NCBI GenBank assembly: GCA_021785655.1
Contig: JAJYET010000006.1
Coordinates: forward strand, 1 to 64,000
Source of the DNA: a bacterium
Lineage (GTDB): Bacteria > Chloroflexota > Dormibacteria > Aeolococcales > Bog-877
Direction: 5' to 3'
Length of the DNA stretch: 64,000 nt
The notes beneath the pieces are model-generated. The model was not told the DNA's origin. It did not search any database and was given only the letters and a program-made list of their open reading frames with translations. The translations under genes and the position numbers were made by a program. This document shows positions 1 through 64,000 of this stretch, in pieces (positions within the stretch are counted from its first letter, which is position 1; each line of letters opens with the position of its first letter).

Positions 1-19
1 GCATGCTTGCAGGGGTCAT
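1..19 (-). CDS. 5' end of a leftward gene, cut by the window edge
   Basis: An ATG on the minus strand at 19-17 opens a frame (M-T-P-A-S-M) that runs off the left edge. A strong ribosome binding site, AGGAGGA on the minus strand at 30-24, lies 4 nt before it. Only six codons are visible, so no product can be named. The gene would be divergent from the pseudokinase gene to its right. Confidence 0.45.
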
Positions 20-162
20 CGTGTCCTCCTGGTCTGTGGAAAGGGTCGGTGGCACGGTGGCCCTCTCTTGCCCCTTCTCAGGGCCAGATCGGGTCCCGCT
101 ATTTACACCAACATACGGGACGTGACCGCGCCCCGCTCCGGCCGCCATAAGATGGGGGCGAA

Positions 163-1200
163 TTGCAGGTGGATCAGCTCACCGGGACCACCGTCGGACG
201 GTACCGACTCAGGGGCCGCCTCCAGCTTCTCCCGTACGCCTCCGTTCACCAGGGAGAGTGCCTGGATGGCGGCGGGTCGGCCCTGCTGTGGGTTTTCGGC
301 GAACCGTACAGCGGGGCTCTCGGGTTCCAGGAGGCCCTGCAAAGGCTGGCCGGCGACCCACGGGCAGGAGGGCTCCCCGGGGTGGCCCAGACGCTGGAGA
401 TCGGAGCGCAAGAGGTCCCCACTCCGCTGACCTTCCTCGTGAACGAGGATGTCCCGGGGGGCTTTCTGGTGAGCCTTCTACAGCAGGGACGGGCGCCCGG
501 TGTGCTGGCCACGGTCTCGACCTTGGCGCAGACCCTGGATGAGGTCCACCGACGGGGACTGGTCCACGGTGATGTCCAGCCGGCCACGGTGGCGGCCGGC
601 CAGGGGGGTACGGCCGTGCTGGTGGGCATGGGGATCCGCACGGTGGTCACCCGGGTCAACCCCCATGCCGCCTGGCTGGACGCCACCCGCGGGTTCCGCC
701 CCCCCGAGGGCCGGGCCGATCCCAGCCCGGCCGCGGATCGGTATGGCCTGGCCGCCCTCACCTACTACCTGCTGGTCGGAAGGGCCCCCGCGCCGGAGGG
801 TGGGGTCGAGCCCCCCAGCCAGATCCGCGCCCAGCTGCCCCCCGCCGTGGATGAGGTGCTGCTGCAGGCCCTGGCGCGCGACCCGGCCGTCCGCCACCGC
901 TCCGCCGTGGAGATGGCGCATGAGCTGCGCCGCGCGGTCTCCCGGCGGAGCCGGGCGCCGGCTGGCCCCCGCCCGGCGGCCACCCCGCCGCCTGTGCCCG
1001 TCGGGCCGCCCGCCCACCCCTGGCAGCCGGCAAACGGTGGCGAGCCGGGCGCATCTCGCACCGTGGCCCTGGTGCCGATGGAGCAGCTGGAGATCCATCC
1101 CCGGGTCCGGCGGACGGGGGGGATCGTGCTGCTCAGCGTGCTGGTGGTGATGGCGGCCGCCCTTCTGGTCCTGTTCGCCACCGGACGGCTGTACCTCTGA
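163..1200 (+). CDS. Membrane-anchored Ser/Thr protein kinase-like protein, probably a pseudokinase
   Basis: 345 aa. Residues about 10-260 have the layout of a bacterial Hanks-type kinase: a GRYRLRGRL-like first strand, an HGDVQPATV catalytic-loop equivalent near residue 140, and an ADRYGLAALTYYLLVG helix typical of the C-lobe. The key residues are missing. No lysine is visible in the ALLWVFGEP strand, HRD reads HGD, the following K and N of the loop are Q and T, and the DFG motif is replaced by a GMG-like sequence. A proline-rich linker (about 265-300) leads to one C-terminal membrane helix (about 320-340) with almost nothing outside. The likely role is a cytoplasmic scaffold or sensor at the membrane, not catalysis (inference). 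The start is TTG at 163, with GTG 169 as the alternative. The Nudix gene follows without a gap. Confidence 0.75.
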   Translation: MQVDQLTGTTVGRYRLRGRLQLLPYASVHQGECLDGGGSALLWVFGEPYSGALGFQEALQRLAGDPRAGGLPGVAQTLEIGAQEVPTPLTFLVNEDVPGGFLVSLLQQGRAPGVLATVSTLAQTLDEVHRRGLVHGDVQPATVAAGQGGTAVLVGMGIRTVVTRVNPHAAWLDATRGFRPPEGRADPSPAADRYGLAALTYYLLVGRAPAPEGGVEPPSQIRAQLPPAVDEVLLQALARDPAVRHRSAVEMAHELRRAVSRRSRAPAGPRPAATPPPVPVGPPAHPWQPANGGEPGASRTVALVPMEQLEIHPRVRRTGGIVLLSVLVVMAAALLVLFATGRLYL

Positions 1201-1830
1201 TTGGCTGAGGACGGAGGTCGCCCCCGCGCCGCCGCCAGGGCCCTGGAGCAGCTCAAAGGGACGCTGAGGCCGCTGGCGGAGGAGCCCGACCGACCGGCGG
1301 ACCTTCGGGCCGCGGGGGTGCTGGCCCTCATCGACGGGCGCCGAGCCGAGCTTCCCCTCCTCCTGGAGCGGCGCAGCCACGACCTCCGCTCCCACCCCGG
1401 GCAGGTCGGGCTGCCGGGCGGCAGCCTGACGGAGACCGACGGAACCCTCTGGCAGGCGGCCCTCAGGGAGGCGGAGGAGGAGCTGGCGGTGCCGCCGGAG
1501 GCGGTCCGCGTCCTGGGATACCTGGACCCGGTGGTGATAGCCCACTCGGGGTTCCTGATGGTCCCGGCGGTGGCGCTGGTGAGGCGTGACTTCACCCCTC
1601 GGGCCGATCCCTCCGAGGTGTCCGGCTGGTTCTGGCTGCCACTGCTCCAGGCCCACACCGGGGTGCAGGACGTGGTCCGACGGCGTCACACCAGCCGCGG
1701 CTCCCTGCTGGTGCCCGGCTATCTCCAGGGGCGGGACTTCGTCTGGGGGGCGGCGCGTGTGGTGGTGGACCGCCTGCGGCGTGGTCTCGGAGAACATTTT
1801 CCGGAGCCGGCCCCGATCCAGGAGCCTTGA
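1201..1830 (+). CDS. Nudix hydrolase of the CoA pyrophosphatase (NudL/YeaB) type
   Basis: 209 aa. The sequence LLLERRSHDLRSHPGQVGLP followed by GGS and, after a short insert, ALREAEEEL carries the UPF0035 signature joined to the Nudix box that defines coenzyme A diphosphatases. Those enzymes cleave CoA and acyl-CoA to 3',5'-ADP and phosphopantetheine, using Mg or Mn bound by the REAEEEL glutamates. The start is TTG at 1201, directly after the stop of the pseudokinase gene, so the two are probably translated from one mRNA. A longer unconserved N-terminus (about 30 aa) precedes the domain. The family call is firm; the exact substrate is inferred. Confidence 0.85.
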   Translation: MAEDGGRPRAAARALEQLKGTLRPLAEEPDRPADLRAAGVLALIDGRRAELPLLLERRSHDLRSHPGQVGLPGGSLTETDGTLWQAALREAEEELAVPPEAVRVLGYLDPVVIAHSGFLMVPAVALVRRDFTPRADPSEVSGWFWLPLLQAHTGVQDVVRRRHTSRGSLLVPGYLQGRDFVWGAARVVVDRLRRGLGEHFPEPAPIQEP

Positions 1831-1985
1831 CCCGGCCGAGCGGGAGGCAACTGGGCACCAGCCCGGACCGGCACAGCCTGTGAGCCGAGACCGTACTCGG
1901 GCGAATCCCGGCGCGCTGCCCCGACGAGGAGGTGGTCCGGCGTCCCGTCCGCTACGAGTAGGCAGTGCCCGGAGTTCCTGATGCG

Positions 1986-2047
1986 CCCGGTGAAGCCCAC
2001 CGGGTCGCCCTTCCGCTACGGGGCCAGCGGGCCCAGGGGCCCGCTGG
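1986..2047. terminator. Two hairpins in the convergent gap between the Nudix gene and lon
   Basis: CCAGCGGGCC (2024-2033) pairs perfectly with GGCCCGCTGG (2038-2047) around a 4-nt loop, 17 nt past the lon stop in the direction of lon transcription. A second 7-bp stem, CCCGGTG (1986-1992) with CACCGGG (1998-2004), lies beside it. Neither has a clear U-tract. Their place between converging genes supports a termination role. The rest of 1831-2064 shows nothing recognisable. Confidence 0.5.
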
Positions 2048-2064
2048 TCGCGAGCAGAGGCCGG

Positions 2065-4530
2065 TCAGGCCGGAAGCGCGGACCCGATCACCGCATCGGC
2101 TCCGAAGCCCACCGGACGGCGGGCTGGATGCCGCTCCACCCGGGGCATGAGGGCACGGTCCAGAACCTCGCTGAGCGAGCGGACGTAGACCACCTCCATC
2201 CCCTCCAACGCCGAGGGATCGATCTCGTAGAGGTCGCGGCGGTTGCGCTCGGGGAGCAGGAAGATCTTGATCCCGGCCCGGTGGGCGGCCAGCAGCTTGT
2301 CCTTTACCCCCCCGATGGGGAGGATGCGGCCCCGCAGGGTCACCTCACCGGTCATGGCCAGGTCGTGGCGCACCGGCCGATCGCTGGCCACGGACACCAG
2401 GGTGGTGGCCAGGGTGACCCCGGCGGAGGGACCGTCCTTGGGGATGGCCCCGGCCGGCACATGGATGTGGACGCTGTGATCGTCGAAGAAGCCCTGGGGC
2501 ACCCCGTACTCGGACCCGTGGACCCGGACCCAGGAGAGCGCCGCCCGGGCCGACTCCTGCATCACGTCACCGATCTGCCCCGTGAGCTGAAGCTCGGGGC
2601 GGCCCTCGATCGCCAGCGCCTCCACCGTCACCAGGTCGCCGCCCACCTCGGAGACCACGACCCCGGTCGCCAAGCCGACCTTGTCCTCGGGCTCCGCCTC
2701 CACGGAGTCGAAGCGGATGGGTCCGAGGTACTCCATGAGCTGCTCCTGCCCCACCGCCACCGAGGTGAGCTCAGGGTGCTCCACCAGCTGGCGGGGGATC
2801 TTGCGCATCACCTGGGCCACCTGGCGCTCCAGCGCCCGGACCCCGGCCTCGTGGGTGTAGTTGCGGATGATCACCCGGAGAGCGGCGTCCGAGATCGAGA
2901 CCTCCTCGGGGGCGAGGGCGTGCTGCTGGAGCTGGCGCGGCACCAGGTGCTGCTTGGCGATCTCCAGCTTCTCCTCCTCGGTGTAGCCGTTGATGGCGAT
3001 GATCTCCATCCGGTCGCGGAGCGGCGGGGAGATGGTGTCGATGACATTGGCGGTGGTGATGAAGAGGACCTGCGAGAGGTCGTAGGGCACCTCCAGATAG
3101 TGGTCGGAGAACTCCCGGTTCTGCTCCGGGTCCAGGACCTCGAGAAGAGCCGCCCCGGGGTCGCCGCGGAAGTCCAGGCCCACCTTGTCGATCTCGTCCA
3201 GCATCATCACGGCATTCTTGGTGCCGGCCTGCTTCATCGCCTGGATGACCCGGCCGGGGAGGGCGCCGATGTAGGTGCGCCGATGGCCCCGGATCTCGGC
3301 CTCGTCGCGGATGCCTCCCAGGGAGATGCGCACCAGCTTGCGCCCCAGCGCCCGGGCGATGCTCCGCCCCAGCGAGGTCTTGCCCACCCCGGGGGGCCCC
3401 ACGAAGCAGAGGATGGGGGTCTGCAGCGGCGGGGGCGCCTCCCCCTCGCCAAGGGCGCGGCGGCGCTCCAGCACCCGCTGGCGGACCGCCATCCACTCCA
3501 GGATCCGCTCCTTTACCTTGGGCAGCCCGTAGTGATCCTCGTCCAGGATCCGGGCGGCGCCCTCGATGTCCAGGCGCTCCTGGTCGGGGTCCTGCCAGGG
3601 CAGGTCGACCAGCCAGTCGAGGTAGTTGCGCAGCATCCCCACCTCGGGAGAGGCACTGGGCGTGGCCTCCATCCGGTCCAGCTCCTTCAAGGCGCGCTTC
3701 TGGACGGACTCCGGCATCCCGGCGGCCAGGACCTTCTCGCGCAGGTCCTCCTCCTGACCGGAGTCGCCTCCGAGCTCCGACAGCTCCTTGCGGATGGCCT
3801 TGAGCTGCTCGCGCAGGATGGCTTCCCGCTGCCCCTGGTTGATGGTCTGGGCCACGTCCTGCTGGATCTTGTTGCGCAGTTGGGCGACCTCCACCTGGCG
3901 GGCCAGGAGGGGCACCAGGCCGCGCAGTCGCCGCTCCACGTCCGGCTCCTGCAGCAGGGCGATCCGGTCCTTGGCCTCCAGGTCAGGGGCCGTCCCCGCC
4001 AGATCTGCCACCTTTCCCGGCTCCTTGGCCCGGGCCACGGCCACGGCCAGCTCCGGCGGCACCTGCGCCCCGGCGGCGACATAGTCCTGGAACAGCTGCC
4101 GGACCGTGCCGACCAGCGCCTCGGTCTCGGTCCCGGTTGGGTCCACTTCGGAGACCGCCTCCACCGTGGCCAGCCACTGCTCCCCCACCTCCACGGCGAT
4201 AAGGCGCACCCGGCGCTGGCCCTCGACCAGCACCTGGGCCCCCGCCGCGCCTCGGCGGAAGGCGCCGATCTGGGAGACGGTGGCTATCGGGTAGAGGTCC
4301 TGGAAGCCCACCTCGTCCTGTTCACTCTCGCGCTGAACCGCCAGGACCACCTTTCCCTCGGCGGCCACGGCCGCCTCCAGGCTGGCCACCGACCGCTCCC
4401 GTCCGGCCCCCAGCGGGGCCAGCTGGTGCGGCAGAACGACGTTGTCACGGAGCGGCACCAGGGGCAGGGTCTCCACCCCGGGGGCGCCGGGCACGGGATC
4501 CTGCCCCTCGACCGCGTTGGACTCACTCAA
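2065..4530 (-). CDS. lon: ATP-dependent protease Lon
   Basis: 821 aa, the usual length for a bacterial LonA. It has the N-terminal substrate-binding domain (TLPLVPLRDNVVLPHQ, residues about 22-200), a helical region with the REAILREQLKAIRKEL heptads, the AAA+ module with Walker A GPPGVGKT at about 371-378 and Walker B MLDEIDK, and the C-terminal protease domain with catalytic serine in PKDGPSAG (about 699) and lysine in GGVKDK (about 742). It degrades misfolded and short-lived regulatory proteins in the cytoplasm as a hexamer. The start is TTG at 4530 with GGAG about 11 nt upstream. It appears monocistronic, ending at a hairpin. No HspR or CIRCE operator could be seen upstream. Confidence 0.97.
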   Translation of the reverse strand: MSESNAVEGQDPVPGAPGVETLPLVPLRDNVVLPHQLAPLGAGRERSVASLEAAVAAEGKVVLAVQRESEQDEVGFQDLYPIATVSQIGAFRRGAAGAQVLVEGQRRVRLIAVEVGEQWLATVEAVSEVDPTGTETEALVGTVRQLFQDYVAAGAQVPPELAVAVARAKEPGKVADLAGTAPDLEAKDRIALLQEPDVERRLRGLVPLLARQVEVAQLRNKIQQDVAQTINQGQREAILREQLKAIRKELSELGGDSGQEEDLREKVLAAGMPESVQKRALKELDRMEATPSASPEVGMLRNYLDWLVDLPWQDPDQERLDIEGAARILDEDHYGLPKVKERILEWMAVRQRVLERRRALGEGEAPPPLQTPILCFVGPPGVGKTSLGRSIARALGRKLVRISLGGIRDEAEIRGHRRTYIGALPGRVIQAMKQAGTKNAVMMLDEIDKVGLDFRGDPGAALLEVLDPEQNREFSDHYLEVPYDLSQVLFITTANVIDTISPPLRDRMEIIAINGYTEEEKLEIAKQHLVPRQLQQHALAPEEVSISDAALRVIIRNYTHEAGVRALERQVAQVMRKIPRQLVEHPELTSVAVGQEQLMEYLGPIRFDSVEAEPEDKVGLATGVVVSEVGGDLVTVEALAIEGRPELQLTGQIGDVMQESARAALSWVRVHGSEYGVPQGFFDDHSVHIHVPAGAIPKDGPSAGVTLATTLVSVASDRPVRHDLAMTGEVTLRGRILPIGGVKDKLLAAHRAGIKIFLLPERNRRDLYEIDPSALEGMEVVYVRSLSEVLDRALMPRVERHPARRPVGFGADAVIGSALPA

Positions 4531-4622
4531 TTTGCAGATCTCCGTTCAGTTGTGGGACCAACCGGCGCCCGAAGCAGAGTTTGCCCGGGGCCCTGGGCCT
4601 CGAAACCTAAGGCCGGGAGCGG

Positions 4623-5894
4623 TCAGCCGCGGGGGTGGGCGGCTCGCTCCTGGGTGATCACCACCTTCACCGCGCCACTGCGATCTGGCCGGGCGGCGGC
4701 TTGGAAGGCCTCGCGCCACAGATGCAGCGGGAACCGGTGGGTGATCCAGTCGGAAACCAGCTCTCGGTCGGCCTCCAGCCGGGCCAGCGCCAGGTCCAGA
4801 TGGTGCCCGGCCGGGGTCCTCCCGTATCCGTTGGAGCCCCCCTGGCGCACCTCCTTGAAGTAGGCGAGGGTGGTCTCGGCCCGGCCCGGCCGGGCCACGC
4901 CCACGGTCACCAGCTGTCCCCGGGGGCGGACCGCACGAAGGGCCAGCTCCACGGTTCCCGGGGTCCCGATCGAATCCAGAACCAGGTCCGGACCGGCGTC
5001 CAGGGCCCATTGGCCTCCCCTCCAGGGCCGTACCAGCCCGGCCCCGGTGAGCTCGGCCACCCGCTGGAGGACCGCCGGCGCCGCCGGGGGCACCGGCACC
5101 CCGGGAAGGCTCTCCACCAGCTTCCGCTGGTGCTCCCAGGCGCAGGTCACCAGCAGCGTCGCCCGAGGCCAGCGGCGGCAGGCTCCGAGGGCCAGACTCA
5201 GCCCGATGGTTCCCGCCCCCAGAACGAGGACCATCTCCGGCTCGCCCTCCACCTGGTCCAGGGCGTGCAGAGCGACGGCCACGGGGTCGGCCAGGACCGC
5301 CAGCTCCGGCGGCATGGCCGCCGGCAGCGGGTGGAGCTGGGAGGCGTGCGCCGTGATCCGGGGAGCGAAGCCTCCCGGGAGGCCCCGCACGTTGCCCAGA
5401 TGCATTCCGTACCCTGAGCCCCAGGGGCCGCCTGTGCGCACCCAGCGGCAGTGGGGGGGGAAGCCCCGCTCGCAGGCCGCGCACGGCTGGTCCAGCCCCC
5501 GCGCCTGGCAACCGAGCCAGGGGTCCACCGCGACCAGCTGGCCGGCCTCGACGTCGCCGTGCCGGGGTGGGTCGAGGACCCGGGCGAGGATCTCGTGTCC
5601 GAGGACGTGGGGAAAGGAGATCAACCCGCTGAGAGGGTTGTCGGAGCTGGCCTGGAGCAGGGCTTCCTTGACGTCCGAGCCGCAGACACCGGTTGAGAGC
5701 GGCTCCAGCAGGGCCCACTCCGGGCGTGGCCGAACGGGGTCACGTACCTCGCGCAACCCGAGTGGGCCCCCTCCCAGGAGCGCCCACCCTGGGCGCACCC
5801 GGGAGGCGATGCCGCCAATCAGGAGGGTCCGCGGTCTGGGGTCGAAGGTGAGCGCCAGCATCCCTCCAGGGTACCCGGGGGCGGGCCTGACCAC
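4623..5894 (-). CDS. Zinc-dependent medium-chain alcohol dehydrogenase family protein
   Basis: 423 aa. It has the GroES-like fold at the N-terminus with catalytic zinc ligands in STGVCGSDV and VLGHEI, a structural zinc lobe formed by spaced cysteines (CQARG..., PCAACERG..., HCR), and a Rossmann NAD(P) domain with VLGAGTIGLSLALG. The region after the structural zinc is longer than usual. The family oxidises alcohols or polyols; threonine or sugar-alcohol dehydrogenases are the closest general type, and the substrate cannot be read from the sequence. The start is GTG at 5894, but Met12 (MLALTFDP) is a plausible alternative. It is divergent from ispH and otherwise stands alone. Confidence 0.85.
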   Translation of the reverse strand: MVRPAPGYPGGMLALTFDPRPRTLLIGGIASRVRPGWALLGGGPLGLREVRDPVRPRPEWALLEPLSTGVCGSDVKEALLQASSDNPLSGLISFPHVLGHEILARVLDPPRHGDVEAGQLVAVDPWLGCQARGLDQPCAACERGFPPHCRWVRTGGPWGSGYGMHLGNVRGLPGGFAPRITAHASQLHPLPAAMPPELAVLADPVAVALHALDQVEGEPEMVLVLGAGTIGLSLALGACRRWPRATLLVTCAWEHQRKLVESLPGVPVPPAAPAVLQRVAELTGAGLVRPWRGGQWALDAGPDLVLDSIGTPGTVELALRAVRPRGQLVTVGVARPGRAETTLAYFKEVRQGGSNGYGRTPAGHHLDLALARLEADRELVSDWITHRFPLHLWREAFQAAARPDRSGAVKVVITQERAAHPRG

Positions 5895-6011
5895 GCTGTT
5901 TCATAACGGATAGGTGAGATCACCCTTGACTAGGATCACAACCGACGCGATCCTGGCGGGGTAACTTGACCTTGGAGATCCTTTAGGCCCATTAAGCGAT
6001 CGGGGAGAGGC
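5895..6011. promoter_or_regulatory. Divergent promoter region between the alcohol dehydrogenase gene and the ispH/hopanoid operon
   Basis: This 117-bp gap is less GC-rich than its surroundings. On the plus strand TTGACC (5966-5971) with CATTAA 18 nt later (5990-5995) could serve ispH, and another TTGACT lies at 5926-5931. The -10 matches are weak. The ispH ribosome binding site is GGGGAGAGG just before ATG 6012. On the minus strand TTATGA lies close to the dehydrogenase start. The promoter for the whole isoprenoid-hopanoid operon should lie here. Confidence 0.45.
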
Positions 6012-6863
6012 ATGAGCTTGTCGGTGCAGGTGATCCGCCCTCGGCACACCGGGTTCTGCTTCGGGGTGCGGGATGCGCTCGAGCTCACCCGCAGGACCGT
6101 GGAGGAGGGCGGCGAGGTGCTGGCCCTGGGGCAGGTGGTGCACAACGCCCGGGCCCTGGAGGAGCTGGAGGCGCAGGGGCTGCACGAAGCGAGCGCGCTC
6201 CCCGAGGCCCCGGGCCCGAGCGTGGTCGTGACCGCCCACGGCGCCCCCCCGGAGCTCTTCGCCGAGGCCGACCGCCGGGGGCTCAAGGTGGTGGACACCA
6301 CCTGCCCGCTGGTGCGCCGGGTGCAGCACCATGCGGAAGATCTGGGCCAGCTGGCGGGCACCGTGGTCGTGGTGGGACACTCTGAGCACAGCGAGGTGCG
6401 GGGGGTGGTGGGATGGGCCGCCTCCCAGGGGGCGGAGGTCGAGGTGGTGGCGAGTCTGGAGGACGCGGAGCGGCTGCCCTGGAGGGCGCGCCGTGGCGTG
6501 GTCTCCCAGAGCACCTTCCCCCAGTCGCGGTTCCGGGAGATAGCGGAGGTTGTGGCCGGGCGCACGGGGGAGGTGGAGGTGCGCGACACGACCTGCCCGG
6601 TGGTGACCCAGCGCCAGCGGGAGGCGCTCCGCTCTCTGCTCGACGAGGTGGACGTGGCGGTGGTGGTCGGGGGGCGGGGGTCCGCCAACACCCAGGCCCT
6701 GGCTGAGACCTGCGCCACGGTGCGGCCGACCCACCTCGTGGAGAGCGCTGCTGAGGTTCGTCCGGAGTGGTTCAGCCCCGGGCAGCGCGTTGGGATCACC
6801 TCCGGTACCTCCACCCCCTCCTGGGTGGTGGACGAGGTGGAGGCTGCCTGTCGTGTCCTCTGA
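6012..6863 (+). CDS. ispH: 4-hydroxy-3-methylbut-2-enyl diphosphate reductase
   Basis: 283 aa. IspH (LytB) makes IPP and DMAPP from HMBPP in the last step of the MEP pathway, using a [4Fe-4S] cluster. The three cluster cysteines are visible: FCFGV (Cys16), DTTCPLV (Cys98) and DTTCPVV (Cys195). Other family motifs are HGAPPEL, VGHSEHSEVRG and SQSTFPQSRF. The length fits the family. It is the first gene of a six-gene rightward operon leading to hopanoids, and its 3' end overlaps the next start by 11 nt. This placement ties supply of C5 units to squalene and hopene formation. Confidence 0.96.
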   Translation: MSLSVQVIRPRHTGFCFGVRDALELTRRTVEEGGEVLALGQVVHNARALEELEAQGLHEASALPEAPGPSVVVTAHGAPPELFAEADRRGLKVVDTTCPLVRRVQHHAEDLGQLAGTVVVVGHSEHSEVRGVVGWAASQGAEVEVVASLEDAERLPWRARRGVVSQSTFPQSRFREIAEVVAGRTGEVEVRDTTCPVVTQRQREALRSLLDEVDVAVVVGGRGSANTQALAETCATVRPTHLVESAAEVRPEWFSPGQRVGITSGTSTPSWVVDEVEAACRVL

Positions 6864-7911
6864 GGAGCCCGCCACCCTGCAGGTGCGGCCGGAGGGGTTG
6901 ACCGAGGGCCTGGCCCAGGCGGCCCAGGACCTTCTGGGTCGGTACCAGGAGAGGGTGACCGCAGGTCTGGAGCGCGCCTGCGCCCTTCTGCCGCCGGAGG
7001 TGGCCGGCCCGGCGCGGTACCACCTGGGCCTGGAGGAGGGCGCCCGGCCCGGCAAGGCGCTCCGCCCAACCCTGACCATGCTGGTGGGGGAGGGGCTGGG
7101 GGCGGACCGGCGGGTGCCCGCCCACCTGGCCACCGCCGTCCAGCTGGTCCACGACTTCTCCCTGGCCCATGACGACATCGTCGACGAGGACCGCGCTCGC
7201 CGCGGGCAGCCGGCCCTCTGGGTTAGATACGGGCTTCCCACCGCCCTCAACACCGGGGACGCCCTCCTCACCCTGGCCTTCCAGCTGCTGGCGGCGAGAG
7301 AGCTGACCCCGGAGGTGGCCCAGAGGGCGAGCGCCGAGCTGAGCCGCGCCACCATGGAGATGGTGGCGGGGCAGCAGGCGGACATCTCCGGCACCGGTGC
7401 CCCATTCCACGGGCTCTCCGCCTACATGCGGATGGTTGAGCTCAAGACGGGGGCGCTCATGGGGGCAGCCACCGCCCTGGGGGCGATCGCCGCCGGCGCG
7501 GGGCCGGACACCGTATCGGCCTGCGAGGCCTTCGGCCGCACTCTGGGGATCGCCTTCCAGCTCCGGGACGACGCCCTCGGCGTGTTCGGCGACGAGGTGG
7601 TGACCGGCAAGCCGGTGGGCAACGACCTGGTTCGCGGCAAGCAGGGGCTCCCGCTGCTTCTGGCACTGAGCGGCAACGGCGACCTGGGGAGCGCGGCGCG
7701 GAGCTGGCTGGAGCCCCCCGGGCTGCGCCTGGGCGACCTGCCGACGGCGGTGGCCCTGCTGCGGGAGGGCGGGGTTGCGGACCGCTGCCAGGGGCTCACC
7801 ACGACCTGGACCGAGAAGGCCCTCAACGCCGCCGCTCGGCTCCCGCTGGAGGGCGGAGTGGCGGGCGAGATCGAGATTCTCTGCCGCTGGCTGGGGGAGC
7901 GGGCGTCTTGA
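6853..7911 (+). CDS. Polyprenyl (farnesyl/geranylgeranyl type) diphosphate synthase
   Basis: 352 aa. The first aspartate-rich motif is HDDIVDED (about residues 106-113) and the second is LRDDALGVFGD (about 237-247). KPVGNDLVRGKQ follows, typical of trans-isoprenyl diphosphate synthases. The enzyme condenses IPP onto allylic diphosphates. In this operon it most likely supplies farnesyl diphosphate to HpnC/HpnD, though the second motif resembles GGPP synthases. I chose GTG 6853 because GGAGG at 6839-6843 sits 9 nt upstream; an upstream in-frame ATG at 6790 would add a low-complexity proline stretch lying inside ispH. Its stop overlaps the shc start as TTGA. Confidence 0.9.
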   Translation: MSSEEPATLQVRPEGLTEGLAQAAQDLLGRYQERVTAGLERACALLPPEVAGPARYHLGLEEGARPGKALRPTLTMLVGEGLGADRRVPAHLATAVQLVHDFSLAHDDIVDEDRARRGQPALWVRYGLPTALNTGDALLTLAFQLLAARELTPEVAQRASAELSRATMEMVAGQQADISGTGAPFHGLSAYMRMVELKTGALMGAATALGAIAAGAGPDTVSACEAFGRTLGIAFQLRDDALGVFGDEVVTGKPVGNDLVRGKQGLPLLLALSGNGDLGSAARSWLEPPGLRLGDLPTAVALLREGGVADRCQGLTTTWTEKALNAAARLPLEGGVAGEIEILCRWLGERAS

Positions 7912-9851
7912 CGCTGGAGGTGGCCCTGCCACCGAGCCCGGACTCCGGGGCTCGGGGGGCCTCGGGAGCCGTCCTGGCGCGGGCGGTGGACAGCCTCCTG
8001 CGGCGCCAGCATCCGGATGGCCACTGGATGGGAGAGCTGGAGAGCAACGCCTCCATCACCGCCGAGTACGTGCTCCTGGGCCGCTACCTCGAGGTGGTCG
8101 ATCCCGCCAGAGAGGCCGCGGCGGTCCGCCATCTCCTGGGGGAGCAGGGTGAGGACGGTGGCTACCCCATGGCCCCCGGGCTGGAGGGCGACGTGAGCAT
8201 CACCACCGAGGTGATGGTGGCCCTGCGGGCGGCCGGGCTCCCCAGGAGCCACCCCCAGGTGGAGGCAGCCCGTCGGTTCGTGGCGGCGCACGGCGGGGTG
8301 GAGGCCACTCGGATGTTCACCCGCCTGTGGCTGGCGCTGGGGGGGCTCTGGCCCTGGCGGGAGCTGCCCGCGGTACCGCCGGAATGGGTGCTGCTCCCGG
8401 GCCGGTTCCCAGGCAGCATCTACGACCTGGCCTCGTGGGCCAGGGCCACCACCGTCCCGCTGAGCATCCTCCGCACCCAGGAGACCGTCTTCCCCCTCTC
8501 CCAGCCCACCCCGGACGAGCTGCCACGAGGTGCCCGGGGCCGGGCCGCCGGGACCTGGGGCTGGCGGGTGGCGGAGCGGCTGGCCCGCCACTACGAGCGA
8601 CTGCCATGGACGCCCACCCGCCGGCTGGCCCTGTCGAGGGCGGAGAGGTGGGTCCTGGACCACCAGGAGGCGGACGGCTCCTGGGCCGGCATCCAGCCCC
8701 CCTGGGTGTACGGGCTCATGGCGCTGCGGGCCCGCGGACTGGGACTGGACCACCCTGCGGTGCGCTCGGGGCTGGCGGCGCTGGAGAGCTTCGGCATCGA
8801 GGACGAGCAGGGATTCCGGTTGCAGGCCTGCATCTCGCCGGTCTGGGACACCGCCCTCGCGGTCTGGGCGCTGGCGGATGCCGGCCTGCCGGGCGATCAC
8901 CCCGCCATCCGCCGGGGGGTGGAGTGGCTGATGGGGCGGGAGGTGCGGCGCCCGGGCGACTGGGCTGTGAGGCGGCCCGGAGTCACCCCGGGCGGCTGGC
9001 CGTTCGAGCTCTTCAACGACCAGTACCCCGACACCGATGACACCGCCGTGGTGCTTTGCGCCCTGACGGCGGCCGGACACCGGCGGCACGAGCCCGGCGA
9101 GGTGGGCGCGGCCATGGAGCGTGCGATCCGCTGGCTCCTCGCCATGCAGGGCGAGGACGGTGGGTTCGGAGCCTTCGACGTGGACAACCGGCGAAGCTGG
9201 GTGGAGCACCTGCCCACCTCGGACTTCGGAGAGGTGCTCGACCCGCCCAGCCCCGATGTGACGGCCCACGTCGTCGAGGCCCTGGTGCGGTGCGGGGGGG
9301 ACGACCTGGAGCCGGCCCGGCTGCGGGCGCTGGCCTGGTTGCGCCGCTCCGAGGAGGGATCCGGCGCCTACTACGGCCGCTGGGGCGTGAATTACGTGTA
9401 CGGCGCGGCCGCGGTGGCGCCGGCGCTGGCGGTCAGGGACGACCCGGCGGATCGGGAGCGGCTCTTGCGGCTGGGCCAGTGGGTGATCGAGCACCAGCAC
9501 GCCGACGGGTCATTCGGGGAGTCGGTGCTCTCCTACCACGAGCCCCAGCACATCGGACGCGGAGAGGCCACCCCCTCCCAGACCGCCTGGGCGCTCCTGG
9601 CCCTTCTGGCGGCGGCCCGGGGCTCCGGGGAGCTGGACAGGGATGGCCGGCTCCGGGCGGCCGCCGAATCCGCCGCCCAGAGCCTCGCCGAAACCCAGCT
9701 CCCCGACGGGGGGTGGGACGACCCCTACTTCACCGGCACCGGATTCCCCCGCGCCTTCTACCTGCGCTACCGGCTGTACGCCACGGTCTTCCCGGTGATG
9801 GCTCTGGCCCGCTTCTCGGCACCCGGCCGGGAGCTGGGATCAAGCTGGTGA
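7908..9851 (+). CDS. shc: Squalene-hopene cyclase
   Basis: 647 aa, normal length. The enzyme cyclises squalene to hopene/hopanol at the membrane surface. The DXDDTA protonation motif appears as YPDTDDTAVV at about residue 373-381. Repeated QW-type motifs are visible, such as QHPDGHWMG, QEADGSWAG, QGEDGGFGAF, QHADGSFGES and QLPDGGWDD. WPFELFNDQ precedes the active-site motif. The start is TTG 7908, overlapping the upstream stop by 4 nt (TTGA). The next gene starts at GTGA over its stop. Hopanoids order bacterial membranes much as sterols do in eukaryotes. Confidence 0.97.
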   Translation: MTLEVALPPSPDSGARGASGAVLARAVDSLLRRQHPDGHWMGELESNASITAEYVLLGRYLEVVDPAREAAAVRHLLGEQGEDGGYPMAPGLEGDVSITTEVMVALRAAGLPRSHPQVEAARRFVAAHGGVEATRMFTRLWLALGGLWPWRELPAVPPEWVLLPGRFPGSIYDLASWARATTVPLSILRTQETVFPLSQPTPDELPRGARGRAAGTWGWRVAERLARHYERLPWTPTRRLALSRAERWVLDHQEADGSWAGIQPPWVYGLMALRARGLGLDHPAVRSGLAALESFGIEDEQGFRLQACISPVWDTALAVWALADAGLPGDHPAIRRGVEWLMGREVRRPGDWAVRRPGVTPGGWPFELFNDQYPDTDDTAVVLCALTAAGHRRHEPGEVGAAMERAIRWLLAMQGEDGGFGAFDVDNRRSWVEHLPTSDFGEVLDPPSPDVTAHVVEALVRCGGDDLEPARLRALAWLRRSEEGSGAYYGRWGVNYVYGAAAVAPALAVRDDPADRERLLRLGQWVIEHQHADGSFGESVLSYHEPQHIGRGEATPSQTAWALLALLAAARGSGELDRDGRLRAAAESAAQSLAETQLPDGGWDDPYFTGTGFPRAFYLRYRLYATVFPVMALARFSAPGRELGSSW

Positions 9852-10714
9852 GCCGGGCCACGCTACCTGAGTACTCCCGGACCCGGCTGGCAGAGGCCCG
9901 CGGCCGCGAGAACTTCCCCATCGCCGCCTGGCTGCTGCGCCCCTCGCGGCGGGAGGCCAGAGCCGCCATCTACGGCTTCTGCCGGCTGGTGGACGACATC
10001 GGGGACGAGCGGTTGGGCGACCCTGTGGGGCAGCTCGACCGCTGCCGGGAGGAGCTCGAGGCCTGCTACACCGGTGGGCCGGAGCACCAGGTATTCGTCC
10101 GGCTGCGCCCGGTGATCCAGCGGTTCGACCTGCCCAGGGATCCGTTCTCTCGGCTGATCGCGGCCAACCAGCAGGACCAGGAGGTCATGACCTACTCCAC
10201 CTGGGAGGAGCTGGACCGGTACTGCGACCTCTCCGCCAATCCGGTGGGCGAGCTGGTTCTTGCCCTGGAGGGGATCCGTGACCCCGAGCGCATCTCCCTC
10301 TCCGACTCCATCTGCACCGGGTTGCAGCTGGTCAACATGTGGCAGGACGTGGCCTCGGACCGGGGGCGGGGCCGGCGCTATCTGCCGGCCGAGGTCCTCG
10401 CCCAGCACGGGGTGGACGAGGGGGATTGGTGGCGGGGGCTTCCCACCCCGGGGATGCGGGCGGCCCTGGCCCACGCCGTGGGCCGGGCCCGGGGCCTGCT
10501 GCGCCAGGGCTGGCCCCTGTCGGCGAGCACACCGGGGCTCATGCGGCTGGAGATGGCCACCTTCATCCTGAGTGGCCTGGAGGCCTCGGACGGGGTGCTG
10601 GCGGCTGGGGACCGAGTTTTCGAACGCAAGGCCGATCTGCCCCGGGGCGCGCGGCGCCGGGCCCTCCTGGGATCCCTGGCCGCGCTTCGCGCCGGCCGCT
10701 CCAGGACGGCATGA
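9848..10714 (+). CDS. hpnC: Squalene/hydroxysqualene synthase HpnC
   Basis: 288 aa, squalene/phytoene synthase fold. The first Asp-rich motif is LVDDIGDE (about residues 46-53) and the second is MWQDVASDRGRGRRYLP (about 163-179). In known hopanoid producers HpnC converts presqualene diphosphate to hydroxysqualene, which HpnE then reduces. The true start is GTG 9848, overlapping the shc stop (GTGA); longer upstream extensions in this frame lie inside shc. Gene order shc-hpnC-hpnD-hpnE and the LANQQDQEV-like sequence support HpnC rather than phytoene synthase. Confidence 0.93.
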   Translation: MSRATLPEYSRTRLAEARGRENFPIAAWLLRPSRREARAAIYGFCRLVDDIGDERLGDPVGQLDRCREELEACYTGGPEHQVFVRLRPVIQRFDLPRDPFSRLIAANQQDQEVMTYSTWEELDRYCDLSANPVGELVLALEGIRDPERISLSDSICTGLQLVNMWQDVASDRGRGRRYLPAEVLAQHGVDEGDWWRGLPTPGMRAALAHAVGRARGLLRQGWPLSASTPGLMRLEMATFILSGLEASDGVLAAGDRVFERKADLPRGARRRALLGSLAALRAGRSRTA

Positions 10715-11589
10715 GCGTCAGCTCGGCCCAGTTGGAGCTGGGGTACCGCCGCTGCGCCCGGGAGGTGCGAGCGGCAGCCGGCAACTTCTACTACGCCTTC
10801 CGGCTCCTGCCCCCAGAGAAGCGCCGGGCGCTCCACGCCCTCTACCGCTTCTGCCGGGGCGCGGACGACATCGCCGACGCCCCCGAGGCCGCCGGTTTGC
10901 GGCTCCGACGGCTCGACTCCTACCGCAGCACCCTGGAGCGCAGCCTGGCCGGGTACCCTCCGGACTCGGGCTGGCTCATCCTGGTGGACACCGCGGGACG
11001 GTTCTCCCTCTCCCCCGAACACCTGAATCAGGTGATTGACGGCTGCGCCGCCGACTGCCGGCCGCTGCGGATCCGCTCCGAGCGAGAGCTCGCCGACTAC
11101 TGCTACGGCGTTGCCGGGGTGGTGGGGCTACTCAGCGCCCGGATCTTCCGCTACCGGGATCCCCGGGTGGAGACGCTGGCCGTGGACCTGGGGGAGGCGA
11201 TGCAGCGAACCAACATCCTCCGAGACCTGGGGGAGGACTTGGCGGCCGGGCGGCGCTATCTGCCCGAGGAGGTGATGGACCGCTTTCAGCTCTCTGCGGA
11301 GGACCTCCTGGTGGGGGCGAGAGGCCCGAATGCCACCCGCTACCGCGACCTCATGGCCCACGAGGTGGCGCTGGCCCGGGAGCGCTTCCGGAGCGGCCTC
11401 CAGCTGGTGCCGCTGGTGGAGCGGGACGCCCGCGGCTGCCCGGCGGCCCTCGCCGCCCTGTACCAGGCGCTGCTGGACCGGATTGAGCAGGACGGATACG
11501 ACGTGCAGGGCCAGCGGGTCAGGCTCAGCTCCCGGCACAAGCTGGGACTGGCCCTTGTCGCCTGGGCGAGCGCCACGCTCAGGCCCTGA
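10711..11589 (+). CDS. hpnD: Presqualene diphosphate synthase HpnD
   Basis: 292 aa, squalene/phytoene synthase family. Motifs are YRFCRGADDIAD (about residues 45-56) and QRTNILRDLGEDLAAGRRYLP (about 165-185). HpnD condenses two farnesyl diphosphates to presqualene diphosphate, the entry step of the three-enzyme bacterial squalene route. The start ATG 10711 overlaps the hpnC stop as ATGA. Its second Asp motif is the fully conserved DLGED form, unlike QDVASD in HpnC, which matches the usual division of labour between the pair. Confidence 0.94.
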   Translation: MSVSSAQLELGYRRCAREVRAAAGNFYYAFRLLPPEKRRALHALYRFCRGADDIADAPEAAGLRLRRLDSYRSTLERSLAGYPPDSGWLILVDTAGRFSLSPEHLNQVIDGCAADCRPLRIRSERELADYCYGVAGVVGLLSARIFRYRDPRVETLAVDLGEAMQRTNILRDLGEDLAAGRRYLPEEVMDRFQLSAEDLLVGARGPNATRYRDLMAHEVALARERFRSGLQLVPLVERDARGCPAALAALYQALLDRIEQDGYDVQGQRVRLSSRHKLGLALVAWASATLRP

Positions 11590-11596
11590 GGCGGCG

Positions 11597-12913
11597 ATGA
11601 GGGCGGTGGTGGTGGGAGGCGGGCTGGCCGGGATCACCTCCGCGCTGGAGCTGGCGGACTCGGGAGTCCAGGTGGCTCTCCTGGAGCGTTCCGGTCAGCT
11701 CGGCGGGCTCTGCCGCTCCGTGCCGGACCCGGTGGCCGGCCGGGTGGACACCGGACAGCACGTGTACCTCGGATGCTGTACGGAGCTGGAGGCGCTCCTC
11801 GACCGCCTCGGAGTCGAGCCGGCCCTGCGCCAGGGCCGCCTCGGCCTCACGGTGGTGGACCCGGGGCACCCCCGCCCGCGCCGGCTCTCCGCCGCGCCGC
11901 TCCCGGCTCCCTTCCATCTGCTGCCCGTGATCGGGGGCTGGCCGATGCTGCCCCGGGGCTCCTTGATGCACATCGCCCAGGTGGCCGCCGCGCTGAGGCA
12001 GGGACCGAGCGGACTCGATGCCCTACCCGCGCTGGGCTGGCTGAGAGGCCTGGGCCAGCCAGAACAGCTCATCTCCCAGCTCTGGGAGCCCTTCCTGGTG
12101 GCCGCCTGCAACGCCCCGCTGGACCGGTGCAGCGCCGAACTGGCCGCATTCGTGGTCCGGGAGGGGCTTCTCAGCTCATCCCGCGCCGGAGCCCTTCGGG
12201 TCCCCGGGACAGACCTCACCCGCTGGCTGGACCCCCCGGCACGGCGCGCCCTGGAGAGGGCCGGAGTGGAGCTCCGCCTCGACTCGCGCGCTGTCTCGGT
12301 CTGCGGCGGACCAGGGTCGCAGGTCCGCGTGACTCACGGCGCCGGTGCGGAGGAGACCTTCGACCTGGCGGTCCTGGCGGTGCCGGCGCGGGCAGCCCAC
12401 CGCCTCCTCCTCGCGGGTGGGCGGTCCACCCCAGCTCTCGAGGCGGCCGCTGACATCCCCGATTCCCCGATCGTGAACGTGCATCTCTTCACCGACCGCC
12501 CCTTCCTGCCGGGCGCCGTGACCCTCATCCCCAGGAGCCCGCTCCAGTGGGCCTTCGACCGCTCCCGGCTGGACGACCGGTTGCTGGACGGGAGCTGGCA
12601 CTCCGCCATCTCCATCTCCGCCGCCGAGGCGGAGGTCGGGGTGCCCGAGGCCCGCCTCGCCGCCGACATCTGGCAGCTGTGCCAGGCGACGTTCCCACCC
12701 GCCGCCCGGGCCCACCTGGTGCACTGCCGGGTCACGCGGGAGGCCCACGCCACATTCTGGCCCGAGCCTGGCTCAGCGGCCCGGCGTCCGGGCCCGGGCG
12801 CCGCCATCCCCCAGGTGGCTCTGGCCGGGAGCTGGACTCGCACCGGATGGCCGGCGACGATGGAGAGTGCGGTGCGAAGCGGCAGGGCGGCGGCTCGGCA
12901 CCTTCTGGTCTGA
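11597..12913 (+). CDS. hpnE: Hydroxysqualene dehydroxylase HpnE (FAD-dependent)
   Basis: 438 aa. An N-terminal dinucleotide-binding motif VVGGGLAGITSALELA (residues 4-19) is followed by ERSGQLGGLCRS, as in amine oxidase/phytoene desaturase-like flavoproteins. HpnE reduces hydroxysqualene to squalene. The C-terminus carries the second FAD-contact segment (VALAGSWTRTGWPATMESA). The start ATG 11597 lies 7 nt after the hpnD stop. It ends the rightward operon, and 12914-13075 is a convergent gap in which I see nothing distinctive. Confidence 0.93.
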   Translation: MRAVVVGGGLAGITSALELADSGVQVALLERSGQLGGLCRSVPDPVAGRVDTGQHVYLGCCTELEALLDRLGVEPALRQGRLGLTVVDPGHPRPRRLSAAPLPAPFHLLPVIGGWPMLPRGSLMHIAQVAAALRQGPSGLDALPALGWLRGLGQPEQLISQLWEPFLVAACNAPLDRCSAELAAFVVREGLLSSSRAGALRVPGTDLTRWLDPPARRALERAGVELRLDSRAVSVCGGPGSQVRVTHGAGAEETFDLAVLAVPARAAHRLLLAGGRSTPALEAAADIPDSPIVNVHLFTDRPFLPGAVTLIPRSPLQWAFDRSRLDDRLLDGSWHSAISISAAEAEVGVPEARLAADIWQLCQATFPPAARAHLVHCRVTREAHATFWPEPGSAARRPGPGAAIPQVALAGSWTRTGWPATMESAVRSGRAAARHLLV

Positions 12914-13075
12914 CCTTCGCCGGAGCCGCCATCGCCAGGGGTCATCGGTCGCGGGGAGGGTGGGCCCCCGAGGCCTGAACTCGGCCGGGCGGCAGACTCG
13001 GCCGACGCCAGAAGTGCGGGCCGAAGGTTGGCCGCGGCACCGCAGCTGCCCGGGCGGGATGGCGGCCGAGGTCGG

Positions 13076-14464
13076 TCACCGGCCCGCCACCGGCTCGGCG
13101 GGCCCCACGGTGCGGCCCTCGCCCCCCATCAGAAGAGGGACCGCATGGGCGACCGCCCTGCCCAGCTCCGCGAGCACGCGTTGCTGCCTGCCACCGAGGC
13201 GGATGAGGGCCGCAAGTAACGCCGGTCGCCGGGCCACCAGCCCCACCACGCGCAGCGGAGAGGCGCCGCGACGACCTTCGGCCACCAGGCCGGCGAGCGG
13301 CCCCAGCGGATCAGAGGGCCGGTCCAGCACCACGCGCAGGCCGCCCACCGCCAGGGCGCGCCCCGAGGACCAGCCGGCCATCTCCATCTCCACGAGGTCG
13401 GCGCCGAGGGAGCGCAGTCGGTCGCGCTCACGGGGATCGTCCACCACCGCGCCCACCGAGGCGATGGTCGCCAGTCGGGCGCCTTCGAGGGCGCCCAGAC
13501 CCGAGGTGATGCCGAGATCGAGGTCCACCGGCTCTCGCCCCTCGGCCAACAACCGGCCCGCCACCGCCAGCGTCCCCGTCGCCCAGGAGTCACGCAGCGC
13601 GCCAGCGACCCCCGCCACCAGGACGCGGGCGCCCGGAGGGGCCAGGGCGCCAGCGGCCCGGGCCCGGGCCGGGCCGGTCCCGGTGGCCCACACCTCCACC
13701 CCGCCGCCAGGGCGCCTCCAGCGCACCAGATCGTGCGCCGGATCCCGCTCCCACGGTCCACCAAGGGCGCGACGGCAGGCGGCCGCCTCGGCGTCCAGGG
13801 CACAGGCCACCAGGAGCTCCGCCGGTCGCGGGTTCGGCCAGGCGGTGCGCCGGGCCAGCAGACCCGTGAGGACCAGGATGAGCACCGCCCCCAGGGCGCT
13901 CGGGCCCACTCCCAGCAGGGCCGCCAGAACCGTGCTCTGCAGCATCACAGCCAGGAGCAGGAGTCCGCTCAAGGTGAGCGGACTCCGGAGGGAGCCCGGG
14001 TAATCCCCAAGGCAGAGGCGGGTCCACAGAGCGATGGCCACTCCGACGGCCAGCCAGCCGACGTAGTTGAGGAGGCTGACCCCATACCAGACCCCGCTCC
14101 CCTGCGGATAGGTGTAGATCGACCCCAGCCACCACCGGCCGCCCCGGAGCGCCACCGGGTCCACCACCAGGTCGATGGCGACCATGGCGATCCCCGTGAG
14201 CACCACCCGGAACACCCCTCGGGAGCCCAGCCTGCCCAGAACCGTGAACGAGGAGACGGCCAGCCAGGTGAAGCTCAGGCTGTCGAAGAGTGGGACTCCC
14301 ACGACCCGCAGGTCGGATCGCAGGCCAGAAGGCCGGTAATGGTAGACGCCGAAGGGAACGCCGGGGCCGGCGGTCGAGCCCCACTCCGCCAGCCAGGCGA
14401 TCAGATAGCCGCCGGCCAGCAGCGGCAGCGCCCGGCGCCAGCCGAAGGCGCGGACCACGACCAC
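13076..14464 (-). CDS. Fusion of a CruF-like (DUF422) membrane domain and a HpnG-like hopanoid phosphorylase
   Basis: 462 aa. Residues about 1-215 are hydrophobic with about six or seven membrane helices and carry PF04240/CruF signatures: GVYHYRPSG, VPLFDSLSFTW, AIDLVVDPVA and GVSLLNYVGW. CruF is a carotenoid 1,2-hydratase. Residues about 222-440 resemble the nucleoside phosphorylase HpnG, which removes adenine from adenosylhopane: VACALDAEAAACRRALGG, VLVAGVAGALRDSWATGTL, the GADLVEMEMAGW equivalent of the purine-site MEM motif, and RPSDPLGPL. The upstream in-frame sequence from about 14532 is open and hydrophobic but lacks ATG/GTG/TTG, so GTG 14464 is used; a CTG start about 19 codons further up (near 14521) is possible. 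The role of the membrane part with hopanoids is unknown. Confidence 0.82.
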   Translation of the reverse strand: MVVVRAFGWRRALPLLAGGYLIAWLAEWGSTAGPGVPFGVYHYRPSGLRSDLRVVGVPLFDSLSFTWLAVSSFTVLGRLGSRGVFRVVLTGIAMVAIDLVVDPVALRGGRWWLGSIYTYPQGSGVWYGVSLLNYVGWLAVGVAIALWTRLCLGDYPGSLRSPLTLSGLLLLAVMLQSTVLAALLGVGPSALGAVLILVLTGLLARRTAWPNPRPAELLVACALDAEAAACRRALGGPWERDPAHDLVRWRRPGGGVEVWATGTGPARARAAGALAPPGARVLVAGVAGALRDSWATGTLAVAGRLLAEGREPVDLDLGITSGLGALEGARLATIASVGAVVDDPRERDRLRSLGADLVEMEMAGWSSGRALAVGGLRVVLDRPSDPLGPLAGLVAEGRRGASPLRVVGLVARRPALLAALIRLGGRQQRVLAELGRAVAHAVPLLMGGEGRTVGPAEPVAGR

Positions 14465-14531
14465 GGCCGTCAGCAGCCAGGGGAGGATGGCGTACCAGCG
14501 TCCGACCAGGGCGGGGATCCAGGCGGGCAGC

Positions 14532-15533
14532 TCAGCCGTCCCCGCGCGGCCCTAGCTCGGCCACCGCCTGGCGCAGCGCCTCCTGGAGGTCGCCGGGCGT
14601 CCACCCGAGCTCCGACCGCGCCCGCTCCGCCGTCACGTACATGGGCCTGGCCGCCATCCGGACGGCGGTGAGAGGGATCCCCGGGGCCCGGTGGCGCACC
14701 GCCGCCGACCCCTCACTGACCACGGCCGCGGCAAACCCCATCCAGATGGGGATCCGGTACCGGGGAGCCGGACGCCCGGCCAGTCGAGCCAGCTCGCAGA
14801 GGAGCCGACTCATGGTCCAGTTCTGGTCACCCAGGATGTAGCTCCGGCCGGGCCTTCCCCCCTCCAGGGCCAGCACATGTCCTGTCCCCACCGCCCGGAC
14901 GTCGACGAGGTTGAGGCCGGTGTCGGTGGCTGCCGGAATCCGTCCCCCAAGGAAGTCCCGGATGATGGCCCCGGTGGGGGTCGGCCGCCGGTCACCTACC
15001 CCCACCGGGGTGCTCGGCTGAACCACCACCACCTGCATCGGCCCCGGGAAACCCTCGACCAGCTTCTGGGCCGCCCACTTGCTGCGCTTGTAGGCGCCAG
15101 GCAGATCCGAGGCGTCCCGGGCCAGGTCCAGCTCGGACCGGAGCTCCCCCGCCCGACTGAAGTGGAGGGTGCCCACGGTGCTGCAGTGGACGAACCGCGC
15201 CACCCCGGCCCGGGCGGCCGCCTGAAGCAGAGACGCGGTCCCGCCGACGTTGACCTCCAGCATCCGGCGGAGATCCCCGGGCCCCAGGGCGAGACGGTAG
15301 TCCGCGGCACAGTGCACCACCCCCCAGCACCCCTCGAGCGCCGGAGGCAGGGTCGTGGGGCACGTGAGGTCGCCCGGGGCCACCTCCATCCCGCCCAGTT
15401 GAGGCGGGAGCCTGGCCATCGACCGCAGCAGCAGGCGGGGCTGGTAGCCGGCCAGCGCCAGCGCGGACGCCACCCACCGCCCCACAAAGCCCGAGGCGCC
15501 GGTGACCAGGACCGCCTTTCCCTCGCCGCTCAC
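14532..15533 (-). CDS. hpnA: Hopanoid-associated sugar epimerase/dehydratase HpnA
   Basis: 333 aa, extended short-chain dehydrogenase. The NAD-binding LVTGASGFVGRWVA is at about residues 8-21, HCAADYRLALGPGD is the typical HpnA stretch, the active-site YKRSK is at about 150, and PSTPVGVGDRRPTPTGAIIR and DTGLNLVDVRAVGTGH are diagnostic of HpnA. It is thought to act in making sugar-modified (bacteriohopanetetrol-type) side chains; the exact reaction is not settled. The start is GTG 15533, overlapping the response-regulator stop as GTGA. A longer upstream frame to 15686 is only a shadow of that regulator. Confidence 0.9.
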   Translation of the reverse strand: MSGEGKAVLVTGASGFVGRWVASALALAGYQPRLLLRSMARLPPQLGGMEVAPGDLTCPTTLPPALEGCWGVVHCAADYRLALGPGDLRRMLEVNVGGTASLLQAAARAGVARFVHCSTVGTLHFSRAGELRSELDLARDASDLPGAYKRSKWAAQKLVEGFPGPMQVVVVQPSTPVGVGDRRPTPTGAIIRDFLGGRIPAATDTGLNLVDVRAVGTGHVLALEGGRPGRSYILGDQNWTMSRLLCELARLAGRPAPRYRIPIWMGFAAAVVSEGSAAVRHRAPGIPLTAVRMAARPMYVTAERARSELGWTPGDLQEALRQAVAELGPRGDG

Positions 15534-16213
15534 CGCGAGAGTTGGGGTAGTGGTTGCAGGAGGTAACCTCCACCGCGGCGGGAGCGCAGGAGGCGCGGGT
15601 GCCCCGGGTCCGGCTCCAGCTTGCGGCGGAGACGATGGACGCACATGGTCACCGCGGCCGAGGTGGCGCGCGGGTCGCCGCCCCACGCCCCCTCGATGAT
15701 CTGCTGACGGGACAGGACCGTCCCCGCGTTCAGCGCCAGGTATTCGAGGAGGTCGGCCTCACGAGGGCTCAGCAGGTGACGCCGGCCCTCAATCCGGGCG
15801 CTGCGCCGGGCGGGCTCGACGATGAGCGGACCAACCTCGACCACCCGGCCGGCGGACCGCCTCTCCACCTGCCGGCGGCGGAGCACCGCCCGCAGGGTGG
15901 CCGTGAGAAGCGCCGGCGGGTAGGGCTTGGGCAGCACGTAGTCCGCGCCCGCCTCCATCAGCGAGGGAGCCTGGTGAGTCTCCCCCAGGACCACCAGCGG
16001 GCAGGTGGAGATGGCCCTGACCGCCTCCACCCCGCGCAGCCCCTGGAGGAGCCCGAGATCGGCCAGGATGGCGGCGGGCGCCTCCTCGCGCAGGGCCAGC
16101 TCCAGCCTCTCCAGTGAACCGGCGACTCGGGAGCTGAGGCCGGGAAGTTGGCCCACCAGGTGGGCGGCCACGGCCGCGTACTCCGGCTCGGCCTCCAGGA
16201 TCAGGATGACCAT
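15530..16213 (-). CDS. OmpR/PhoB-family response regulator at the head of the hpnA operon
   Basis: 227 aa. The receiver domain (1-115) has an acidic pocket in ILEAEPEY, the phospho-acceptor aspartate in ILADLGLL, and the invariant lysine in VLPKPYP. The C-terminal winged helix contains LSPREADLLEYLALNAG and VHRLRRKLEPDPGHPRLLRSRRGGGYLL. No histidine kinase gene lies nearby, so it is an orphan in this window. Its stop overlaps hpnA (GTGA), which makes co-transcription with the hopanoid tailoring genes likely. The start ATG 16213 has CACAAT 7 nt upstream, so the mRNA may be leaderless. Target genes are unknown. Confidence 0.88.
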   Translation of the reverse strand: MVILILEAEPEYAAVAAHLVGQLPGLSSRVAGSLERLELALREEAPAAILADLGLLQGLRGVEAVRAISTCPLVVLGETHQAPSLMEAGADYVLPKPYPPALLTATLRAVLRRRQVERRSAGRVVEVGPLIVEPARRSARIEGRRHLLSPREADLLEYLALNAGTVLSRQQIIEGAWGGDPRATSAAVTMCVHRLRRKLEPDPGHPRLLRSRRGGGYLLQPLPQLSR

Positions 16214-16267
16214 TGGGGTTATTGTGGGTCCCCGAGGGGGGCGCGGACCGGGTTCAGGAGGTGGGCC

Positions 16268-17122
16268 ATGAAGAACTTGGATCCAGACAGCTGGGTGAGG
16301 GCCATGAGGTTCCTTGATCCCCTGGCCGACCGGGGACAGCGACTGGTCGGAGCGGGGATAAGGCGCGGCGGCGCCCCGGCGGCGACTGCGAAGAACCTCC
16401 TCAACGGCCCCTGGCTCGGGCACCCGGTGCACCCCGCCCTCACCGACCTCCCGATCGGCGCCTGGATCGGCGCAGCCCTGCTCGACCTGGCCGGGGAGGA
16501 GAGGGCGGCCGACCTGCTCATGGCGGCCGGATGCGCCGCGGGTGCCGCGGCGGCCGCCTCGGGGATCGCGGACTGGCAGGACAGCTACGGCCACGAGCGC
16601 CGGATGGGGGCGCTCCACGGCATCCTCAACCTCTCCGCACTGGCGATCCTCACCGGGGCGGTGGCGCTGCGCGCCTCCGGGAGGCGGCCCGCCGCCCGTC
16701 CGCTGGGGCGGCTGGGGCTGGGGCTGGCCCTGGGAGCGGCTTACTTTGGGGGCGAACTGGTCTTCCGGCAGGGGACCCAGGTCAACCGCAACGCCTTCAC
16801 CCAGGGCCCGTCCGACTGGACTCCCGCCGTGGCCGAGTCCGAGGTCCGGGAGGGCGCCATGACCACCTGCCAGGTGGGGGGTGCGCAGGTCGTCCTCACC
16901 AGGATTGGGGGCCGGGTCTGCGCCGCGGCGAGTGTCTGCCCCCACGCCGGCGGCCCCCTCTCGGAGGGCCGGCTGGAGGGTGGGGTGGTGACCTGCCCCT
17001 GGCACGGGTCGAAGTTCGATCTCATAACTGGCAGGGTCCTCTGGGGGCCGGCCACGACCCCAATCCCGACGTACGAGGCGCGGGGGGGGACCGCCGGGAT
17101 GATCGAGGTACGGGCCCGCTGA
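16268..17122 (+). CDS. DUF2231 membrane protein fused to a Rieske [2Fe-2S] domain
   Basis: 284 aa. Residues about 45-175 hold the four-helix DUF2231 membrane domain (LGHPVHPALTDLPIGAWIGA, GIADW, LHGILNLSALAILTGAVAL). Residues about 190-284 form a Rieske domain with cluster ligands CPHAGG and CPWHGS, followed by FDLITGRVL. The Rieske part resembles ferredoxin components of dioxygenases. It would pass electrons at the cytoplasmic face of the membrane; the partner oxidase is unknown. AGGAGG at 16256-16261 supports ATG 16268. It is divergent from the hopanoid response regulator. Confidence 0.88.
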   Translation: MKNLDPDSWVRAMRFLDPLADRGQRLVGAGIRRGGAPAATAKNLLNGPWLGHPVHPALTDLPIGAWIGAALLDLAGEERAADLLMAAGCAAGAAAAASGIADWQDSYGHERRMGALHGILNLSALAILTGAVALRASGRRPAARPLGRLGLGLALGAAYFGGELVFRQGTQVNRNAFTQGPSDWTPAVAESEVREGAMTTCQVGGAQVVLTRIGGRVCAAASVCPHAGGPLSEGRLEGGVVTCPWHGSKFDLITGRVLWGPATTPIPTYEARGGTAGMIEVRAR

Positions 17123-17123
17123 G

Positions 17124-17815
17124 CCTGGATCCCCTCCTGGAGGGCGCCGTCCTCGAGTGCCAGCGCCATCAACCGGAACGGGCGGCGGAACTGCCGGCCG
17201 GCTTTCGAACGGTCTTGGTCCGGACCGGGGCCGGGGTCTCCACCGGCTCCGGTGTCCCCGACTTTGGGGGCCCGAGGGGATCTGGAGCAGAGATCCCGGC
17301 GCCGCCCTGCGCGCCACCGCTCCAGCCCGGCGGATGGGCCTGAGACCCGGCGGCGAGGCCTCCGAGCCGGGGCCGGCCCCCATGCCCAACCGCGGCACCC
17401 GGCCCAGGTGGGGTTGGAGCGGCAGGTCGGCCCGCGGCGCTCCGTCACCCAGCAGGTGGAAGGGCACACCTGGCCGCTGGCGTGAGCCCTGCCCCAGTCG
17501 TGGCGATCCATGGCCAACTCGGGAGCGGCCGCTGCCTTGGCCGCGGCGGGGAGGGCCGGATGGAGGAGGTGCCAGGGCGGGTGGGGCAGGGAGAGCGGGA
17601 CCGGTCTGCCCCGTCTGCGGAGGCACCCTCAAGTCCGGGGCTGCATCCTGCGGCCAGCCACCTTGCGGCGCGGCAATCCGACGGGCCGAGGGGACGGCCC
17701 AGGGCCGCGATCGCTTCCTGGCCGGGGGGTGGGGGCCGCCGTCCGGATGGGACGCTCCCGAGCTCTGCCCCGATCGGCAGCCCGGCACGACGCTGACCGG
17801 TCAGGCCGGGGCGCG
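17124..17815 (+). pseudogene. Decayed Sir2-family (sirtuin) NAD-dependent deacetylase
   Basis: No intact frame is present, but sirtuin landmarks appear in the right order across all three forward frames. They are VLVRTGAGVSTGSGVPDFGG near 17210-17270, GPEGIWSRDPGAAL near 17265-17310, VTQQVEGHTW near 17450 (compare VTQNVDGLH), VVAIHGQLGSGRCL near 17500 (compare the catalytic HG and first zinc cysteine), and CPVCGGTLKSGAASCGQP near 17610-17665 (second zinc pair and following strand). Many substitutions and frameshifts show it is old. It runs into the convergent end of the HDAC gene. Confidence 0.75.
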
Positions 17816-18787
17816 CTCCTGAGTGGGAGCCGGCTCCAAACCGGCCAGGGCGAGGGCGCAGGAGACGGCCGCGACCGGCATCTCTTGGAGGTCGTATCCC
17901 CCCTCCAGGAGGGCGGCGACCCGGCCGGGGCAGCTCTCGGCGGCCACCTCGGCCACCCGGGCCATGGCCAGCCCATATGAGGACCAGCGCAGTCTGAGAC
18001 CGGCGAGGGGGTCGCCCTGCAGGGCGTCGAAGCCCAGGCTGACCAGGATCAACTCGGGGTGGTGGCGGCGGACTGCTGGCAGCACCCGGGACTCCAGCTC
18101 CGCGAGCCAGATCGGGCCCTCGGTGCCGGCCGGCAGGGGGACGTTGATGGTGGCCCCGAAGCCGTCCCCCCCGCCTCGCTCCGAGGCTGCGCCGGTGCCT
18201 GGGTACAGCGGCCACTGGTGGAGGGAGGTGTAGAGCACCTGGGGGTCCTCCCAGAACACCTCCTGGGTGCCGTTCCCGTGGTGGACGTCCAGGTCGAGGA
18301 TCGCCACCCGCTCCACCCCCAGCCGCCTTTGGGCATGCCTCACCGCCAGGGCCACGTTGTTGAAGAGGCAAAAGCCCATGGCTCGGCTCGGGGTCGCGTG
18401 GTGGCCGGGGGGACGCACCAGCGCCAAGGAGGGGGTGGGGGCTGGAGCGCAGGCCAGCTCGGCCGCCACCAGTGCCGCGCCGACGGCGTCCAGGGCGATG
18501 TCGAAGGAGAAGGGGGTGCAGTAGGTGTCCGGGTCGATCCAGCCGCCACCCTCCAGGGCGAGAGCCTGGATCCGGTCGACGTGGCGGGGCAGGTGCACCA
18601 GCAGCAGGTCATCCGGGTCCGCCCGGCGGGCGGAGCGCCAGCTCCCGGGGGAGATGAGCGGCTCCGCGCGCAGTCCCGCCACGATGGCGCGAAGCCGGTC
18701 GGGGGACTCCGGATGGCCCGGGCTCTGGTGGTCGAGGAAGATCTCGTCGTAGAGCAGGGCCAGCCTGGCCTCCCCCCCCTCCGCCAC
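17801..18787 (-). CDS. Histone deacetylase/AcuC/acetylpolyamine amidohydrolase family protein
   Basis: 328 aa, a complete zinc-dependent deacetylase fold. The signatures are HPESPDRL, RPPGHHATPSRAMGFCLFNN (active-site His pair), DLDVHHGNGTQ (zinc Asp and His), TSLHQWPLYPGTG, LVSLGFDALQGDPL (second zinc Asp) and EGGYDL. Bacterial members deacetylate acetoin-pathway enzymes or acetylpolyamines; the substrate here is not known. The start is GTG 18787, 1 nt after the stop of the tandem-YbjQ gene, so it is probably the last gene of that leftward operon. A relic sirtuin lies just beyond its 3' end. Confidence 0.92.
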   Translation of the reverse strand: MAEGGEARLALLYDEIFLDHQSPGHPESPDRLRAIVAGLRAEPLISPGSWRSARRADPDDLLLVHLPRHVDRIQALALEGGGWIDPDTYCTPFSFDIALDAVGAALVAAELACAPAPTPSLALVRPPGHHATPSRAMGFCLFNNVALAVRHAQRRLGVERVAILDLDVHHGNGTQEVFWEDPQVLYTSLHQWPLYPGTGAASERGGGDGFGATINVPLPAGTEGPIWLAELESRVLPAVRRHHPELILVSLGFDALQGDPLAGLRLRWSSYGLAMARVAEVAAESCPGRVAALLEGGYDLQEMPVAAVSCALALAGLEPAPTQERAPA

Positions 18788-18788
18788 C

Positions 18789-19598
18789 CTACTGGTCCAG
18801 GGAGAGCACCATCTGGGGCGCTGCGATGCGGTGGTCCTCCCGGGTGGGCTTGACCGCGGTCCCGACGGCGAAGAATTCGATCACGTGGCTGCCCCAGCCG
18901 TGGTTGTTCTCCTTGATCTGGGCGCCCACGATCCCCTCGGCGGCCACCTCCTCAGCCTCCCGCTGCATCCGCTCCATGGCCAACTCCCGAGCGTCGTAGA
19001 GCGCCTGGGTGAAGTTCGGCATCTCCTGGTTCTGCCCCACCCGCCGCATCCACTGGCCCAGCCCCTGGTGGGCCACGTGGTAGACGCAGGACCCCATCAC
19101 CAGGGCCAGGGGGGCGTAGCCGGCCTGGAGCAGGGTCCAGAAGTCCTGCCCGGAGAGGTCGGAGGTGAAGGGCTTGCCGCGGGGGGTGCGCATGGTGCCT
19201 TGGGAGCTGCGCACGGCGGTGCCCACCGCCATGAACTCGGCCAACCCCTGGCCCCACTCGTACCGATTGATATCCAGGCGGACGCCCACGATCCCGTCGG
19301 CGCCGAGGACGTCGGCCTCCTCCTCCATCCGGCTCATCGCCAGCTCCCGGGCCTGGTACATCGCCTGGCTCAGCACCTGGAGCTCCTGATTCTGCCCGTA
19401 GTTGGCCATCTGCAGCCCGATGTGGTAGATGGAGCTGCCCACCACCAGCCCCACCGGCTCGAACCCGGCCTCCTTCACCAGCAGGAACTCGGAGATGGAG
19501 AGGTCGCTGGTGAAGAGCTTGCGGTGGCCCTCGGTGCCACGCATCTCCTTGAGGCGGTTGACGGCGTCCTCGGGGATCAGGGGCTGCTGCTCGCTCAA
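18789..19598 (-). CDS. Tandem YbjQ (UPF0145) domain protein, copy 1
   Basis: 269 aa made of two YbjQ-like units: residues about 27-130 (FTSDLSISEFLLVKEAGFEP to EFMAVGTAV) and about 140-250 (FTSDLSGQDFWTLLQAGYAP to EFFAVGTAV). Each has the pattern of a helix pair with ARELAMxRMxxEA, then GAxGIVGVxL and a closing strand. Single-domain YbjQ proteins form pentameric rings and are annotated as possible heavy-metal binders without proven function. The start is TTG 19598 with GGAGGAGA upstream. It sits between a second tandem YbjQ gene and the HDAC gene. Confidence 0.85.
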   Translation of the reverse strand: MSEQQPLIPEDAVNRLKEMRGTEGHRKLFTSDLSISEFLLVKEAGFEPVGLVVGSSIYHIGLQMANYGQNQELQVLSQAMYQARELAMSRMEEEADVLGADGIVGVRLDINRYEWGQGLAEFMAVGTAVRSSQGTMRTPRGKPFTSDLSGQDFWTLLQAGYAPLALVMGSCVYHVAHQGLGQWMRRVGQNQEMPNFTQALYDARELAMERMQREAEEVAAEGIVGAQIKENNHGWGSHVIEFFAVGTAVKPTREDHRIAAPQMVLSLDQ

Positions 19599-19611
19599 GC
19601 TATCTCCTCCA

Positions 19612-20529
19612 TCAACTCAACGGGACCACCAAGCGCGGGGCGGGCGCCGCCGCGGCGCGCTCCCCCTCCCCCACCACGGTGCCCAACGCCACCCACTGCA
19701 CGATCCGTCCCTGGACCTGCTCCGAGCCGGTCTGATACTCCAGGATGTGGGACTCCAGCTCCACCCCGACCACCCCCCGGCCCCCCAGGGCGGAGGCCTC
19801 CGCCGCCATTCGGGCTCGGCTCTGGTGCTGGGCGAGGTGCAGCGCGCGGGAGAAGCTGGACACCTCCTGGTTGGACCAAGTCGCCATCCCGCCCATCAGG
19901 CCACCGAAGAAGGCCATCGCGGTCCAGGCGCTGGCCCCCAGCGCTACCCCCAGGGGCCGTTGCCCGGTGGTGGCCAACTTGGCCATGTCCTGCCCACTGA
20001 GCGTGGAGGTGAAGGGACGGGTTGCGGGGGTCCCGCCATCGCGGCGGACGGCGGTGCCGAAGACGGTGAACTCGGCCATCCCCTGGGCCCACTCCCAGCT
20101 GCGGACCACCAGCCGTACCCCCACCACCCCCTCCGCCCCCAGCCCCTCGGCCTCGCGCATCAGCCGGCCCAGGGCCAGGTGGCGGGCCTCGCTGAGCGCC
20201 CTGGTGAGGGGAAGGTTCTCCTGGGGCTCCGGGGCGGTCCAGCCCATCCCCAAGCCTCCGAAGCGCGAGAACCCGGCCTGGACCCAGCCGATCTGGTACA
20301 TCGAGCTGCCCATCACCAGGGCCAGCGGGCGATAGCCCAGCTGGCGCAGGGCCGCCAGCTCGTCGACGGAGAGGTCCGAGGTGAAGGCAGCCCCGGCCTC
20401 GCGCTGGCGAGCGATCCTCTCCTCGGCCTCGAGTGGGATTCCACCTGCCTCGACCAGCTGGCGGCTGCGCTCAGCGCGCTGCAGCTCCTCGGGAGACGGT
20501 CCGGGCTGGCCGCCGCGGAAGAACCGCAT
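19612..20529 (-). CDS. Tandem YbjQ (UPF0145) domain protein, copy 2
   Basis: 305 aa, two YbjQ-like units. The first starts at FTSDLSVDELAALRQLGYRP (about residue 49) and the second at FTSTLSGQDMAKLATTGQRP (about 170). Each ends in GxxGVVGVxLxxxxWE or GVVGVELESHILEYQ. A charged 45-residue N-terminus precedes them. The second unit has a hydrophobic insert (AMAFFGGLMGGMATW). The four YbjQ units of this and the neighbouring gene probably arose by duplication. ATG 20529 follows the stop of the small upstream gene by 2 nt, indicating one operon. Confidence 0.83.
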   Translation of the reverse strand: MRFFRGGQPGPSPEELQRAERSRQLVEAGGIPLEAEERIARQREAGAAFTSDLSVDELAALRQLGYRPLALVMGSSMYQIGWVQAGFSRFGGLGMGWTAPEPQENLPLTRALSEARHLALGRLMREAEGLGAEGVVGVRLVVRSWEWAQGMAEFTVFGTAVRRDGGTPATRPFTSTLSGQDMAKLATTGQRPLGVALGASAWTAMAFFGGLMGGMATWSNQEVSSFSRALHLAQHQSRARMAAEASALGGRGVVGVELESHILEYQTGSEQVQGRIVQWVALGTVVGEGERAAAAPAPRLVVPLS

Positions 20530-20531
20530 CC

Positions 20532-20933
20532 TCAGCCGAGGAGTCGCTCTAGGGCGATCCGCCCCTCGGAGGTGGACTGGCCCTCGCGCAGCAACGCCCG
20601 GCTGAGCTCGGCGAGCCAGGGGTCCACCGCCAGCTCCTCCGTCTTGAGGGCGATCCCCCGCACCACCCGGACCCGGCGAGCCAGCACCGCTCCCTGCTCG
20701 CGCGCCACTTCGAAGCGGTCCTCGCCGAGCTGAATCAGAATCCGCCGCACCTGCTTGTTGCGGCGCAGCATCCCCCCCTGGTATTCGACCTTGACCCGCC
20801 CCGGCAGCGCCCCCGAGAACTTGTCGGCCAGCACCTCGAGGAAGGTGGAGAGGTCCCGGGAGTCCGCCCGGAGCCCGGCGGCCAGCTGCTCGAAGTCAGG
20901 TTGGCCGTCCGCCGGGAAGCTGAGCTCTTCCAT
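20532..20933 (-). CDS. Small conserved-looking protein leading the YbjQ operon
   Basis: 133 aa from ATG 20933 (MEELSFPADG). I do not recognise the family. It has an acidic N-terminus, a helix-rich start (FEQLAAGLRADSRDLSTFLE), a basic patch (GGMLRRNKQVRRILIQLGED) that reads like a lipid or nucleic-acid contact, and an amphipathic C-terminus. No membrane segment or metal motif is visible. The tight 2-nt spacing to the tandem YbjQ gene argues that it works with it. An upstream extension to 21002 is not favoured because a -10-like TATATT lies inside it. Confidence 0.65.
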   Translation of the reverse strand: MEELSFPADGQPDFEQLAAGLRADSRDLSTFLEVLADKFSGALPGRVKVEYQGGMLRRNKQVRRILIQLGEDRFEVAREQGAVLARRVRVVRGIALKTEELAVDPWLAELSRALLREGQSTSEGRIALERLLG

Positions 20934-20943
20934 CTGCCAGGGC

Positions 20944-20990
20944 AATATACCGCCCCCTTGGGGCCGACCAGATTCGAGCGAATTTGTCAA
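20944..20990 (-). promoter_or_regulatory. Promoter elements of the YbjQ-HDAC operon
   Basis: TATATT on the minus strand (20949-20944) ends 10 nt before ATG 20933, giving a leader of only a few bases. Further upstream a perfect TTGACA (20990-20985) is too far away to pair with it. Next to that lies an AGATTCG/CGAATTT near-dyad (about 20970-20985) that could be an operator. Assignment is from sequence pattern only. Confidence 0.4.
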
Positions 20991-20995
20991 GCCCC

Positions 20996-21074
20996 TTCCC
21001 AAAGAGCCCTCCAGTCCCTAATCTTGCGGGCAAAAGGGAATGGGGAGGGGCCGGTGTCCTAGGGACTCCTCCCC
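20996..21074 (+). promoter_or_regulatory. Promoter and structured leader of the APC permease gene
   Basis: TTCCCA (20996-21001) and TAATCT (21019-21024) are spaced 17 nt and would start RNA near 21031. In the resulting leader of about 75 nt, GGGGAGGGG (21042-21050) can pair with CTCCTCCCC (21066-21074), with one non-Watson-Crick position. An 8-bp pair AGTCCCTA (21013-21020)/TAGGGACT (21060-21067) overlaps the right arm of that stem. The ribosome binding site GGAGGT (21091-21096) lies 8 nt before ATG 21105. Confidence 0.4.
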
Positions 21075-21104
21075 GGTTAGCGACTTGTAGGGAGGTGCCT
21101 AAAG

Positions 21105-23048
21105 ATGGCGACGGCGGCGAAACCCGACTACGACGCGTCGGATCGCAAGCTAGCCCGGACCATGTCGGTCTGGCAGCTTTTCTTCCTCTCCATGGGAGGG
21201 ATAATCGGCTCCGGGTGGCTCTTCGCGGCCATCGCCTCGGCCTCGGTGGCCGGGCCGGGCGCGATCGTCTCCTGGATCGTGGGTGGCGTGCTGGTCCTCT
21301 TCGTCGCCCTCAACTACGCTGAGGTCTCGGGGATGCTCCCCCGAAGCGGAGCGATCGTGCGCTACCCGCACCTGACCCACGGCGGCTACACCGGCTTCAT
21401 CCTGGGCTGGACATATCTGCTCTCGGCGGTCTCGGTGCCGGCCATCGAGGCCGAGGCGGTGGTCACCTATGCCAGTTCCTACATCCACGGGATCGTCAAC
21501 AGCAGCTCCGAGCTGACCTGGCCGTCCGGGATCCTCTTCGGGGTCGGGCTGATGGTCCTGTTCTTCATCATCAACTACGCCGGGATTCGCTTCCTCAGCC
21601 AGTTCAACGCCTTCGTCACCGGCTGGAAGTTCGTGATCCCCGGGCTGACCATCATTCTGCTGCTGCTGCTGGACCTGCACACCAAGAACTTCTCGGGCTA
21701 CGGCGGCTTCTTCCCGCTCGGCACCCAGCCGGTTCTGGGCGCGGTGGCCAGCACCGGGATCGTCTTCTCCTACCTCGGCTTCCGGCAGGCGCTGGACTTC
21801 GGCGGTGAGGCCAAGAACCCTCAGCGGGACGTGCCCACGGCCACCATCCTCTCCGTCCTCGCCGGCATGGTCGTCTACGTGCTGCTCCAGGTCGCCTTCA
21901 CCGGCGGCATCAACTGGGGCTTCTTCCACGTCCACGTGGGCGACTGGGCGGGGCTCAAGGCCGCCGGCAGCGCCGCCGCCGACGCTCCCTTCTACGTCCT
22001 TCTGAAGGGATCGGGGACCGCCCTCCTGGGCGGCTTCGCCACGATCCTGCTGATCGACGCCTTCATCTCCCCCACCGGCACGGGCTACATCTACCTCGGT
22101 ACCTCGGCCCGGACGGTTTACGGCCTGTCGGTGGTGGGCTACCTGCCCAAGCAGTTCCAGAACGTCTTGGCCTCGACCAAGATCCCGCTCATGGCCCTGC
22201 TGGCCTCGACAGTGGTGGGCTGCCTCTTCTTCCTGCCGCTCCCCAGCTGGTACACCCTGGTGGGGATCATCACCTCGGCCACAGTCCTCACCTACATCAT
22301 GGGTGGCATCGGGCTGCCCATCCTGCGTCGCACCGCGGGGTCGCTGACCAGGCCGTTCCGCCTCTGGGGGGCGGAGATCCTGGCCCCGGTGGGCTTCATC
22401 GGCGCAGTCCTGATCGTCTACTGGGCGGACTTCGAGACTCTGGCCATCGTCTTCGCCGCGGTCTTCGTGGCGCTGCCCCTGTTCACCTGGTTCTACGCCC
22501 CCATGAAGGGCTGGATCAGCACCGGTTCCGGCGGCATCCTGGGGCTGGTCTTCCTCGTGCTCTGGATCATCGTCCAGCGCTGGGGCGGCTACGCCCTGAC
22601 CGCCGCCCCGGCAACCATCCCCCACCCCGCCTTCGGAGTCTTCTACTTCACCACCATCGTGCTGATCGTGGGCTTCACCGCCACCCTCTGGTACCTCTGC
22701 AACGAGGAGGGACGCAAGGCGGTGAGCTCCAGCTGGTGGCTCATCTTTTTCCTTCTGGCGATGTTCGGGATCTCCTACTACGGCTCCTACGGGGTGACGT
22801 TCCTTGGCTTCGTGGGCGCTCCCAAGGACATCGGGATCCCCTTCCCCACCGACATCCTGGTGGTGATCATGGTCAGCCTGCTCGCCTTCGGCTGGGCGGT
22901 CCACAGCGGGTACGAGACCGAGGAGATCGCCGCCATCGTGCTCAGCGGAACCGGGGTCGTGGGCGAGGGCCCAATCGCCCAGACCGGCGGCTACATGCCA
23001 CCGCAGGTGGGACCGGCCGCCAGCCCCGACCCGGACCCGGGGGGCTGA
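21105..23048 (+). CDS. APC-superfamily amino acid permease
   Basis: 647 aa with about 13-14 membrane helices. The first helix carries the APC signature FFLSMGGIIGSGWLFA, followed by NYAEVSGMLPRSGAIVRYP. FSYLGFRQALDFGGEAKNPQRDVP is the conserved helix-6/loop segment of amino-acid/proton symporters. It is longer than the usual 450-500 aa because two or three extra C-terminal helices and a Pro/Asp-rich tail follow. The substrate is not readable; aspartate:proton-symporter-like members are similar in general layout. The gene is single, followed by strong hairpins. Confidence 0.9.
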   Translation: MATAAKPDYDASDRKLARTMSVWQLFFLSMGGIIGSGWLFAAIASASVAGPGAIVSWIVGGVLVLFVALNYAEVSGMLPRSGAIVRYPHLTHGGYTGFILGWTYLLSAVSVPAIEAEAVVTYASSYIHGIVNSSSELTWPSGILFGVGLMVLFFIINYAGIRFLSQFNAFVTGWKFVIPGLTIILLLLLDLHTKNFSGYGGFFPLGTQPVLGAVASTGIVFSYLGFRQALDFGGEAKNPQRDVPTATILSVLAGMVVYVLLQVAFTGGINWGFFHVHVGDWAGLKAAGSAAADAPFYVLLKGSGTALLGGFATILLIDAFISPTGTGYIYLGTSARTVYGLSVVGYLPKQFQNVLASTKIPLMALLASTVVGCLFFLPLPSWYTLVGIITSATVLTYIMGGIGLPILRRTAGSLTRPFRLWGAEILAPVGFIGAVLIVYWADFETLAIVFAAVFVALPLFTWFYAPMKGWISTGSGGILGLVFLVLWIIVQRWGGYALTAAPATIPHPAFGVFYFTTIVLIVGFTATLWYLCNEEGRKAVSSSWWLIFFLLAMFGISYYGSYGVTFLGFVGAPKDIGIPFPTDILVVIMVSLLAFGWAVHSGYETEEIAAIVLSGTGVVGEGPIAQTGGYMPPQVGPAASPDPDPGG

Positions 23049-23064
23049 CCGACTTCGGATCGAC

Positions 23065-23119
23065 GGCCGCCACCTAGGAGGCGGCCAAGGGCCCGCCCGG
23101 GTCTCCCGGGCGGGCCCTT
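23065..23119 (+). terminator. Double hairpin terminator after the APC permease gene
   Basis: A perfect 15-bp stem runs from 23087-23101 to 23105-23119 with a 3-nt TCT loop. Just before it, GGCCGCC (23065-23071) pairs with GGCGGCC (23080-23086). There is no long U-run after the stem. The structure lies between the permease stop and the promoter of the MFS gene. Confidence 0.7.
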
Positions 23120-23156
23120 CCATCTCCCCGGGCGCCGCCGGCTCGGCGCCCCGGGC

Positions 23157-23162
23157 TATATT
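23157..23162 (+). promoter_or_regulatory. -10 box giving a leaderless MFS transcript
   Basis: TATATT ends exactly 6 nt before ATG 23169, and no ribosome binding site precedes that ATG (CGGTGC lies between). Transcription would begin at or next to the start codon. No convincing -35 hexamer is seen in the GC-rich sequence upstream. Confidence 0.55.
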
Positions 23163-23168
23163 CGGTGC

Positions 23169-24659
23169 ATGGGATCGGTGTCCGAGTCGGAGCGCGCTGT
23201 CCACGGCTGGCGGCGCCTCCTAGTGGAGCCCAGGCGGCCCGCCTCGGTGGCCCGAAACCCCAACAGCCACTGGCTGGTGGTGGGCACGGTCTGCGTGGGG
23301 GCGTTCATGGGCCAGCTGGACGCCAGCATCGTGGTCCTGGCGCTTCCCCGACTGAAGACCGACTTCAACGCCTCGCTGGGGTCGGTGGAGTGGGTCTCGC
23401 TGGCCTACCTCTTGGTCCTGGTGGCGATGGTGACCGCGGTGGGGCGCTTCGCCGACATGGTGGGGCGCAAGCTCCTGTACATCTACGGCTTCGCCATCTT
23501 CATCATCGGGACCGCCCTCTGCGGGCTGGCCCCCAGCCTCACCTTCCTCGATGTCTTCCGGGTCCTGCAGGGGTTCGGCGCGGCCATGCTCCAGGCCAAC
23601 AGCGTCGCCCTCATCGTGCAGGCGATGCCGCCGGACAAGCTGGGCAAGGGGATCGGAGTCCAGGGTGCTGCCCAGGCGCTGGGACTCTCCCTCGGCCCGG
23701 CGGTGGGCGGCCTGCTCCTGGTCCTGGGCGGGTGGCGGCTGATCTTCTTCGTCAACGTGCCGGCCGGGCTGCTGGGCATGGCGCTGGGGTGGTTCCTCCT
23801 CCCCAGAAGCCGTCACCTCGCCGAGCGCGAGCCGATGGACTGGTGGGGGATCGGCAGCTTCGTGGCGGCCATCACCGCCCTCCTGCTGGCCCTCTCCTTC
23901 GGGAACGAGACGGGCTGGCTCTCGCCCGAGATCCTGGGCTTCGTGGCCGCCACCGCGATCTTCGGGACGATGTTCATCCGCCGGGAGCTGCGCTGCCGGG
24001 CCCCCATGATGCAGCTCTCGATGTTCAAGGTGGTGCCCTTCTCGGCCGGGATCTCCTCCGGGCTGCTCTCCTACCTCGCGCTCTTCGGCGCCCTCTTCGT
24101 ACTCCCCTTCTACCTCAAGGACGCCGGGCACCTCAACCCGGCCTCCGCCGGGCTGGAGCTGGTGGTGCTGCCGGTGTTCCTGGGGATCACCGCCCCCATC
24201 GCCGGGGCGCTGGCGGACCGAATCGGGGCCCAGCCCCTCACCGTGGGGGGGATGGCGGTGCTGGCGCTGGCCATGGTGGGCATGGGGGCCCATCCGGAGA
24301 CCGGTGGGCTGCTCCTGATGGAGCTGGCGGTTGCCGGGATAGGGCTCGGGATGTTCACCCCGCCCAACAACGCCGCCATCATGGGTTCGGCTCCACGCGA
24401 GCACTCGGGGATGGCCAGCGGGATCCTGAACATGACAAGGGGCACCGGGACCTCCATGGGGGTGGCCCTCACGGGGCTGGTCTACGGGCTCTTCGTGGGG
24501 GCGGGTGCGGGACACAACGCCCCCGTCCACGCGGTGACGCAGGGCCTGGTCGCCTCCGCCTTCTTCCTCGCCGCCATCGCCGTGGCAGCCGGGGTCCTGG
24601 CCGCGTTCCGGGGCCGCACGGGGCTCAACCTCGACCCCACCCTGACCGCCGAGGGCTGA
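23169..24659 (+). CDS. MFS transporter, DHA2 (EmrB/QacA, 14-helix) drug exporter family
   Basis: 496 aa, about 14 membrane helices. The helix-1 motif GAFMGQLDASIVVLALPRL, motif A as AVGRFADMVGRK and motif C as GAAQALGLSLGPAVGG mark DHA2 drug:proton antiporters of the inner membrane. The last helices contain MASGILNMTRGTGTSMGVAL, also family-typical. The natural substrate is unknown; no TetR or MarR regulator is adjacent. It stands between a strong terminator and the MscS gene, 39 nt from the latter. Confidence 0.92.
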   Translation: MGSVSESERAVHGWRRLLVEPRRPASVARNPNSHWLVVGTVCVGAFMGQLDASIVVLALPRLKTDFNASLGSVEWVSLAYLLVLVAMVTAVGRFADMVGRKLLYIYGFAIFIIGTALCGLAPSLTFLDVFRVLQGFGAAMLQANSVALIVQAMPPDKLGKGIGVQGAAQALGLSLGPAVGGLLLVLGGWRLIFFVNVPAGLLGMALGWFLLPRSRHLAEREPMDWWGIGSFVAAITALLLALSFGNETGWLSPEILGFVAATAIFGTMFIRRELRCRAPMMQLSMFKVVPFSAGISSGLLSYLALFGALFVLPFYLKDAGHLNPASAGLELVVLPVFLGITAPIAGALADRIGAQPLTVGGMAVLALAMVGMGAHPETGGLLLMELAVAGIGLGMFTPPNNAAIMGSAPREHSGMASGILNMTRGTGTSMGVALTGLVYGLFVGAGAGHNAPVHAVTQGLVASAFFLAAIAVAAGVLAAFRGRTGLNLDPTLTAEG

Positions 24660-24698
24660 CCCGAGCGCTGATCGGGCGCGCTCTGGCAGGATGGGCCG

Positions 24699-25568
24699 AT
24701 GCTGAGCACCAGGACCGGTCCCTCCCGCCCACCTGGCCCCCGGGGCTGGGTCACTGCGGCCACGGCGACGGCCGCCCTGGTCCTCCTCCTTGCCGCCCGC
24801 CCCCAGCTTCTCAGCCTGGCTCCCAAGGGCGAGGCCCTGGCGATCCAGCTGGGGATCTTCGTCCTGGCCGTCATCCTGGGGGGGGTGGCGATCCGCGGCT
24901 TCACATCCAGGGTGTTCGCCCACCTCCGGGGAAGCTCCCTGTACGCCTGGAGGCCGGTCGTGACCTGGTGCCTGTACCTCCTCCTGATCCTGGGGGTGCT
25001 CTCGGCGCTGCAGATCAACCTCACCGGTCTTCTGGCCGCCGGCGCGGTGGTCGGAGTGGTGGTGGGCGTGGCCGCCCAGACCTCCCTCGGCAGCGTGTTC
25101 GCGGGGATCGTCCTGCTCATGGCTCGCCCCTTCGTGGTGGGGAATTTCGTCCACATCCGCACCTACCTCTTCGGGGGGATCGAGTACCAGGGGGTGGTCA
25201 CCCACGTGGGGGTGGTGTACACCACGGTGGACCTGGGGGGCCGGCTGGTGCGGATTCCCAACAGCGGGGTCCTGATGGCGGCGCTGACCGTGACCAACCT
25301 CCCCCTCCAGCTGGACATCGAGGTCCAGCTTCCCGCCCGGGCACGGCTCGCGGAGCTGTCCCTGGCGATCTCCAAGGCCCTTGGGCTGAACCCCCGGGAG
25401 TCGGTGCAGCTGCGACCCGTCCAGCTCCAGGTCTCCGACCAGTCCCAGCTCCTCTGCCACCTGCAGGTGCGCTGCCGGCGCCCGGTGGAGGTGGCTGACG
25501 TGATGGAGGTGATCTCCGCCTCCAGCGCGGCTCCGGGTCCAGCCGACGCCCAGCCGGGGACGAGTTGA
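24699..25568 (+). CDS. Small-conductance mechanosensitive channel, MscS family
   Basis: 289 aa. Three N-terminal hydrophobic segments (about residues 18-35, 48-65, 88-110) lead into the pore-lining helix LLAAGAVVGVVVGVAAQTSL with its alternating Gly/Ala pattern, then FAGIVLLMARPFVVGNFV and the beta domain (LVRIPNSGVL). It opens under membrane tension to release solutes after osmotic downshock. The start ATG 24699 has CAGGAT 6 nt upstream, a weak -10. Its stop overlaps the next gene as TTGA. Confidence 0.9.
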   Translation: MLSTRTGPSRPPGPRGWVTAATATAALVLLLAARPQLLSLAPKGEALAIQLGIFVLAVILGGVAIRGFTSRVFAHLRGSSLYAWRPVVTWCLYLLLILGVLSALQINLTGLLAAGAVVGVVVGVAAQTSLGSVFAGIVLLMARPFVVGNFVHIRTYLFGGIEYQGVVTHVGVVYTTVDLGGRLVRIPNSGVLMAALTVTNLPLQLDIEVQLPARARLAELSLAISKALGLNPRESVQLRPVQLQVSDQSQLLCHLQVRCRRPVEVADVMEVISASSAAPGPADAQPGTS

Positions 25569-26584
25569 CCGAAGAGGACCGCCACGCCTGGGAGCGGCCA
25601 ACCCTGGACCAGGTGTCCGACGGGGTCTGGCGGGTGCCGCTGCCCCTCCCCGGGGACGCCCTGCGGGCGGTGAACGCCTACCTGGTTCAAGACCGGGGTG
25701 CCTTTCTCCTGGTGGACTGCGGCTGGAACCGGCGGGAGAGCTGGGAGCGGCTGGAGGAGGCGCTCCGCCGGCTGGGGGCCGGCCTCCACCGGGTCCGGTG
25801 GGTCTTCGCCACCCATGTCCACGACGACCACTACGGCCTGGCGGGCCGGGTGCGCCAGCGCTCCGGGGCCTCGGTCCTGCTGGGGAGGAGGGAGCGCGAC
25901 TCGCTGATCGCCTTTCGCGATCACCCCGGCGAGGCCCGGCTCAGGACCGCGGCCCGGCTGGGGCAGCTGGCGGCCCAGGACGTGGCCGGTCGGCTGGAGG
26001 CGGCCGGCTCCCCGGATCGCCGCCCCCCCGCGGACCCCGACCTGTACCTGGGGGGCGGCGAGGCGCTCCTGCTGGGAGAACGGGAGCTCGATGTGGTGGC
26101 GACCCCGGGCCACACGCGGGGTCACCTCTGCCTCCATGACCGCACCAACCAGCTGCTCTTCGCCGGGGACCACGTCCTCCCCCAGATCACTCCCTCGATC
26201 GGGGTGGAGCTCCACCTGCCGGGCTCGCCACTGGCCGATTTCCTTAACTCCTTGGAGAGGGTGGCCGACCTCTCCTGCCGGCTGGTGCTGCCCGCCCACG
26301 GTCCCGTGTTCTCGGACCTAAGGGGACGGGTTCAGGAGCTGTTGGAGCACCACCGGCTCCGGCTGGAGGAGTGCTACCAGCAGATCGAGGCCGGCGCCGC
26401 CAGTGCCCGGGAGGTGGCGGATCGGCTGCCCTGGACCCGGCGGCGGCGGCGCTTTCAGGACCTCGACCCCTTCAACCAGATGCTGGCGGTGTTCGAGTCC
26501 GAGCTTCACCTCCAGCTGCTGGCCGAAAGGGGCCGGCTTCGCCGCGATCTGGCAAACTCGTCCATCAGGTACGCCCTTCCCTAG
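25565..26584 (+). CDS. Metallo-beta-lactamase fold hydrolase
   Basis: 339 aa. Metal ligands are visible in THVHDDHYG (His84, His86, Asp88, His89), PGHTRGH and FAGDHVLP; a last histidine lies in LPAHGPVF. The C-terminal 90 residues are helical, as in glyoxalase II-like thioesterases that act on large thioesters. The substrate is not evident. The start TTG 25565 overlaps the mscS stop (TTGA), so translation is coupled to the channel gene. The aldehyde dehydrogenase gene follows after 24 nt. Confidence 0.88.
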   Translation: MTEEDRHAWERPTLDQVSDGVWRVPLPLPGDALRAVNAYLVQDRGAFLLVDCGWNRRESWERLEEALRRLGAGLHRVRWVFATHVHDDHYGLAGRVRQRSGASVLLGRRERDSLIAFRDHPGEARLRTAARLGQLAAQDVAGRLEAAGSPDRRPPADPDLYLGGGEALLLGERELDVVATPGHTRGHLCLHDRTNQLLFAGDHVLPQITPSIGVELHLPGSPLADFLNSLERVADLSCRLVLPAHGPVFSDLRGRVQELLEHHRLRLEECYQQIEAGAASAREVADRLPWTRRRRRFQDLDPFNQMLAVFESELHLQLLAERGRLRRDLANSSIRYALP

Positions 26585-26608
26585 GGCGCGGCTTCAGGGG
26601 GTCTTGGC

Positions 26609-27991
26609 ATGGCGACGACAGCGCAGCGGGTGTTCAGCTCGGTCAACCCGGCGACCGAGGTGGTGGTCGCCGAGTTTCCGGAGATGCCGCCGGGGGAGAT
26701 CGAGGCCAAACTCAGCCAGGCCCAGGCGGCCTTCGAGCGGATCTCCTCGGAGACGCTGTCTTGGAGGTCGGAGCGGATGCTGGAGCTGGCCCGGCTGCTG
26801 CGGCGGGAACGGGAGAGCCTCTCCCGGCTCATGACCGGGGAGATGGGCAAGCCGATCGCCGAGGCCGAGGCCGAAGTGGACAAGTGCGCCATCTCGTGCG
26901 AGTACTTCGCCCACGAGGCCGGGCGGTTCCTGGCGGACCAGGAGGCCCCCTCCGACTCCCCTCGGAGCCTGGTGGCCTTCCGGCCGCTCGGGGTGGTGCT
27001 GGCGATCATGCCCTGGAACTACCCCCTCTGGCAGGTGATCCGTTTCCTGGCCCCGGCCCTCATGGCCGGCAACACCGGCCTCCTGAAGCATGCCCCCACC
27101 ACCTTCGGCTGCGCCCTCGCCCTGGAGGAGCTGGTGGCCAGGGCGGGGTTCCCCCAGGGGTCGCTGGCCGCGCTGGTCTGCGGCACAGAGCCGGTCCCGG
27201 ACCTGATCGCCGACCGGCGGGTTAGGGCCGTGACCCTCACGGGGAGTGACGTCGCCGGGAGCCGGGTGGCCGAGGTCGCCGGGCGTGAGCTGAAGAAGGC
27301 CGTCCTGGAGCTGGGCGGGTCCGACTTCTTCCTGGTGTTGGACGACGCCGACCTGGACCTGGCGGCCGAGGTGGGGGTGCGGGCCAGGTTCCAGAACGGC
27401 GGCCAGAGCTGCATCGCCGCCAAGCGGTTCCTGCTCCAGGAGTCCATCGCCGAGGCGTACCTGGAGCGCTTCCTGACCCGCTGCCGCGAGCTCACGGTGG
27501 GACCGCCCCTGGACCGCTCGACCAGGATCGGCCCTTTGGCCCGTGCCGACCTCAGAGAGCGGATCCGTGATCAGGTGGAGCGCTCCCGGGGCCGGGGTGC
27601 GACCGTCCTGCTGGGAGGAGAGGCGGACTCCGGACCGGGTTACTTCTACCCACCGACCGTCCTTTCCGGGGTGACCCCGGAGATGGCCGCGTTCCAGGAG
27701 GAGACCTTCGGCCCGGTGGCCGCCGTGAGCACCTTCACGGAACTCGAGGAGGGCATCCGGCTGGCCAACCACCCCCGCTACGGCCTGGGCGGCAACCTCT
27801 GGACTCAGGATCCCGAGCGCGGCGTGAAGCTGGCTCGCCACTTCGACACCGGCGGGGTCTTCGTGAACGGAATGACCCACTCGGACGCCAGGATCCCCTT
27901 CGGCGGGGTGCGCCGCAGCGGCTTCGGGCGGGAGCTGGCCAGCTTCGGGATCCGGGAGTTCACCAACATCCAGACCGTCTGGCGGCCCTAG
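26609..27991 (+). CDS. NAD(P)-dependent aldehyde dehydrogenase, succinate-semialdehyde type
   Basis: 460 aa. Catalytic Glu234 in LELGGSD and Cys268 in NGGQSCIAAKRF are present, with the substrate-binding MPWNYPLWQ and the cofactor turn TLTGSDVAG. The fold and the GQSCIAAKRF and SGFGRELASFGIREF sequences are nearest to succinate-semialdehyde dehydrogenases (GabD/YneI group), so oxidation of succinate semialdehyde or a similar short aldehyde is likely. The exact substrate is inferred. AGGGGG lies about 10 nt before ATG 26609. It converges with a small membrane protein gene. Confidence 0.9.
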   Translation: MATTAQRVFSSVNPATEVVVAEFPEMPPGEIEAKLSQAQAAFERISSETLSWRSERMLELARLLRRERESLSRLMTGEMGKPIAEAEAEVDKCAISCEYFAHEAGRFLADQEAPSDSPRSLVAFRPLGVVLAIMPWNYPLWQVIRFLAPALMAGNTGLLKHAPTTFGCALALEELVARAGFPQGSLAALVCGTEPVPDLIADRRVRAVTLTGSDVAGSRVAEVAGRELKKAVLELGGSDFFLVLDDADLDLAAEVGVRARFQNGGQSCIAAKRFLLQESIAEAYLERFLTRCRELTVGPPLDRSTRIGPLARADLRERIRDQVERSRGRGATVLLGGEADSGPGYFYPPTVLSGVTPEMAAFQEETFGPVAAVSTFTELEEGIRLANHPRYGLGGNLWTQDPERGVKLARHFDTGGVFVNGMTHSDARIPFGGVRRSGFGRELASFGIREFTNIQTVWRP

Positions 27992-28019
27992 CCTAGGGCC
28001 GGCGCCCCGCCCTGGGGGC

Positions 28020-28412
28020 CTAGTGGATCAGGTGGATCAGGTCGCGGACCAAGAGATAGGTGACGAACCCCATCACCACCAGGTAGAGGACGGTCATCAA
28101 CCAGCGCTGGGGGTGGTAGGCGCGCCAGAAGGTGCGGATGCCCCGGACGTCGAAGACCAGGGCCAGGAGGGAGAGGGGGATGCCGATCCAGGGCGCCGCC
28201 ACGGCACCCAGGGCCGGGGTCATGACCGGGACGATCCCGTACGTGAAGACGCAGCGGACCCCGGTCATGGCCATGGAGACCGTGAAGACCCGGGAGGTCT
28301 CGGATTCGGTCGGCCGCGTGGCTCCCTGGGGGATGCAGAGGATCCGGCGCACCGCCGCCTCGGCGGTGGGAGGGGTTGCCACGGCTGGCCCGGAGAGGAC
28401 TGGCTCGTCCAT
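28020..28412 (-). CDS. Small integral membrane protein of unknown function
   Basis: 130 aa. After a 45-residue soluble N-terminus, three hydrophobic segments follow (about residues 46-67, 72-88, 104-124). The sequence RTFWRAYHPQRWLM between the second and third is basic-aromatic and probably cytoplasmic. I do not recognise the family. The codon pattern is that of the neighbours. It converges with the aldehyde dehydrogenase gene, and the two stop codons lie 28 nt apart. Confidence 0.7.
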   Translation of the reverse strand: MDEPVLSGPAVATPPTAEAAVRRILCIPQGATRPTESETSRVFTVSMAMTGVRCVFTYGIVPVMTPALGAVAAPWIGIPLSLLALVFDVRGIRTFWRAYHPQRWLMTVLYLVVMGFVTYLLVRDLIHLIH

Positions 28413-28419
28413 ATCCCAA

Positions 28420-28425
28420 AGGCTA
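28420..28425 (-). promoter_or_regulatory. -10 box for the small membrane protein gene
   Basis: TAGCCT on the minus strand ends 7 nt before ATG 28412. No ribosome binding site is visible in the 7 intervening bases, so the mRNA is probably leaderless. Confidence 0.45.
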
Positions 28426-28481
28426 CACGGTCCCGGCGGGAGCGGCCGCCGGGCCGGCCGGGGTCGTCGAAATCCGCGAGC

Positions 28482-28655
28482 TCACCCGCACTCCGGTGGC
28501 GCGGAACGCCTCCGGGACCTCCCCGCCAGGGCCATCGCCTGGCGGCGGATCCCGGCGCCGTCCACCACCATGGCGGTGACCCGCTTGCGGTCTCGACGGC
28601 GGTCGCGCTCCCGCTCGGCGGGGAAGATCTCGTCGTCCGGTGCCGACTTCTTCAT
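28482..28655 (-). CDS. Possible small basic protein
   Basis: A 57-codon frame starting MKKSAPDDEIFPAERERD lies between the membrane protein gene and the XRE-PBP regulator. It is strongly charged (RDRRRDRKR) and then semi-hydrophobic (VTAMVVDGAGIRRQAMAL). Toward its end a neighbouring frame (EVPEAFRATGVRVSSRI) reads more protein-like, so a frameshift or sequencing error near 28540 is possible. No family is recognised and the gene may not be real. Confidence 0.3.
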   Translation of the reverse strand: MKKSAPDDEIFPAERERDRRRDRKRVTAMVVDGAGIRRQAMALAGRSRRRSAPPECG

Positions 28656-28693
28656 CAGACCATGATCGCCCATTTGCCAGCCGGGCACCTCTC

Positions 28694-29752
28694 TCAGCCG
28701 GTGGCCCCGAGCCAGGCTGGGTCGTAGCCGGGCAGACGCTCCATCTGGGAGGACACCGCCGGGTGGCCCAGGGCCGCGAGAAGCGCGGACAGCGGCGGCG
28801 ACTCGATCTCGGTCTCCGGCAGGAGCAGGAGCGACTCCTCCTCGGAGAGGGGCGCGAAGTGGAGCCCCAGGGCAAGCGCCGCCGGCTCGGTCGCCACCGC
28901 CAGGTCCGCGGCCCCGGCGGCCACCGCGCCGGCCACTGCCAGGTGGCCGGGAAAGTGGCTGGTGTACCCGGGAGGCGGTGCCGCCCCCAGCCTCTCCAGC
29001 TCCCGATCGAGGACCGACCGCGCCTCGGCCCCCGGCTCGCGGTTGGCGAGGCGCAGCCCCCGCTCCAGCGCCTCCTCCAGCCGGTCAACCGGCCGCCCCG
29101 GCGCGGAGACGATCCCCTCGCGCCAGCGGGAGAACCCGACCGGGACCGCTCCCTGGGGGAGCTCGAGGGCGGAGCCGGTGGAGCGGTGGATGCCGGCGGC
29201 ATGGACCAGCCCCAGCTGCAGGAGGCGGAGAGCCTCATGGTTGCCACACGGCCACCAGACGAAGCTGTACCCGGTGCCCGCCTCCCTCGATCCCTCGGCG
29301 ATGAGCGGCAGGGCCGGGTCGCACCCGGCGACCAGGAGGAACCGCGGGTGAGGGGTGGGCACCCGGGCCGTGGTGGGTCCCATCAGGATGGAGGTCGCGG
29401 GGCCGAATCCCGGCACCGTACCCGCGAGCCCGTCCCTGGGGACGGCCACCATGCCCTTGAAGACCCCCACCGTCTGGGCGCGATGATCGTGAGGGGGGGG
29501 CGGGGCCAGCCGCACGACCTCAACCTCCTCGGTCGCCGGCGGGTCCTGGAAGAGCTCCTCAACGGTGCGCCCCAGGAGGCGCGCCAGGTTGAGGGCCACG
29601 GGCAGCGAGGGGGCCCACGCCCCACGCTCGATCCCGGCCACCGCCTGGCGGCTGATCCCGCAGGCCCTCGCCAGCTCGGCCTGCGAGAGGCCCCGGCCCA
29701 GCCTGGCCAGCCGCAGCCGTCGCCCTGTCCCTGGCTGGCTCAACTCAGCCAT
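28694..29752 (-). CDS. XRE-type HTH regulator with a molybdate-binding-protein-like (PBP) domain
   Basis: 352 aa. The N-terminal helix-turn-helix has LSQAELARACGISRQAVAGIERG (about residues 20-42), with the SVALNLARLLG-type closing helix. The remaining 270 residues resemble the PBP-like domain (PF12727 group) of molybdate/tungstate regulators: LLVAGCDPALPLIAE, a SALELPQGAVPVGFSRWREGIV stretch and ADLAVATEPAALALGLHFAPL. It presumably senses the oxyanion or a molybdenum-linked ligand and controls the ABC genes upstream of it, in place of ModE (inference). ATG 29752 overlaps the stop of the ATPase gene by 8 nt, so it is the last gene of the operon. Confidence 0.85.
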   Translation of the reverse strand: MAELSQPGTGRRLRLARLGRGLSQAELARACGISRQAVAGIERGAWAPSLPVALNLARLLGRTVEELFQDPPATEEVEVVRLAPPPPHDHRAQTVGVFKGMVAVPRDGLAGTVPGFGPATSILMGPTTARVPTPHPRFLLVAGCDPALPLIAEGSREAGTGYSFVWWPCGNHEALRLLQLGLVHAAGIHRSTGSALELPQGAVPVGFSRWREGIVSAPGRPVDRLEEALERGLRLANREPGAEARSVLDRELERLGAAPPPGYTSHFPGHLAVAGAVAAGAADLAVATEPAALALGLHFAPLSEEESLLLLPETEIESPPLSALLAALGHPAVSSQMERLPGYDPAWLGATG

Positions 29753-30677
29753 CTCTGGCCTCCCCGGGGTAGACGACCGGATCGGGAGCGTACAGCTCCA
29801 GCGGATCCCCCGGTCGGGCGGGCTGGCTGCGATGTTGCCGGAGCCGCCCACTCCACCTCCCCTCGGCCTCGAGATCCAAGCTGAACCGGGTCCCGAAGGG
29901 GCGGCAGGTCACCACCCGCGCAGAGATCCTCTCCCCGGGGCCACCCTCGGCCAGACGTTCGGGGTGCACGGCCAGCATCCCGGCCTCCCCCCGCAGCCAG
30001 CCGCGGTAGCCCATCAGCGCCGCCACCTCCGGGCTGGCGGGGCGGCGCGCCAGCTGGTCGGCGGAGCCGATCTGGACCATCTCGCCCCGGACCATCACGC
30101 CCACCCGGTCGGCGAAGGCCTGGGCATCCTCCAACTGGTGGGTGACCAGGATCGCCCCCCCCGGGAGGCGGTCCACCTCCTCGACCACCAGCTGCAGCAG
30201 CTCCTCGGCCAGGGGTCGGTCCAGGGCGGCGAACGGCTCATCCAGGAGGAGCATCCGGCAACCGGACAGCAGCGCCCTGGCCAGCGCCACCCGGTGCCGC
30301 TCCCCCTGGGAGAGCGCCCGCGGGCGCGCCGAGAGCAGGGGGGTCAGGTGCAGACGACCCGCGAGAGCCTGGGCGGACGCCCGGTCCGCCCCTCTGGAGT
30401 AGAGGAGGTTCTGGCGGACCGTGAGGTGGGGAAAGAGGGCCGGCTCCTGGGTGACCAGCCGGACGCCCCCGGCGCCCGGGCGGGACGGTGCCAGGCGCTC
30501 GCCGTCCAAAACCACGGAGCCAGAGTCGAGGGGAAGGAGGCCGGCGATGGCCGAGAGCACTGTGGTCTTGCCGGCGCCCGAGGGTCCCACCAACGCCAGC
30601 CGCTGCCTGTGCTCGAGCCGGAGCCCCACCCGGACCCGGAAGAGCCGCCGGTGCACCTCAAAGTCTGCGGCCAGCAC
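29745..30677 (-). CDS. ABC transporter ATPase, molybdate/tungstate type
   Basis: 310 aa. Walker A GPSGAGKTT, Q-loop TQEPALFPHLT, signature LSQGERHR and Walker B MLLLDEPFAALDRP are complete. The C-terminal 80 residues (LAVHPERLAEG, ARVVTCRPFGTRFSLDL) match the MOP/TOBE regulatory domain of ModC/WtpC proteins. It drives uptake with the permease and lipoprotein encoded upstream. Its GTG start lies inside the permease gene (20-nt overlap), so the products are made together. Whether the substrate is molybdate, tungstate or both cannot be told from sequence. Confidence 0.9.
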   Translation of the reverse strand: MLAADFEVHRRLFRVRVGLRLEHRQRLALVGPSGAGKTTVLSAIAGLLPLDSGSVVLDGERLAPSRPGAGGVRLVTQEPALFPHLTVRQNLLYSRGADRASAQALAGRLHLTPLLSARPRALSQGERHRVALARALLSGCRMLLLDEPFAALDRPLAEELLQLVVEEVDRLPGGAILVTHQLEDAQAFADRVGVMVRGEMVQIGSADQLARRPASPEVAALMGYRGWLRGEAGMLAVHPERLAEGGPGERISARVVTCRPFGTRFSLDLEAEGRWSGRLRQHRSQPARPGDPLELYAPDPVVYPGEARDG

Positions 30678-31461
30678 GAGCGCTCCAGAAGTAGGCGAGA
30701 AGGGGCAGGGGCAGGGCGACCAGCACCAGCACCAGGGCGAAGGGGAGGGCCGAGCTGAGCCCGGATTCCTGCAGGGTGGTCCAGATCTGCAGGGGAAGTC
30801 CGAAGGGATGGTAGGCGATGATCAGCACCGCCCCGAAGGCCCCCATGGCCCGTGCCCAGGTGACCGCCAACGCCGAGGCCAGTTGCGGAGCCGCGAGTGG
30901 GAGGGTGACGCGGCGCAGGGTGCGCCACCGGCTGTCACCCAGCAGGGAGGCGGCGCTCTCCAGTTGGGGGTCAACGGACGAGAAGGCCGCCTCCGCTCCC
31001 AGGACGTAGTAGGGCACCGCCTCGTACACCTCGGCCACGAGCAGCGCGAAGAATGTGTCGGCGGCGGTGAGGTGGAGGTGCGCCAAGACTCCCCCCAGCG
31101 GAGTCTCCGGCCCGACCATGAAGACGAGCAGAAGCCCGATCACCAGTGGCGGCATGAGCAGCGGCAGAAGCACCGCCCCCTCCACCACCCGGTTGAGGGG
31201 CATCCGGCGCCGCGCCAGGAGGTAGGCCAGGGGGGTCCCCCCGGCCACGATCACCAGAAGCGCCAGCGCCGAGGCCTCCACCGAGGTCACCAGCGGGTCC
31301 AGCGCCCCGGGCTCACCCAGGGCCGCGACCAACTGCCCCGGGGAGACGTGAGCCAGCAGGGTTATGGTGGGGCCGAGCAGGACCACCCAGACCAGGAGTG
31401 CTGCCAGCACCGCCAGGGAAGTCCCGCTGCGCGCCGGCCGGAGGCCGGCCAGGGTGCTCAT
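30658..31461 (-). CDS. ABC transporter permease, molybdate/tungstate type
   Basis: 267 aa with six membrane helices. The cytoplasmic EAA loop is present as ESAASLLGDSRWRTLRRVTLPLAAP (about residues 168-192). GTPLAYLLARRRMPL and LPLLMPPLVIGLLL are typical of ModB/TupB permeases. ATG 31461 overlaps the substrate-binding protein stop as ATGA. It forms the channel across the inner membrane with two ATPase subunits. Confidence 0.9.
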   Translation of the reverse strand: MSTLAGLRPARSGTSLAVLAALLVWVVLLGPTITLLAHVSPGQLVAALGEPGALDPLVTSVEASALALLVIVAGGTPLAYLLARRRMPLNRVVEGAVLLPLLMPPLVIGLLLVFMVGPETPLGGVLAHLHLTAADTFFALLVAEVYEAVPYYVLGAEAAFSSVDPQLESAASLLGDSRWRTLRRVTLPLAAPQLASALAVTWARAMGAFGAVLIIAYHPFGLPLQIWTTLQESGLSSALPFALVLVLVALPLPLLAYFWSARAGRRL

Positions 31462-32417
31462 GCGGCGAGCTGGCGCACCGGCTCGGGCGCGGCGGAGGCG
31501 TTGCCGAGGATCTTGAGGGGCACCGCCGAGTATCCGTCCCGGGCCAGGATCTCGCGACCCCGCGCGGAGAGCAGATAGCGGACGAGGGCCGCCGCCGCCG
31601 AACGGTCGCGGTCGCCCACGGTGGTGGCCTCCAGGACCAGGGGAAAGCCGTGGACCACGGCACCAGTCGAGAGTTTGAGGCTGGCCCGCGCGTACGCCGC
31701 GGCGTCCCCGGGGTCACCAAAGTCGAGGGCGGCCGGCAGTGGCACATAGGGGAGGTGGAGCTGCTCCGCCTGGGACCGGAAGGCACTGGCGGCGTCCAGT
31801 TGCCCCGCCTGAAGCTGAGCCTCGAGCGCCGTCTCGGGGAAGATCTGGGTGGACCCGCCGGCCAGGTCAGCCGCCACCGTGGCCGCCGGCACACCCAGGT
31901 CTCGCTCCGCGAGCTGGAACATCATGGCGAAGTCCTGTCCCTGGGGGTCGGTGGCAGGGTCCGTGCGGCCCAGCCGGAACCCCGGCTCGGCGAGCAGGTG
32001 GAAGAGGTCGGTGAGCGGAAGCCTGCCGGACGCGATCTGCGACAGCTCGGCAGCGTGGGGGCCGTGGGGGTAATACGCCAGGACCAGCGGACTGCTGGCG
32101 AACTCCACCGCCCATGAGGTGTACTTGGGCTCGAGCAGGGAGACCGGCCCGGAGCCGACCGAGAGGAACACGTTGGGGGTGATCTCCCCGGCCCGGATCT
32201 CCTGAGCGAGCCCTAGGGCACCCGCCCCCCGGCCCTCGTATTGGTAGCCGGTGTGGTGGGTGAAGGCGGGCCCCAGGTCGCGCTGCATCACCAGCTCCAG
32301 GGAGCCGGCGTAGGCGACGTCGGCGGTCCCCAAGACGTGCGCCGAGGTGGACCCGCAGGCCCCGAGCAGAAGCGCCAGACCAAGGGCGCCGGCCACGGCG
32401 GCTACGCGAATTGGCAC
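31458..32417 (-). CDS. Substrate-binding lipoprotein, molybdate/tungstate (WtpA/ModA-like)
   Basis: 319 aa. A lipoprotein signal ends in LALLLGAC (Cys21 would be lipidated). The mature part has the class of fold seen in WtpA/ModA: VAYAGSLELVMQRDLGPAF, YEGRGAGALGLAQEIRAGE, VFLSVGSG, FASSPLVLAYYP, GRTDPATDPQGQ and DAASAFRSQAEQ. The longer WtpA-like layout favours tungstate/molybdate. It is the first gene of the four-gene ABC-regulator operon. GTG 32417 has a -10 box TACACT only 6 nt upstream, so it may be translated from a leaderless mRNA. Confidence 0.9.
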   Translation of the reverse strand: MPIRVAAVAGALGLALLLGACGSTSAHVLGTADVAYAGSLELVMQRDLGPAFTHHTGYQYEGRGAGALGLAQEIRAGEITPNVFLSVGSGPVSLLEPKYTSWAVEFASSPLVLAYYPHGPHAAELSQIASGRLPLTDLFHLLAEPGFRLGRTDPATDPQGQDFAMMFQLAERDLGVPAATVAADLAGGSTQIFPETALEAQLQAGQLDAASAFRSQAEQLHLPYVPLPAALDFGDPGDAAAYARASLKLSTGAVVHGFPLVLEATTVGDRDRSAAAALVRYLLSARGREILARDGYSAVPLKILGNASAAPEPVRQLAA

Positions 32418-32423
32418 GTGTGG

Positions 32424-32459
32424 AGTGTAACTTGCTTTGCGCTAGTTCAGCTAGCCCAA
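32424..32459 (-). promoter_or_regulatory. Promoter and likely operator of the molybdate/tungstate operon
   Basis: TACACT (minus strand, 32429-32424) lies 6 nt before GTG 32417. Just upstream, TTGCGCTAG (32437-32445) and CTAGCCCAA (32451-32459) form a 9-bp inverted repeat with one mismatch and a 5-nt spacer. It covers the region between -10 and -35, where a repressor such as the operon's own XRE-PBP protein could bind. Confidence 0.55.
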
Positions 32460-32559
32460 CTGCGTTGGTATCAGTCAGCAGATCTGCGTCTTGCCACCCA
32501 TGCACCGTTCCGGCTGGATGCCCAGGTGTGACACCCGGTCGGGACCAACCGTCGCCAGC

Positions 32560-33110
32560 GACCTGGGCGCTGCCCAGCCAGCCGGCGCCGTTCCGGGCCT
32601 CGCGCCCCGGTGGTGGTTGCCCTGACGCCTTCTGGGGTCGAGCCGGCCCTCGCACCCGGTAGCCGCCATGCCCACGCCTGCCAAGGGGCGGCTCTCCCGG
32701 TCAGCGGGTCGCCCCACAACTTCGATCCTCTTGTCGGACGTGGCCTCGCCTGGAACCGTCGCCGCCAGCCGACCCCGGAGCTTGGCGGTCGGCATCCCCG
32801 AGGCCGCCTGGCGAAACCAGCGCCAGGATCGGTATCCCTCCTGGCCCGCATCCCCGAGAGGCCGAGGTCCTCGATGATGACTGATCTGGCGCCGCTCACC
32901 TCCACGAGGTCCAGGCGCTCGGTGATCGCCTGGCGCCGGTGTCAGTCCCTGGCTGAGGCGGACAACCTGCGAACCCTGGGAGCTGGCGGCCGCTCCCCGA
33001 TCGCGGTCAACGGCGGGAGCTTCACCTGCGGGTTGGCGCCGGCCCTGGCCCAGACCCGCAAGGTGGGCAGATTCATCCGCAAGCTCGAGTGGGGTCAGGT
33101 CAGCATCCAG
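32560..33110 (-). pseudogene. Decayed TnpB-like (IS200/IS605 OrfB family) gene
   Basis: No intact gene fits 32418-33298, but minus-strand frames carry TnpB-type landmarks in order. HRRQAITERLDLVE with SGARSVIIEDLGLSGM (about 32942-32840) corresponds to the helix and first RuvC strand (usually VVVEDLxF). RQAASGMPTAKLRGRL (about 32815-32765) corresponds to the RLVAGIPTAKFRDRL segment of actinobacterial-type members. RQGNHHRGARPG (about 32640-32605) corresponds to the GHHAAAVVIGRRG segment. The pieces lie in different frames. TnpB proteins are RNA-guided nucleases of transposons; this copy is dead. Confidence 0.55.
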
Positions 33111-33298
33111 GTCCCCCCCGACCACCAGGCGGTGGGGACTGGCGCGACCCCGAGTCCTGGACGCTCCGGCACTGGGCGGGAACGTAAGCCATGGCCGGGG
33201 ACACCATCACCGTGGAGGTGCAGTACCCGGGCCGCCCGGTCCACCTCCCGCCAGGCTCCTGCGGGTGGGGGCTGGAGGGTCCCCAGCCCCCACCGCTC

Positions 33299-33598
33299 TC
33301 AGGCGGCGCGGCCGCTTCTGGGGTGGAGCACCGCGAGGAGATCTCCCGCCTCCAGGATCAGGTGGTCCTGCCCCTCCAGCTTGAGCTCGGTCCCGGAGTA
33401 CTTGGGGAACAGCACCAGGTCGCCGGGGTGGACCTTGATCGCCTCCTCGTCATCGCCCACGGCCACCACCTCGCCCCTCTGGGGCTTCTCCTTGGCCGTG
33501 TCGGGGAGGACCAGCCCGCTGGCGGTCACGCTCTCCTCCTCGACGAGCTTCAACAGCACCCGGGTGCCGAGCGGTGTCACCTCTGGTTCATCAGTCAT
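33299..33598 (-). CDS. groS: Co-chaperonin GroES (Cpn10)
   Basis: 99 aa. The family pattern is complete: [16 protein letters not shown], a mobile loop ([22 protein letters not shown]), then [20 protein letters not shown] and the closing [12 protein letters not shown]. It caps the GroEL ring in protein folding. No groEL gene follows or precedes it in this window, so the pair is split here or groEL lies elsewhere. AGGAGG is well placed upstream of ATG 33598. No CIRCE element was found in the 60 bp upstream. Confidence 0.95.
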
Positions 33599-33660
33599 CG
33601 TCGTGCCTCCTTGGGGATATCTCCCACGCCTCTTCTCACTCGGCCCCGCGGGCCCGAATC

Positions 33661-33918
33661 TCAGTTCAGTCCCAGGAGCCGGTCGATGGCCCGCTGGTCG
33701 AAACCCACGACCGGCCTGCCGTCGATCTCCACCACCGGCACCCCCATCTGCCCGGTGCGGCGCACTAGGTCGCGGGCCGCGGCGGCGTCACGGGAGACGT
33801 CAACCTCCCGGTAGGGGACGTGCTGCTGTCGCAGGTACTGCTTGGCGCGCTGACACCAAGGGCAGGTCGGAGTGGTGAAGACCAGGACCCGGTGGGGCTT
33901 GGTCGCGGTCTGGGGCAT
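33661..33918 (-). CDS. Glutaredoxin/NrdH-like thiol-disulfide protein
   Basis: 85 aa. The redox motif CPWC sits at the start of the first helix ([16 protein letters not shown]), followed by the cis-proline strand GVPVVEI and GFDQ. It would reduce disulfides or carry electrons to a reductase in the cytoplasm. ATG 33918 follows the ArsR stop (TAG) with no gap, and the AGGAGG binding site lies inside that gene, so the two are co-transcribed. A role in a redox or metal response under the ArsR protein is inferred. Confidence 0.9.
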
Positions 33919-34296
33919 CTAGGCACCTCCTGGGGTTGAACCGGTAGCCAGCGCGAGCCCGCCTCGGGAGATCCGACGGCTTCCCACGATGGCCTCGATG
34001 ATGTCGCAGGCCTCGGCGATGCGGGGCTCGGTGAGCCGATACCGGACCGTGGTGCCGTGCCGGCGGCTGTCCACCAGGAGGGCGGAGCGGAGCACCGAGA
34101 GATGCTGGCTGCAATTGGCCAGCGTGATCCCCAGCAGCTCAGCCAGCTGGCCCACGGAGAGCTCCTGGGACCTCAGGGCATCCAAGAGCATCAACCGCTT
34201 GGGATCCGTGAGGACCTTGCAGATCTCCGCGTGGCGGCGGTAGGCCTCGTGGCGTTCCTGTTGAGTGTCCGTGAGGCTGCTGATCGGCGACTGCAC
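33919..34296 (-). CDS. ArsR-family winged-helix repressor upstream of glutaredoxin
   Basis: 125 aa from GTG 34296. The wHTH is clear: CKVLTDPKRLMLLDALRSQE, LSVGQLAELLGITLANCSQH as the recognition helices, then the wing RRHGTTVRYRL. One cysteine lies in the N-terminal helix region (EICKVL) and one in the recognition helix (ANCSQH), so a thiol or metal sensor is possible. I prefer GTG 34296 over an upstream ATG at 34383 because a promoter with a 17-nt spacer ends 6 nt before it. It probably represses its own operon. Confidence 0.88.
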   Translation of the reverse strand: MQSPISSLTDTQQERHEAYRRHAEICKVLTDPKRLMLLDALRSQELSVGQLAELLGITLANCSQHLSVLRSALLVDSRRHGTTVRYRLTEPRIAEACDIIEAIVGSRRISRGGLALATGSTPGGA

Positions 34297-34302
34297 CTCG
34301 CC

Positions 34303-34357
34303 AGGATAGCAAAGATCTGTTGGTTGCGCAAGTAGCCAACTAGTAGGCCACTGGCTA
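34303..34357 (-). promoter_or_regulatory. Promoter and operator candidates of the arsR-glutaredoxin operon
   Basis: On the minus strand TTGCGC (34331-34326) and TATCCT (34308-34303) are separated by 17 nt, and 6 nt later comes GTG 34296. TTGCGCAA in the -35 region is itself a palindrome. Upstream, TAGCCA (34333-34338) and TGGCTA (34352-34357) form an inverted repeat. These are good places for ArsR binding. Confidence 0.6.
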
Positions 34358-34383
34358 AGCAGCTCATCAAATACGCTACTCAC

Positions 34384-34824
34384 GAGTCAAGAGAAACGCC
34401 GTGGGCACGCTCCCTGCCAGGGGTCGTCCTGTCCCAGGGCGCACTTCAGTCGCCAGTTCCGGGGCTCAGACCGAGACCGCGCGGCCGGGCCACGGGGGCG
34501 CGGCCCCTCTCCTGCTGCGCGTTCCCCACCCGGTGTTGGCGGCACCGCAAGGTGACCACGTGGGAACCCGTATCCGGGGAGCCAAGGATGGCCGCGGGGA
34601 GCCCTCTGGACCCGGGGCCTGAGGTTGCGGTTGCCCTCTCTCGGGCCCCACGGCCCCCAGGGCGGCACGCCTTCTGCCGCCGTCCCCATCCCCGGCCCCA
34701 ACCCGGCTGAACCACCGCCAGTGGCCACCGACAGCGGAACCAGGTCTCCCGCCAGCATCCGGCCACCGCGCCCCCGACAGCACCTCCTGTCGCTTGGCCC
34801 CGGCCGCCCACCCACACTCGGCCG
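34384..34824. other. Gene-free stretch before the IS21 remnant
   Basis: Only proline- and glycine-rich random frames are present, with no start supported by a ribosome binding site and no recognisable motif. It may be decayed flanking DNA of the IS21-type element that follows. Confidence 0.4.
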
Positions 34825-35190
34825 GTTGGCAGGGCCTGCTGGCGCAGTTCGTGCCCTGGCTGGCGGCACGGCTCACTGACAGGGCCCAAATCTGGGACAC
34901 CGTCCTGTTCGACTATGTGCCAGAGCTGGGGTATGGGGCCGCCATCTCAGCTTCGTCGGTCAGCTAGGGCGAGCGGACCTGCCGGCCGGCGCCTGCCGGA
35001 GTGAAGGGGCGCCAGCCCAGCGAGATCGCTCGCGCCGGCCCGGAGAGAGATCCGACCTCGACCGGTTTCGCCGCCGGGTGCCGTGCGGCGGGGCGGCCGA
35101 CGTCCTCACGGGCGCGTTGGCTCAAGATCGGCCCTGGCACCTGGAGCATGCGGGGCGACAACTCTGGTCCCAGGAGGAGCACCCGCCATG
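34825..35190 (+). pseudogene. Remnant of an IS21-family transposase (IstA)
   Basis: A forward frame reads LLAQFVPWLAARLTDRAQIW and DTVLFDYVPELGYG, matching the IstA region before the catalytic core. It hits a stop at about 34965. One frame over it continues directly as SFVGQLGRADLPAGACRSEG and RRPGERSDLDRF, then PCGGAADVLTGALAQ, which corresponds to HPPGEExQxDWxEL and GGAAxVLTGALAHS containing the first DDE aspartate. So a single frameshift separates two consecutive IstA blocks, and the rest of the gene is missing. No istB partner or terminal repeats were found. Confidence 0.6.
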
Positions 35191-35482
35191 CCAAGCGGAG
35201 CCCCTCTGTCCCGCCCGGAGGTCCCCGGAGACCCTCACCACGGCATGGACTCACCACCTTCCCGATGGCACCGTGCGCCACGACTTCGCCACCCTGCTGG
35301 CGGAGCCGGCCTGGCTCGACCGGCAGACCGTGCGCATGGCCGTGGCCCCCACCAGCTTCTCGAGGCTCACCAGCCCCACCTCAGCGCCTTCTCCATCCTC
35401 AAAATCCCCGTCTCCCGGTAGCCGGACGCGGCATCGGGATCACCAGGTCAGGGGAACTCAACCTTCTCCAGGTGGCTTCGGA
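35191..35482. other. Gene-free stretch after the IS21 remnant
   Basis: A forward frame contains HHLPDGTVRHDFATLLAEPA, which could be further transposase debris, but the match is too weak to assign. Nothing else is recognisable up to the end of the anti-sigma factor gene. Confidence 0.3.
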
Positions 35483-36232
35483 CTAGAGCTTGGTCGAGAG
35501 CAGTACCGGCCCGCGGGGAGTCCGGTCCCTCCGCGACGGCTCCCTGGTAACCGCCGCCGCCCCGTAGCCGTGGGGCCCCTCGGGGAGCCGATAGGCGCCC
35601 GGGCCGCTCACCTCCACCACCGCCCGAGGCGACGTCTTGGACTGGCCAGGTTGGAGAAACCAGAGAGTGTAGGACCGCGCTCCGGAGAGCTTGGGCACCC
35701 CGGTGAGGAGCAGATAGGTACCACGAGACCCCGCGGACACCAGCGCCGCCCTGCCCGTGTATCCCGGGACCGGCGACAGGGGAACGACCTGGGCTAGGCC
35801 CGACGCGATCAGCCGCTCCACCGGGGTGATGGCGGCCGCACCCTGCCTGGGTGGGGGGCCTGACAGGTGCTCCTCCAGCCCCCAGCTGCCTGCACCAACG
35901 GCCAGGAGGAGCGCCGCCGCCACGGCCAGCCAGGGCAGCCGGGACGTCCGGAGGCGGGGGACGGCTGGCCCGGCCGGCGCTTCCTCCTCCGCGTGCACTG
36001 CGGCGAGAACTCGGCGGCGCAGGTCGGGTGGGGGGGGCACCGGAGGCGCCAGCTCGGCCAGCGCCGCCACCGCCGAGCTGAGCTCCGCCGCCTCGGCGCG
36101 ACAGTCGGAGCATCCGGCGAGGTGCTCGCGCACCCGGACCGCAGGCCCCGGCTCCAGGGAGTCGAGCACGTAGGCGGAGAGCAGCTCCCGGACCTCGGTG
36201 CAGCTGAGCGGAGTGCGACCTCCTTCGGGCAT
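35483..36232 (-). CDS. Anti-sigma factor, RskA type, with zinc-binding N-terminus
   Basis: 249 aa. The N-terminal anti-sigma domain has the zinc motif HLAGCSDC (about residues 37-44) after a helix with LLSAYVLDSLEP. One membrane helix (about 99-116) separates it from the outer RskA-like domain (SRGTYLLLTGVPKLSGARSY and WFLQPG). It holds the ECF sigma factor at the membrane until a signal triggers its cleavage (family knowledge). Its ATG shares one base with the sigma stop (TGATG), which ensures paired synthesis. Confidence 0.88.
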   Translation of the reverse strand: MPEGGRTPLSCTEVRELLSAYVLDSLEPGPAVRVREHLAGCSDCRAEAAELSSAVAALAELAPPVPPPPDLRRRVLAAVHAEEEAPAGPAVPRLRTSRLPWLAVAAALLLAVGAGSWGLEEHLSGPPPRQGAAAITPVERLIASGLAQVVPLSPVPGYTGRAALVSAGSRGTYLLLTGVPKLSGARSYTLWFLQPGQSKTSPRAVVEVSGPGAYRLPEGPHGYGAAAVTREPSRRDRTPRGPVLLSTKL

Positions 36233-36837
36233 CAGGGCTCCACCTCCTCCAACTGGGTGGCGCTGGCGAGGGCCCTCCTGAGACGCTCCAGCGCCAGTCT
36301 GGTCCGCCCCTTCACCGTGCCCAGCGGCGCCCCGGTGCGCCGACTGATCTCGGTCTGGGAGAGCCCCAAGAAGTAGGCGAGCTCGAGCACCTCTCGCTGC
36401 TCCTGGGGCAAGCCCTCCACGGCCCGGCGGACCGCCTGCGCACGCATGGCCTCATCGGCCAGCTGCCAGGTGTCGCACAGTCCGGCCAGGTCGTCTGCCA
36501 GCTGGCCATCGCGCGCCTCCTTGGAGGCGGAGTGGCGCAGCCGGTCGATGGCCCGGGAGCGGACGATGGTGCAGATCCAGCTGCGGGCACTGGCCCGGTC
36601 CGGAACATGGTTAGCCGCCTGCCGCCAGAGGGTGAGGAAGGTGTCCTGGACCACCTCCTCGGCAGCGGCCCGATCACGAACCATCCTCAGCGCCAGCCCA
36701 AAGGCGAGGGAAGCGTGCCGGTCGTACAGCTCTCCCAGGGCGTCCTCGTCACGCGCGCGCAGCCGCCACATCAACTGGGCATCCGTGTCCCGAAGCTCAT
36801 CCTCGGCCAAGTCCCCTTCAGCTTGCGCTATCGCCAT
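36232..36837 (-). CDS. ECF RNA polymerase sigma factor (SigK/RskA-paired type)
   Basis: 201 aa. Region 2 shows LGELYDRHASLAFGLALRMV and AEEVVQDTFLTLWRQ. Region 4 shows LPQEQREVLELAYFLGLSQTEI and the helix GAPLGTVKGRTRLALERLR. I chose ATG 36837, preceded by AGGAGG only 2 nt away; a TTG a few codons downstream is possible. Upstream in-frame sequence to 37164 overlaps the divergent secreted-protein gene and is not used. The pair with the anti-sigma gene and the divergent envelope protein suggests an envelope-stress or surface regulon. Confidence 0.9.
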   Translation of the reverse strand: MAIAQAEGDLAEDELRDTDAQLMWRLRARDEDALGELYDRHASLAFGLALRMVRDRAAAEEVVQDTFLTLWRQAANHVPDRASARSWICTIVRSRAIDRLRHSASKEARDGQLADDLAGLCDTWQLADEAMRAQAVRRAVEGLPQEQREVLELAYFLGLSQTEISRRTGAPLGTVKGRTRLALERLRRALASATQLEEVEP

Positions 36838-37009
36838 CCCCTCCTGGGTACGCGAACCGGCCGGATTCGGATCACCGGCCGCCCCTGGAGCCAAGTCGAA
36901 GTGATCCGCCGCGGCCCCCGCTGCGTATCCCCCTCCAGCAGACCTCGGGCGGAGCTGCCTGAGGTGATCACCGGATGGGGTGCCGAGCACCCAGGAGGAA
37001 CGTGCAGCG

Positions 37010-37660
37010 ATGTCGATGCGAGAGATGCTAGGCCAGCGGCCGCGGATGTTCGGGGTGCTGGTGGCGGCGGCGACCTTCGGGATTTCCGCGCTTTTCGTCG
37101 GTGGAACGGCATTGGCAGCCGGGGGCGGCCCCTCGGGAACTCTGCCAGTCTCCCAGGCCACCACCGCCGCCTACGTCAACGGGACGACTGTTCAGATCCA
37201 GTACCCCCAGGAGTTCTACTGCGGGGCCGCTGGCTCCTACCAGCCGGTTTCCAGCAGTGGCTGCGAGGTCGGCGCCGCGGCCACGTCAGGGCCAGACGGG
37301 CAGAGCATCACCGGGATGCAGACCCTGTACGTAATCGTGCCCCTGTTCGCCAATCCCATGCCCGCGCCTCAGTGCCCCACCGTGGGCGAGTGCGTGAACC
37401 ACCCCACCACCCTGGACCTCTCCCAGGTCTTCGGCTCTGGGTACGGGGACATCCCCCTGCCGGCCCACAGCCACATCCTCGACGGGACCGGCGGCGGCTG
37501 GTGGAAGATCGACGTGGTCGCGGTCCCCAACGAGGGCGCCTGGACCCAGCTGACGTCGGGTGCCAGCCTCTCCACGCTCACAGCGATGCAGGCTCAGGGA
37601 GAGGTCAGCTCGACCATCCCATCCAACCTGTTCCTGTTCTTCAATGTCGTCGGCCACTGA
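37010..37660 (+). CDS. Secreted protein of unknown function, divergent from the ECF sigma gene
   Basis: 216 aa from ATG 37010. A signal peptide is clear (basic MSMREMLGQRPRMFG, hydrophobic VLVAAATFGISALFV, cleavage near ALAAGG). The mature domain has four or more cysteines (FYCGAAG, SGCEVG, PQCPTVGEC) that probably form disulfides, and ends in LFLFFNVVGH. VIVPLFANPMP and LPAHSHILDG stand out but match no family I know. AGGAGG at 36992-36997 is 12 nt upstream. Its stop lies inside the next gene, so the two are co-expressed. It may be a target of the divergent sigma factor (inference). Confidence 0.75.
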   Translation: MSMREMLGQRPRMFGVLVAAATFGISALFVGGTALAAGGGPSGTLPVSQATTAAYVNGTTVQIQYPQEFYCGAAGSYQPVSSSGCEVGAAATSGPDGQSITGMQTLYVIVPLFANPMPAPQCPTVGECVNHPTTLDLSQVFGSGYGDIPLPAHSHILDGTGGGWWKIDVVAVPNEGAWTQLTSGASLSTLTAMQAQGEVSSTIPSNLFLFFNVVGH

Positions 37661-38534
37661 CCTGGTGCTGGGGGGCGGCCGCAGCCGCCCCCTGGCCCTC
37701 GCCGCCGCCCCCTGGTTGGCGGCGGGCGCGGGAGCCGCCACGGTTGTGGTCGGCGCCCTCCTGCCGTGGGTGAGCCTCTTCCGCGGGCTCACCACGGTGA
37801 GCGGCCTCGGGGCGGACGGCTTCTTCCTGATCGGGCTGGCACTGGGGACCATGCTGCTCCTGGCCTGGTCTGGGCGCCTCGGCCGACCGGCGTCCGTCCG
37901 TCGGTTGGCGGCGGTGCTGGCGACAGCCATAGTGGCCGTCAGTGTCTTCGACTGGTGGCGGATAGTTCACTTCGTCGCTGACCCGGGCCCGGTCGCCCCC
38001 CTGGCGGTGCCCTCAGCGGGACCAGGGCCGCTGGTGGCCGCCGGCGGTGGGCTGTTGCTGCTCGCGGCGATCCTGACGACTCGGCCGGTCGCCGTACGGC
38101 TCCCGCGAGGCACCTGGCCGCGGGTGGTGCTGGCCGGTTTGCTGGGAGTGGCGGCCTGGATCCATTTCGACATCGTCGGCGAGCACCTGGGGCAGACGGT
38201 GCTTCTGGGGCTCGGGACCCTTGGTTTCGGCGTGGCCCAGGCTGCGCTGGCGATGCTCCTGGTGGTCTCGCCCAAGAGGTGGGCTCTGGACCTGGTAGTG
38301 GCGGTCGACGCCGCCCTCGTCTTCTTCTATGCCTTCAACGTCCTGGTCGGGCTGCCTTTTGCCAAGGCCGAGCCCTTCAGCCCGGGGCTCCTGCTGGGGC
38401 AGGGCGAGGCGGTGGGGCTCCGGGGAGCGGTCGCCCTGATCTGCGAGATCTCCGCGATGGGCACCGCGATCTGGCTCAGGGGAGCCAGCCTGCGGTGGCC
38501 GGAGGGGCAGCGATCCCAGGGAGCCGGGTCCTGA
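37644..38534 (+). CDS. Polytopic membrane protein of unknown function
   Basis: 296 aa with about eight membrane helices, beginning at ATG 37644 inside the end of the secreted-protein gene (17-nt overlap). Loops are short; WWRIVHFVADPGPVAPLAVPS and FDIVGEHLGQ are the main non-membrane stretches. No transport or enzyme motif is visible. Translation coupling to the secreted protein implies a joint role, for instance as its anchor or partner. Confidence 0.75.
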   Translation: MSSATDLVLGGGRSRPLALAAAPWLAAGAGAATVVVGALLPWVSLFRGLTTVSGLGADGFFLIGLALGTMLLLAWSGRLGRPASVRRLAAVLATAIVAVSVFDWWRIVHFVADPGPVAPLAVPSAGPGPLVAAGGGLLLLAAILTTRPVAVRLPRGTWPRVVLAGLLGVAAWIHFDIVGEHLGQTVLLGLGTLGFGVAQAALAMLLVVSPKRWALDLVVAVDAALVFFYAFNVLVGLPFAKAEPFSPGLLLGQGEAVGLRGAVALICEISAMGTAIWLRGASLRWPEGQRSQGAGS

Positions 38535-38589
38535 GCCAGCGGTAGGTCAGGTGTTCCAGGCCGGGCCGCCCCATCGTCATCGTGCAAAG

Positions 38590-38985
38590 TCAGGGTGGCG
38601 AGATGGGCACCCGGGTGCAGGCGGCTATCTGCTCCGCCTGCTCCGCCACCAGACCCTGACTCAGGCGGAGCAGCTCCAGAACCCTCTGGTCCCGGACCGA
38701 GTAGAAGGCGGAGCGCCCCTCACGGCGGACGGCCAGCAGACCGCAGGTCACCAGGCAGGCGAGGTGGGAGGCCACCCGCCCCTGGGAGAGCTGCACGTGA
38801 TGGACGCACTCGGTGCCCTGACGCTCCCCCTTGGCGCAGAACTCCAGGAGCGCCAGCCGGGTAGGATCGCCGAGGGCGCGGAAGAACTTCGCGACCAGCT
38901 GCCTACCCATGGGGTCCTTGGGGATCAGCCCCAGGAGGGGCAGGTCGGGTGCCTCCGCCGGGGGCGGGTTCAGCCCGCGCAGCAC
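38590..38985 (-). CDS. ArsR-family metal sensor resembling CmtR, overlapping merA
   Basis: 131 aa from GTG 38985; ATG 38910 is an alternative that would remove 25 residues. The wHTH core is FRALGDPTRLALLEFCAKGE and VQLSQGRVASHLACLVTCGL. The CxxxC pair in SHLACLVTCGLL sits in the recognition helix exactly where CmtR carries its Cd/Pb-binding cysteines, and another Cys near the C-terminus (AACTRVP) could be the third ligand. More cysteines are in EFCAKG and TECVHH. The gene overlaps the merA stop by 16 nt and is co-transcribed with it. It most likely represses the mercury operon. Confidence 0.87.
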   Translation of the reverse strand: MLRGLNPPPAEAPDLPLLGLIPKDPMGRQLVAKFFRALGDPTRLALLEFCAKGERQGTECVHHVQLSQGRVASHLACLVTCGLLAVRREGRSAFYSVRDQRVLELLRLSQGLVAEQAEQIAACTRVPISPP

Positions 38986-40622
38986 GAGAGCCTCCCCACA
39001 TCCCGGGTGAAGGTCTGGGCGGCCAGCTTGAGGCTCTCCGCCATCGTGAGGTAGGGATGGAGGGTGGCCGCCAGCTCGGAGGTCGGGATCCCGTGACGGA
39101 TGGCGATTACGGCCGCGGCGATCACATCCCCCGCTCCCTCTGCGAGTACCGTCGCCCCCACCAGCCGCCCACTGCCGGCCTCCGCCACCAGCTTCACCAG
39201 TCCTCGGGTGTCCCGGTCGACCAGCGCCCGGGGGACGGCGTCAAGGGGCATGACGGTGGTCACGACCTCCAGCCCCTCCTCCCGAGCCCGGGCCTCGGTC
39301 AGGCCGGCCGAGGCCAGCTGCGGCGAGGTGAAGGTGACCCGAGGCAGACCCAGCAGGTCGACCTCGTGGTCGTCGCCCAGGAGCGCGTTCCCCACCGCGA
39401 GCTGGCCCTCATAGGCGGCGACGTAGACGAACTGAGGTCCGCCGGTCACATCCCCAGCCGCGAACACGCGAGGGTTGGAGGTGCGCAGGTGGGGGTCGCC
39501 CACGACGGCGCCCCGCCGGTCCACCTCCACCCCGGCGAGCTCCAGCCCCAACCCACCGGTGTTGGGCGAGCGGCCGACAGCGACCAGCAGCTGGTCCACC
39601 TCCACCGTCTCCTCCCCGGCAGCCGAGCGGACCGTCAGCACCCGCCCTGAGGTTCCCGCCACCACCTCCACGACCTCCGCCGGAGCCAGCACGCGGGCGC
39701 CCTCCTCCCGCAGAAGCTCCGCGAGCCGGGTCGCTGCCTCCGGCTCCTCCAGGGGCGCGACCCGCGCCGCCGCCTCGATGAAGGTCACCTCGGCTCCGAG
39801 GTGCAGGAAGAGTTGACCGAGCTCCAGCCCGGTCGCCGACGAGCCGATAACAGCCAGCCGGGCGGGAACCGCGGTGAGCTGCAGGGCGGTCGTGGAGGTG
39901 AGGAAACCCGCCGCCTCAAGGCCCTCGATCTGGGGCACGGTTGGGGAGGCTCCCGTGGCGACCAGGAAGGACCGGGCCGTGAGCCTCCGATCGGCCACCT
40001 GGAGCTCCTCCGGGCCCACGAAGTGGCCGTGACCGGAGATCACCTCGAAGCCGTATTCGGCGACCAGGCCCTGGTACTTCGCGGAGCGAAGCTCGGCGAC
40101 CAGCTCGTCCTTCTGGGCAACCATGGCCTTTAGATCCGGGACCGCGGCCGCAGCGGGCACGCCGGCGAAGGGGTGGTGGCCGGCGGCCCACAGGGCCCCG
40201 GTGGCCGAGAGCAGAGCCTTGGAGGGAACGCAACCCACGTTGACGCAGGTGCCCCCAAAGGTCCCCTCCTCCACCATGCCCACGCGCAGCCCCGCCTCCA
40301 CAGCCCGGATGGCGGCGGCGAAGGCCGCGGACCCCGAGCCCACCACGAGCAGGTCGAAGTCCGTCCCCACAGCCGTCGGGGCAGCCGCTTCGCCCGTGCG
40401 CACCAGGGCCCCCGGTCGGTAGCCGGCGGCCTCGGCCGCGGCCCGGAGCTGTTGCTCCAGGACGCCCTCGGGGAGCGAGAAGCGGGCTCGCCCGGCTCTC
40501 CAGTCCACGGCGACACAGCGCGCTCCGGCCCTGGTGAGGGCCTCGGCAACGCGGAGAGCGCAGTCGTCGCAGGTCATGCCCGCTACCTCCAGGGTGAACC
40601 TCGGATCGGCACTCCGGCTCAT
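38970..40622 (-). CDS. merA: Mercuric reductase with N-terminal metal-binding domain
   Basis: 550 aa. The HMA domain holds GMTCDDC (Cys18, Cys21). The disulfide oxidoreductase core has GSGSAAFAAAIRAVEAG for FAD, the redox-active GGTCVNVGCVPSKAL (about residues 126-140), the NAD motif VIGSSATGLELGQL, and VFAAGDVTGG. The C-terminal vicinal pair SCCAG (Cys547, Cys548) hands Hg(II) to the active site. Together these identify MerA, which reduces Hg(II) to Hg(0) with NADPH. ATG 40622 is used; a longer frame to 40694 would run through the promoter. No merT, merP or merB is present here. Confidence 0.95.
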   Translation of the reverse strand: MSRSADPRFTLEVAGMTCDDCALRVAEALTRAGARCVAVDWRAGRARFSLPEGVLEQQLRAAAEAAGYRPGALVRTGEAAAPTAVGTDFDLLVVGSGSAAFAAAIRAVEAGLRVGMVEEGTFGGTCVNVGCVPSKALLSATGALWAAGHHPFAGVPAAAAVPDLKAMVAQKDELVAELRSAKYQGLVAEYGFEVISGHGHFVGPEELQVADRRLTARSFLVATGASPTVPQIEGLEAAGFLTSTTALQLTAVPARLAVIGSSATGLELGQLFLHLGAEVTFIEAAARVAPLEEPEAATRLAELLREEGARVLAPAEVVEVVAGTSGRVLTVRSAAGEETVEVDQLLVAVGRSPNTGGLGLELAGVEVDRRGAVVGDPHLRTSNPRVFAAGDVTGGPQFVYVAAYEGQLAVGNALLGDDHEVDLLGLPRVTFTSPQLASAGLTEARAREEGLEVVTTVMPLDAVPRALVDRDTRGLVKLVAEAGSGRLVGATVLAEGAGDVIAAAVIAIRHGIPTSELAATLHPYLTMAESLKLAAQTFTRDVGRLSCCAG

Positions 40623-40637
40623 GGGGCGACCTCGCAG

Positions 40638-40665
40638 TTGGTATAGATTCGGATAAGCGGATAAT
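40638..40665. promoter_or_regulatory. Divergent merA/glcD promoter region with direct repeats
   Basis: For glcD, TTGGTA (40638-40643) and GATAAT (40660-40665) are spaced 16 nt. CGGATAA occurs twice in tandem with an 8-bp period (40650-40656 and 40658-40664), overlapping the -10 box. On the minus strand TATACC (40645-40640) could be a merA -10. The AT-rich 40640-40670 stretch contrasts with its flanks. Confidence 0.5.
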
Positions 40666-40717
40666 ACTACGCCAGATCCGGGTCGAGGCGGCATCGATCC
40701 GGCAGGCGGCCTAGGAT

Positions 40718-42193
40718 GTGCCCGTGGACCGGATCCCTGCCCGGCTGGACCAGGCTCTCCTGGAGAGGTTTCGCCAGGCGGTGGGCTGTGGCTGGGTGCT
40801 GACGGATCCCGACCAGCTGCGCACCTATGAGTGCGACGGCCTTACCGGTTGGCGGGCCGTGCCCCTCGCCGTGGTCCTCCCCTCCAGAACGGAAGAGGTG
40901 GTCCAGGTGGTGCGGATCTGCCACGAGAACGGGATCCCCTTCGTGGCCCGGGGCAGTGGTACCGGGCTTTCCGGGGGAGCCCTGCCCGTCGAGGATGGGA
41001 TCGTGATCGGCCTCAGTCGAATGCGAGAGGTGCTCCGGCTGGACCCCGACAACGAGCGGGTGGTGGTCCAGCCCGGAGTGCCCAATCTCGAGGTCAGCCG
41101 GGTGGTGGCTCCGTTCGGCTACCTGTACGCCCCAGACCCCTCCAGCCAGCGGGTCTGCAGCATCGGGGGCAACGTGGCGGAGAACTCCGGCGGCGCCCAC
41201 TGTCTCAAGTACGGATTCACCACCAACCACGTCGTGGCCGTCACCCTGGTCACCCCCGAGGGCGAGGTCGCCCACCTGGGCTCGGCCGTGCCCGACAGCC
41301 CGGGCTACGACCTTCTCGGGGTGGTGGTGGGAAGCGAGGGCACCCTGGGGATCGTGACCGAGGTCACCCTCCGGGTGGTGCCCATCCCCCCGCGGGTCCA
41401 GACCCTGCTGGCCGCCTTCCCCTCGACGGACGCCGCCGGGGAGGCGGTCGCCCAGATCATCGCCGCGGGCGTCCTGCCCGCCGCCATCGAGATGATGGAC
41501 AGGGCCACCATCGAGGCGGTGGAGTTCGCCATGCACGCCGGGTATCCGGACTGTGGGGCGGCCCTCCTGGTGGAGCTGGACGGGCCCGCCTCCGAGTGCC
41601 AGGCGCTCTTCGGTCAGGTGGTGGAGATCTGCCGCAGCTGCGGCTCGAGCGAGGTCAGGGTGGCGGAGGACGAGGCCCAGCGCGCCCTTCTCTGGAAGGG
41701 GCGGCGCGGCGCCTTTTCAGCCATGGGCCGAGTGAGCCCCGACTACTACGTCCAGGACGGCGTGGTGCCCCGCTCCCAGCTGGCCCGGGTGCTCTCGGGG
41801 ATACGGGAGCTGGAGGTCCGCCACGGGTTGAAGGTGGCCAACGTGTTCCACGCCGGGGACGGCAACCTCCATCCCCTCATCCTCTACGACCGGCGCTCAC
41901 CCGAGGGCCCCGAGCGGGCCAAGCGCCTCGCGGAGGACATCCTCTCTCTCTGTCTGGAGGCGGGGGGCTCCCTCACCGGCGAGCACGGGGTGGGCCGGGA
42001 CAAGGTCTGCCAGATGCCCAAGCTCTTCTCACCCAGGGACCAGATGGTCATGCACCTGGTACGCCGGGCGTTCGACCCCGCCGGCACGGCCAACCCCGGC
42101 AAGGTGCTGCCCACGCCTCGCCTGTGCGGCGAGCATCCGGGCATCTACCGTCCCCATCCCCTGGAGCGGAGCGGAGCCTTGCAGCGGCTGTGA
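40718..42193 (+). CDS. glcD: Glycolate oxidase subunit GlcD (FAD-linked)
   Basis: 491 aa. FAD-binding type 4 (PCMH) motifs are VARGSGTGLSGGALP, QPGVPNLEVSR and the conserved SIGGNVAENSGGAHCLKYG. The C-terminal oxidase domain ends in NVFHAGDGNLHPLILYD and GEHGVGRDK. With GlcE and GlcF it oxidises glycolate (or D-lactate) to glyoxylate (pyruvate), giving electrons to the membrane quinone pool. The start is GTG 40718, though GTG 40724 is also possible. The stop overlaps glcE (GTGA). Confidence 0.93.
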   Translation: MPVDRIPARLDQALLERFRQAVGCGWVLTDPDQLRTYECDGLTGWRAVPLAVVLPSRTEEVVQVVRICHENGIPFVARGSGTGLSGGALPVEDGIVIGLSRMREVLRLDPDNERVVVQPGVPNLEVSRVVAPFGYLYAPDPSSQRVCSIGGNVAENSGGAHCLKYGFTTNHVVAVTLVTPEGEVAHLGSAVPDSPGYDLLGVVVGSEGTLGIVTEVTLRVVPIPPRVQTLLAAFPSTDAAGEAVAQIIAAGVLPAAIEMMDRATIEAVEFAMHAGYPDCGAALLVELDGPASECQALFGQVVEICRSCGSSEVRVAEDEAQRALLWKGRRGAFSAMGRVSPDYYVQDGVVPRSQLARVLSGIRELEVRHGLKVANVFHAGDGNLHPLILYDRRSPEGPERAKRLAEDILSLCLEAGGSLTGEHGVGRDKVCQMPKLFSPRDQMVMHLVRRAFDPAGTANPGKVLPTPRLCGEHPGIYRPHPLERSGALQRL

Positions 42194-43404
42194 CGGGCCT
42201 GGAGGCCGATCTCGAGGCGCTGGTTGGGGCGGACTCGATCCTGCCGGCGGCGGACGGCGCCGAGGGCGCGACGCCACCTTACACGGTGCGCCCGAAGAGC
42301 GCCGAGGCGCTGGCCGAGGTCTTGGCGCTCGCAGACTCGCGCCGACTCGCCGTGCTGGTACGCGGTGGCGGCAGCAAATCCGGTTGGGGACGCGCTCCTT
42401 CTCGATGCGATCTGGTCATCGAGACCACGGCGCTTAACCGCCTCCTGGAGCACGAGCCGGGGGACCTCACCTGCGTGGCGGAGGCGGGCCTCACCCTGGG
42501 TGGGCTGCAGCGCCTGGTGGGGAGCGCCCCCGGGCACCACCAGCAGCTCATGCTGGACCCGCCCCAGGGCGGCGGGGCCACCTTGGGCGGGCTGGTGGCG
42601 ACCGCCGCTTCCGGACCACTCCGGGCCCGGTACGGGACTCCCCGAGACCTTCTGCTGGGCGCCCGGTTCGCCCTTGCCGACGGCACGCTGGCGCGCACCG
42701 GGGGCAAGGTGGTGAAGAACGTCGCCGGGTACGACCTGGACAAGCTGCTCACCGGGTCCCAGGGAACCCTGGCCGTGATCGTCGAGGTGGCGCTGCGCCT
42801 CCATCCGGTCGCGCCGGCCACCCGGTGGGTGGTGGCCGAGGGGCTGGACCCGCGGACAGCACAGGCGGCCCTGGTCGCGCTCCGCCGGGCCCCGGTGGTC
42901 CTCTCGATGGCCGAGCTACTCTGGCCGGAGGGCAAGATGCTGGTGCGCCTCGACGGGGCGGTGTCGGCCTGCGGGGAGCAGGCGGAGATAGTCCGGGCGC
43001 TGCTACCGGGAAGCCGGGTGGCCGGCGAGTCGGAGGCGGAGGAGCTGGCCAGGATGATCGAGATGCGGCCCTGGGACGGAGAGGGGCCGGTGCTGGGGGT
43101 CTCCGTCCCCCTGACCCGGATCGGGGAGCTGGTGACAGTGGCCGAGGCCGGGGGCCCGGTGGCCCAGCTCTCCCTGCGAGGCACCGTGGGCGCTGGTGAG
43201 GTCCGCCTGCGGGAAGGGGCGGACCTGGCCCAGTTGACAGCTCGGGTGACCGCCCTCGGCGGCTTTCTCGCCTGGCACCGGAGCCCGGGTCGGGATGCGC
43301 CGCCGCTCCGACCGGAGGACCCGGTGGCGGCCCGGCTGGCGCTGGCGGTCAAGCGGGCTCTGGACCCCCACCTGACCCTGGCCCCTGGTCGGGGGCCGGA
43401 ATGA
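42190..43404 (+). CDS. glcE: Glycolate oxidase subunit GlcE (FAD-binding)
   Basis: 404 aa. It is a second, shorter FAD-binding type 4 protein: VLVRGGGSKSGWG, GDLTCVAEAGLTLGGLQ, LDPPQGGGATLGGLVA and GTPRDLLLGARFALADGT, then the GGKVVKNVAGYDLDKLLTG signature of GlcE. It is part of the GlcDEF membrane-bound complex. The start GTG 42190 overlaps glcD (GTGA) and the stop overlaps glcF (ATGA), as expected for equimolar subunits. Confidence 0.93.
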   Translation: MTGLEADLEALVGADSILPAADGAEGATPPYTVRPKSAEALAEVLALADSRRLAVLVRGGGSKSGWGRAPSRCDLVIETTALNRLLEHEPGDLTCVAEAGLTLGGLQRLVGSAPGHHQQLMLDPPQGGGATLGGLVATAASGPLRARYGTPRDLLLGARFALADGTLARTGGKVVKNVAGYDLDKLLTGSQGTLAVIVEVALRLHPVAPATRWVVAEGLDPRTAQAALVALRRAPVVLSMAELLWPEGKMLVRLDGAVSACGEQAEIVRALLPGSRVAGESEAEELARMIEMRPWDGEGPVLGVSVPLTRIGELVTVAEAGGPVAQLSLRGTVGAGEVRLREGADLAQLTARVTALGGFLAWHRSPGRDAPPLRPEDPVAARLALAVKRALDPHLTLAPGRGPE

Positions 43405-44768
43405 GCGCCCGGCCCCGTTCACTCCCGCCGCCCCCTCGGGGGAGACCCCGGCGCGCGGCGAGGCGCCTCGCCTTCGACTCCGGCCACCCCCCGGATCCGG
43501 AGCTGCTCTCGGACTGCGTCCACTGCGGCTTCTGCCTCCCCGCCTGCCCCACCTACCAGCTCTGGGGCGAGGAGATGGACTCGCCCCGGGGCCGGATCCT
43601 GCTCATGGATCTGGCGGCCAAGGGGGAGCGGCCGCTGACCGCGGAGATGGTGGCCCACTTCGACGCCTGTCTGGGCTGCCTGGCCTGCGTTCCGGCCTGT
43701 CCTTCCGGGGTTCGCTACGACCTGCTCCTCGAGAGCACGAGGCAGCAGGTGCAGCGGCGCTTCCGCCGGCCCCTGGGGCAGCGCGCCTGGCGCCGCTCAC
43801 TCCTGACCGCGCTCCCCCACCCCGTGCTGCTGCGGCTGGGGGCGCTGGCGGCCTGGGGAGCGGGCCGCCTGGCGCCGAGCGGACCCCGGAGGCTCCCCGG
43901 AGGGCTCGGGGCCGCGGCGCGGCTCCTTCCACTCCCCCAGGACCCACGGCAGCTGCTCCGCCGGCTGCCGACCCCACGGCGACCGGAGAGCCGGGTGCGG
44001 ATGCGGGTGGCCCTGCTGGGGGGATGCGTGCAGCGGGTGTCGTTCCCCGCGGTCAACGAGGCGACGGCGGTCGCCCTGGCGGCGGCGGGGGCGGAGGTTC
44101 AGGTGCCCCCCGGCCAGGGGTGCTGTGGAGCCTTGGAGTTCCATGCCGGGGAGAAGGGGCCGGGGCTGCGCCGGGCGCGCCGGCTGGTGGAGCTCTTCGA
44201 CGACCCCCAAGTCGACCGGATCGCCGTCAACGCCGCGGGTTGCGGCGCTCTGATCAAGGAGCTGGGCCGACTCTTGGAGGGTGACGACCGGTTGGGCGCC
44301 GCCGCCGCTCGGGTGGCGGCCAAGGCCAGGGATGTCTCCGAGATCCTGGAGGAGCTGGGGCCGCCTCCCGTCCTCCACGAGCTGCCCCTGCGCGTCGCCT
44401 ACCACGACGCCTGCCACCTGAGCCAGGCCCAGGGGGTCCGCTCCGCGCCCCGGCAGATACTGAAGTGGATCCCTGGCCTCAGTCTTCTCGAGCTGGCCGA
44501 GCCGGAGCTCTGCTGTGGCAGCGCCGGGACCTACAACCTGACAGCGCCGGCCGCCGCCGGCGACCTCGGACGGCGCAAGGCGGAGACCGTGCTGGCGGCG
44601 GCTCCCCAGGTGCTGGCGGCGGGAAACCCCGGGTGCCTGCTCCAGCTGCGCTCCGCCCTCTCAGAGCTGGGAGCCGAGCTGCCGATGGTGCATCCCGTCG
44701 AGCTGCTGGCGGCCTCCATCCTCGGCCGGGGACCCGGGGGACTCTCTCCCTCTCCCCCCGGGTGGTAA
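43401..44768 (+). CDS. glcF: Glycolate oxidase iron-sulfur subunit GlcF
   Basis: 455 aa. Two [4Fe-4S] motifs lie at CVHCGFCLPACPTY (about residues 39-52) and CLGCLACVPACPSG (about 90-103). Two CCG cysteine-rich domains follow, with GCCGALEFHAGEKG and AYHDACHLSQAQGV...ELCCGSAGTYNL. It passes electrons from GlcDE to quinones. If the organism fixes CO2, this operon would recover photorespiratory glycolate; nothing in the window proves that. Confidence 0.94.
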   Translation: MSARPRSLPPPPRGRPRRAARRLAFDSGHPPDPELLSDCVHCGFCLPACPTYQLWGEEMDSPRGRILLMDLAAKGERPLTAEMVAHFDACLGCLACVPACPSGVRYDLLLESTRQQVQRRFRRPLGQRAWRRSLLTALPHPVLLRLGALAAWGAGRLAPSGPRRLPGGLGAAARLLPLPQDPRQLLRRLPTPRRPESRVRMRVALLGGCVQRVSFPAVNEATAVALAAAGAEVQVPPGQGCCGALEFHAGEKGPGLRRARRLVELFDDPQVDRIAVNAAGCGALIKELGRLLEGDDRLGAAAARVAAKARDVSEILEELGPPPVLHELPLRVAYHDACHLSQAQGVRSAPRQILKWIPGLSLLELAEPELCCGSAGTYNLTAPAAAGDLGRRKAETVLAAAPQVLAAGNPGCLLQLRSALSELGAELPMVHPVELLAASILGRGPGGLSPSPPGW

Positions 44769-44865
44769 CCCCCTCCGGGTGGCGGTAGGTATCTCGCTGG
44801 GCCGCCACCCGGGTGAGGGCCAAGCTGGGATCCGGCGGGTTGGACCAAGCCGGAGGTGGGCGACG

Positions 44866-45648
44866 ATGTATGCAACAATGCCGCCGCGGCGGCTGGCGGT
44901 GCTGGTGATGGAGGCCAGGTCCCGGCGCCTCGACCCCGGCGGGCGCTCCGAGGCACGCCTCGCAGCCGGTGAAATGGAGCCGGAGAAGGCGCGGAATCTC
45001 GGGCGTCTCCTGGAAGGAGCGCGGGCCCGCGGGGCACTGGTGGTCTTCGTCCCCTATCACCAGTTGGAGCAGGGGTTCCCCGGCCTCGCCGAGGAGCCGC
45101 ACACCGCCCCCCAGGGGCTCGTGGAGCGAAGCCCCGGTTGGCTGGAGCAGGTCCGGCACCGGCACCGGGTGGGGTACCGGGACGAGGGAGCCGTCTGCCT
45201 GGAGTGCGGGCGCGACTGGCCCTGCGACGCCGCCCTCGCGGCGGAGGAGGCGGTCCGGCTGGGAAGGCTGGTGGACGAGGTGCCCACCGGAGCCGCCGAG
45301 AGCTGGGTCGCCCGGCCTCACCCCGGGGACCTTGTGATCTCCGGATGCCGGACCATGGACCCCTTCCTCTCCACCGAGCTGGATGACCTTCTGCGCGCCC
45401 GTGGGGTGGACACCCTGGCCCTCAGCGGCTACCACACCAACTGGGGGTTGGAGTCCGCGGCGCGCTCCGCCTTCGACCGGGGCTACCGGGTACTGCTGGT
45501 CTCCGACTGCGCCGCAGCCGACAGCCCCGAGGCCCAGCGGCACTGCGAGGAGCGGGTCTTTCCCTTCCTGGGCGCGGTCGTGAACTCAGGCCAGCTGCTG
45601 CACTCCATCGACATGGTCCAGGAGCTGACCGGGTCCGCGGCCGGCTGA
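44866..45648 (+). CDS. Isochorismatase-superfamily hydrolase lacking the catalytic cysteine
   Basis: 260 aa. The Rossmann-like fold is seen in LAVLVMEARSRRLDP, GALVVFVPYHQLEQGF, LVISGCRTMDPF, ELDDLLRARGVDTLALSGYH and FDRGYRVLLVSDCAAA. The nucleophile position in the usual TxxCVxxTA motif reads TNWGLESAA, so cysteine is replaced by glycine as in true isochorismatases such as EntB. The N-terminal aspartate position also differs (VMEAR). A CLECGRDWPC loop adds cysteines. The substrate is unknown. ATG 44866 follows GGAGGT (44852-44857) by 8 nt. Confidence 0.78.
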   Translation: MYATMPPRRLAVLVMEARSRRLDPGGRSEARLAAGEMEPEKARNLGRLLEGARARGALVVFVPYHQLEQGFPGLAEEPHTAPQGLVERSPGWLEQVRHRHRVGYRDEGAVCLECGRDWPCDAALAAEEAVRLGRLVDEVPTGAAESWVARPHPGDLVISGCRTMDPFLSTELDDLLRARGVDTLALSGYHTNWGLESAARSAFDRGYRVLLVSDCAAADSPEAQRHCEERVFPFLGAVVNSGQLLHSIDMVQELTGSAAG

Positions 45649-45650
45649 GG

Positions 45651-47567
45651 TCAGTCGCCCGGGACGCCTGTCACCGGGCGTGCCTCGGGTCGACGCTCTG
45701 CGGGCGCCCCCCCGTGAGGCACCGGGCAGGCGGTCGGCGCCGCGCCAGCCCCATGGTCCACCGGGCACGATCCGCCGGGTGTCGTGCCCTCGTCCCGGGG
45801 CCGCAGGCGGGCCACCGTGGGGGAAGCCTCCCGCGGGACGTAGCGGCCCCCGGGTCCGCCGGCGGCGTACTGCAGAAGCGCCTGGTCCACCGGGCCGGCC
45901 TCCCCCGCAGCCGCCTCGAATCCCGGCAGGTCTCCCGAGCCGGGGGCAGCTCCGTCCAGCGGGGTGCGGTGGGGCTGAGCGTTGGCAGCCCGGCCCAGCT
46001 CGGGGGCGATCAGGGGCTCCGCCACCTCCAGGGTCACGATGGCCAGCCGCCGGGTCCGGGCCACCTTCTCGACCTTGGCCTTGATCCGCCGGCGCAGATA
46101 CCCGGCCGGCATCTCGTGGAGCAGTGTCCGCGCCTCCATCGACCACCCGATCTTGCGGTTGTCGAAGGTGAGTTCCTCAGTGACCTCTCCCTCGGCCAGC
46201 GCCGCCCGGGCGATTCCCTCCCGGTCCACCTTGGCGAAGAGATCGCTGGAACCCCCGCAGACCGGGCACTCCACCGGGAGCACCCCCCGGGCGGTGTATC
46301 CGCAATCCCGGCAGACGTGAACCTCGGTGTCATCGCCTGGGCGGGAGCTCGGCTCGATGCCGATGGCCGCCGAGGCCTCGGGGGGCAGGATGTCTCCGAG
46401 CGCGGCCACCACCAGGTTCTGGGAGATTATGGAATGGCCCCGCTCCATGGCCCAGCGCAGCACCGCGGTCCGGGACAGCCCCTGGGCGGAGCAGGGGATC
46501 CGCTCCAGCACCTCATTGGCCTCGGGGGTCCACACCACCTGGGCCTCGCCCCGGACGTCGATCGGGGGGACGTAGGTGCGCGACGAGAGAAGGACGCTGC
46601 AGGGCGCCAGCCTCAGAAGGTTCTCGCTGTTACCGCCGATGTCCATCCCCTGGTCGGAGTGGACCCCGATACGCCCCAGCACCAGTAGGCTGGCGTCCCG
46701 CTCACGCACGTAGCGCAGCACCTGCTCGAAGGCCTTCCCGTCCAGCAGGGTGATGGGCAGGTCGTAGCCCTCGGCTCGGGCGACCTCCTTGGCCACCTTG
46801 AGGTGGGAGGAGTAGATCATCGCCAACCCGGTGTCGATGATCTCCTCGTGGAGCGCCTCCTGCTCCTTGAAGCGGAAGACCTTGCTGGCTTCCTCGGAGA
46901 GCACCCCCACGATCCCGTTGAAGAGCACGTAGTGGAGGTAGGGGTCGTACACCGAGACCGCCTCCACCGGCAGATCGAGAAGTCTTCCGATCTCCAGCGC
47001 CGAGCGCAGCCCGGCGAAGGACTGGGGGGAGCCGTCCACGGCGACCACGATCGGCCCGGATAGCGGGTCCCGCCCCTCCCGGTGGCGGACCACCAGAGTG
47101 TCCCGATGGGCGCGGCGGACCACCCGGTCGACGCAGGTGCCGATCTGGGTCTCCTTGACCTGGCCCAGCCCGCACGCCCCCATGACCACCAGGTCGTACT
47201 GGTTCTGCTCGATGTCCTGTACCAGAACCTCCCAGTTCTTGCCGTCGAAGGTCTTGGGGGTGAACGGGACCCCCTCCTCCAGGCAGCGCCTCTGGGCGGC
47301 CTGGAGGTAGGAGTCGGAGATGAGGTTGAGTCCGGTGGTGATCAGGCTGTCGTGGATCTTGCGCTGGCGCTGGAGCTCCACCTCGTCCTGGTACTCGGCC
47401 GGCAGGGTGTACTCCATCTGCTTGAAGCGGTAGTCATGGAGCCGGGCCGCGTAGACATGGCTGCCGACCACCTCGGCAGAGCTGGCTCGAGCCAGCCGGA
47501 TGGCCACCTCGGAGGCGGCGTCGGAGTGGTCGGAGTTGTCCAGCGGAAGATAGATCTGACGGTACAT
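45651..47567 (-). CDS. Fusion of two universal stress protein domains, a zinc ribbon and two PCP_red domains
   Basis: 638 aa. USP domain 1 spans about residues 1-160 (IYLPLDNSDHSDAASEVAIR, VVMGACGLGQ) and USP 2 about 170-335 (IVVAVDGSPQSFAGLRSALE, VLGRIGVHSDQG). Then comes a PCP_red-like segment (WTPEANEVLERIPCSAQGLS, RTAVLRWAMERG), a rubredoxin-like zinc ribbon (CRDCGYTARG...CPVCGG), and a second PCP_red-like segment (WSMEARTLLHEMP, LRRRIKAKVEKVART). A disordered Pro/Gly/Ala tail of about 110 residues ends it. PCP_red (PF08369) is named from the C-terminus of protochlorophyllide reductase subunit B; outside phototrophs its role is open. It converges with the isochorismatase-like gene. Confidence 0.82.
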   Translation of the reverse strand: MYRQIYLPLDNSDHSDAASEVAIRLARASSAEVVGSHVYAARLHDYRFKQMEYTLPAEYQDEVELQRQRKIHDSLITTGLNLISDSYLQAAQRRCLEEGVPFTPKTFDGKNWEVLVQDIEQNQYDLVVMGACGLGQVKETQIGTCVDRVVRRAHRDTLVVRHREGRDPLSGPIVVAVDGSPQSFAGLRSALEIGRLLDLPVEAVSVYDPYLHYVLFNGIVGVLSEEASKVFRFKEQEALHEEIIDTGLAMIYSSHLKVAKEVARAEGYDLPITLLDGKAFEQVLRYVRERDASLLVLGRIGVHSDQGMDIGGNSENLLRLAPCSVLLSSRTYVPPIDVRGEAQVVWTPEANEVLERIPCSAQGLSRTAVLRWAMERGHSIISQNLVVAALGDILPPEASAAIGIEPSSRPGDDTEVHVCRDCGYTARGVLPVECPVCGGSSDLFAKVDREGIARAALAEGEVTEELTFDNRKIGWSMEARTLLHEMPAGYLRRRIKAKVEKVARTRRLAIVTLEVAEPLIAPELGRAANAQPHRTPLDGAAPGSGDLPGFEAAAGEAGPVDQALLQYAAGGPGGRYVPREASPTVARLRPRDEGTTPGGSCPVDHGAGAAPTACPVPHGGAPAERRPEARPVTGVPGD

Positions 47568-47639
47568 CCCTGGCCCGGGTGGAGCTGGCGCTGCCGGCTG
47601 ATCGTAGCAAGCCGGCCCGCCTGCGGACGCGACCCTCTC

Positions 47640-49079
47640 TCAGCCGGTCTCCCGCAGAACCCACGCTCGCCCTCGGCGCACCTGCGCCGCGGCCCGGCGC
47701 AGCGCGGCGTCCGTGGCCCCCGGCCCTGGGGCCCCCGCCTGCTCCCGGGCGGCCAGGGACCTCCTGGGGTCCAGCAGCCCCGAGGGGTCCGCGGCAAACC
47801 CCATTTCCTGCCAGCTCTCCCGCAGCACCAGATCCAGCCTCCGCCCCTCACCCTCCGCCCGGCTCACCAGCCGGCCGACCAGCTCGTGGGCGCCGCGGAA
47901 GGGGACCCCTTCCTGCACCAGCCGCTCCGCCAGGTCGGTGGCCAGCAGCCGGGGATCGGTGGCCGCCTGGGCCATGCTTTCGCGGTTGAAGGACACCTCC
48001 GCCAGCAGCCCGGCCAAAGCCTCCAAGCTGGCCTCCACCGAGGCCACCGCGGGAAAGAGGTGGGCCTTGTCCTCCTGGAGGTCGCGGTTGTAGCTGAGCG
48101 GGAGCCCCTTCAGGACCAGCAGCAGCCCCACGAGCGCGGCCACCGGCCGCCCGGCCCTCCCCCGCACCAGCTCCAAGAGGTCAGGGTTCTTCTTCTGGGG
48201 CATGAGGCTGGACCCCGTCGCCCAGCGGTCCGGCAGCTCCAGGAAGTCGAACTCTGCGGTGCTCCAGAGGATCAGGTCCTCCGCCAGTCGCGAGAGGTGG
48301 ACGGCGGTGAGGGCGCAGGCGAACAGGAGCTCGAGGGCAAAGTCTCGGTCCGAAACGGAGTCCAGGCTGTTGGCCGTCGGCGCTCGGAGCCCCAGCTCAA
48401 GGGCGGCCTCAAGGCGGCCCAGCGGCAGGGTCGAGCCGGCCAGGGCGCCGGCCCCCAAGGGGGAGAGTCCGGCCCGGCGGTGAAGCTCTCGGAGCCGCTC
48501 CCGGTCCCGCTCCAGCATCTCGAAATACGCCAGCAGATGGTGGGCCAAGGTCACCGGCTGAGCCCTCTGGAGGTGGGTGTAGCCGGGCATGAGGGTCGCC
48601 CGCTCGCGCCGGGCCCGGCGGAGCAGCACCTCCTCCAGCCCCAGCACCCCCTCGGCAAGCCGGACGGCCGCGGCTCTGGTCCAGAGCCGAAGGTCCAGGG
48701 CCACCTGGTCGTTGCGGCTCCGCCCGGTGTGCAGCCGCAGAGCGGGCTCGCCGATCAGCTCTGCCAACCGCCGCTCCACCGCCATGTGGATGTCCTCGTC
48801 CTCCGGTTGCGGCCGGAAGGCCCCCGAGCGCACCTCGCGGGCGACCTGCTCCAGCCCGGACAGCAGCTGCTGGTGATCCCGGGGCCGGATGAGTCCGGCC
48901 CGGGCCAGCCGACCGGCGTGGGCCACCGAACCCCGGATGTCGAACTCCGCCAGCCCCAGGTCTTCCTGGACGGACGTGGAGTACCGCTCCAGCACCGGGT
49001 CGGTCGGGCCCTGGAGCCGGCCGCTCCAGGCCTTGGGGTGGACGCGCCCTCCCGCCCTGGGCTCAGCTCCGGGAGGCAC
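47640..49079 (-). CDS. argH: Argininosuccinate lyase
   Basis: 479 aa. The fumarase/aspartase superfamily signature GSSLMPQKKNPD lies at about residues 289-300. Substrate-site motifs are EDIHMAVERRL, LHTGRSRNDQVALD and YTHLQRAQPVTLAHH. It splits argininosuccinate to arginine and fumarate, the last step of the pathway. The start GTG 49079 lies inside the end of argG (17-nt overlap). It is the last gene of the leftward arg operon; the USP fusion gene beyond it starts 72 nt downstream. Confidence 0.96.
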   Translation of the reverse strand: MPPGAEPRAGGRVHPKAWSGRLQGPTDPVLERYSTSVQEDLGLAEFDIRGSVAHAGRLARAGLIRPRDHQQLLSGLEQVAREVRSGAFRPQPEDEDIHMAVERRLAELIGEPALRLHTGRSRNDQVALDLRLWTRAAAVRLAEGVLGLEEVLLRRARRERATLMPGYTHLQRAQPVTLAHHLLAYFEMLERDRERLRELHRRAGLSPLGAGALAGSTLPLGRLEAALELGLRAPTANSLDSVSDRDFALELLFACALTAVHLSRLAEDLILWSTAEFDFLELPDRWATGSSLMPQKKNPDLLELVRGRAGRPVAALVGLLLVLKGLPLSYNRDLQEDKAHLFPAVASVEASLEALAGLLAEVSFNRESMAQAATDPRLLATDLAERLVQEGVPFRGAHELVGRLVSRAEGEGRRLDLVLRESWQEMGFAADPSGLLDPRRSLAAREQAGAPGPGATDAALRRAAAQVRRGRAWVLRETG

Positions 49080-50358
49080 CGGGCTCCTCGGACCCTGGGG
49101 CGGTGGCGATCCCCCGCGGGGCCGACTGCAGAAGCGGGCGCGAGTCCTCCCAGAGGCGCCCCTGGACCTGGGCCTGGGTCCGCAGGGGGAGGCCGAAGAT
49201 GGAGAGGAAGCCGGCGGCCGCCTGATGCTGGAAGCGGTCGTCCTGGCGCTCGTAGGTGGCCAGCTCGCGCCGGTACAGGGAGCTGGGGCTGCTACGGCCC
49301 AACAGCGTCAGCGCGCCCTGGCGGAGGCGCAGCCGCACCTCGCCGGTGACCAGCGGCTGGGTGCTGCCTACGAAGGCACCCAGGCTCTGCCGCAGGTGGG
49401 AGAACCAGAGGCCGTCATAGGTCAGCTGGGCCCACTCGTCCGCCACCAGCCTCTTGAAGCGCAGCACGTCCCGGGGCAGGGTGAGGGCCTCCAGCTGCCG
49501 GTGGGCCATGTCCAGCACCACCGCGGCCGGAGCCTCGTATATCTCCCGGGACTTGATCCCCACCAGGCGGTCCTCGACATGGTCGATCCGGCCCACCCCA
49601 TGGGCGCCCCCCAAGCGGTTGAGCGCCTCCACCAGCTCCACACCGGGCAGCTCCTCGCCATCCAGGCGGGTGGGGATGCCGGCATCGAAGTGGATCTCGA
49701 TCTCAGCTCCCTCCGGCGGAGCGGACTCCGGGGCCGAGGTCCACTCGTATGCGGACTCTGGCGGGGAGACCCAGGGGTCCTCCAGGACCCCCGTCTCCAC
49801 ACTGCGACCCCATAGGTTGGCGTCGATGCTGTAGGGGCTCTCCACGGTCGCCCGCACCTCCAGCCCGTGGGTGGCCGCATAGGCGATCTCCTCGCTCCGC
49901 CCCATGCTCCACTCGCGAAGGGGGGCCACCACCTGGAGCGCCGGGGCCAGCGCCCCCACGGCCACGTCGAAGCGGACCTGGTCGTTTCCCTTGGCGGTGC
50001 AGCCGTGGGCGACGGCGCTGGCCCCCACCTCCCGAGCCACCTCAACCAGGAGACGCGCGATCAGCGGGCGACCCAGGGCGGTCGCCAGTGGATACACCCC
50101 CTGATACAGCGCCCCCGCCTGTAGCGTGGGCCAGATGAAGTTGGAGACCAGGAGTTCCTTGGCGTCCACCACGTGCGCCGCCACGGCCCCGGCGGCCAGG
50201 GCCCGGCGCTGCAGCGCCTCGGTGTCCTCGGTCTCCCCCAGGTCCGCGGAGAGGGTTACGACCTCGAAGCCCTTCTCGTGGGTCAGCCAGTGCACCGCCA
50301 CGGTGGTGTCCAGACCTCCGGAGAACGCCAGAACGCAGCGGGGCCGCTCGGTGGTCAC
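49063..50358 (-). CDS. argG: Argininosuccinate synthase
   Basis: 431 aa. The N-terminal ATP pyrophosphatase motif VLAFSGGLDTTVAVHWL is at about residues 8-24. Other conserved pieces are AHGCTAKGNDQVRFD and SPYSIDANLWGRSVE. It joins citrulline and aspartate using ATP. GTG 50358 is the start, because AGAGGAGG lies just upstream; a longer frame to 50484 lies within argR and is not used. The argR stop is 4 nt upstream. Confidence 0.96.
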   Translation of the reverse strand: MTTERPRCVLAFSGGLDTTVAVHWLTHEKGFEVVTLSADLGETEDTEALQRRALAAGAVAAHVVDAKELLVSNFIWPTLQAGALYQGVYPLATALGRPLIARLLVEVAREVGASAVAHGCTAKGNDQVRFDVAVGALAPALQVVAPLREWSMGRSEEIAYAATHGLEVRATVESPYSIDANLWGRSVETGVLEDPWVSPPESAYEWTSAPESAPPEGAEIEIHFDAGIPTRLDGEELPGVELVEALNRLGGAHGVGRIDHVEDRLVGIKSREIYEAPAAVVLDMAHRQLEALTLPRDVLRFKRLVADEWAQLTYDGLWFSHLRQSLGAFVGSTQPLVTGEVRLRLRQGALTLLGRSSPSSLYRRELATYERQDDRFQHQAAAGFLSIFGLPLRTQAQVQGRLWEDSRPLLQSAPRGIATAPGSEEPGASRS

Positions 50359-50362
50359 AGTG

Positions 50363-50860
50363 TCATCCTCCTCTGGCCGGCGCAGGCGGTGACGGGACCG
50401 CGTTCTCCCGGCAGGCGTGGCGGAGCCGCTCGACCACCGTCTTGGCCTCCCGCGCCGAGCGCGCCTGGACGAAAATGGTGTCATCCCCGGCCACCGTGCC
50501 CGCCACCTGGGGCAGCCGGAGGGAGTCCACGGCCAGCGCCACCACCTGGGCGGCTCCGCTGGGGGTGTGCAGGATGACCATGGATCCGACGACGTCGATC
50601 TCCAGGAGCTGGAGGGCCAGGAGCTGCAGCAGCCGACCCTGAGGCTCGGGGTCGGCGGGGGCGAGGTAGCGCCGCCCCGAACCGGACGCGGCCCTCAGGA
50701 CCCCGAGCTGGCGCAGGTCCCGGCTGATCGTGGTCTGGTCGGCGGCGATCCGCCGGCGGTGAAGTTCGTCCGCCAGCTCGCCCTGGGTGCGGACCGGGCG
50801 GGAGCGCAGGAGCTCCAGGATGGCCGACTGGCGCTCCCGCCGGGCCTCGGCGGAGGTCAA
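50363..50860 (-). CDS. argR: Arginine repressor ArgR
   Basis: 165 aa. The N-terminal winged helix has RTQGELADELHRRRIAADQTTISRDL-type sequence split over residues about 24-50. The C-terminal oligomerisation and arginine-binding domain has VVALAVDSLRLPQVAGT and AGDDTIFV, where the GDD aspartates bind arginine. As a hexamer with arginine it represses the arg operon, matching the ARG box before argC. The start TTG 50860 overlaps the argD stop (TTGA). The encoded repressor sits inside its own regulon. Confidence 0.95.
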   Translation of the reverse strand: MTSAEARRERQSAILELLRSRPVRTQGELADELHRRRIAADQTTISRDLRQLGVLRAASGSGRRYLAPADPEPQGRLLQLLALQLLEIDVVGSMVILHTPSGAAQVVALAVDSLRLPQVAGTVAGDDTIFVQARSAREAKTVVERLRHACRENAVPSPPAPARGG

Positions 50861-52059
50861 CTGGCGGCCCCCGCGCGCTCCAGCGCCCCGGCCAGCCGCA
50901 GGACGGCCAGCTCGACCTCATCGTCCGAGATCAGCAGCGGTGGGGCGAGGCGGATCGTCCGATCCCCGATGGCGTTGACCAGCACCCCCTGGGCCAGCGC
51001 CTCCTGGACAACCTGGGGGGCGATCGGGAGGTCGAGGCCGACTCCGAGGAGCAGCCCCCTGCCGCGCACCTCGGACACCGGCAGACCCCTCTGGGCCAGC
51101 CCCAGGATCCCCTCCCGGAGCTGGTCCCCAGCGGTGGCCGCCCTCTCCCAGAGCCGGTCCCGGCGGATGACGTCGAAGACCGCGCCTCCGGCGGCGCAGG
51201 CGACGGGGTTGCCCCCGAAGGTGCTCCCGTGATCCCCGGGTTCCAGGACGTCGGCCCGTCTGGCCACCAGCACCGCTCCCAGAGGGAGCCCACCGCCCAG
51301 TCCCTTGGCCGCCGTCATGACGTCCGGAACCACGCCCGACGGCTGGTGGGCCCACCAGCTGCCACTGCGGGCCATCCCGGACTGGACCTCGTCCAGGATC
51401 AGGAGCGCCTCGTGGCGGTCGCAGAGCTCGCGCACCCCCTGGAGGTACTGGTCGCCGAGCGGGTGCACACCGCTCTCGCCCTGGATGGGCTCGGCCATCA
51501 CCGCCACCACCGGCTGGCCCTCGTCCCGGAGCGCCGCCTCCAAGGCGCTGAGGTCACCGCGAGGCACCTGCAGGAAGCCCTGGGGAAGAGGTTGGAAGGG
51601 GTCGGAGTAGTGGGGGTTGCCGGTGGCCGCCAGCGTTCCCAGGGTGCGGCCGTGGAAGGCCCCCGCCAGGGTGACTATGGTGTGGGCCCCGCCGCGGTGC
51701 AGCTGACCCCACTTCCTGGCAATCTTGATCGCGGCCTCGTTGGCCTCGGCGCCGCTGTTGCAGAGGAAGACCCGGCCCGGGAAGGCGCTCTGGACCAGCC
51801 GAGCCGCCAGCTCCACCGGCTTCTCGGTGTGGTAGAGGTTGCTGGTGTGCACCAGCCGGTGGAGCTGCCGGCTGGCCGCCTCCACGACCTCGGGGTGGCA
51901 GTGTCCCAGGACGTTGACCGCGATCCCCCCCACCAGGTCCAGAAGCCGCTGGCCGTCCTCCGCCTCCACCCAGCAGCCCCGTCCCGACACCAGGGTGATG
52001 GGCAGCCGGCGATAGGTGTCGCAGAGCAGGGCACCTTCGCGCTCCCCCACCGCCGGCAC
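50857..52059 (-). CDS. argD: Acetylornithine aminotransferase
   Basis: 400 aa, class III PLP aminotransferase. The PLP lysine is in TAAKGLGGGLP (about Lys252). NSGAEANEAAIKIARKW, GAFHGRTLGTLAATGN and ILDEVQSGMARSG are typical of ArgD. It makes N-acetylornithine from N-acetylglutamate semialdehyde and may also serve lysine synthesis. The start GTG 52059 comes 1 nt after the argB stop. Confidence 0.95.
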   Translation of the reverse strand: MPAVGEREGALLCDTYRRLPITLVSGRGCWVEAEDGQRLLDLVGGIAVNVLGHCHPEVVEAASRQLHRLVHTSNLYHTEKPVELAARLVQSAFPGRVFLCNSGAEANEAAIKIARKWGQLHRGGAHTIVTLAGAFHGRTLGTLAATGNPHYSDPFQPLPQGFLQVPRGDLSALEAALRDEGQPVVAVMAEPIQGESGVHPLGDQYLQGVRELCDRHEALLILDEVQSGMARSGSWWAHQPSGVVPDVMTAAKGLGGGLPLGAVLVARRADVLEPGDHGSTFGGNPVACAAGGAVFDVIRRDRLWERAATAGDQLREGILGLAQRGLPVSEVRGRGLLLGVGLDLPIAPQVVQEALAQGVLVNAIGDRTIRLAPPLLISDDEVELAVLRLAGALERAGAAS

Positions 52060-52060
52060 C

Positions 52061-52954
52061 TCAGTCCCCCTCTGGGGGGTCGATCATGGTGCCCACCCCG
52101 GCCTCGGTGAGCAGCTCCAGAAGGATCGAGTGGGGCTCTCTTCCGTCGATGATGTGGACCGCCACCCCGGCCCGGGCCGCGCGGCAGCCGGCCTGGAGCT
52201 TGGGGATCATCCCCGAGCTCGCCGTGCCGTCCCTGAGCAGCTCTTCAGCCTCCCCCACCGGCAGCCGGCTGAGCAGCCGGCCCTCGCGATCGCGCACCCC
52301 CTCCACGTCCGTCAGGAGCAGCAGCTTGGCGGCTCCCAGCTCCTCGGCGAGGGCGGCCGCCACCCAGTCGGCATTGACGTTGTAGCTGCGCCCGTCGTAG
52401 CCCAGCCCGATCGAGGCCACCACCGGGATCATCCCCCGCTCCAGGATCCCCAGCAGCGGGTCGGCATTGACCTCCTGGACCTCCCCCACCAGCCCCAGGT
52501 CCTCCCCCCGGGGACCCAGCTGGCGGCGCACCAGGATGGTGGGCCCGTCCTCCCCGGAGAGCCCCATGGCCCGGCCCCCCAGGCGGTGGATGGCGGCCAC
52601 CAGGTCCGGGGTGATCTTGCCGGTCAGGACCATCTTGGCCACCTCCATGGTGGGCTCGTCGGTGACCCGAAGGCCGGCCACGAACTGGGTGTCCAGCCCC
52701 AGCCGGTCCGAGAGCGCGGTGATCTCGCGCCCGCCTCCGTGCACCAGAACCGGGCGCAGCCCAACGAAGCGCAGCAGGACGAGGTCCTGCAGGACCGCGT
52801 CGCGGGCCGCGGCCTCCTCCATCGCCGCCCCCCCCACCTTGACCACCAGGGTGCGGCCGTGGAAGCGCTGGATGTAGGGCAGCGCCTCCACCAGAACCTG
52901 GGCGCGCAGGCTGTCGGGGATGACCGGGGTGAGCTCAGGTTGAGTAGTCGGCAT
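52061..52954 (-). CDS. argB: Acetylglutamate kinase
   Basis: 297 aa. VVKVGGAAME near the N-terminus binds ATP, LVHGGGREITAL and FVAGLRVTDEPTMEV bind N-acetylglutamate, and NVNADWVAAALAEEL and GMIPKLQAGCRAA complete the kinase fold. It phosphorylates N-acetylglutamate and is the usual point of arginine feedback control. ATG 52954 lies within the end of argJ (20-nt overlap). Confidence 0.96.
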   Translation of the reverse strand: MPTTQPELTPVIPDSLRAQVLVEALPYIQRFHGRTLVVKVGGAAMEEAAARDAVLQDLVLLRFVGLRPVLVHGGGREITALSDRLGLDTQFVAGLRVTDEPTMEVAKMVLTGKITPDLVAAIHRLGGRAMGLSGEDGPTILVRRQLGPRGEDLGLVGEVQEVNADPLLGILERGMIPVVASIGLGYDGRSYNVNADWVAAALAEELGAAKLLLLTDVEGVRDREGRLLSRLPVGEAEELLRDGTASSGMIPKLQAGCRAARAGVAVHIIDGREPHSILLELLTEAGVGTMIDPPEGD

Positions 52955-54161
52955 TTATCCTCACGTAGTCGGCGCTGAGGTCGCACCCCAGGGCGCTCGC
53001 CCCGGCCTCCCCCACGCCCAGGTTGACCTCGATCACGACCCGCGCGGCCAGAAGCCGGCGGGCCACCCGTTCCACAGCTCCCGGCACCACCTGTCCCCGG
53101 GCGAACAGCTCCTCGCCCTGCATCGACAGCCGGCACCGGTCCAGGGCGAGCTCCGCGCCTGAGCGCCCCACCGCCGCCAGCACCCGCCCCCAGTTGGGGT
53201 CACCGCCGTGGACGGCGGCCTTCACCAGCGGGGAGCTGCTGACGCAGCGGGCGGCCAGGAGAGCCTCGCCGGGGCTGGCGGCGCCCGAGACCCGCACTTC
53301 GAACACCCTGGTGGCCCCCTCCCCGTCCGCGACCACCTGCTCGGCCAGGGAGCCCAGGACCGCGTCCAGCGCCTCCTCGAACTCCGTCCACCCGGCAGCC
53401 CCCGGCGTGAGGGCGGGGGAGCCGGCCGCGCCGTTGGCGAGGAGGAGGCAGCTGTCGTTGGTGCTGGTGTCACCGTCCACGCTGATGCGGTTGAAGGTGC
53501 GCCGCACCACCCGACCGAGCAGCTCCTGCAGGGCCGGGGCCGGGACCGCGGCGTCCGTGGTCAGGAACGCCAGCAGGGTCGCCATGTCCGGATGGATCAT
53601 CCCCGAGCCCTTGGCCATCCCCCCGAGGTGGTGGGGGACTCCGAAGGCCAAGAACTCCACGCCGGCCTCCTTGGACCTGGTGTCGGTGGTCATGATGGCC
53701 CGGGCCGCGTCCGCCCCCCGCCCCGCGCCCAGGTCGGCGGCGGCGCGGGAGATCGCGGGAACGATGCGCTCCATGGGCATGGGCCGGCCGATCACCCCGG
53801 TGGAGGCGACCAGGACCTCGTGGGGGGCGCAGTCCACGCTGTCGCCCGCGGCCTGGGCCATGCGCAGGGCGTCCCCCAGGCCCCGCGACCCCGTCGCGGC
53901 ATTGGCATTCCCGCTGTTCACCACCACGGCCCGGGCCGTCCCCCGGCGCAGGTGCAGCTGGCTCACCACGACCGGGGCCGCCTTGACCCGGTTCTGGGTG
54001 AAGACGCCCGCGGCCGTGGCCACCCGGTCGGAGACCAGCAGGGCCACGTCGGGCCGGCCCAGGCTCCCGTCCCGGACGCCCGCCGTGGCCACCCCGGCGC
54101 TGAAGCCGGCGGCCATGGTCACCCCCTCAATGGGACGGGTCGCCGGCTCGCTCACGGCCAT
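52935..54161 (-). CDS. argJ: Bifunctional ornithine acetyltransferase/N-acetylglutamate synthase
   Basis: 408 aa. The autocleavage and nucleophile site is in KGSGMIHPDMATLLAF (threonine at about residue 195), which divides the precursor into alpha and beta chains. STGVIGRPMP, TRTFNRISVDGDTSTND-like and VHGGDPNWGRVLAAVG stretches are typical. ArgJ recycles the acetyl group from N-acetylornithine and can start the pathway from acetyl-CoA, which explains why no separate argA is seen. The start is ATG 54161 (10-nt overlap with argC); GTG 54155, making a GTGA overlap, is an equal alternative. Confidence 0.94.
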   Translation of the reverse strand: MAVSEPATRPIEGVTMAAGFSAGVATAGVRDGSLGRPDVALLVSDRVATAAGVFTQNRVKAAPVVVSQLHLRRGTARAVVVNSGNANAATGSRGLGDALRMAQAAGDSVDCAPHEVLVASTGVIGRPMPMERIVPAISRAAADLGAGRGADAARAIMTTDTRSKEAGVEFLAFGVPHHLGGMAKGSGMIHPDMATLLAFLTTDAAVPAPALQELLGRVVRRTFNRISVDGDTSTNDSCLLLANGAAGSPALTPGAAGWTEFEEALDAVLGSLAEQVVADGEGATRVFEVRVSGAASPGEALLAARCVSSSPLVKAAVHGGDPNWGRVLAAVGRSGAELALDRCRLSMQGEELFARGQVVPGAVERVARRLLAARVVIEVNLGVGEAGASALGCDLSADYVRINADYST

Positions 54162-55177
54162 TGCGGCGCCCGGCCGATGCCGGCCGCGGGGTCCAGCCCG
54201 AGGCGCCAGTTGAGGGCCTGGACCGCCTGCCAGGCGGCGCCCCGCCCGAGGTTGTCCAGGACCGCCTCGACCACCAGATGGGACCCCTGGGCGTCCAGGT
54301 GGATGAAGGTGTGGTTGGTCCGGCTCGCGAGCTTGGTGGGGACCGGGGCCTGCACCAGGTGCACAAAGGGGCTTGCAGCGTACTCCCGCTGGTATTCCTC
54401 TCTCACGCGCTCCAGGGCCGGCACCCCCTCCCAGCGCAGATAGCAGGTGACGCAGATGCCCCTGGTCATCGGCACCAGGTGGGGCACGAAGGTGACCTCG
54501 ACCGCGGAGCGTGAGAACTCCGAGAGCGCCTGCTGGATCTCCGGCTGGTGGCGGTGTCCGGGCACCGAGTAGGGGAGCACCGCCTCGTCCAGCTCGGAGA
54601 AGAGGTAGGAGGACCCGGCCGCGCGCCCGGCCCCGCTGATCCCGGTCTTGCCATCCACCACCACCGAGGGCTGCACCAGCCGGGAGCGGAGGGCCGGGGC
54701 GGTGGCCAGGATGGCGGCGGTGGCGAAGCACCCCGGAAGGGCGAGGATGCGTCCCTCACGGGAGCCCAACCCCAGCTCGGGGACGGTGAGCTGCGCCTCC
54801 CGCAGCAGCTCCGGAGCGGGGTGCGTCCGGCCATACCACGTGGGGTACAGCTCCGGAGCCCGGAGGCGGAAGTCCGCCGAGACGTCGATCACCAACGCGC
54901 CGCTCTCCAGCCAGGCGCCGGCCTGGGCAGCCGCCTCGAGAGCGGACTGGGCCGAGATCACAACCTCCAGGCTGGTGGAATCCAGATCCTCGGTGAGCTC
55001 CAGATCGCAGCTGGAGCCCAAGCACGCCTCCCGGTGGACTCGGCCCGCCTGGCTCCGCGAGCTGACCTGCGTGAGCTGCGCCGAGGGGTGCTCCAGAAGC
55101 AGGCTGACCACCTCTGCACCCGCATATCCCGTGGCTCCAGCCACCCCGACCCGGGGCGTGCCCGCCGGCTGCTCCAT
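54152..55177 (-). CDS. argC: N-acetyl-gamma-glutamyl-phosphate reductase
   Basis: 341 aa. The NADP-binding VGVAGATGYAGAEVVSLLLEHP-type start (split here) is at residues 10-31 and the catalytic cysteine is in ALPGCFATAA (about Cys149). GKTGISGAGR and VPHLVPMTRGI are also diagnostic. It reduces N-acetylglutamyl phosphate to the semialdehyde. It is the first gene of the operon argC-J-B-D-R-G-H, just behind the ARG box. ATG 55177 has a -10-like AATACT 6 nt upstream. Confidence 0.96.
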   Translation of the reverse strand: MEQPAGTPRVGVAGATGYAGAEVVSLLLEHPSAQLTQVSSRSQAGRVHREACLGSSCDLELTEDLDSTSLEVVISAQSALEAAAQAGAWLESGALVIDVSADFRLRAPELYPTWYGRTHPAPELLREAQLTVPELGLGSREGRILALPGCFATAAILATAPALRSRLVQPSVVVDGKTGISGAGRAAGSSYLFSELDEAVLPYSVPGHRHQPEIQQALSEFSRSAVEVTFVPHLVPMTRGICVTCYLRWEGVPALERVREEYQREYAASPFVHLVQAPVPTKLASRTNHTFIHLDAQGSHLVVEAVLDNLGRGAAWQAVQALNWRLGLDPAAGIGRAPQWP

Positions 55178-55183
55178 TACGGG

Positions 55184-55203
55184 AGTATTGCATATTTATG
55201 CAA
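55184..55203 (-). promoter_or_regulatory. ARG box overlapping the argC promoter
   Basis: TTGCATA (55188-55194), a TT centre and TATGCAA (55197-55203) make a perfect 7-bp-arm palindrome matching the ArgR operator pattern (TNTGNATWWWWATNCANA type). AATACT (minus strand, 55189-55184) can serve as the argC -10 box 6 nt before ATG 55177, so bound ArgR would block RNA polymerase. Confidence 0.8.
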
Positions 55204-55227
55204 GAGGCCGCATGATGAGGCGAAACC

Positions 55228-55241
55228 GGTGATAATTCACC
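55228..55241 (+). promoter_or_regulatory. Second dyad and leaderless -10 box before the GNAT gene
   Basis: GGTGA-TAAT-TCACC (55228-55241) is a perfect inverted repeat. It contains GATAAT (55231-55236), which ends 6 nt before GTG 55243 and should act as the -10 box of the rightward acetyltransferase gene. It lies 24 bp from the ARG box and could be a weaker second ArgR half of the operator. Confidence 0.55.
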
Positions 55242-55242
55242 C

Positions 55243-56097
55243 GTGCTCAGGAGGGGCCGGCTGCGCCCGCCGCGGGTGCGCCAGCTCTGGGCTGCGGACC
55301 GCGATGAGGTCGAGGCCTGCCTCGCTCAGAGCCCCTTGGAGAACGTCTTCCTGCGGAGCGAGGTGCGCCGGGGAGCCCTCCGCGACGGCGCCCTCTTGGG
55401 GGTCCAGCGGTCGGGCGACCGCCGGGTGAGAGGAGTCGCCCTGAGAGGACCGCTGCTGGTGCCCTGGGCGCGGGAGGTGCCCGACCTCAGCGCCCTGGCC
55501 GAGGCTCTCCGCCCGACTCTGCGCCGGGTCCAACTGATCGTGGGCCCGAGGGACCAGGTGGAGCGTCTACAACGGTTCTGGGAGGGAGACCTCCGCCCGA
55601 TCCGCCTGCTGCGGGCCGAGCAGCCTCATTACTCGCTCACCGCGGGGCAGCTGCGAGCGGTGCCCGGACCCCGCGCCCCTCTGCGCCTGGCGCGAATCCA
55701 GGACCTGGAGCTGGTCGCCCGGGCCGGGGCGGCCATGCACCGGGAGGAGATGGGCTTCAATCCCCTGGAGCTCGACCCGGTCGGCTGGAGGGAACGGGTG
55801 GTGACCGCGATCCGGCGCGGCTGGATCCACCTGTGGGAGGAGGACGGGAGAATCGTCTTCAAGGCGGAGTGCTCGGCGGTGACCCCCGAGGCGGTCCAGA
55901 TCCAGGGCGTGTGGACCGACCCCCAGCTGCGGGGCCAGGGCCGCGGGACCGCCGGGATGGCGGAGGTCTGCCGGCAGCTCCTCCCCAGCACCGGCGCCGT
56001 GACCCTGTTCGTCAACGACTTCAACCTGCCCGCCATCCGGGTGTACGAGAAGGTCGGCTTCACCCGCATCGGGACCATGCGCTCGGTCCTCTTCTGA
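55243..56097 (+). CDS. GNAT-family N-acetyltransferase with an N-terminal DUF4081-like half
   Basis: 284 aa. Residues about 1-135 match the general layout of the DUF4081 half seen in actinobacterial GNATs (LENVFLRSEVRRGAL). Residues about 150-284 are a GNAT domain with the acetyl-CoA loop TDPQLRGQGRGTAGMAEVCR and closing LFVNDFNLPAIRVYEKVGF. The substrate is unknown. It is divergent from argC across an ArgR operator; a role in acetylating an arginine-pathway compound is possible but unproven. The start GTG 55243 is supported by the -10 box position. Confidence 0.85.
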   Translation: MLRRGRLRPPRVRQLWAADRDEVEACLAQSPLENVFLRSEVRRGALRDGALLGVQRSGDRRVRGVALRGPLLVPWAREVPDLSALAEALRPTLRRVQLIVGPRDQVERLQRFWEGDLRPIRLLRAEQPHYSLTAGQLRAVPGPRAPLRLARIQDLELVARAGAAMHREEMGFNPLELDPVGWRERVVTAIRRGWIHLWEEDGRIVFKAECSAVTPEAVQIQGVWTDPQLRGQGRGTAGMAEVCRQLLPSTGAVTLFVNDFNLPAIRVYEKVGFTRIGTMRSVLF

Positions 56098-56121
56098 GCC
56101 CGGGCTGCCCGGGGATGGTCT

Positions 56122-57069
56122 TCAGCCGCCCTCCGCCAGTGCCGCGGCAGGGCGCCGACGGCGGGCCAGCGCCGGCCCACTCACCATCAGCACGACTCCC
56201 ACCGTGATCATCGCCGCAGCCACCACCGTTCCCAGGGTGAGTCCCTGGCCCAGGATGACCCACCCGAGGACGATCGCCACCAGGGGGTTGACATAGGCGT
56301 AGGTGGCGACCGTGGTGGTGGGGAGGCTGGCGAGGGCGAACACGAAGCAGGAGTAGCCGAGCAGCGACCCTCCGACCACGAGCCAGGCGAAGGCCAAGAG
56401 CGTCGATGGTCCCACCTGCTGGAGGTGGAACTGATGCAGCTCGCCGGTGGCCGCCCCCAGGACCACGAGGCCCAGCCCACCGGCCAGCATCTCCAGCGCT
56501 GAGGCCTGGAGGAGGCTGCGAGGGAGGGGCGCGGACCGGGAGTACAGCGATCCGGCGGCCCAGAGGAGTGAGGAGAGGAGCAGCGCCACTGCGAAGACCG
56601 GCTGGAGACGGCCGCCTGAACCAGGTCCGGCCAGCAGCGCGACCCCGGCCAGACCCACCGCCACCCCGGCCCAGCCCAGAACCCCTGGCCTTGCCGCACG
56701 GGTCAGCACCACCCCCAGGACGGCCATCCAGAGGGGCACGGTGGCGATCATGAGCGCTGCCATCCCCGAGGGAACCTTTAGCTCCGCCCAGCTGACAAGG
56801 CCGTTGGCGCCGAGCAGCAGGAGTGCCCCGACAATCGCCGCCGCCCGAACTTCTCGAAGGCTGGGCCGGTGGTGACCGGAGGCACTCCGCACTGCCACCA
56901 GGTGAAGGATTGCTCCGGCGACCAAGAAGCGGCTGCCGGCCATGAGGAAGGGTGGAACCCCGCGCACCGCCACCTGGATGGCGGTGAAGGTGGAGCCCCA
57001 CATGAAGTAGACCACCACCAGCGCCGCCCAGGCGAGCAGCCAGCGAGAACCGCGGAATTTGGTGAACAT
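56122..57069 (-). CDS. EamA/DMT-family metabolite exporter
   Basis: 315 aa, ten membrane helices in two EamA repeats (about 12-145 and 158-300). VVYFMWGSTFTAIQVAVRGV opens the first repeat and YAYVNPLVAIVLGWVILGQ lies in the second, as in YedA/RhaT-like drug/metabolite transporters of the inner membrane. The gene is divergent from an Lrp-type regulator, a common pairing for amino acid exporters, so amino acid export is a reasonable guess. Confidence 0.9.
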   Translation of the reverse strand: MFTKFRGSRWLLAWAALVVVYFMWGSTFTAIQVAVRGVPPFLMAGSRFLVAGAILHLVAVRSASGHHRPSLREVRAAAIVGALLLLGANGLVSWAELKVPSGMAALMIATVPLWMAVLGVVLTRAARPGVLGWAGVAVGLAGVALLAGPGSGGRLQPVFAVALLLSSLLWAAGSLYSRSAPLPRSLLQASALEMLAGGLGLVVLGAATGELHQFHLQQVGPSTLLAFAWLVVGGSLLGYSCFVFALASLPTTTVATYAYVNPLVAIVLGWVILGQGLTLGTVVAAAMITVGVVLMVSGPALARRRRPAAALAEGG

Positions 57070-57152
57070 CTGTAAGCGCCGACTCCTGGCGTCCTAAGCA
57101 ACCAAGCTGATTCTAGCGCCTTGACTTCGAAACTTGTGGCACAATCCAGACG

Positions 57153-57626
57153 ATGGACGACATCGACAGGCGCATCCTCAGCCTGCTCTCCCTGAGGGGC
57201 CGGATGACGCTGGCAGGTCTGGGCGAGGCCGTGGGGCTCTCGGGTCCAGCGGTCCACGACCGGGTGCACCGCCTGGAGGACAGTGGTGTGATCCGGGGAT
57301 ATGCCGCGTTGCTGGACCCCGACCGAGTGGGCCTGGGGACGGCGGCGATGGTCTCGATCACCCTGGGAGGGGACCCGGATGCCCGGTCGGAGCTGGAAAG
57401 GCGGCTGGCCGAGGACCCTCGGGTCCTGGAACTGCACGAGGTCGCCGGCGACGACTGCTACGTTGCCAAGGTGCGGGTGAGCTCACCCAAGGCTCTCGCG
57501 GTGCTGCTGGCCGAGCTCCGGCTGGACTTCCCCGGGCTAACCACCCGTTCGATGATGGTCCTGCGGACGTGTTTCGAAAAGCCGCTTGGGCCAGGTGCTG
57601 AGGGCGGAGGCGACGCGGCCGGCTGA
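57153..57626 (+). CDS. Lrp/AsnC-family transcriptional regulator
   Basis: 157 aa. The N-terminal HTH reads DDIDRRILSLLSLRGRMTLA and LGEAVGLSGPAVHDRVHRLE. The C-terminal RAM domain follows, with a LELHEVAGDDCYVAKVRV strand for ligand binding. It probably controls the divergent EamA exporter in response to an amino acid. CACAAT lies 7 nt before ATG 57153, and TTGACT at 57121-57126 is close to it but with a short spacer. Its 3' part overlaps the tail of a convergent regulator gene by 169 bp. Confidence 0.9.
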   Translation: MDDIDRRILSLLSLRGRMTLAGLGEAVGLSGPAVHDRVHRLEDSGVIRGYAALLDPDRVGLGTAAMVSITLGGDPDARSELERRLAEDPRVLELHEVAGDDCYVAKVRVSSPKALAVLLAELRLDFPGLTTRSMMVLRTCFEKPLGPGAEGGGDAAG

Positions 57627-58273
57627 GGCTGGATCCGATCCCCCCGGAGTGGGCGGCCGGCGGCAAGCGGGCTGGGTCTTCGCCCTGCGCCGGTCGACCG
57701 CCAGCGGAGGTGTTTCGAGAAGAGGGCCAGAGGTGGAGCCGGGAGCAGGATTCCGGCCACCACCCGGCGCCGTCTCGCCGGGGTCGCCGCGTTGGCCAGA
57801 CGGGGCCGCACGACCGCGGCCAGCTCTTCCTGGAAGTTGGCCAGCTCCTCATCGGAGAGCCACAGAGCCCCCATGCGGACGCCGGCCCGGTCCCGGACCG
57901 GGTCGGTGGGCCCGGCGGCGAGATAGCTCTCGGCCTCGGCCAGCAGCCCCGCCAGGAAGACCATGAAGGCCTCGCGGAGTTCATCAGGGGTCATGGCGGC
58001 CAGGGCGGCAGGGGCTCCCAGTGCCGCTTCGGCGCGGAGGACATTGGTGCGTTCGACGGCCCCTCGCACCCGGCGCTCCGAAACCACCCGCAGCACCCCG
58101 GCCTCGGCCAGCCGCGCCACGTGTCGGTACGGACTCCCGAGGGGGACGTCCTCGAGCTCGCCGGCAATCTGCGAAGTCGTCAGCACTCGGTCCCCGAGGA
58201 ACGCCTGGACGACTCGGAGCCGGACAGGGTGGAAGAGCAGGTCCGCGCTGGTCACGGCCGGGAGTCTCGCCAA
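57458..58273 (-). CDS. ArsR-like HTH regulator with an abnormal C-terminal extension
   Basis: 271 aa as read. Residues 1-180 match the HTH family with FHPVRLRVVQAFLGDRVLTT, GSPYRHVARLAEAGVL and RRVRGAVERTN, then a helical dimer/ligand domain (LTDEELA-type LSDEELANFQEELAAVV) ending RRRRVVAGILLP, where this family usually stops. Residues after about 185 are Pro/Ser-rich and lie antisense to the Lrp gene, so they look like read-through after loss of the normal stop or a frameshift. The start is TTG 58273. The target is unknown. Confidence 0.72.
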   Translation of the reverse strand: MARLPAVTSADLLFHPVRLRVVQAFLGDRVLTTSQIAGELEDVPLGSPYRHVARLAEAGVLRVVSERRVRGAVERTNVLRAEAALGAPAALAAMTPDELREAFMVFLAGLLAEAESYLAAGPTDPVRDRAGVRMGALWLSDEELANFQEELAAVVRPRLANAATPARRRRVVAGILLPAPPLALFSKHLRWRSTGAGRRPSPLAAGRPLRGDRIQPQPAASPPPSAPGPSGFSKHVRRTIIERVVSPGKSSRSSASSTARALGELTRTLAT

Positions 58274-58358
58274 CCTATGCCGTAGGTGTTCCTGTTTCTG
58301 GGATTGACCATGCGGCTGGGACCGCCGGCGGCCCGAGCCAAGCGCCTATCCCGTTCCC

Positions 58359-59216
58359 TCAGAACTCGTCCTCATCCTCCTCCAGGTCGTCGTCGTCGAC
58401 CACCGGCTCGTCGACCTCGTCCCCGTCCTCGAACTCACCGAAGCCCTCATCCAGCTCGGTGCGGACGGGTGCCGTCCCCACCAGGTCCTGATCGTCGTCC
58501 TCCAGCTGGAGCGGCTCGGAGTCCCGCGAAAGCAGCGCCTCCTTGGCGTAGGGTCGATACTCGGCTTCCCGCCCCTTGCGGACGGGGAATGCCACCGTTC
58601 CCACTGCCTCCGGGGACTGGTGCACTTCGCGGATGAGCAGGTTGACGGCCCCGCCCTCCAGCCTCACCACCCCGGCCTGATACCGGTTCCCCAGGGAGAC
58701 GAGGTGGCGTACCCGCTGGGCCAGACGCGGCTCCAGGGCCCCCAGGGAGACTCCCCGGAGGGTCCTGGCGACCACTTCGCCGTCTCCCAACTCCAGGTCC
58801 ACACGGTCCCCGGCGGCGACCTGGGCGGGGTCCACCCGGGCCGACGGCGAAAGGCGGGTCATGGTGGTCTTGCCCGGCTCCTCGGTGAAGAAGCGCGGGG
58901 GCAGAGAGGCCTCCCCGGGCACGGCGGAGGCTCGGCCCTCCATCAGCTCGTCCAGCTTGGAAAGCTGGCGCTTGGCGATCTGATTCAGAGGATTGAGGGC
59001 CAGAGCCCGCCGGTAAGCCTCCCCTGCCTCATCGAACCGGGCCGTCTCCATCAGGGCCTTGCCCAGGCGATTGGCGGTCTCCTCGTCCTCGCCAAACCGC
59101 TCTTGGATCTCCAGGTTGGCACTCACCGCCTCTTCCCAGCGGGCCGAAAGGGCCATCTGGACTGCATCCTGCACCAGTTCCAGCTTGCTCCGGGCGTGGT
59201 CGCCTACGTCGGACAC
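58359..59216 (-). CDS. TPR protein with an acidic C-terminal tail
   Basis: 285 aa. The N-terminal 80 residues hold two tetratricopeptide-like repeats (RWEEAVSANLEIQERFGEDE, ARFDEAGEAYRRALALNP). The middle (about 120-230) is a beta-rich domain with RVDLELGDGEVVARTLRGV and YQAGVVRLEGGAVNLLIREV. The last 40 residues are almost all Asp/Glu. No family name is known to me for the middle part. GTG 59216 is preceded by AGGAGG with 7 nt spacing. It is divergent from parA. Confidence 0.8.
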   Translation of the reverse strand: MSDVGDHARSKLELVQDAVQMALSARWEEAVSANLEIQERFGEDEETANRLGKALMETARFDEAGEAYRRALALNPLNQIAKRQLSKLDELMEGRASAVPGEASLPPRFFTEEPGKTTMTRLSPSARVDPAQVAAGDRVDLELGDGEVVARTLRGVSLGALEPRLAQRVRHLVSLGNRYQAGVVRLEGGAVNLLIREVHQSPEAVGTVAFPVRKGREAEYRPYAKEALLSRDSEPLQLEDDDQDLVGTAPVRTELDEGFGEFEDGDEVDEPVVDDDDLEEDEDEF

Positions 59217-59394
59217 TGCACTGCCTCCTGCAAACTAGTCGGAAGTGGGGTTCCGGGAGCGGGGGTGGCCACTTGGCGCGCTCCGCGCCCAATTCGGCCG
59301 CGCGTCCCCCACCCGCCGGGGCCGCCATATGATAGCGGCAGCGCGCACCCATTTCGGCCGCTGACACGGCCGGGCGCCGCAGGGTCCCTCTGCC

Positions 59395-60201
59395 ATGTCC
59401 TCGAACCACCACCCCACCCCCGAGCCCCAGGTCTTCGCCGTGGCGAACCAGAAGGGCGGGGTGGGGAAGACCACCACCGCGGTCAACCTGGGGGCGGCGC
59501 TCTCCGAGCGCGGGGCCCGGGTGCTCTGCGTCGACCTCGACCCCCAGGGCCACCTCACTGTCAACATGGGAGTGGCCAAGCCGGATGACCTTCGCCTCAC
59601 GGTCTACGACGTGCTCTGCGAGCACAACGTCACCGCCGCCGACGTCAGGCTCTACTCACCCGGTGTGGGCGTCGACTTCCTGCCCGCCAACGTGGAGCTG
59701 GCGGGCGCCGAGCTCCAGCTGGTGACGGAGATCGGCCGAGAGTCGGTGCTGCGCGAGAAGCTGCATCCCCTCCGCCACGAGTACGACTTCATGATCATCG
59801 ACTGTCCACCGTCTTTGGGCTTGCTGTCCATCAACGCCCTGGTGGCGGCCACCGAGGTGATCATCCCGCTGCAGTGCGAGTACTTCGGTATGAAGGGGAT
59901 GGAGCAGCTGCAGCGGACCATCGACCGGGTGCGCACCAAACTGAACCCCCGGCTGCGCATCCACGGGATTCTCCCCACCATCCACAAGGGGCGGACGGTC
60001 CACGCCAACGAGGTGCTGCGGGACGTCACCGAGCACTTCAGGGAGCTGGTGTACCCCTTCCAGGTCGGGGACAGCATCCGCTTCGCGGAGTGCCCGTTGG
60101 CGGGGCAGTCAATCCTCCAGTACGCCAAGGACTCGGACGGGGCCGCGGCCTACCGCAGCCTGGCCGAGCATGTGATGGCCGAGACCCAGGAGAGGCAGTG
60201 A
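59395..60201 (+). CDS. ParA/Soj-family ATPase
   Basis: 268 aa. The deviant Walker A KGGVGKTT lies at residues 20-27, followed by CVDLDPQGHLTVNMG (switch I) and FMIIDCPPSLGLLSINAL (Walker B). CEYFGMKGMEQLQRT and RTVHANEVLRDV are typical of chromosomal Soj. These ATPases position DNA or large complexes in the cell. No ParB or parS site follows; instead a short conserved-looking gene starts 1 nt later. It may therefore be an orphan ParA working with a different cargo. The 178-bp gap to the TPR gene holds a -10-like TATGAT near 59328. Confidence 0.92.
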   Translation: MSSNHHPTPEPQVFAVANQKGGVGKTTTAVNLGAALSERGARVLCVDLDPQGHLTVNMGVAKPDDLRLTVYDVLCEHNVTAADVRLYSPGVGVDFLPANVELAGAELQLVTEIGRESVLREKLHPLRHEYDFMIIDCPPSLGLLSINALVAATEVIIPLQCEYFGMKGMEQLQRTIDRVRTKLNPRLRIHGILPTIHKGRTVHANEVLRDVTEHFRELVYPFQVGDSIRFAECPLAGQSILQYAKDSDGAAAYRSLAEHVMAETQERQ

Positions 60202-60202
60202 G

Positions 60203-60541
60203 ATGGCGTTCAAGCGCGCCAGTCTGAGCGGCTCAGCCCAGCTCTTCCAGCCCACCAGGGTGCCGCCGCGGGAGACACCGGAGGACCCCGTGGACGCCGC
60301 CACCGCGATGGGCCCGGAGGAGTATCCGGTTCCCCTGGTCACCGAGGCCGTCCCGGACGTGGTGCCCCAGGGCCACCTCTACCGCCTCACCGACGAGGAG
60401 GTGGAGACACTGGTCGCGGCGCTTCAGCACGCCAAGTTCCCGCACTCCTATCAGCGGCTGCCCAAGCCGCCGCTGGAGGAGTTCGAGCAGCTGGAGGCGC
60501 TCCGGCAGAAGCTGGTGGACCAGCGGGGACAACGCCTCTGA
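60203..60541 (+). CDS. Short protein encoded directly after ParA
   Basis: 112 aa. I do not recognise the family. The N-terminus is basic and disordered-looking (MAFKRASLSGSAQLFQPTR), the middle is proline- and glutamate-rich, and the C-terminus is helical (LTDEEVETLVAALQHAKFPH, PPLEEFEQLEALRQKLVDQR). Basic N-terminal peptides of ParA partners stimulate the ATPase in several systems, so it could be the ParA activator or cargo adaptor (inference from position and charge only). Spacing to parA is 1 nt. Confidence 0.7.
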   Translation: MAFKRASLSGSAQLFQPTRVPPRETPEDPVDAATAMGPEEYPVPLVTEAVPDVVPQGHLYRLTDEEVETLVAALQHAKFPHSYQRLPKPPLEEFEQLEALRQKLVDQRGQRL

Positions 60542-61152
60542 GCACGGAGCCGGCCCGGCCCCGCCTCAAGATCGCCCGGGTCCGGGTCACCGGCACCCAG
60601 GATTCGAATTGCTACGTCGTCGCCTGCGCCCGCAGCCGTCAGGCCGTTGTGATCGACCCCGGCGCCGAGGCGGAGAAGGTGGTCGCGCAGTGCCAGGGGC
60701 TGGAGGTGGCGCACATCGTGCTCACCCACGGCCATCGAAACCATGCCGGGGCCAAGGACCAAGTCCGGGAGGCGGTGGGCGGGGTCACCGCCATGAGCCT
60801 TCTGGACGCCACGGGCTATCTGCGCTCGGCGGAGCGCTACCTGCAGGACGGGGACCGGCTCCCCTTCGGGGACTTCGAGCTGGAGGTCCTCGCCACCCCC
60901 GGGCACAGCCCCGGCAGCCTCTGCTTCAAGGTGGGGAACCACCTCTTCACCGGCGACACGCTGCGCCAGGGCGACATCGGCCCCACCAACCTTCCCGACC
61001 AGGACCTCGCTCGCCATCTGACCTCGGTACTGTCCCGGCTCCTCACCCTTCCCGAGAACACGGTGGTCTACCCCGGACACGGCGCCACGACCACGGTGGG
61101 CCAGGAGCGCGTCTCCAACGTGGCGGTGGAGATGCTGCGCCGGGCCCGATGA
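60538..61152 (+). CDS. Metallo-beta-lactamase fold hydrolase (glyoxalase II-like), apparently starting at CTG
   Basis: 204 aa. Metal ligands: THGHRNHAG (usual D of HxHxDH is N), ATPGHSPGS, FTGDTL and VVYPGHGATT. The first strands of the fold, DSNCYVVACARSRQAVVIDP, lie upstream of the first in-frame ATG/GTG/TTG (GTG 60649). The only start that keeps them and fits the local rule is CTG 60538, which overlaps the preceding stop as CTGA. The missing aspartate suggests altered metal content. Members hydrolyse thioesters such as hydroxyacyl-thiols; substrate unknown. Confidence 0.8.
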   Translation: MSTEPARPRLKIARVRVTGTQDSNCYVVACARSRQAVVIDPGAEAEKVVAQCQGLEVAHIVLTHGHRNHAGAKDQVREAVGGVTAMSLLDATGYLRSAERYLQDGDRLPFGDFELEVLATPGHSPGSLCFKVGNHLFTGDTLRQGDIGPTNLPDQDLARHLTSVLSRLLTLPENTVVYPGHGATTTVGQERVSNVAVEMLRRAR

Positions 61153-61172
61153 TAGGCCTCGAAGCCAGCTCC

Positions 61173-61178
61173 TACACT
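61173..61178 (+). promoter_or_regulatory. -10 box inside the operon before the DUF503 gene
   Basis: TACACT ends 6 nt before ATG 61185, with AGCCGG between. It could give an internal leaderless transcript for the DUF503 gene, lgt and the helicase. Confidence 0.4.
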
Positions 61179-61184
61179 AGCCGG

Positions 61185-61481
61185 ATGGTGGTGGGAAGCC
61201 TCCAGCTCACACTGCACCTGCCGCTCAGTCACTCGCTGAAGGCCAAGCGGCAGGTGGTGGGGTCGCTGACCGCCCGTTTGCGGAGGGCATTCAATGTGGC
61301 GGTGGCGGAGGTGGACCAGCTGGACAGCTGGCAGCTCGCGGTGATCGGGGTCAGCTGCGTGAGCAACGACCGCAAGGTGGCGGACCGCCTCCTGCAGCAG
61401 GTGGCAGACTGGGTGGCCGAGGACGCCGGGGGCGGCGAGGCCATCCTCACCCGCCAAGATATCGAGGTGATCAGCGTATGA
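61185..61481 (+). CDS. DUF503 (YlxP-like) protein
   Basis: 98 aa from ATG 61185. MVVGSLQLTLHLPLSHSLKA and KRQVVGSLTARLRRAFNVAV match the DUF503 family, followed by AEVDQLDSWQLAVIGVSCVS. YlxP-type proteins are found near rbfA and translation genes; their function is not settled. An ATG at 61149 overlapping the upstream stop as ATGA would add 12 residues not typical of the family. It overlaps lgt as ATGA. Confidence 0.88.
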   Translation: MVVGSLQLTLHLPLSHSLKAKRQVVGSLTARLRRAFNVAVAEVDQLDSWQLAVIGVSCVSNDRKVADRLLQQVADWVAEDAGGGEAILTRQDIEVISV

Positions 61482-62323
61482 GCCCACTGGTGGCGGTCAT
61501 CAAGATCAGCATCGACCCTGTCTTCCACCTCGGGCCTCTCACCATCCACTGGTACGGGGTGGGCTACGCGGTGGCCATCCTGGTGGGCCTCCAGGTGGCC
61601 CTCCCGTACGCCGAGCGGCACGGGATCCCTAGGGGCAAGGCGAGCTGGATCGCCTTCTGGGCGGTGGTGGCCGGGCTGGTGGGGGGGCGGCTGTTCTACG
61701 ACCTGCAATCGGGGGCGCTGTACTACCTCACCCATCCGGCCCAGATCTTCGCCTTCTGGAACGGGGGCATGGCGTTCTTCGGGGCCATCTTCCTGGCCGC
61801 CATCACCATGCTCTTCCTGGCCTGGCGGGAGAAGCTCAACTACTGGGTGCTGCTGGACGCCGCCGCTTTGTTCGCCGCTGTGGGCCAGCCCATTGGGCGA
61901 ATCGGCAACATCATCAACGGGGACATCCTGGGCTACCCGTCCAACCTCCCCTGGGCCACCGAGTACACCAATCCCCACGCCTTTGCCCCCCGGCTTGGTG
62001 TCGCCTACCAGCCGGCGGCAGCCTATGAGGCCCTGGTCATCCTGCTGGTCCTGGGACTCCTGGTCTACATGCGTCACCGGGGGGTGCCGGACGGCTGGGT
62101 GGGGATCACCTACCTCATCCTCTATCCCATAACCCAGATCGGCATCTTCTTCCTCCGCGACCCGGTCAACGTCCCCATCATCGCCTTCGGGCTGAAGCAG
62201 GCCCAGCTCACCTCGATCGGGGTCCTGGTGCTGGGGATCCCGCCCCTCATCTACGCCTGGCGGCGCACCAACCGGCCCCGGGCCGAGGCGGCGTCCCCGG
62301 TGGTGGAGCCGCCGCCGGCGTGA
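61478..62323 (+). CDS. lgt: Prolipoprotein diacylglyceryl transferase
   Basis: 281 aa with about seven membrane helices. The Lgt signature appears as GQPIGRIGNIINGDILG (about residues 136-152), with IHWYGVGYA in the first helix and GGRLFYDL and NGGMAFFGA before the signature. It attaches diacylglycerol to the lipobox cysteine of prolipoproteins, such as the binding protein at 31458-32417. It overlaps DUF503 (ATGA) and the helicase (GTGA). Confidence 0.95.
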   Translation: MSPLVAVIKISIDPVFHLGPLTIHWYGVGYAVAILVGLQVALPYAERHGIPRGKASWIAFWAVVAGLVGGRLFYDLQSGALYYLTHPAQIFAFWNGGMAFFGAIFLAAITMLFLAWREKLNYWVLLDAAALFAAVGQPIGRIGNIINGDILGYPSNLPWATEYTNPHAFAPRLGVAYQPAAAYEALVILLVLGLLVYMRHRGVPDGWVGITYLILYPITQIGIFFLRDPVNVPIIAFGLKQAQLTSIGVLVLGIPPLIYAWRRTNRPRAEAASPVVEPPPA

Positions 62324-64000
62324 CCCCCCCGACCTCGGGGCCGGAGGATCCCGGACTCGAGGCCTTCGAGGCCACACTCCCCTTCCGGCTCGACCCCTTC
62401 CAGCGCCAGGCGATCGAGGCGCTCTCGACCCACCGGGGGGTGCTGGTGAGCGCGCCCACCAGCAGCGGCAAGACCGTGATCGCGGAGTGGGCGGTCTGGG
62501 ACTGCCTGCGCCGGGCCGGGGAGCGGGCGATCTACACCTCGCCCCTCAAGGCGCTGTCCAACCAGAAGTTCCAGGATCTCCGCCTCCGGTACGGGGAGGA
62601 CACGGTGGGACTGGTGACCGGGGAGACCTCGGTGCGTCCGTTTGCCCGAGTGGTGGTGATGACCACCGAGATCCTGCGCAACCTGATCTACGAGGATCCG
62701 GCGTCACTGGCGCGGGTGGGCTGGGTGGTGCTGGACGAGGTCCACTACATCGACGAGTTCCCCCGCGGCACGGTGTGGGAGGAGGTGATAGTCCAGGCCC
62801 CCTCCCACATCCGGTTCATCGGGCTGTCGGCCACCATCACCAACGTGGACGACGTGGCGGCATGGATGGAGGAACGCAGGGGCCCGACCGCGGTCGTGGT
62901 GCGAACCCAAAGGCCTGTGGAGCTGGTCACCTGGCTGGGGGTCGGCAACCGGCTGCTCCCGCTCCTCGGACCGGACGGCAGGCTGGATCGAAGGACCCTG
63001 GAGGCGGCCGAGCGCGAGGCCGAGGGCGACCGTCGGTTCGGGGGCAACCGGGTGGTGCTGGCGGCGGAGAACGATCTCCTGGCGATCCTGCGGGAGCTGG
63101 CCGGACAGGGGATGCTTCCCGCCATCTACTTCATCTTCTCCCGACGGGGCTGCCAGGAGGCCCTCTCCCGTTGCGCCACCCACGGTCTGGACCTCAACTC
63201 GCTGGAGGAGAAGTTCCTGGTCGACGACCTGCTGGCGGAGCGGCTCAGCGCGGTGGACGACCCCGAGGAGGCGGCGGTCTACTCCTCCTCGCTCAACATG
63301 TCCATGCTCCGGGCGGGGATCGCGGTCCACCACGCCGGCCTTCTGCCCTACGTCAAGGAGACGGTGGAGCTGCTCTTCCAGCGCGGCCTCCTCAAGGTGG
63401 TGTTCGCCACCGAGACCCTGGCGCTCGGCCTCAACATGCCCGCCCGCGCCTGCGTGATCTCCACCTTCACCAAGTTCGACGGCCAGGGGTTCAGTCCGCT
63501 GCGCTCCGGGCAGCTGACCCAGCTCCTGGGTCGGGCCGGTCGGCGCGGGATAGACGAGATCGGCCACGGGGTCATCCTGCGGGATCCCGAGGTCGACCTG
63601 GGCGTGATCTGCGAGACCCTCCTGGGCAACGACATGGCGGTCGAGTCCAAGTTCGCTCCCACCTACAACATGACCCTGAACCTGCTCCGGCGGCGGAGCC
63701 CCGAGGAGGCCGAGGACCTCCTGGAGCAGTCCTTCGGACAGTTCCAGCGCCTCCGGGCGCTGGAGAGTGTCGCCCAGCGGCGACCCAATCTGGAGGCCCG
63801 CCTCGAGGACCTCCGGCGGAGCCGGTTCCGCCACCCCCGGGCGGCCTGCGACGAGCGCACCTTGAGCCGCTTCCTCAGCGCCGAGCGGCTGGCCGCCGCG
63901 GCCCGGGCCGAGTCCCGCCTGCTGCGCCGCCAGCACTTCCGAGACCGGCGTGAGGGTCGGTACGGCAAGGACTCCCGGGACCCTGGGGGACAGCTTGAGC
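62320..64000 (+). CDS. Ski2/HelY-like DExH-box helicase, 3' end beyond the window
   Basis: 560 codons visible from GTG 62320, then cut by the window edge. Motif Q-like FRLDPFQRQAIEAL, Walker A APTSSGKT (residues 45-52), motif Ia TSPLKALSNQK, motif II LDEVHYID (about 138-145), motif III LSATITN, and domain-2 motifs VHHAGLLP, VVFATETLALGLNMPA and QLLGRAGRRGID are complete. This order and the long domain-2 insert fit actinobacterial HelY and eukaryotic Mtr4/Ski2 RNA helicases. It starts by GTGA overlap with lgt. A role in RNA processing or decay is inferred. Confidence 0.93.
   Translation, partial: MTPPTSGPEDPGLEAFEATLPFRLDPFQRQAIEALSTHRGVLVSAPTSSGKTVIAEWAVWDCLRRAGERAIYTSPLKALSNQKFQDLRLRYGEDTVGLVTGETSVRPFARVVVMTTEILRNLIYEDPASLARVGWVVLDEVHYIDEFPRGTVWEEVIVQAPSHIRFIGLSATITNVDDVAAWMEERRGPTAVVVRTQRPVELVTWLGVGNRLLPLLGPDGRLDRRTLEAAEREAEGDRRFGGNRVVLAAENDLLAILRELAGQGMLPAIYFIFSRRGCQEALSRCATHGLDLNSLEEKFLVDDLLAERLSAVDDPEEAAVYSSSLNMSMLRAGIAVHHAGLLPYVKETVELLFQRGLLKVVFATETLALGLNMPARACVISTFTKFDGQGFSPLRSGQLTQLLGRAGRRGIDEIGHGVILRDPEVDLGVICETLLGNDMAVESKFAPTYNMTLNLLRRRSPEEAEDLLEQSFGQFQRLRALESVAQRRPNLEARLEDLRRSRFRHPRAACDERTLSRFLSAERLAAAARAESRLLRRQHFRDRREGRYGKDSRDPGGQLE

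Follow-up and report, generated by a model that had tools for sequence, protein, structure and literature searches.

Hopanoids are the sterol-like lipids of bacteria. In their synthesis, the candidate enzyme for the removal of adenine after the HpnH step is HpnG (TIGR03468, a putative adenosylhopane phosphorylase/nucleosidase); it is not established which enzyme takes ribosylhopane to bacteriohopanetetrol, or what hpnA and other hpn genes contribute (PMC12583986). CruF adds water to the terminal isoprenoid double bond of carotenoids, and carotenoid 1′,2′-hydratases of this kind, belonging to PF04240, have been described from Synechococcus, Deinococcus and haloarchaea (reviewed in PMC6013536). 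Hopanoid pathway proteins can be fused in bacteria, as in the HpnCD protein of some Acidobacteria (PMC5462960). However, HpnCD joins two homologous squalene-synthesis enzymes, whereas the fusion described below brings in a membrane domain that the known pathway does not include. In addition, a 2025 study of Leptospirillum ferriphilum places a "carotenoid biosynthesis protein" in a hopanoid cluster with SHC, IspH, radical SAM and NAD-epimerase genes (PMC12654047). With the same product name, hopanoid genes around it and another acidophile as its host, this protein is a candidate second link of the kind considered here, known from its domain list only.

In a window of 64,000 nucleotides (the whole stretch of DNA that was analysed) from a bacterium of the phylum Chloroflexota, a DUF422/CruF domain (PF04240) is joined to an HpnG-like domain. 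The literature searched yielded no paper mentioning HpnG together with CruF, and no PF04240 protein with hopanoid activity. The C-terminal half of the fused protein resembles HpnG in its best-matching family, its hpnA neighbour, the presence of HpnH in the genome and the retention of the catalytic Glu, Glu and Asp. It differs in being attached to a seven-helix domain and in scoring only 45-47 bits (residues 275-458) against the TIGR03468 cut-off of 187.1. Similarly, the N-terminal half passes the PF04240 cut-off, keeps the signature motifs and can be aligned with a CruF encoded at a haloarchaeal crtI locus, but it is a divergent branch with an extra insertion (GSIYxYP), it falls below both CruF equivalog cut-offs, and no carotenoid genes were found in its genome.

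The fused gene and its locus

Both domains are read through by a single stop-free frame, whose limits are those of the fused gene in Table 1. The sequence-only reading had begun this gene at a GTG at 14464, which falls within the first predicted helix and is probably 22 codons too late. Ortholog comparison shows a conserved N-terminus (LPAWIPALxGRWYA...) that begins at 14530, where the codon is TTG in G348, G386 and G420 and GTG in G119; close to this position there is a GTG in G282 and G422 and an ATG in G381, G424 and G425. In the window's genus the codon at 14530 is CTG, one base past the TGA stop of hpnA, and we infer that this CTG is the true start.

Table 1. Features of the fused gene and of the hopanoid genes around it, in window positions
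Feature	Position	Strand	Remarks
Fused CruF-like/HpnG-like gene	13076..14530	minus	484 codons + stop; based on translation, ortholog start codons and full-length homologs
PF04240 Caroten_synth/CruF-like domain	13871..14497	minus	seven predicted TM helices; signature residues kept
HpnG-like nucleosidase/phosphorylase domain	13157..13819	minus	best family TIGR03468; E248, E383 and D403 at catalytic places
hpnA-like SDR ("hopanoid-associated sugar epimerase")	14532..15686	minus	directly upstream of the fused gene; TIGR03466 296.5 bits, cut-off 367.65
Winged-helix response regulator	15530..16207	minus	upstream of hpnA; PF00486 72.8 bits
ispH/lytB	6012..6863	plus	TIGR00216 217.4 bits, cut-off 187.85
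Polyprenyl diphosphate synthase	6790..7911	plus	PF00348 181.7 bits
shc, squalene-hopene cyclase	7908..9851	plus	TIGR01507 643.4 bits, cut-off 431.1
hpnC	9863..10714	plus	TIGR03464 249.9 bits, cut-off 250.45
hpnD	10729..11589	plus	TIGR03465 249.1 bits, cut-off 278.6
hpnE	11597..12913	plus	convergent with the fused gene; TIGR03467 357.8 bits, cut-off 283.05

A frameshift or an assembly error could in principle have joined two separate genes, and the sequence-only reading had itself named this danger. We regard such an artefact as excluded for all practical purposes, because separate assemblies of 16 genomes all show the same fusion, at identities as low as about 50%, and because dN/dS is low in both halves among close relatives, as is typical of purifying selection. 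The fusion is real and conserved, and it is new both as a variant of HpnG and as a variant of PF04240.

The hopanoid setting first noticed in the window holds for the family as a whole. The locus is fixed, with hpnA directly upstream of the fused gene and both convergent with ispH-fps-shc-hpnCDE, and a response regulator usually lies further upstream. In the sister family (L039, L131) a similar regulator gene immediately precedes stand-alone HpnG, and these positions suggest regulated synthesis of the hopanoid side chain. The listed hpnA-like frame reaches 15686 at its upstream end, but its actual start is probably near 15533. The polyprenyl diphosphate synthase has its best match to NF041169 (family 2 encapsulin cargo polyprenyl transferase), at 255 bits with a cut-off of 450. 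In those family members whose contigs extend far enough, a zinc-type alcohol dehydrogenase-like gene (4623-5894, minus strand, in the window) lies divergently beside ispH. A zinc alcohol dehydrogenase gene (ug2) is reported to precede hpnC in Acidobacteria (PMC5462960), and the gene beside ispH is a possible candidate for a hopanoid reductase.

Distribution and origin of the fusion

A sample of 400 genomes from across the phylum gave full-length matches to the protein only within the window's own taxonomic family, a group of uncultured bacteria; the single scan of genome contigs reached close relatives only, and fused copies may exist in other phyla. PF04240 occurs in all 18 genomes of this family, and 16 of the 18 (five genera) have both halves in a single frame. 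The CruF half is cut by a contig end in the other two, G424 and G425.

HpnG-like genes of the sister family stand alone. Two of its genomes (G223 and G403) carry a response regulator-HpnG pair beside shc-hpnCDE, and in G151 a stand-alone HpnG closes the row hpnC, hpnD, hpnE, shc, hpnH, hpnA, HpnG. PF04240 is missing from the sister family apart from G045, whose copy lies away from hopanoid genes. An HpnG-like gene also lies between hpnH and hpnA in G218, a genome from an only distantly related family of the phylum. In a tree of HpnG domains, the fused halves form one clade (support 100/98) next to the stand-alone copies of G223 and G403, a grouping that depends on the omission of two very long branches; a first tree that included them did not recover the fused group whole. 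The simplest reading of these relationships is a single fusion event in the family ancestor, between hpnA and HpnG.

Properties of the two halves

The N-terminal half exceeds the Pfam gathering cut-off of PF04240 clearly (67.9 bits against 25, residues 12-220), but it misses the NCBIfam equivalog cut-offs for CruF (39.5 against 154.7 bits for TIGR03460, which comes second behind HpnG in the NCBIfam ranking, and 26 against 300 bits for NF041333). When aligned with haloarchaeal CruF, Deinococcus and class relatives, it carries the signature motifs (E..., G-PFG-Y-Y, D..DP and NY-GW), and it keeps E49, G-x-PFG-x-Y-x-Y, D120, D124-P125, W133, G150-V151 and N155-Y156-x-G158-W159. Across the family, some 60 of its 226 residues do not vary, E49, D120 and D124 among them.

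Purifying selection acts on both halves and is stronger on the CruF half. Among close relatives dN/dS is 0.16-0.20 for the CruF half and 0.23-0.44 for the HpnG half, and the CruF half has the lower value in 11 of 11 comparisons (for example, 0.165 versus 0.234 and 0.252 versus 0.507), while the short linker between them is almost free to change. Between the window's genome and G348, identity is 65% in the CruF half and 41% in the HpnG half, with 68% for SHC and 70% for HpnC. Conservation of this kind is the pattern one would expect of a functional domain, not of a spare anchor.

Seven helices are suggested by a low-confidence structure model, and partly by hydropathy; the AlphaFold models are poor, with a mean pLDDT of 46 for the whole protein and 43 for the HpnG half. 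If the C-terminus is cytoplasmic, the loops on the inside would hold 10.9 positive charges versus 4.8 in the other loops. This bias would place the HpnG domain in the cytoplasm and the conserved PF04240 loops (L2 and L4) on the opposite face of the membrane. The earlier suggestion of a membrane-tethered enzyme agrees reasonably well with the predicted helices and with this distribution of charge.

For the C-terminal half, TIGR03468 is the best NCBIfam family; each of the 14 members tested, fused or stand-alone, matches it, and no other family gives a better E-value. The second-best family is futalosine hydrolase, at 30.6 bits, and the Pfam family PF01048 (PNP_UDP_1) gives 21.8 bits, slightly below its cut-off of 25.1. 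Low TIGR03468 scores are normal in this class, since the stand-alone HpnG of the full operon in G151 itself reaches only 66.5 bits; none of the 110 genomes of the class passes the cut-off. Because the fused protein also scores below it, we do not claim formal membership in HpnG. The HpnG label given by the sequence-only reading therefore holds as far as best family, gene position, pathway logic and catalytic residues are concerned, but not at the curated cut-off. Likewise, the profile searches it proposed bear out its assignment of both halves at superfamily level, but neither half reaches an equivalog cut-off.

Apart from the fused protein, TIGR03468 matches one protein of the genome, an ordinary nucleoside phosphorylase, and no other HpnG candidate was found. 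A phmmer search of the PDB with the whole protein gave insignificant matches only. A profile built from 14 HpnG-like domains matched MTA/SAH nucleosidases (E 1.3e-10) and aligned E383 and D403 with their positions E174 and D197; E248 was placed by pattern only, at the position of E12. All three residues of the HpnG-like domain are invariant; E12, E174 and D197 are the catalytic residues of the E. coli MTA/SAH nucleosidase.

Pathway context, proposed function and alternatives

HpnH (adenosylhopane synthase) scores 529 bits in the window's genome, where the cut-off is 225, and about 530 bits in 16 of the 18 family genomes, this one included. Carotenoid genes are another matter. The sequence-only reading had seen none near the fusion, and the genome at large (G000, 91% complete) bears this out: no CrtI exceeds the cut-off, and only HpnC and HpnD match PF00494. 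Across the family, 15 of 18 genomes, the window's among them, are without crtI over the cut-off, and no phytoene synthase beyond HpnC and HpnD was found in 16 of 18, again including the window's. In G268 and G348, two of the three genomes with crtI, the gene is a neighbour of a third SQS_PSY gene; the crtI of G376 is partial. The family genomes are incomplete MAGs, which makes single absences weak but not the pattern across all 18. Because the fusion is kept where the carotenoid pathway is missing, a carotenoid role of the fused protein appears unlikely.

We consider a membrane-bound adenosylhopane nucleosidase the most probable identity of the protein; its PF04240 module would bind hopanoids and might also modify them. 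The C-terminal domain would act on the adenosylhopane made by HpnH and remove adenine to leave (phospho)ribosylhopane (the HpnG step) for processing by HpnA and others. This domain would lie in the cytoplasm, where the radical SAM enzyme HpnH works, while the seven-helix domain would hold the enzyme at its very hydrophobic substrate and would probably touch it. Because the PF04240 half is conserved like an enzyme and keeps its acidic and aromatic signature, it probably also reacts on a hopanoid, plausibly through acid-type chemistry at a C=C bond comparable to the 1′,2′-hydration of carotenoids. By analogy with CruF, hydration of an unsaturated hopanoid would be chemically reasonable. More tentatively, the PF04240 half could be an active hopanoid-modifying enzyme that carries out, for example, double-bond hydration or an unassigned step around ribosylhopane; the protein would then be bifunctional, and PF04240 would not be a carotenoid-only family. 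Several points count against the preferred explanation: the TIGR03468 score is far under its cut-off, the papers searched contain no PF04240 protein with hopanoid activity, and the structure models are too poor to be of use. In addition, the charge bias would turn the conserved PF04240 loops away from the HpnG domain, which is a problem for a direct hand-over between active sites.

Alternatively, the PF04240 half may be a membrane anchor only, a former carotenoid hydratase that is now idle and keeps HpnG near the lipid. In keeping with this, the fused domain has diverged (it scores about 70 bits against PF04240, versus 150-220 for many PF04240 proteins elsewhere in the phylum), and the sister family does without such a domain. 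Nevertheless, we think this rather unlikely: the PF04240 half evolves more slowly than the HpnG half, at about the pace of SHC and HpnC, and an idle anchor would need hydrophobic helices alone, whereas the polar and acidic signature residues here are invariant. There is far less to recommend a genuine carotenoid hydratase that was fused by chance to HpnG, giving one protein that links two pathways. All described CruF enzymes do belong to PF04240, G268, G348 and G376 carry the carotenoid genes mentioned above, and MAG incompleteness leaves a small loophole, but the CruF equivalog cut-offs are missed and most of the family has neither CrtI (15 of 18) nor an extra phytoene synthase (16 of 18), making this highly improbable.

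The identity of the C-terminal half can be questioned in the same way, since a different nucleosidase, for example one like the futalosine or MTA/SAH nucleosidases, could lie near hopanoid genes. Such an enzyme would fit the missed TIGR03468 cut-off, the second rank of futalosine hydrolase and the MTA/SAH nucleosidases found as PDB relatives. However, TIGR03468 is still the best match, and the association with hpnA is kept in fused and stand-alone forms alike and even in the distant G218 (hpnH...HpnG-hpnA). Moreover, if this half did not act as HpnG, the genome would lack an enzyme to follow HpnH, and we judge a different nucleosidase improbable.

The family-wide fusion to HpnG is a gene-fusion clue to a hopanoid role of PF04240, a family annotated only for carotenoids, and it gives a concrete lead on a hopanoid pathway that is incompletely known. 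If the role in hopanoid synthesis is true, the label "carotenoid biosynthesis protein" will need review in many genomes that have no carotenoid genes, and the biomarker hopanoids of these bacteria may bear an unrecognised modification.

Other PF04240 proteins are found in different settings. A plasmid search gave no HpnG match and only distant PF04240 proteins, one of which, from Bradyrhizobium, is surrounded by transposases and has no hopanoid gene nearby. Low-scoring PF04240 proteins of the phylum were considered as independent links to hopanoids and rejected, as 0 of 13 neighbourhoods searched by tblastn with the window's proteins were near hpn genes. In the neighbourhoods checked, those that score about 45-70 bits and come from other families of the phylum (L178-L191) have no hopanoid or carotenoid genes close to them. 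In yet another family of the phylum, a PF04240 domain (214.6 bits) opens a frame of 540 amino acids (L033, G390:C11) whose C-terminal half looks acyltransferase-like by eye, and PF04240 may thus be fused to other lipid enzymes too.
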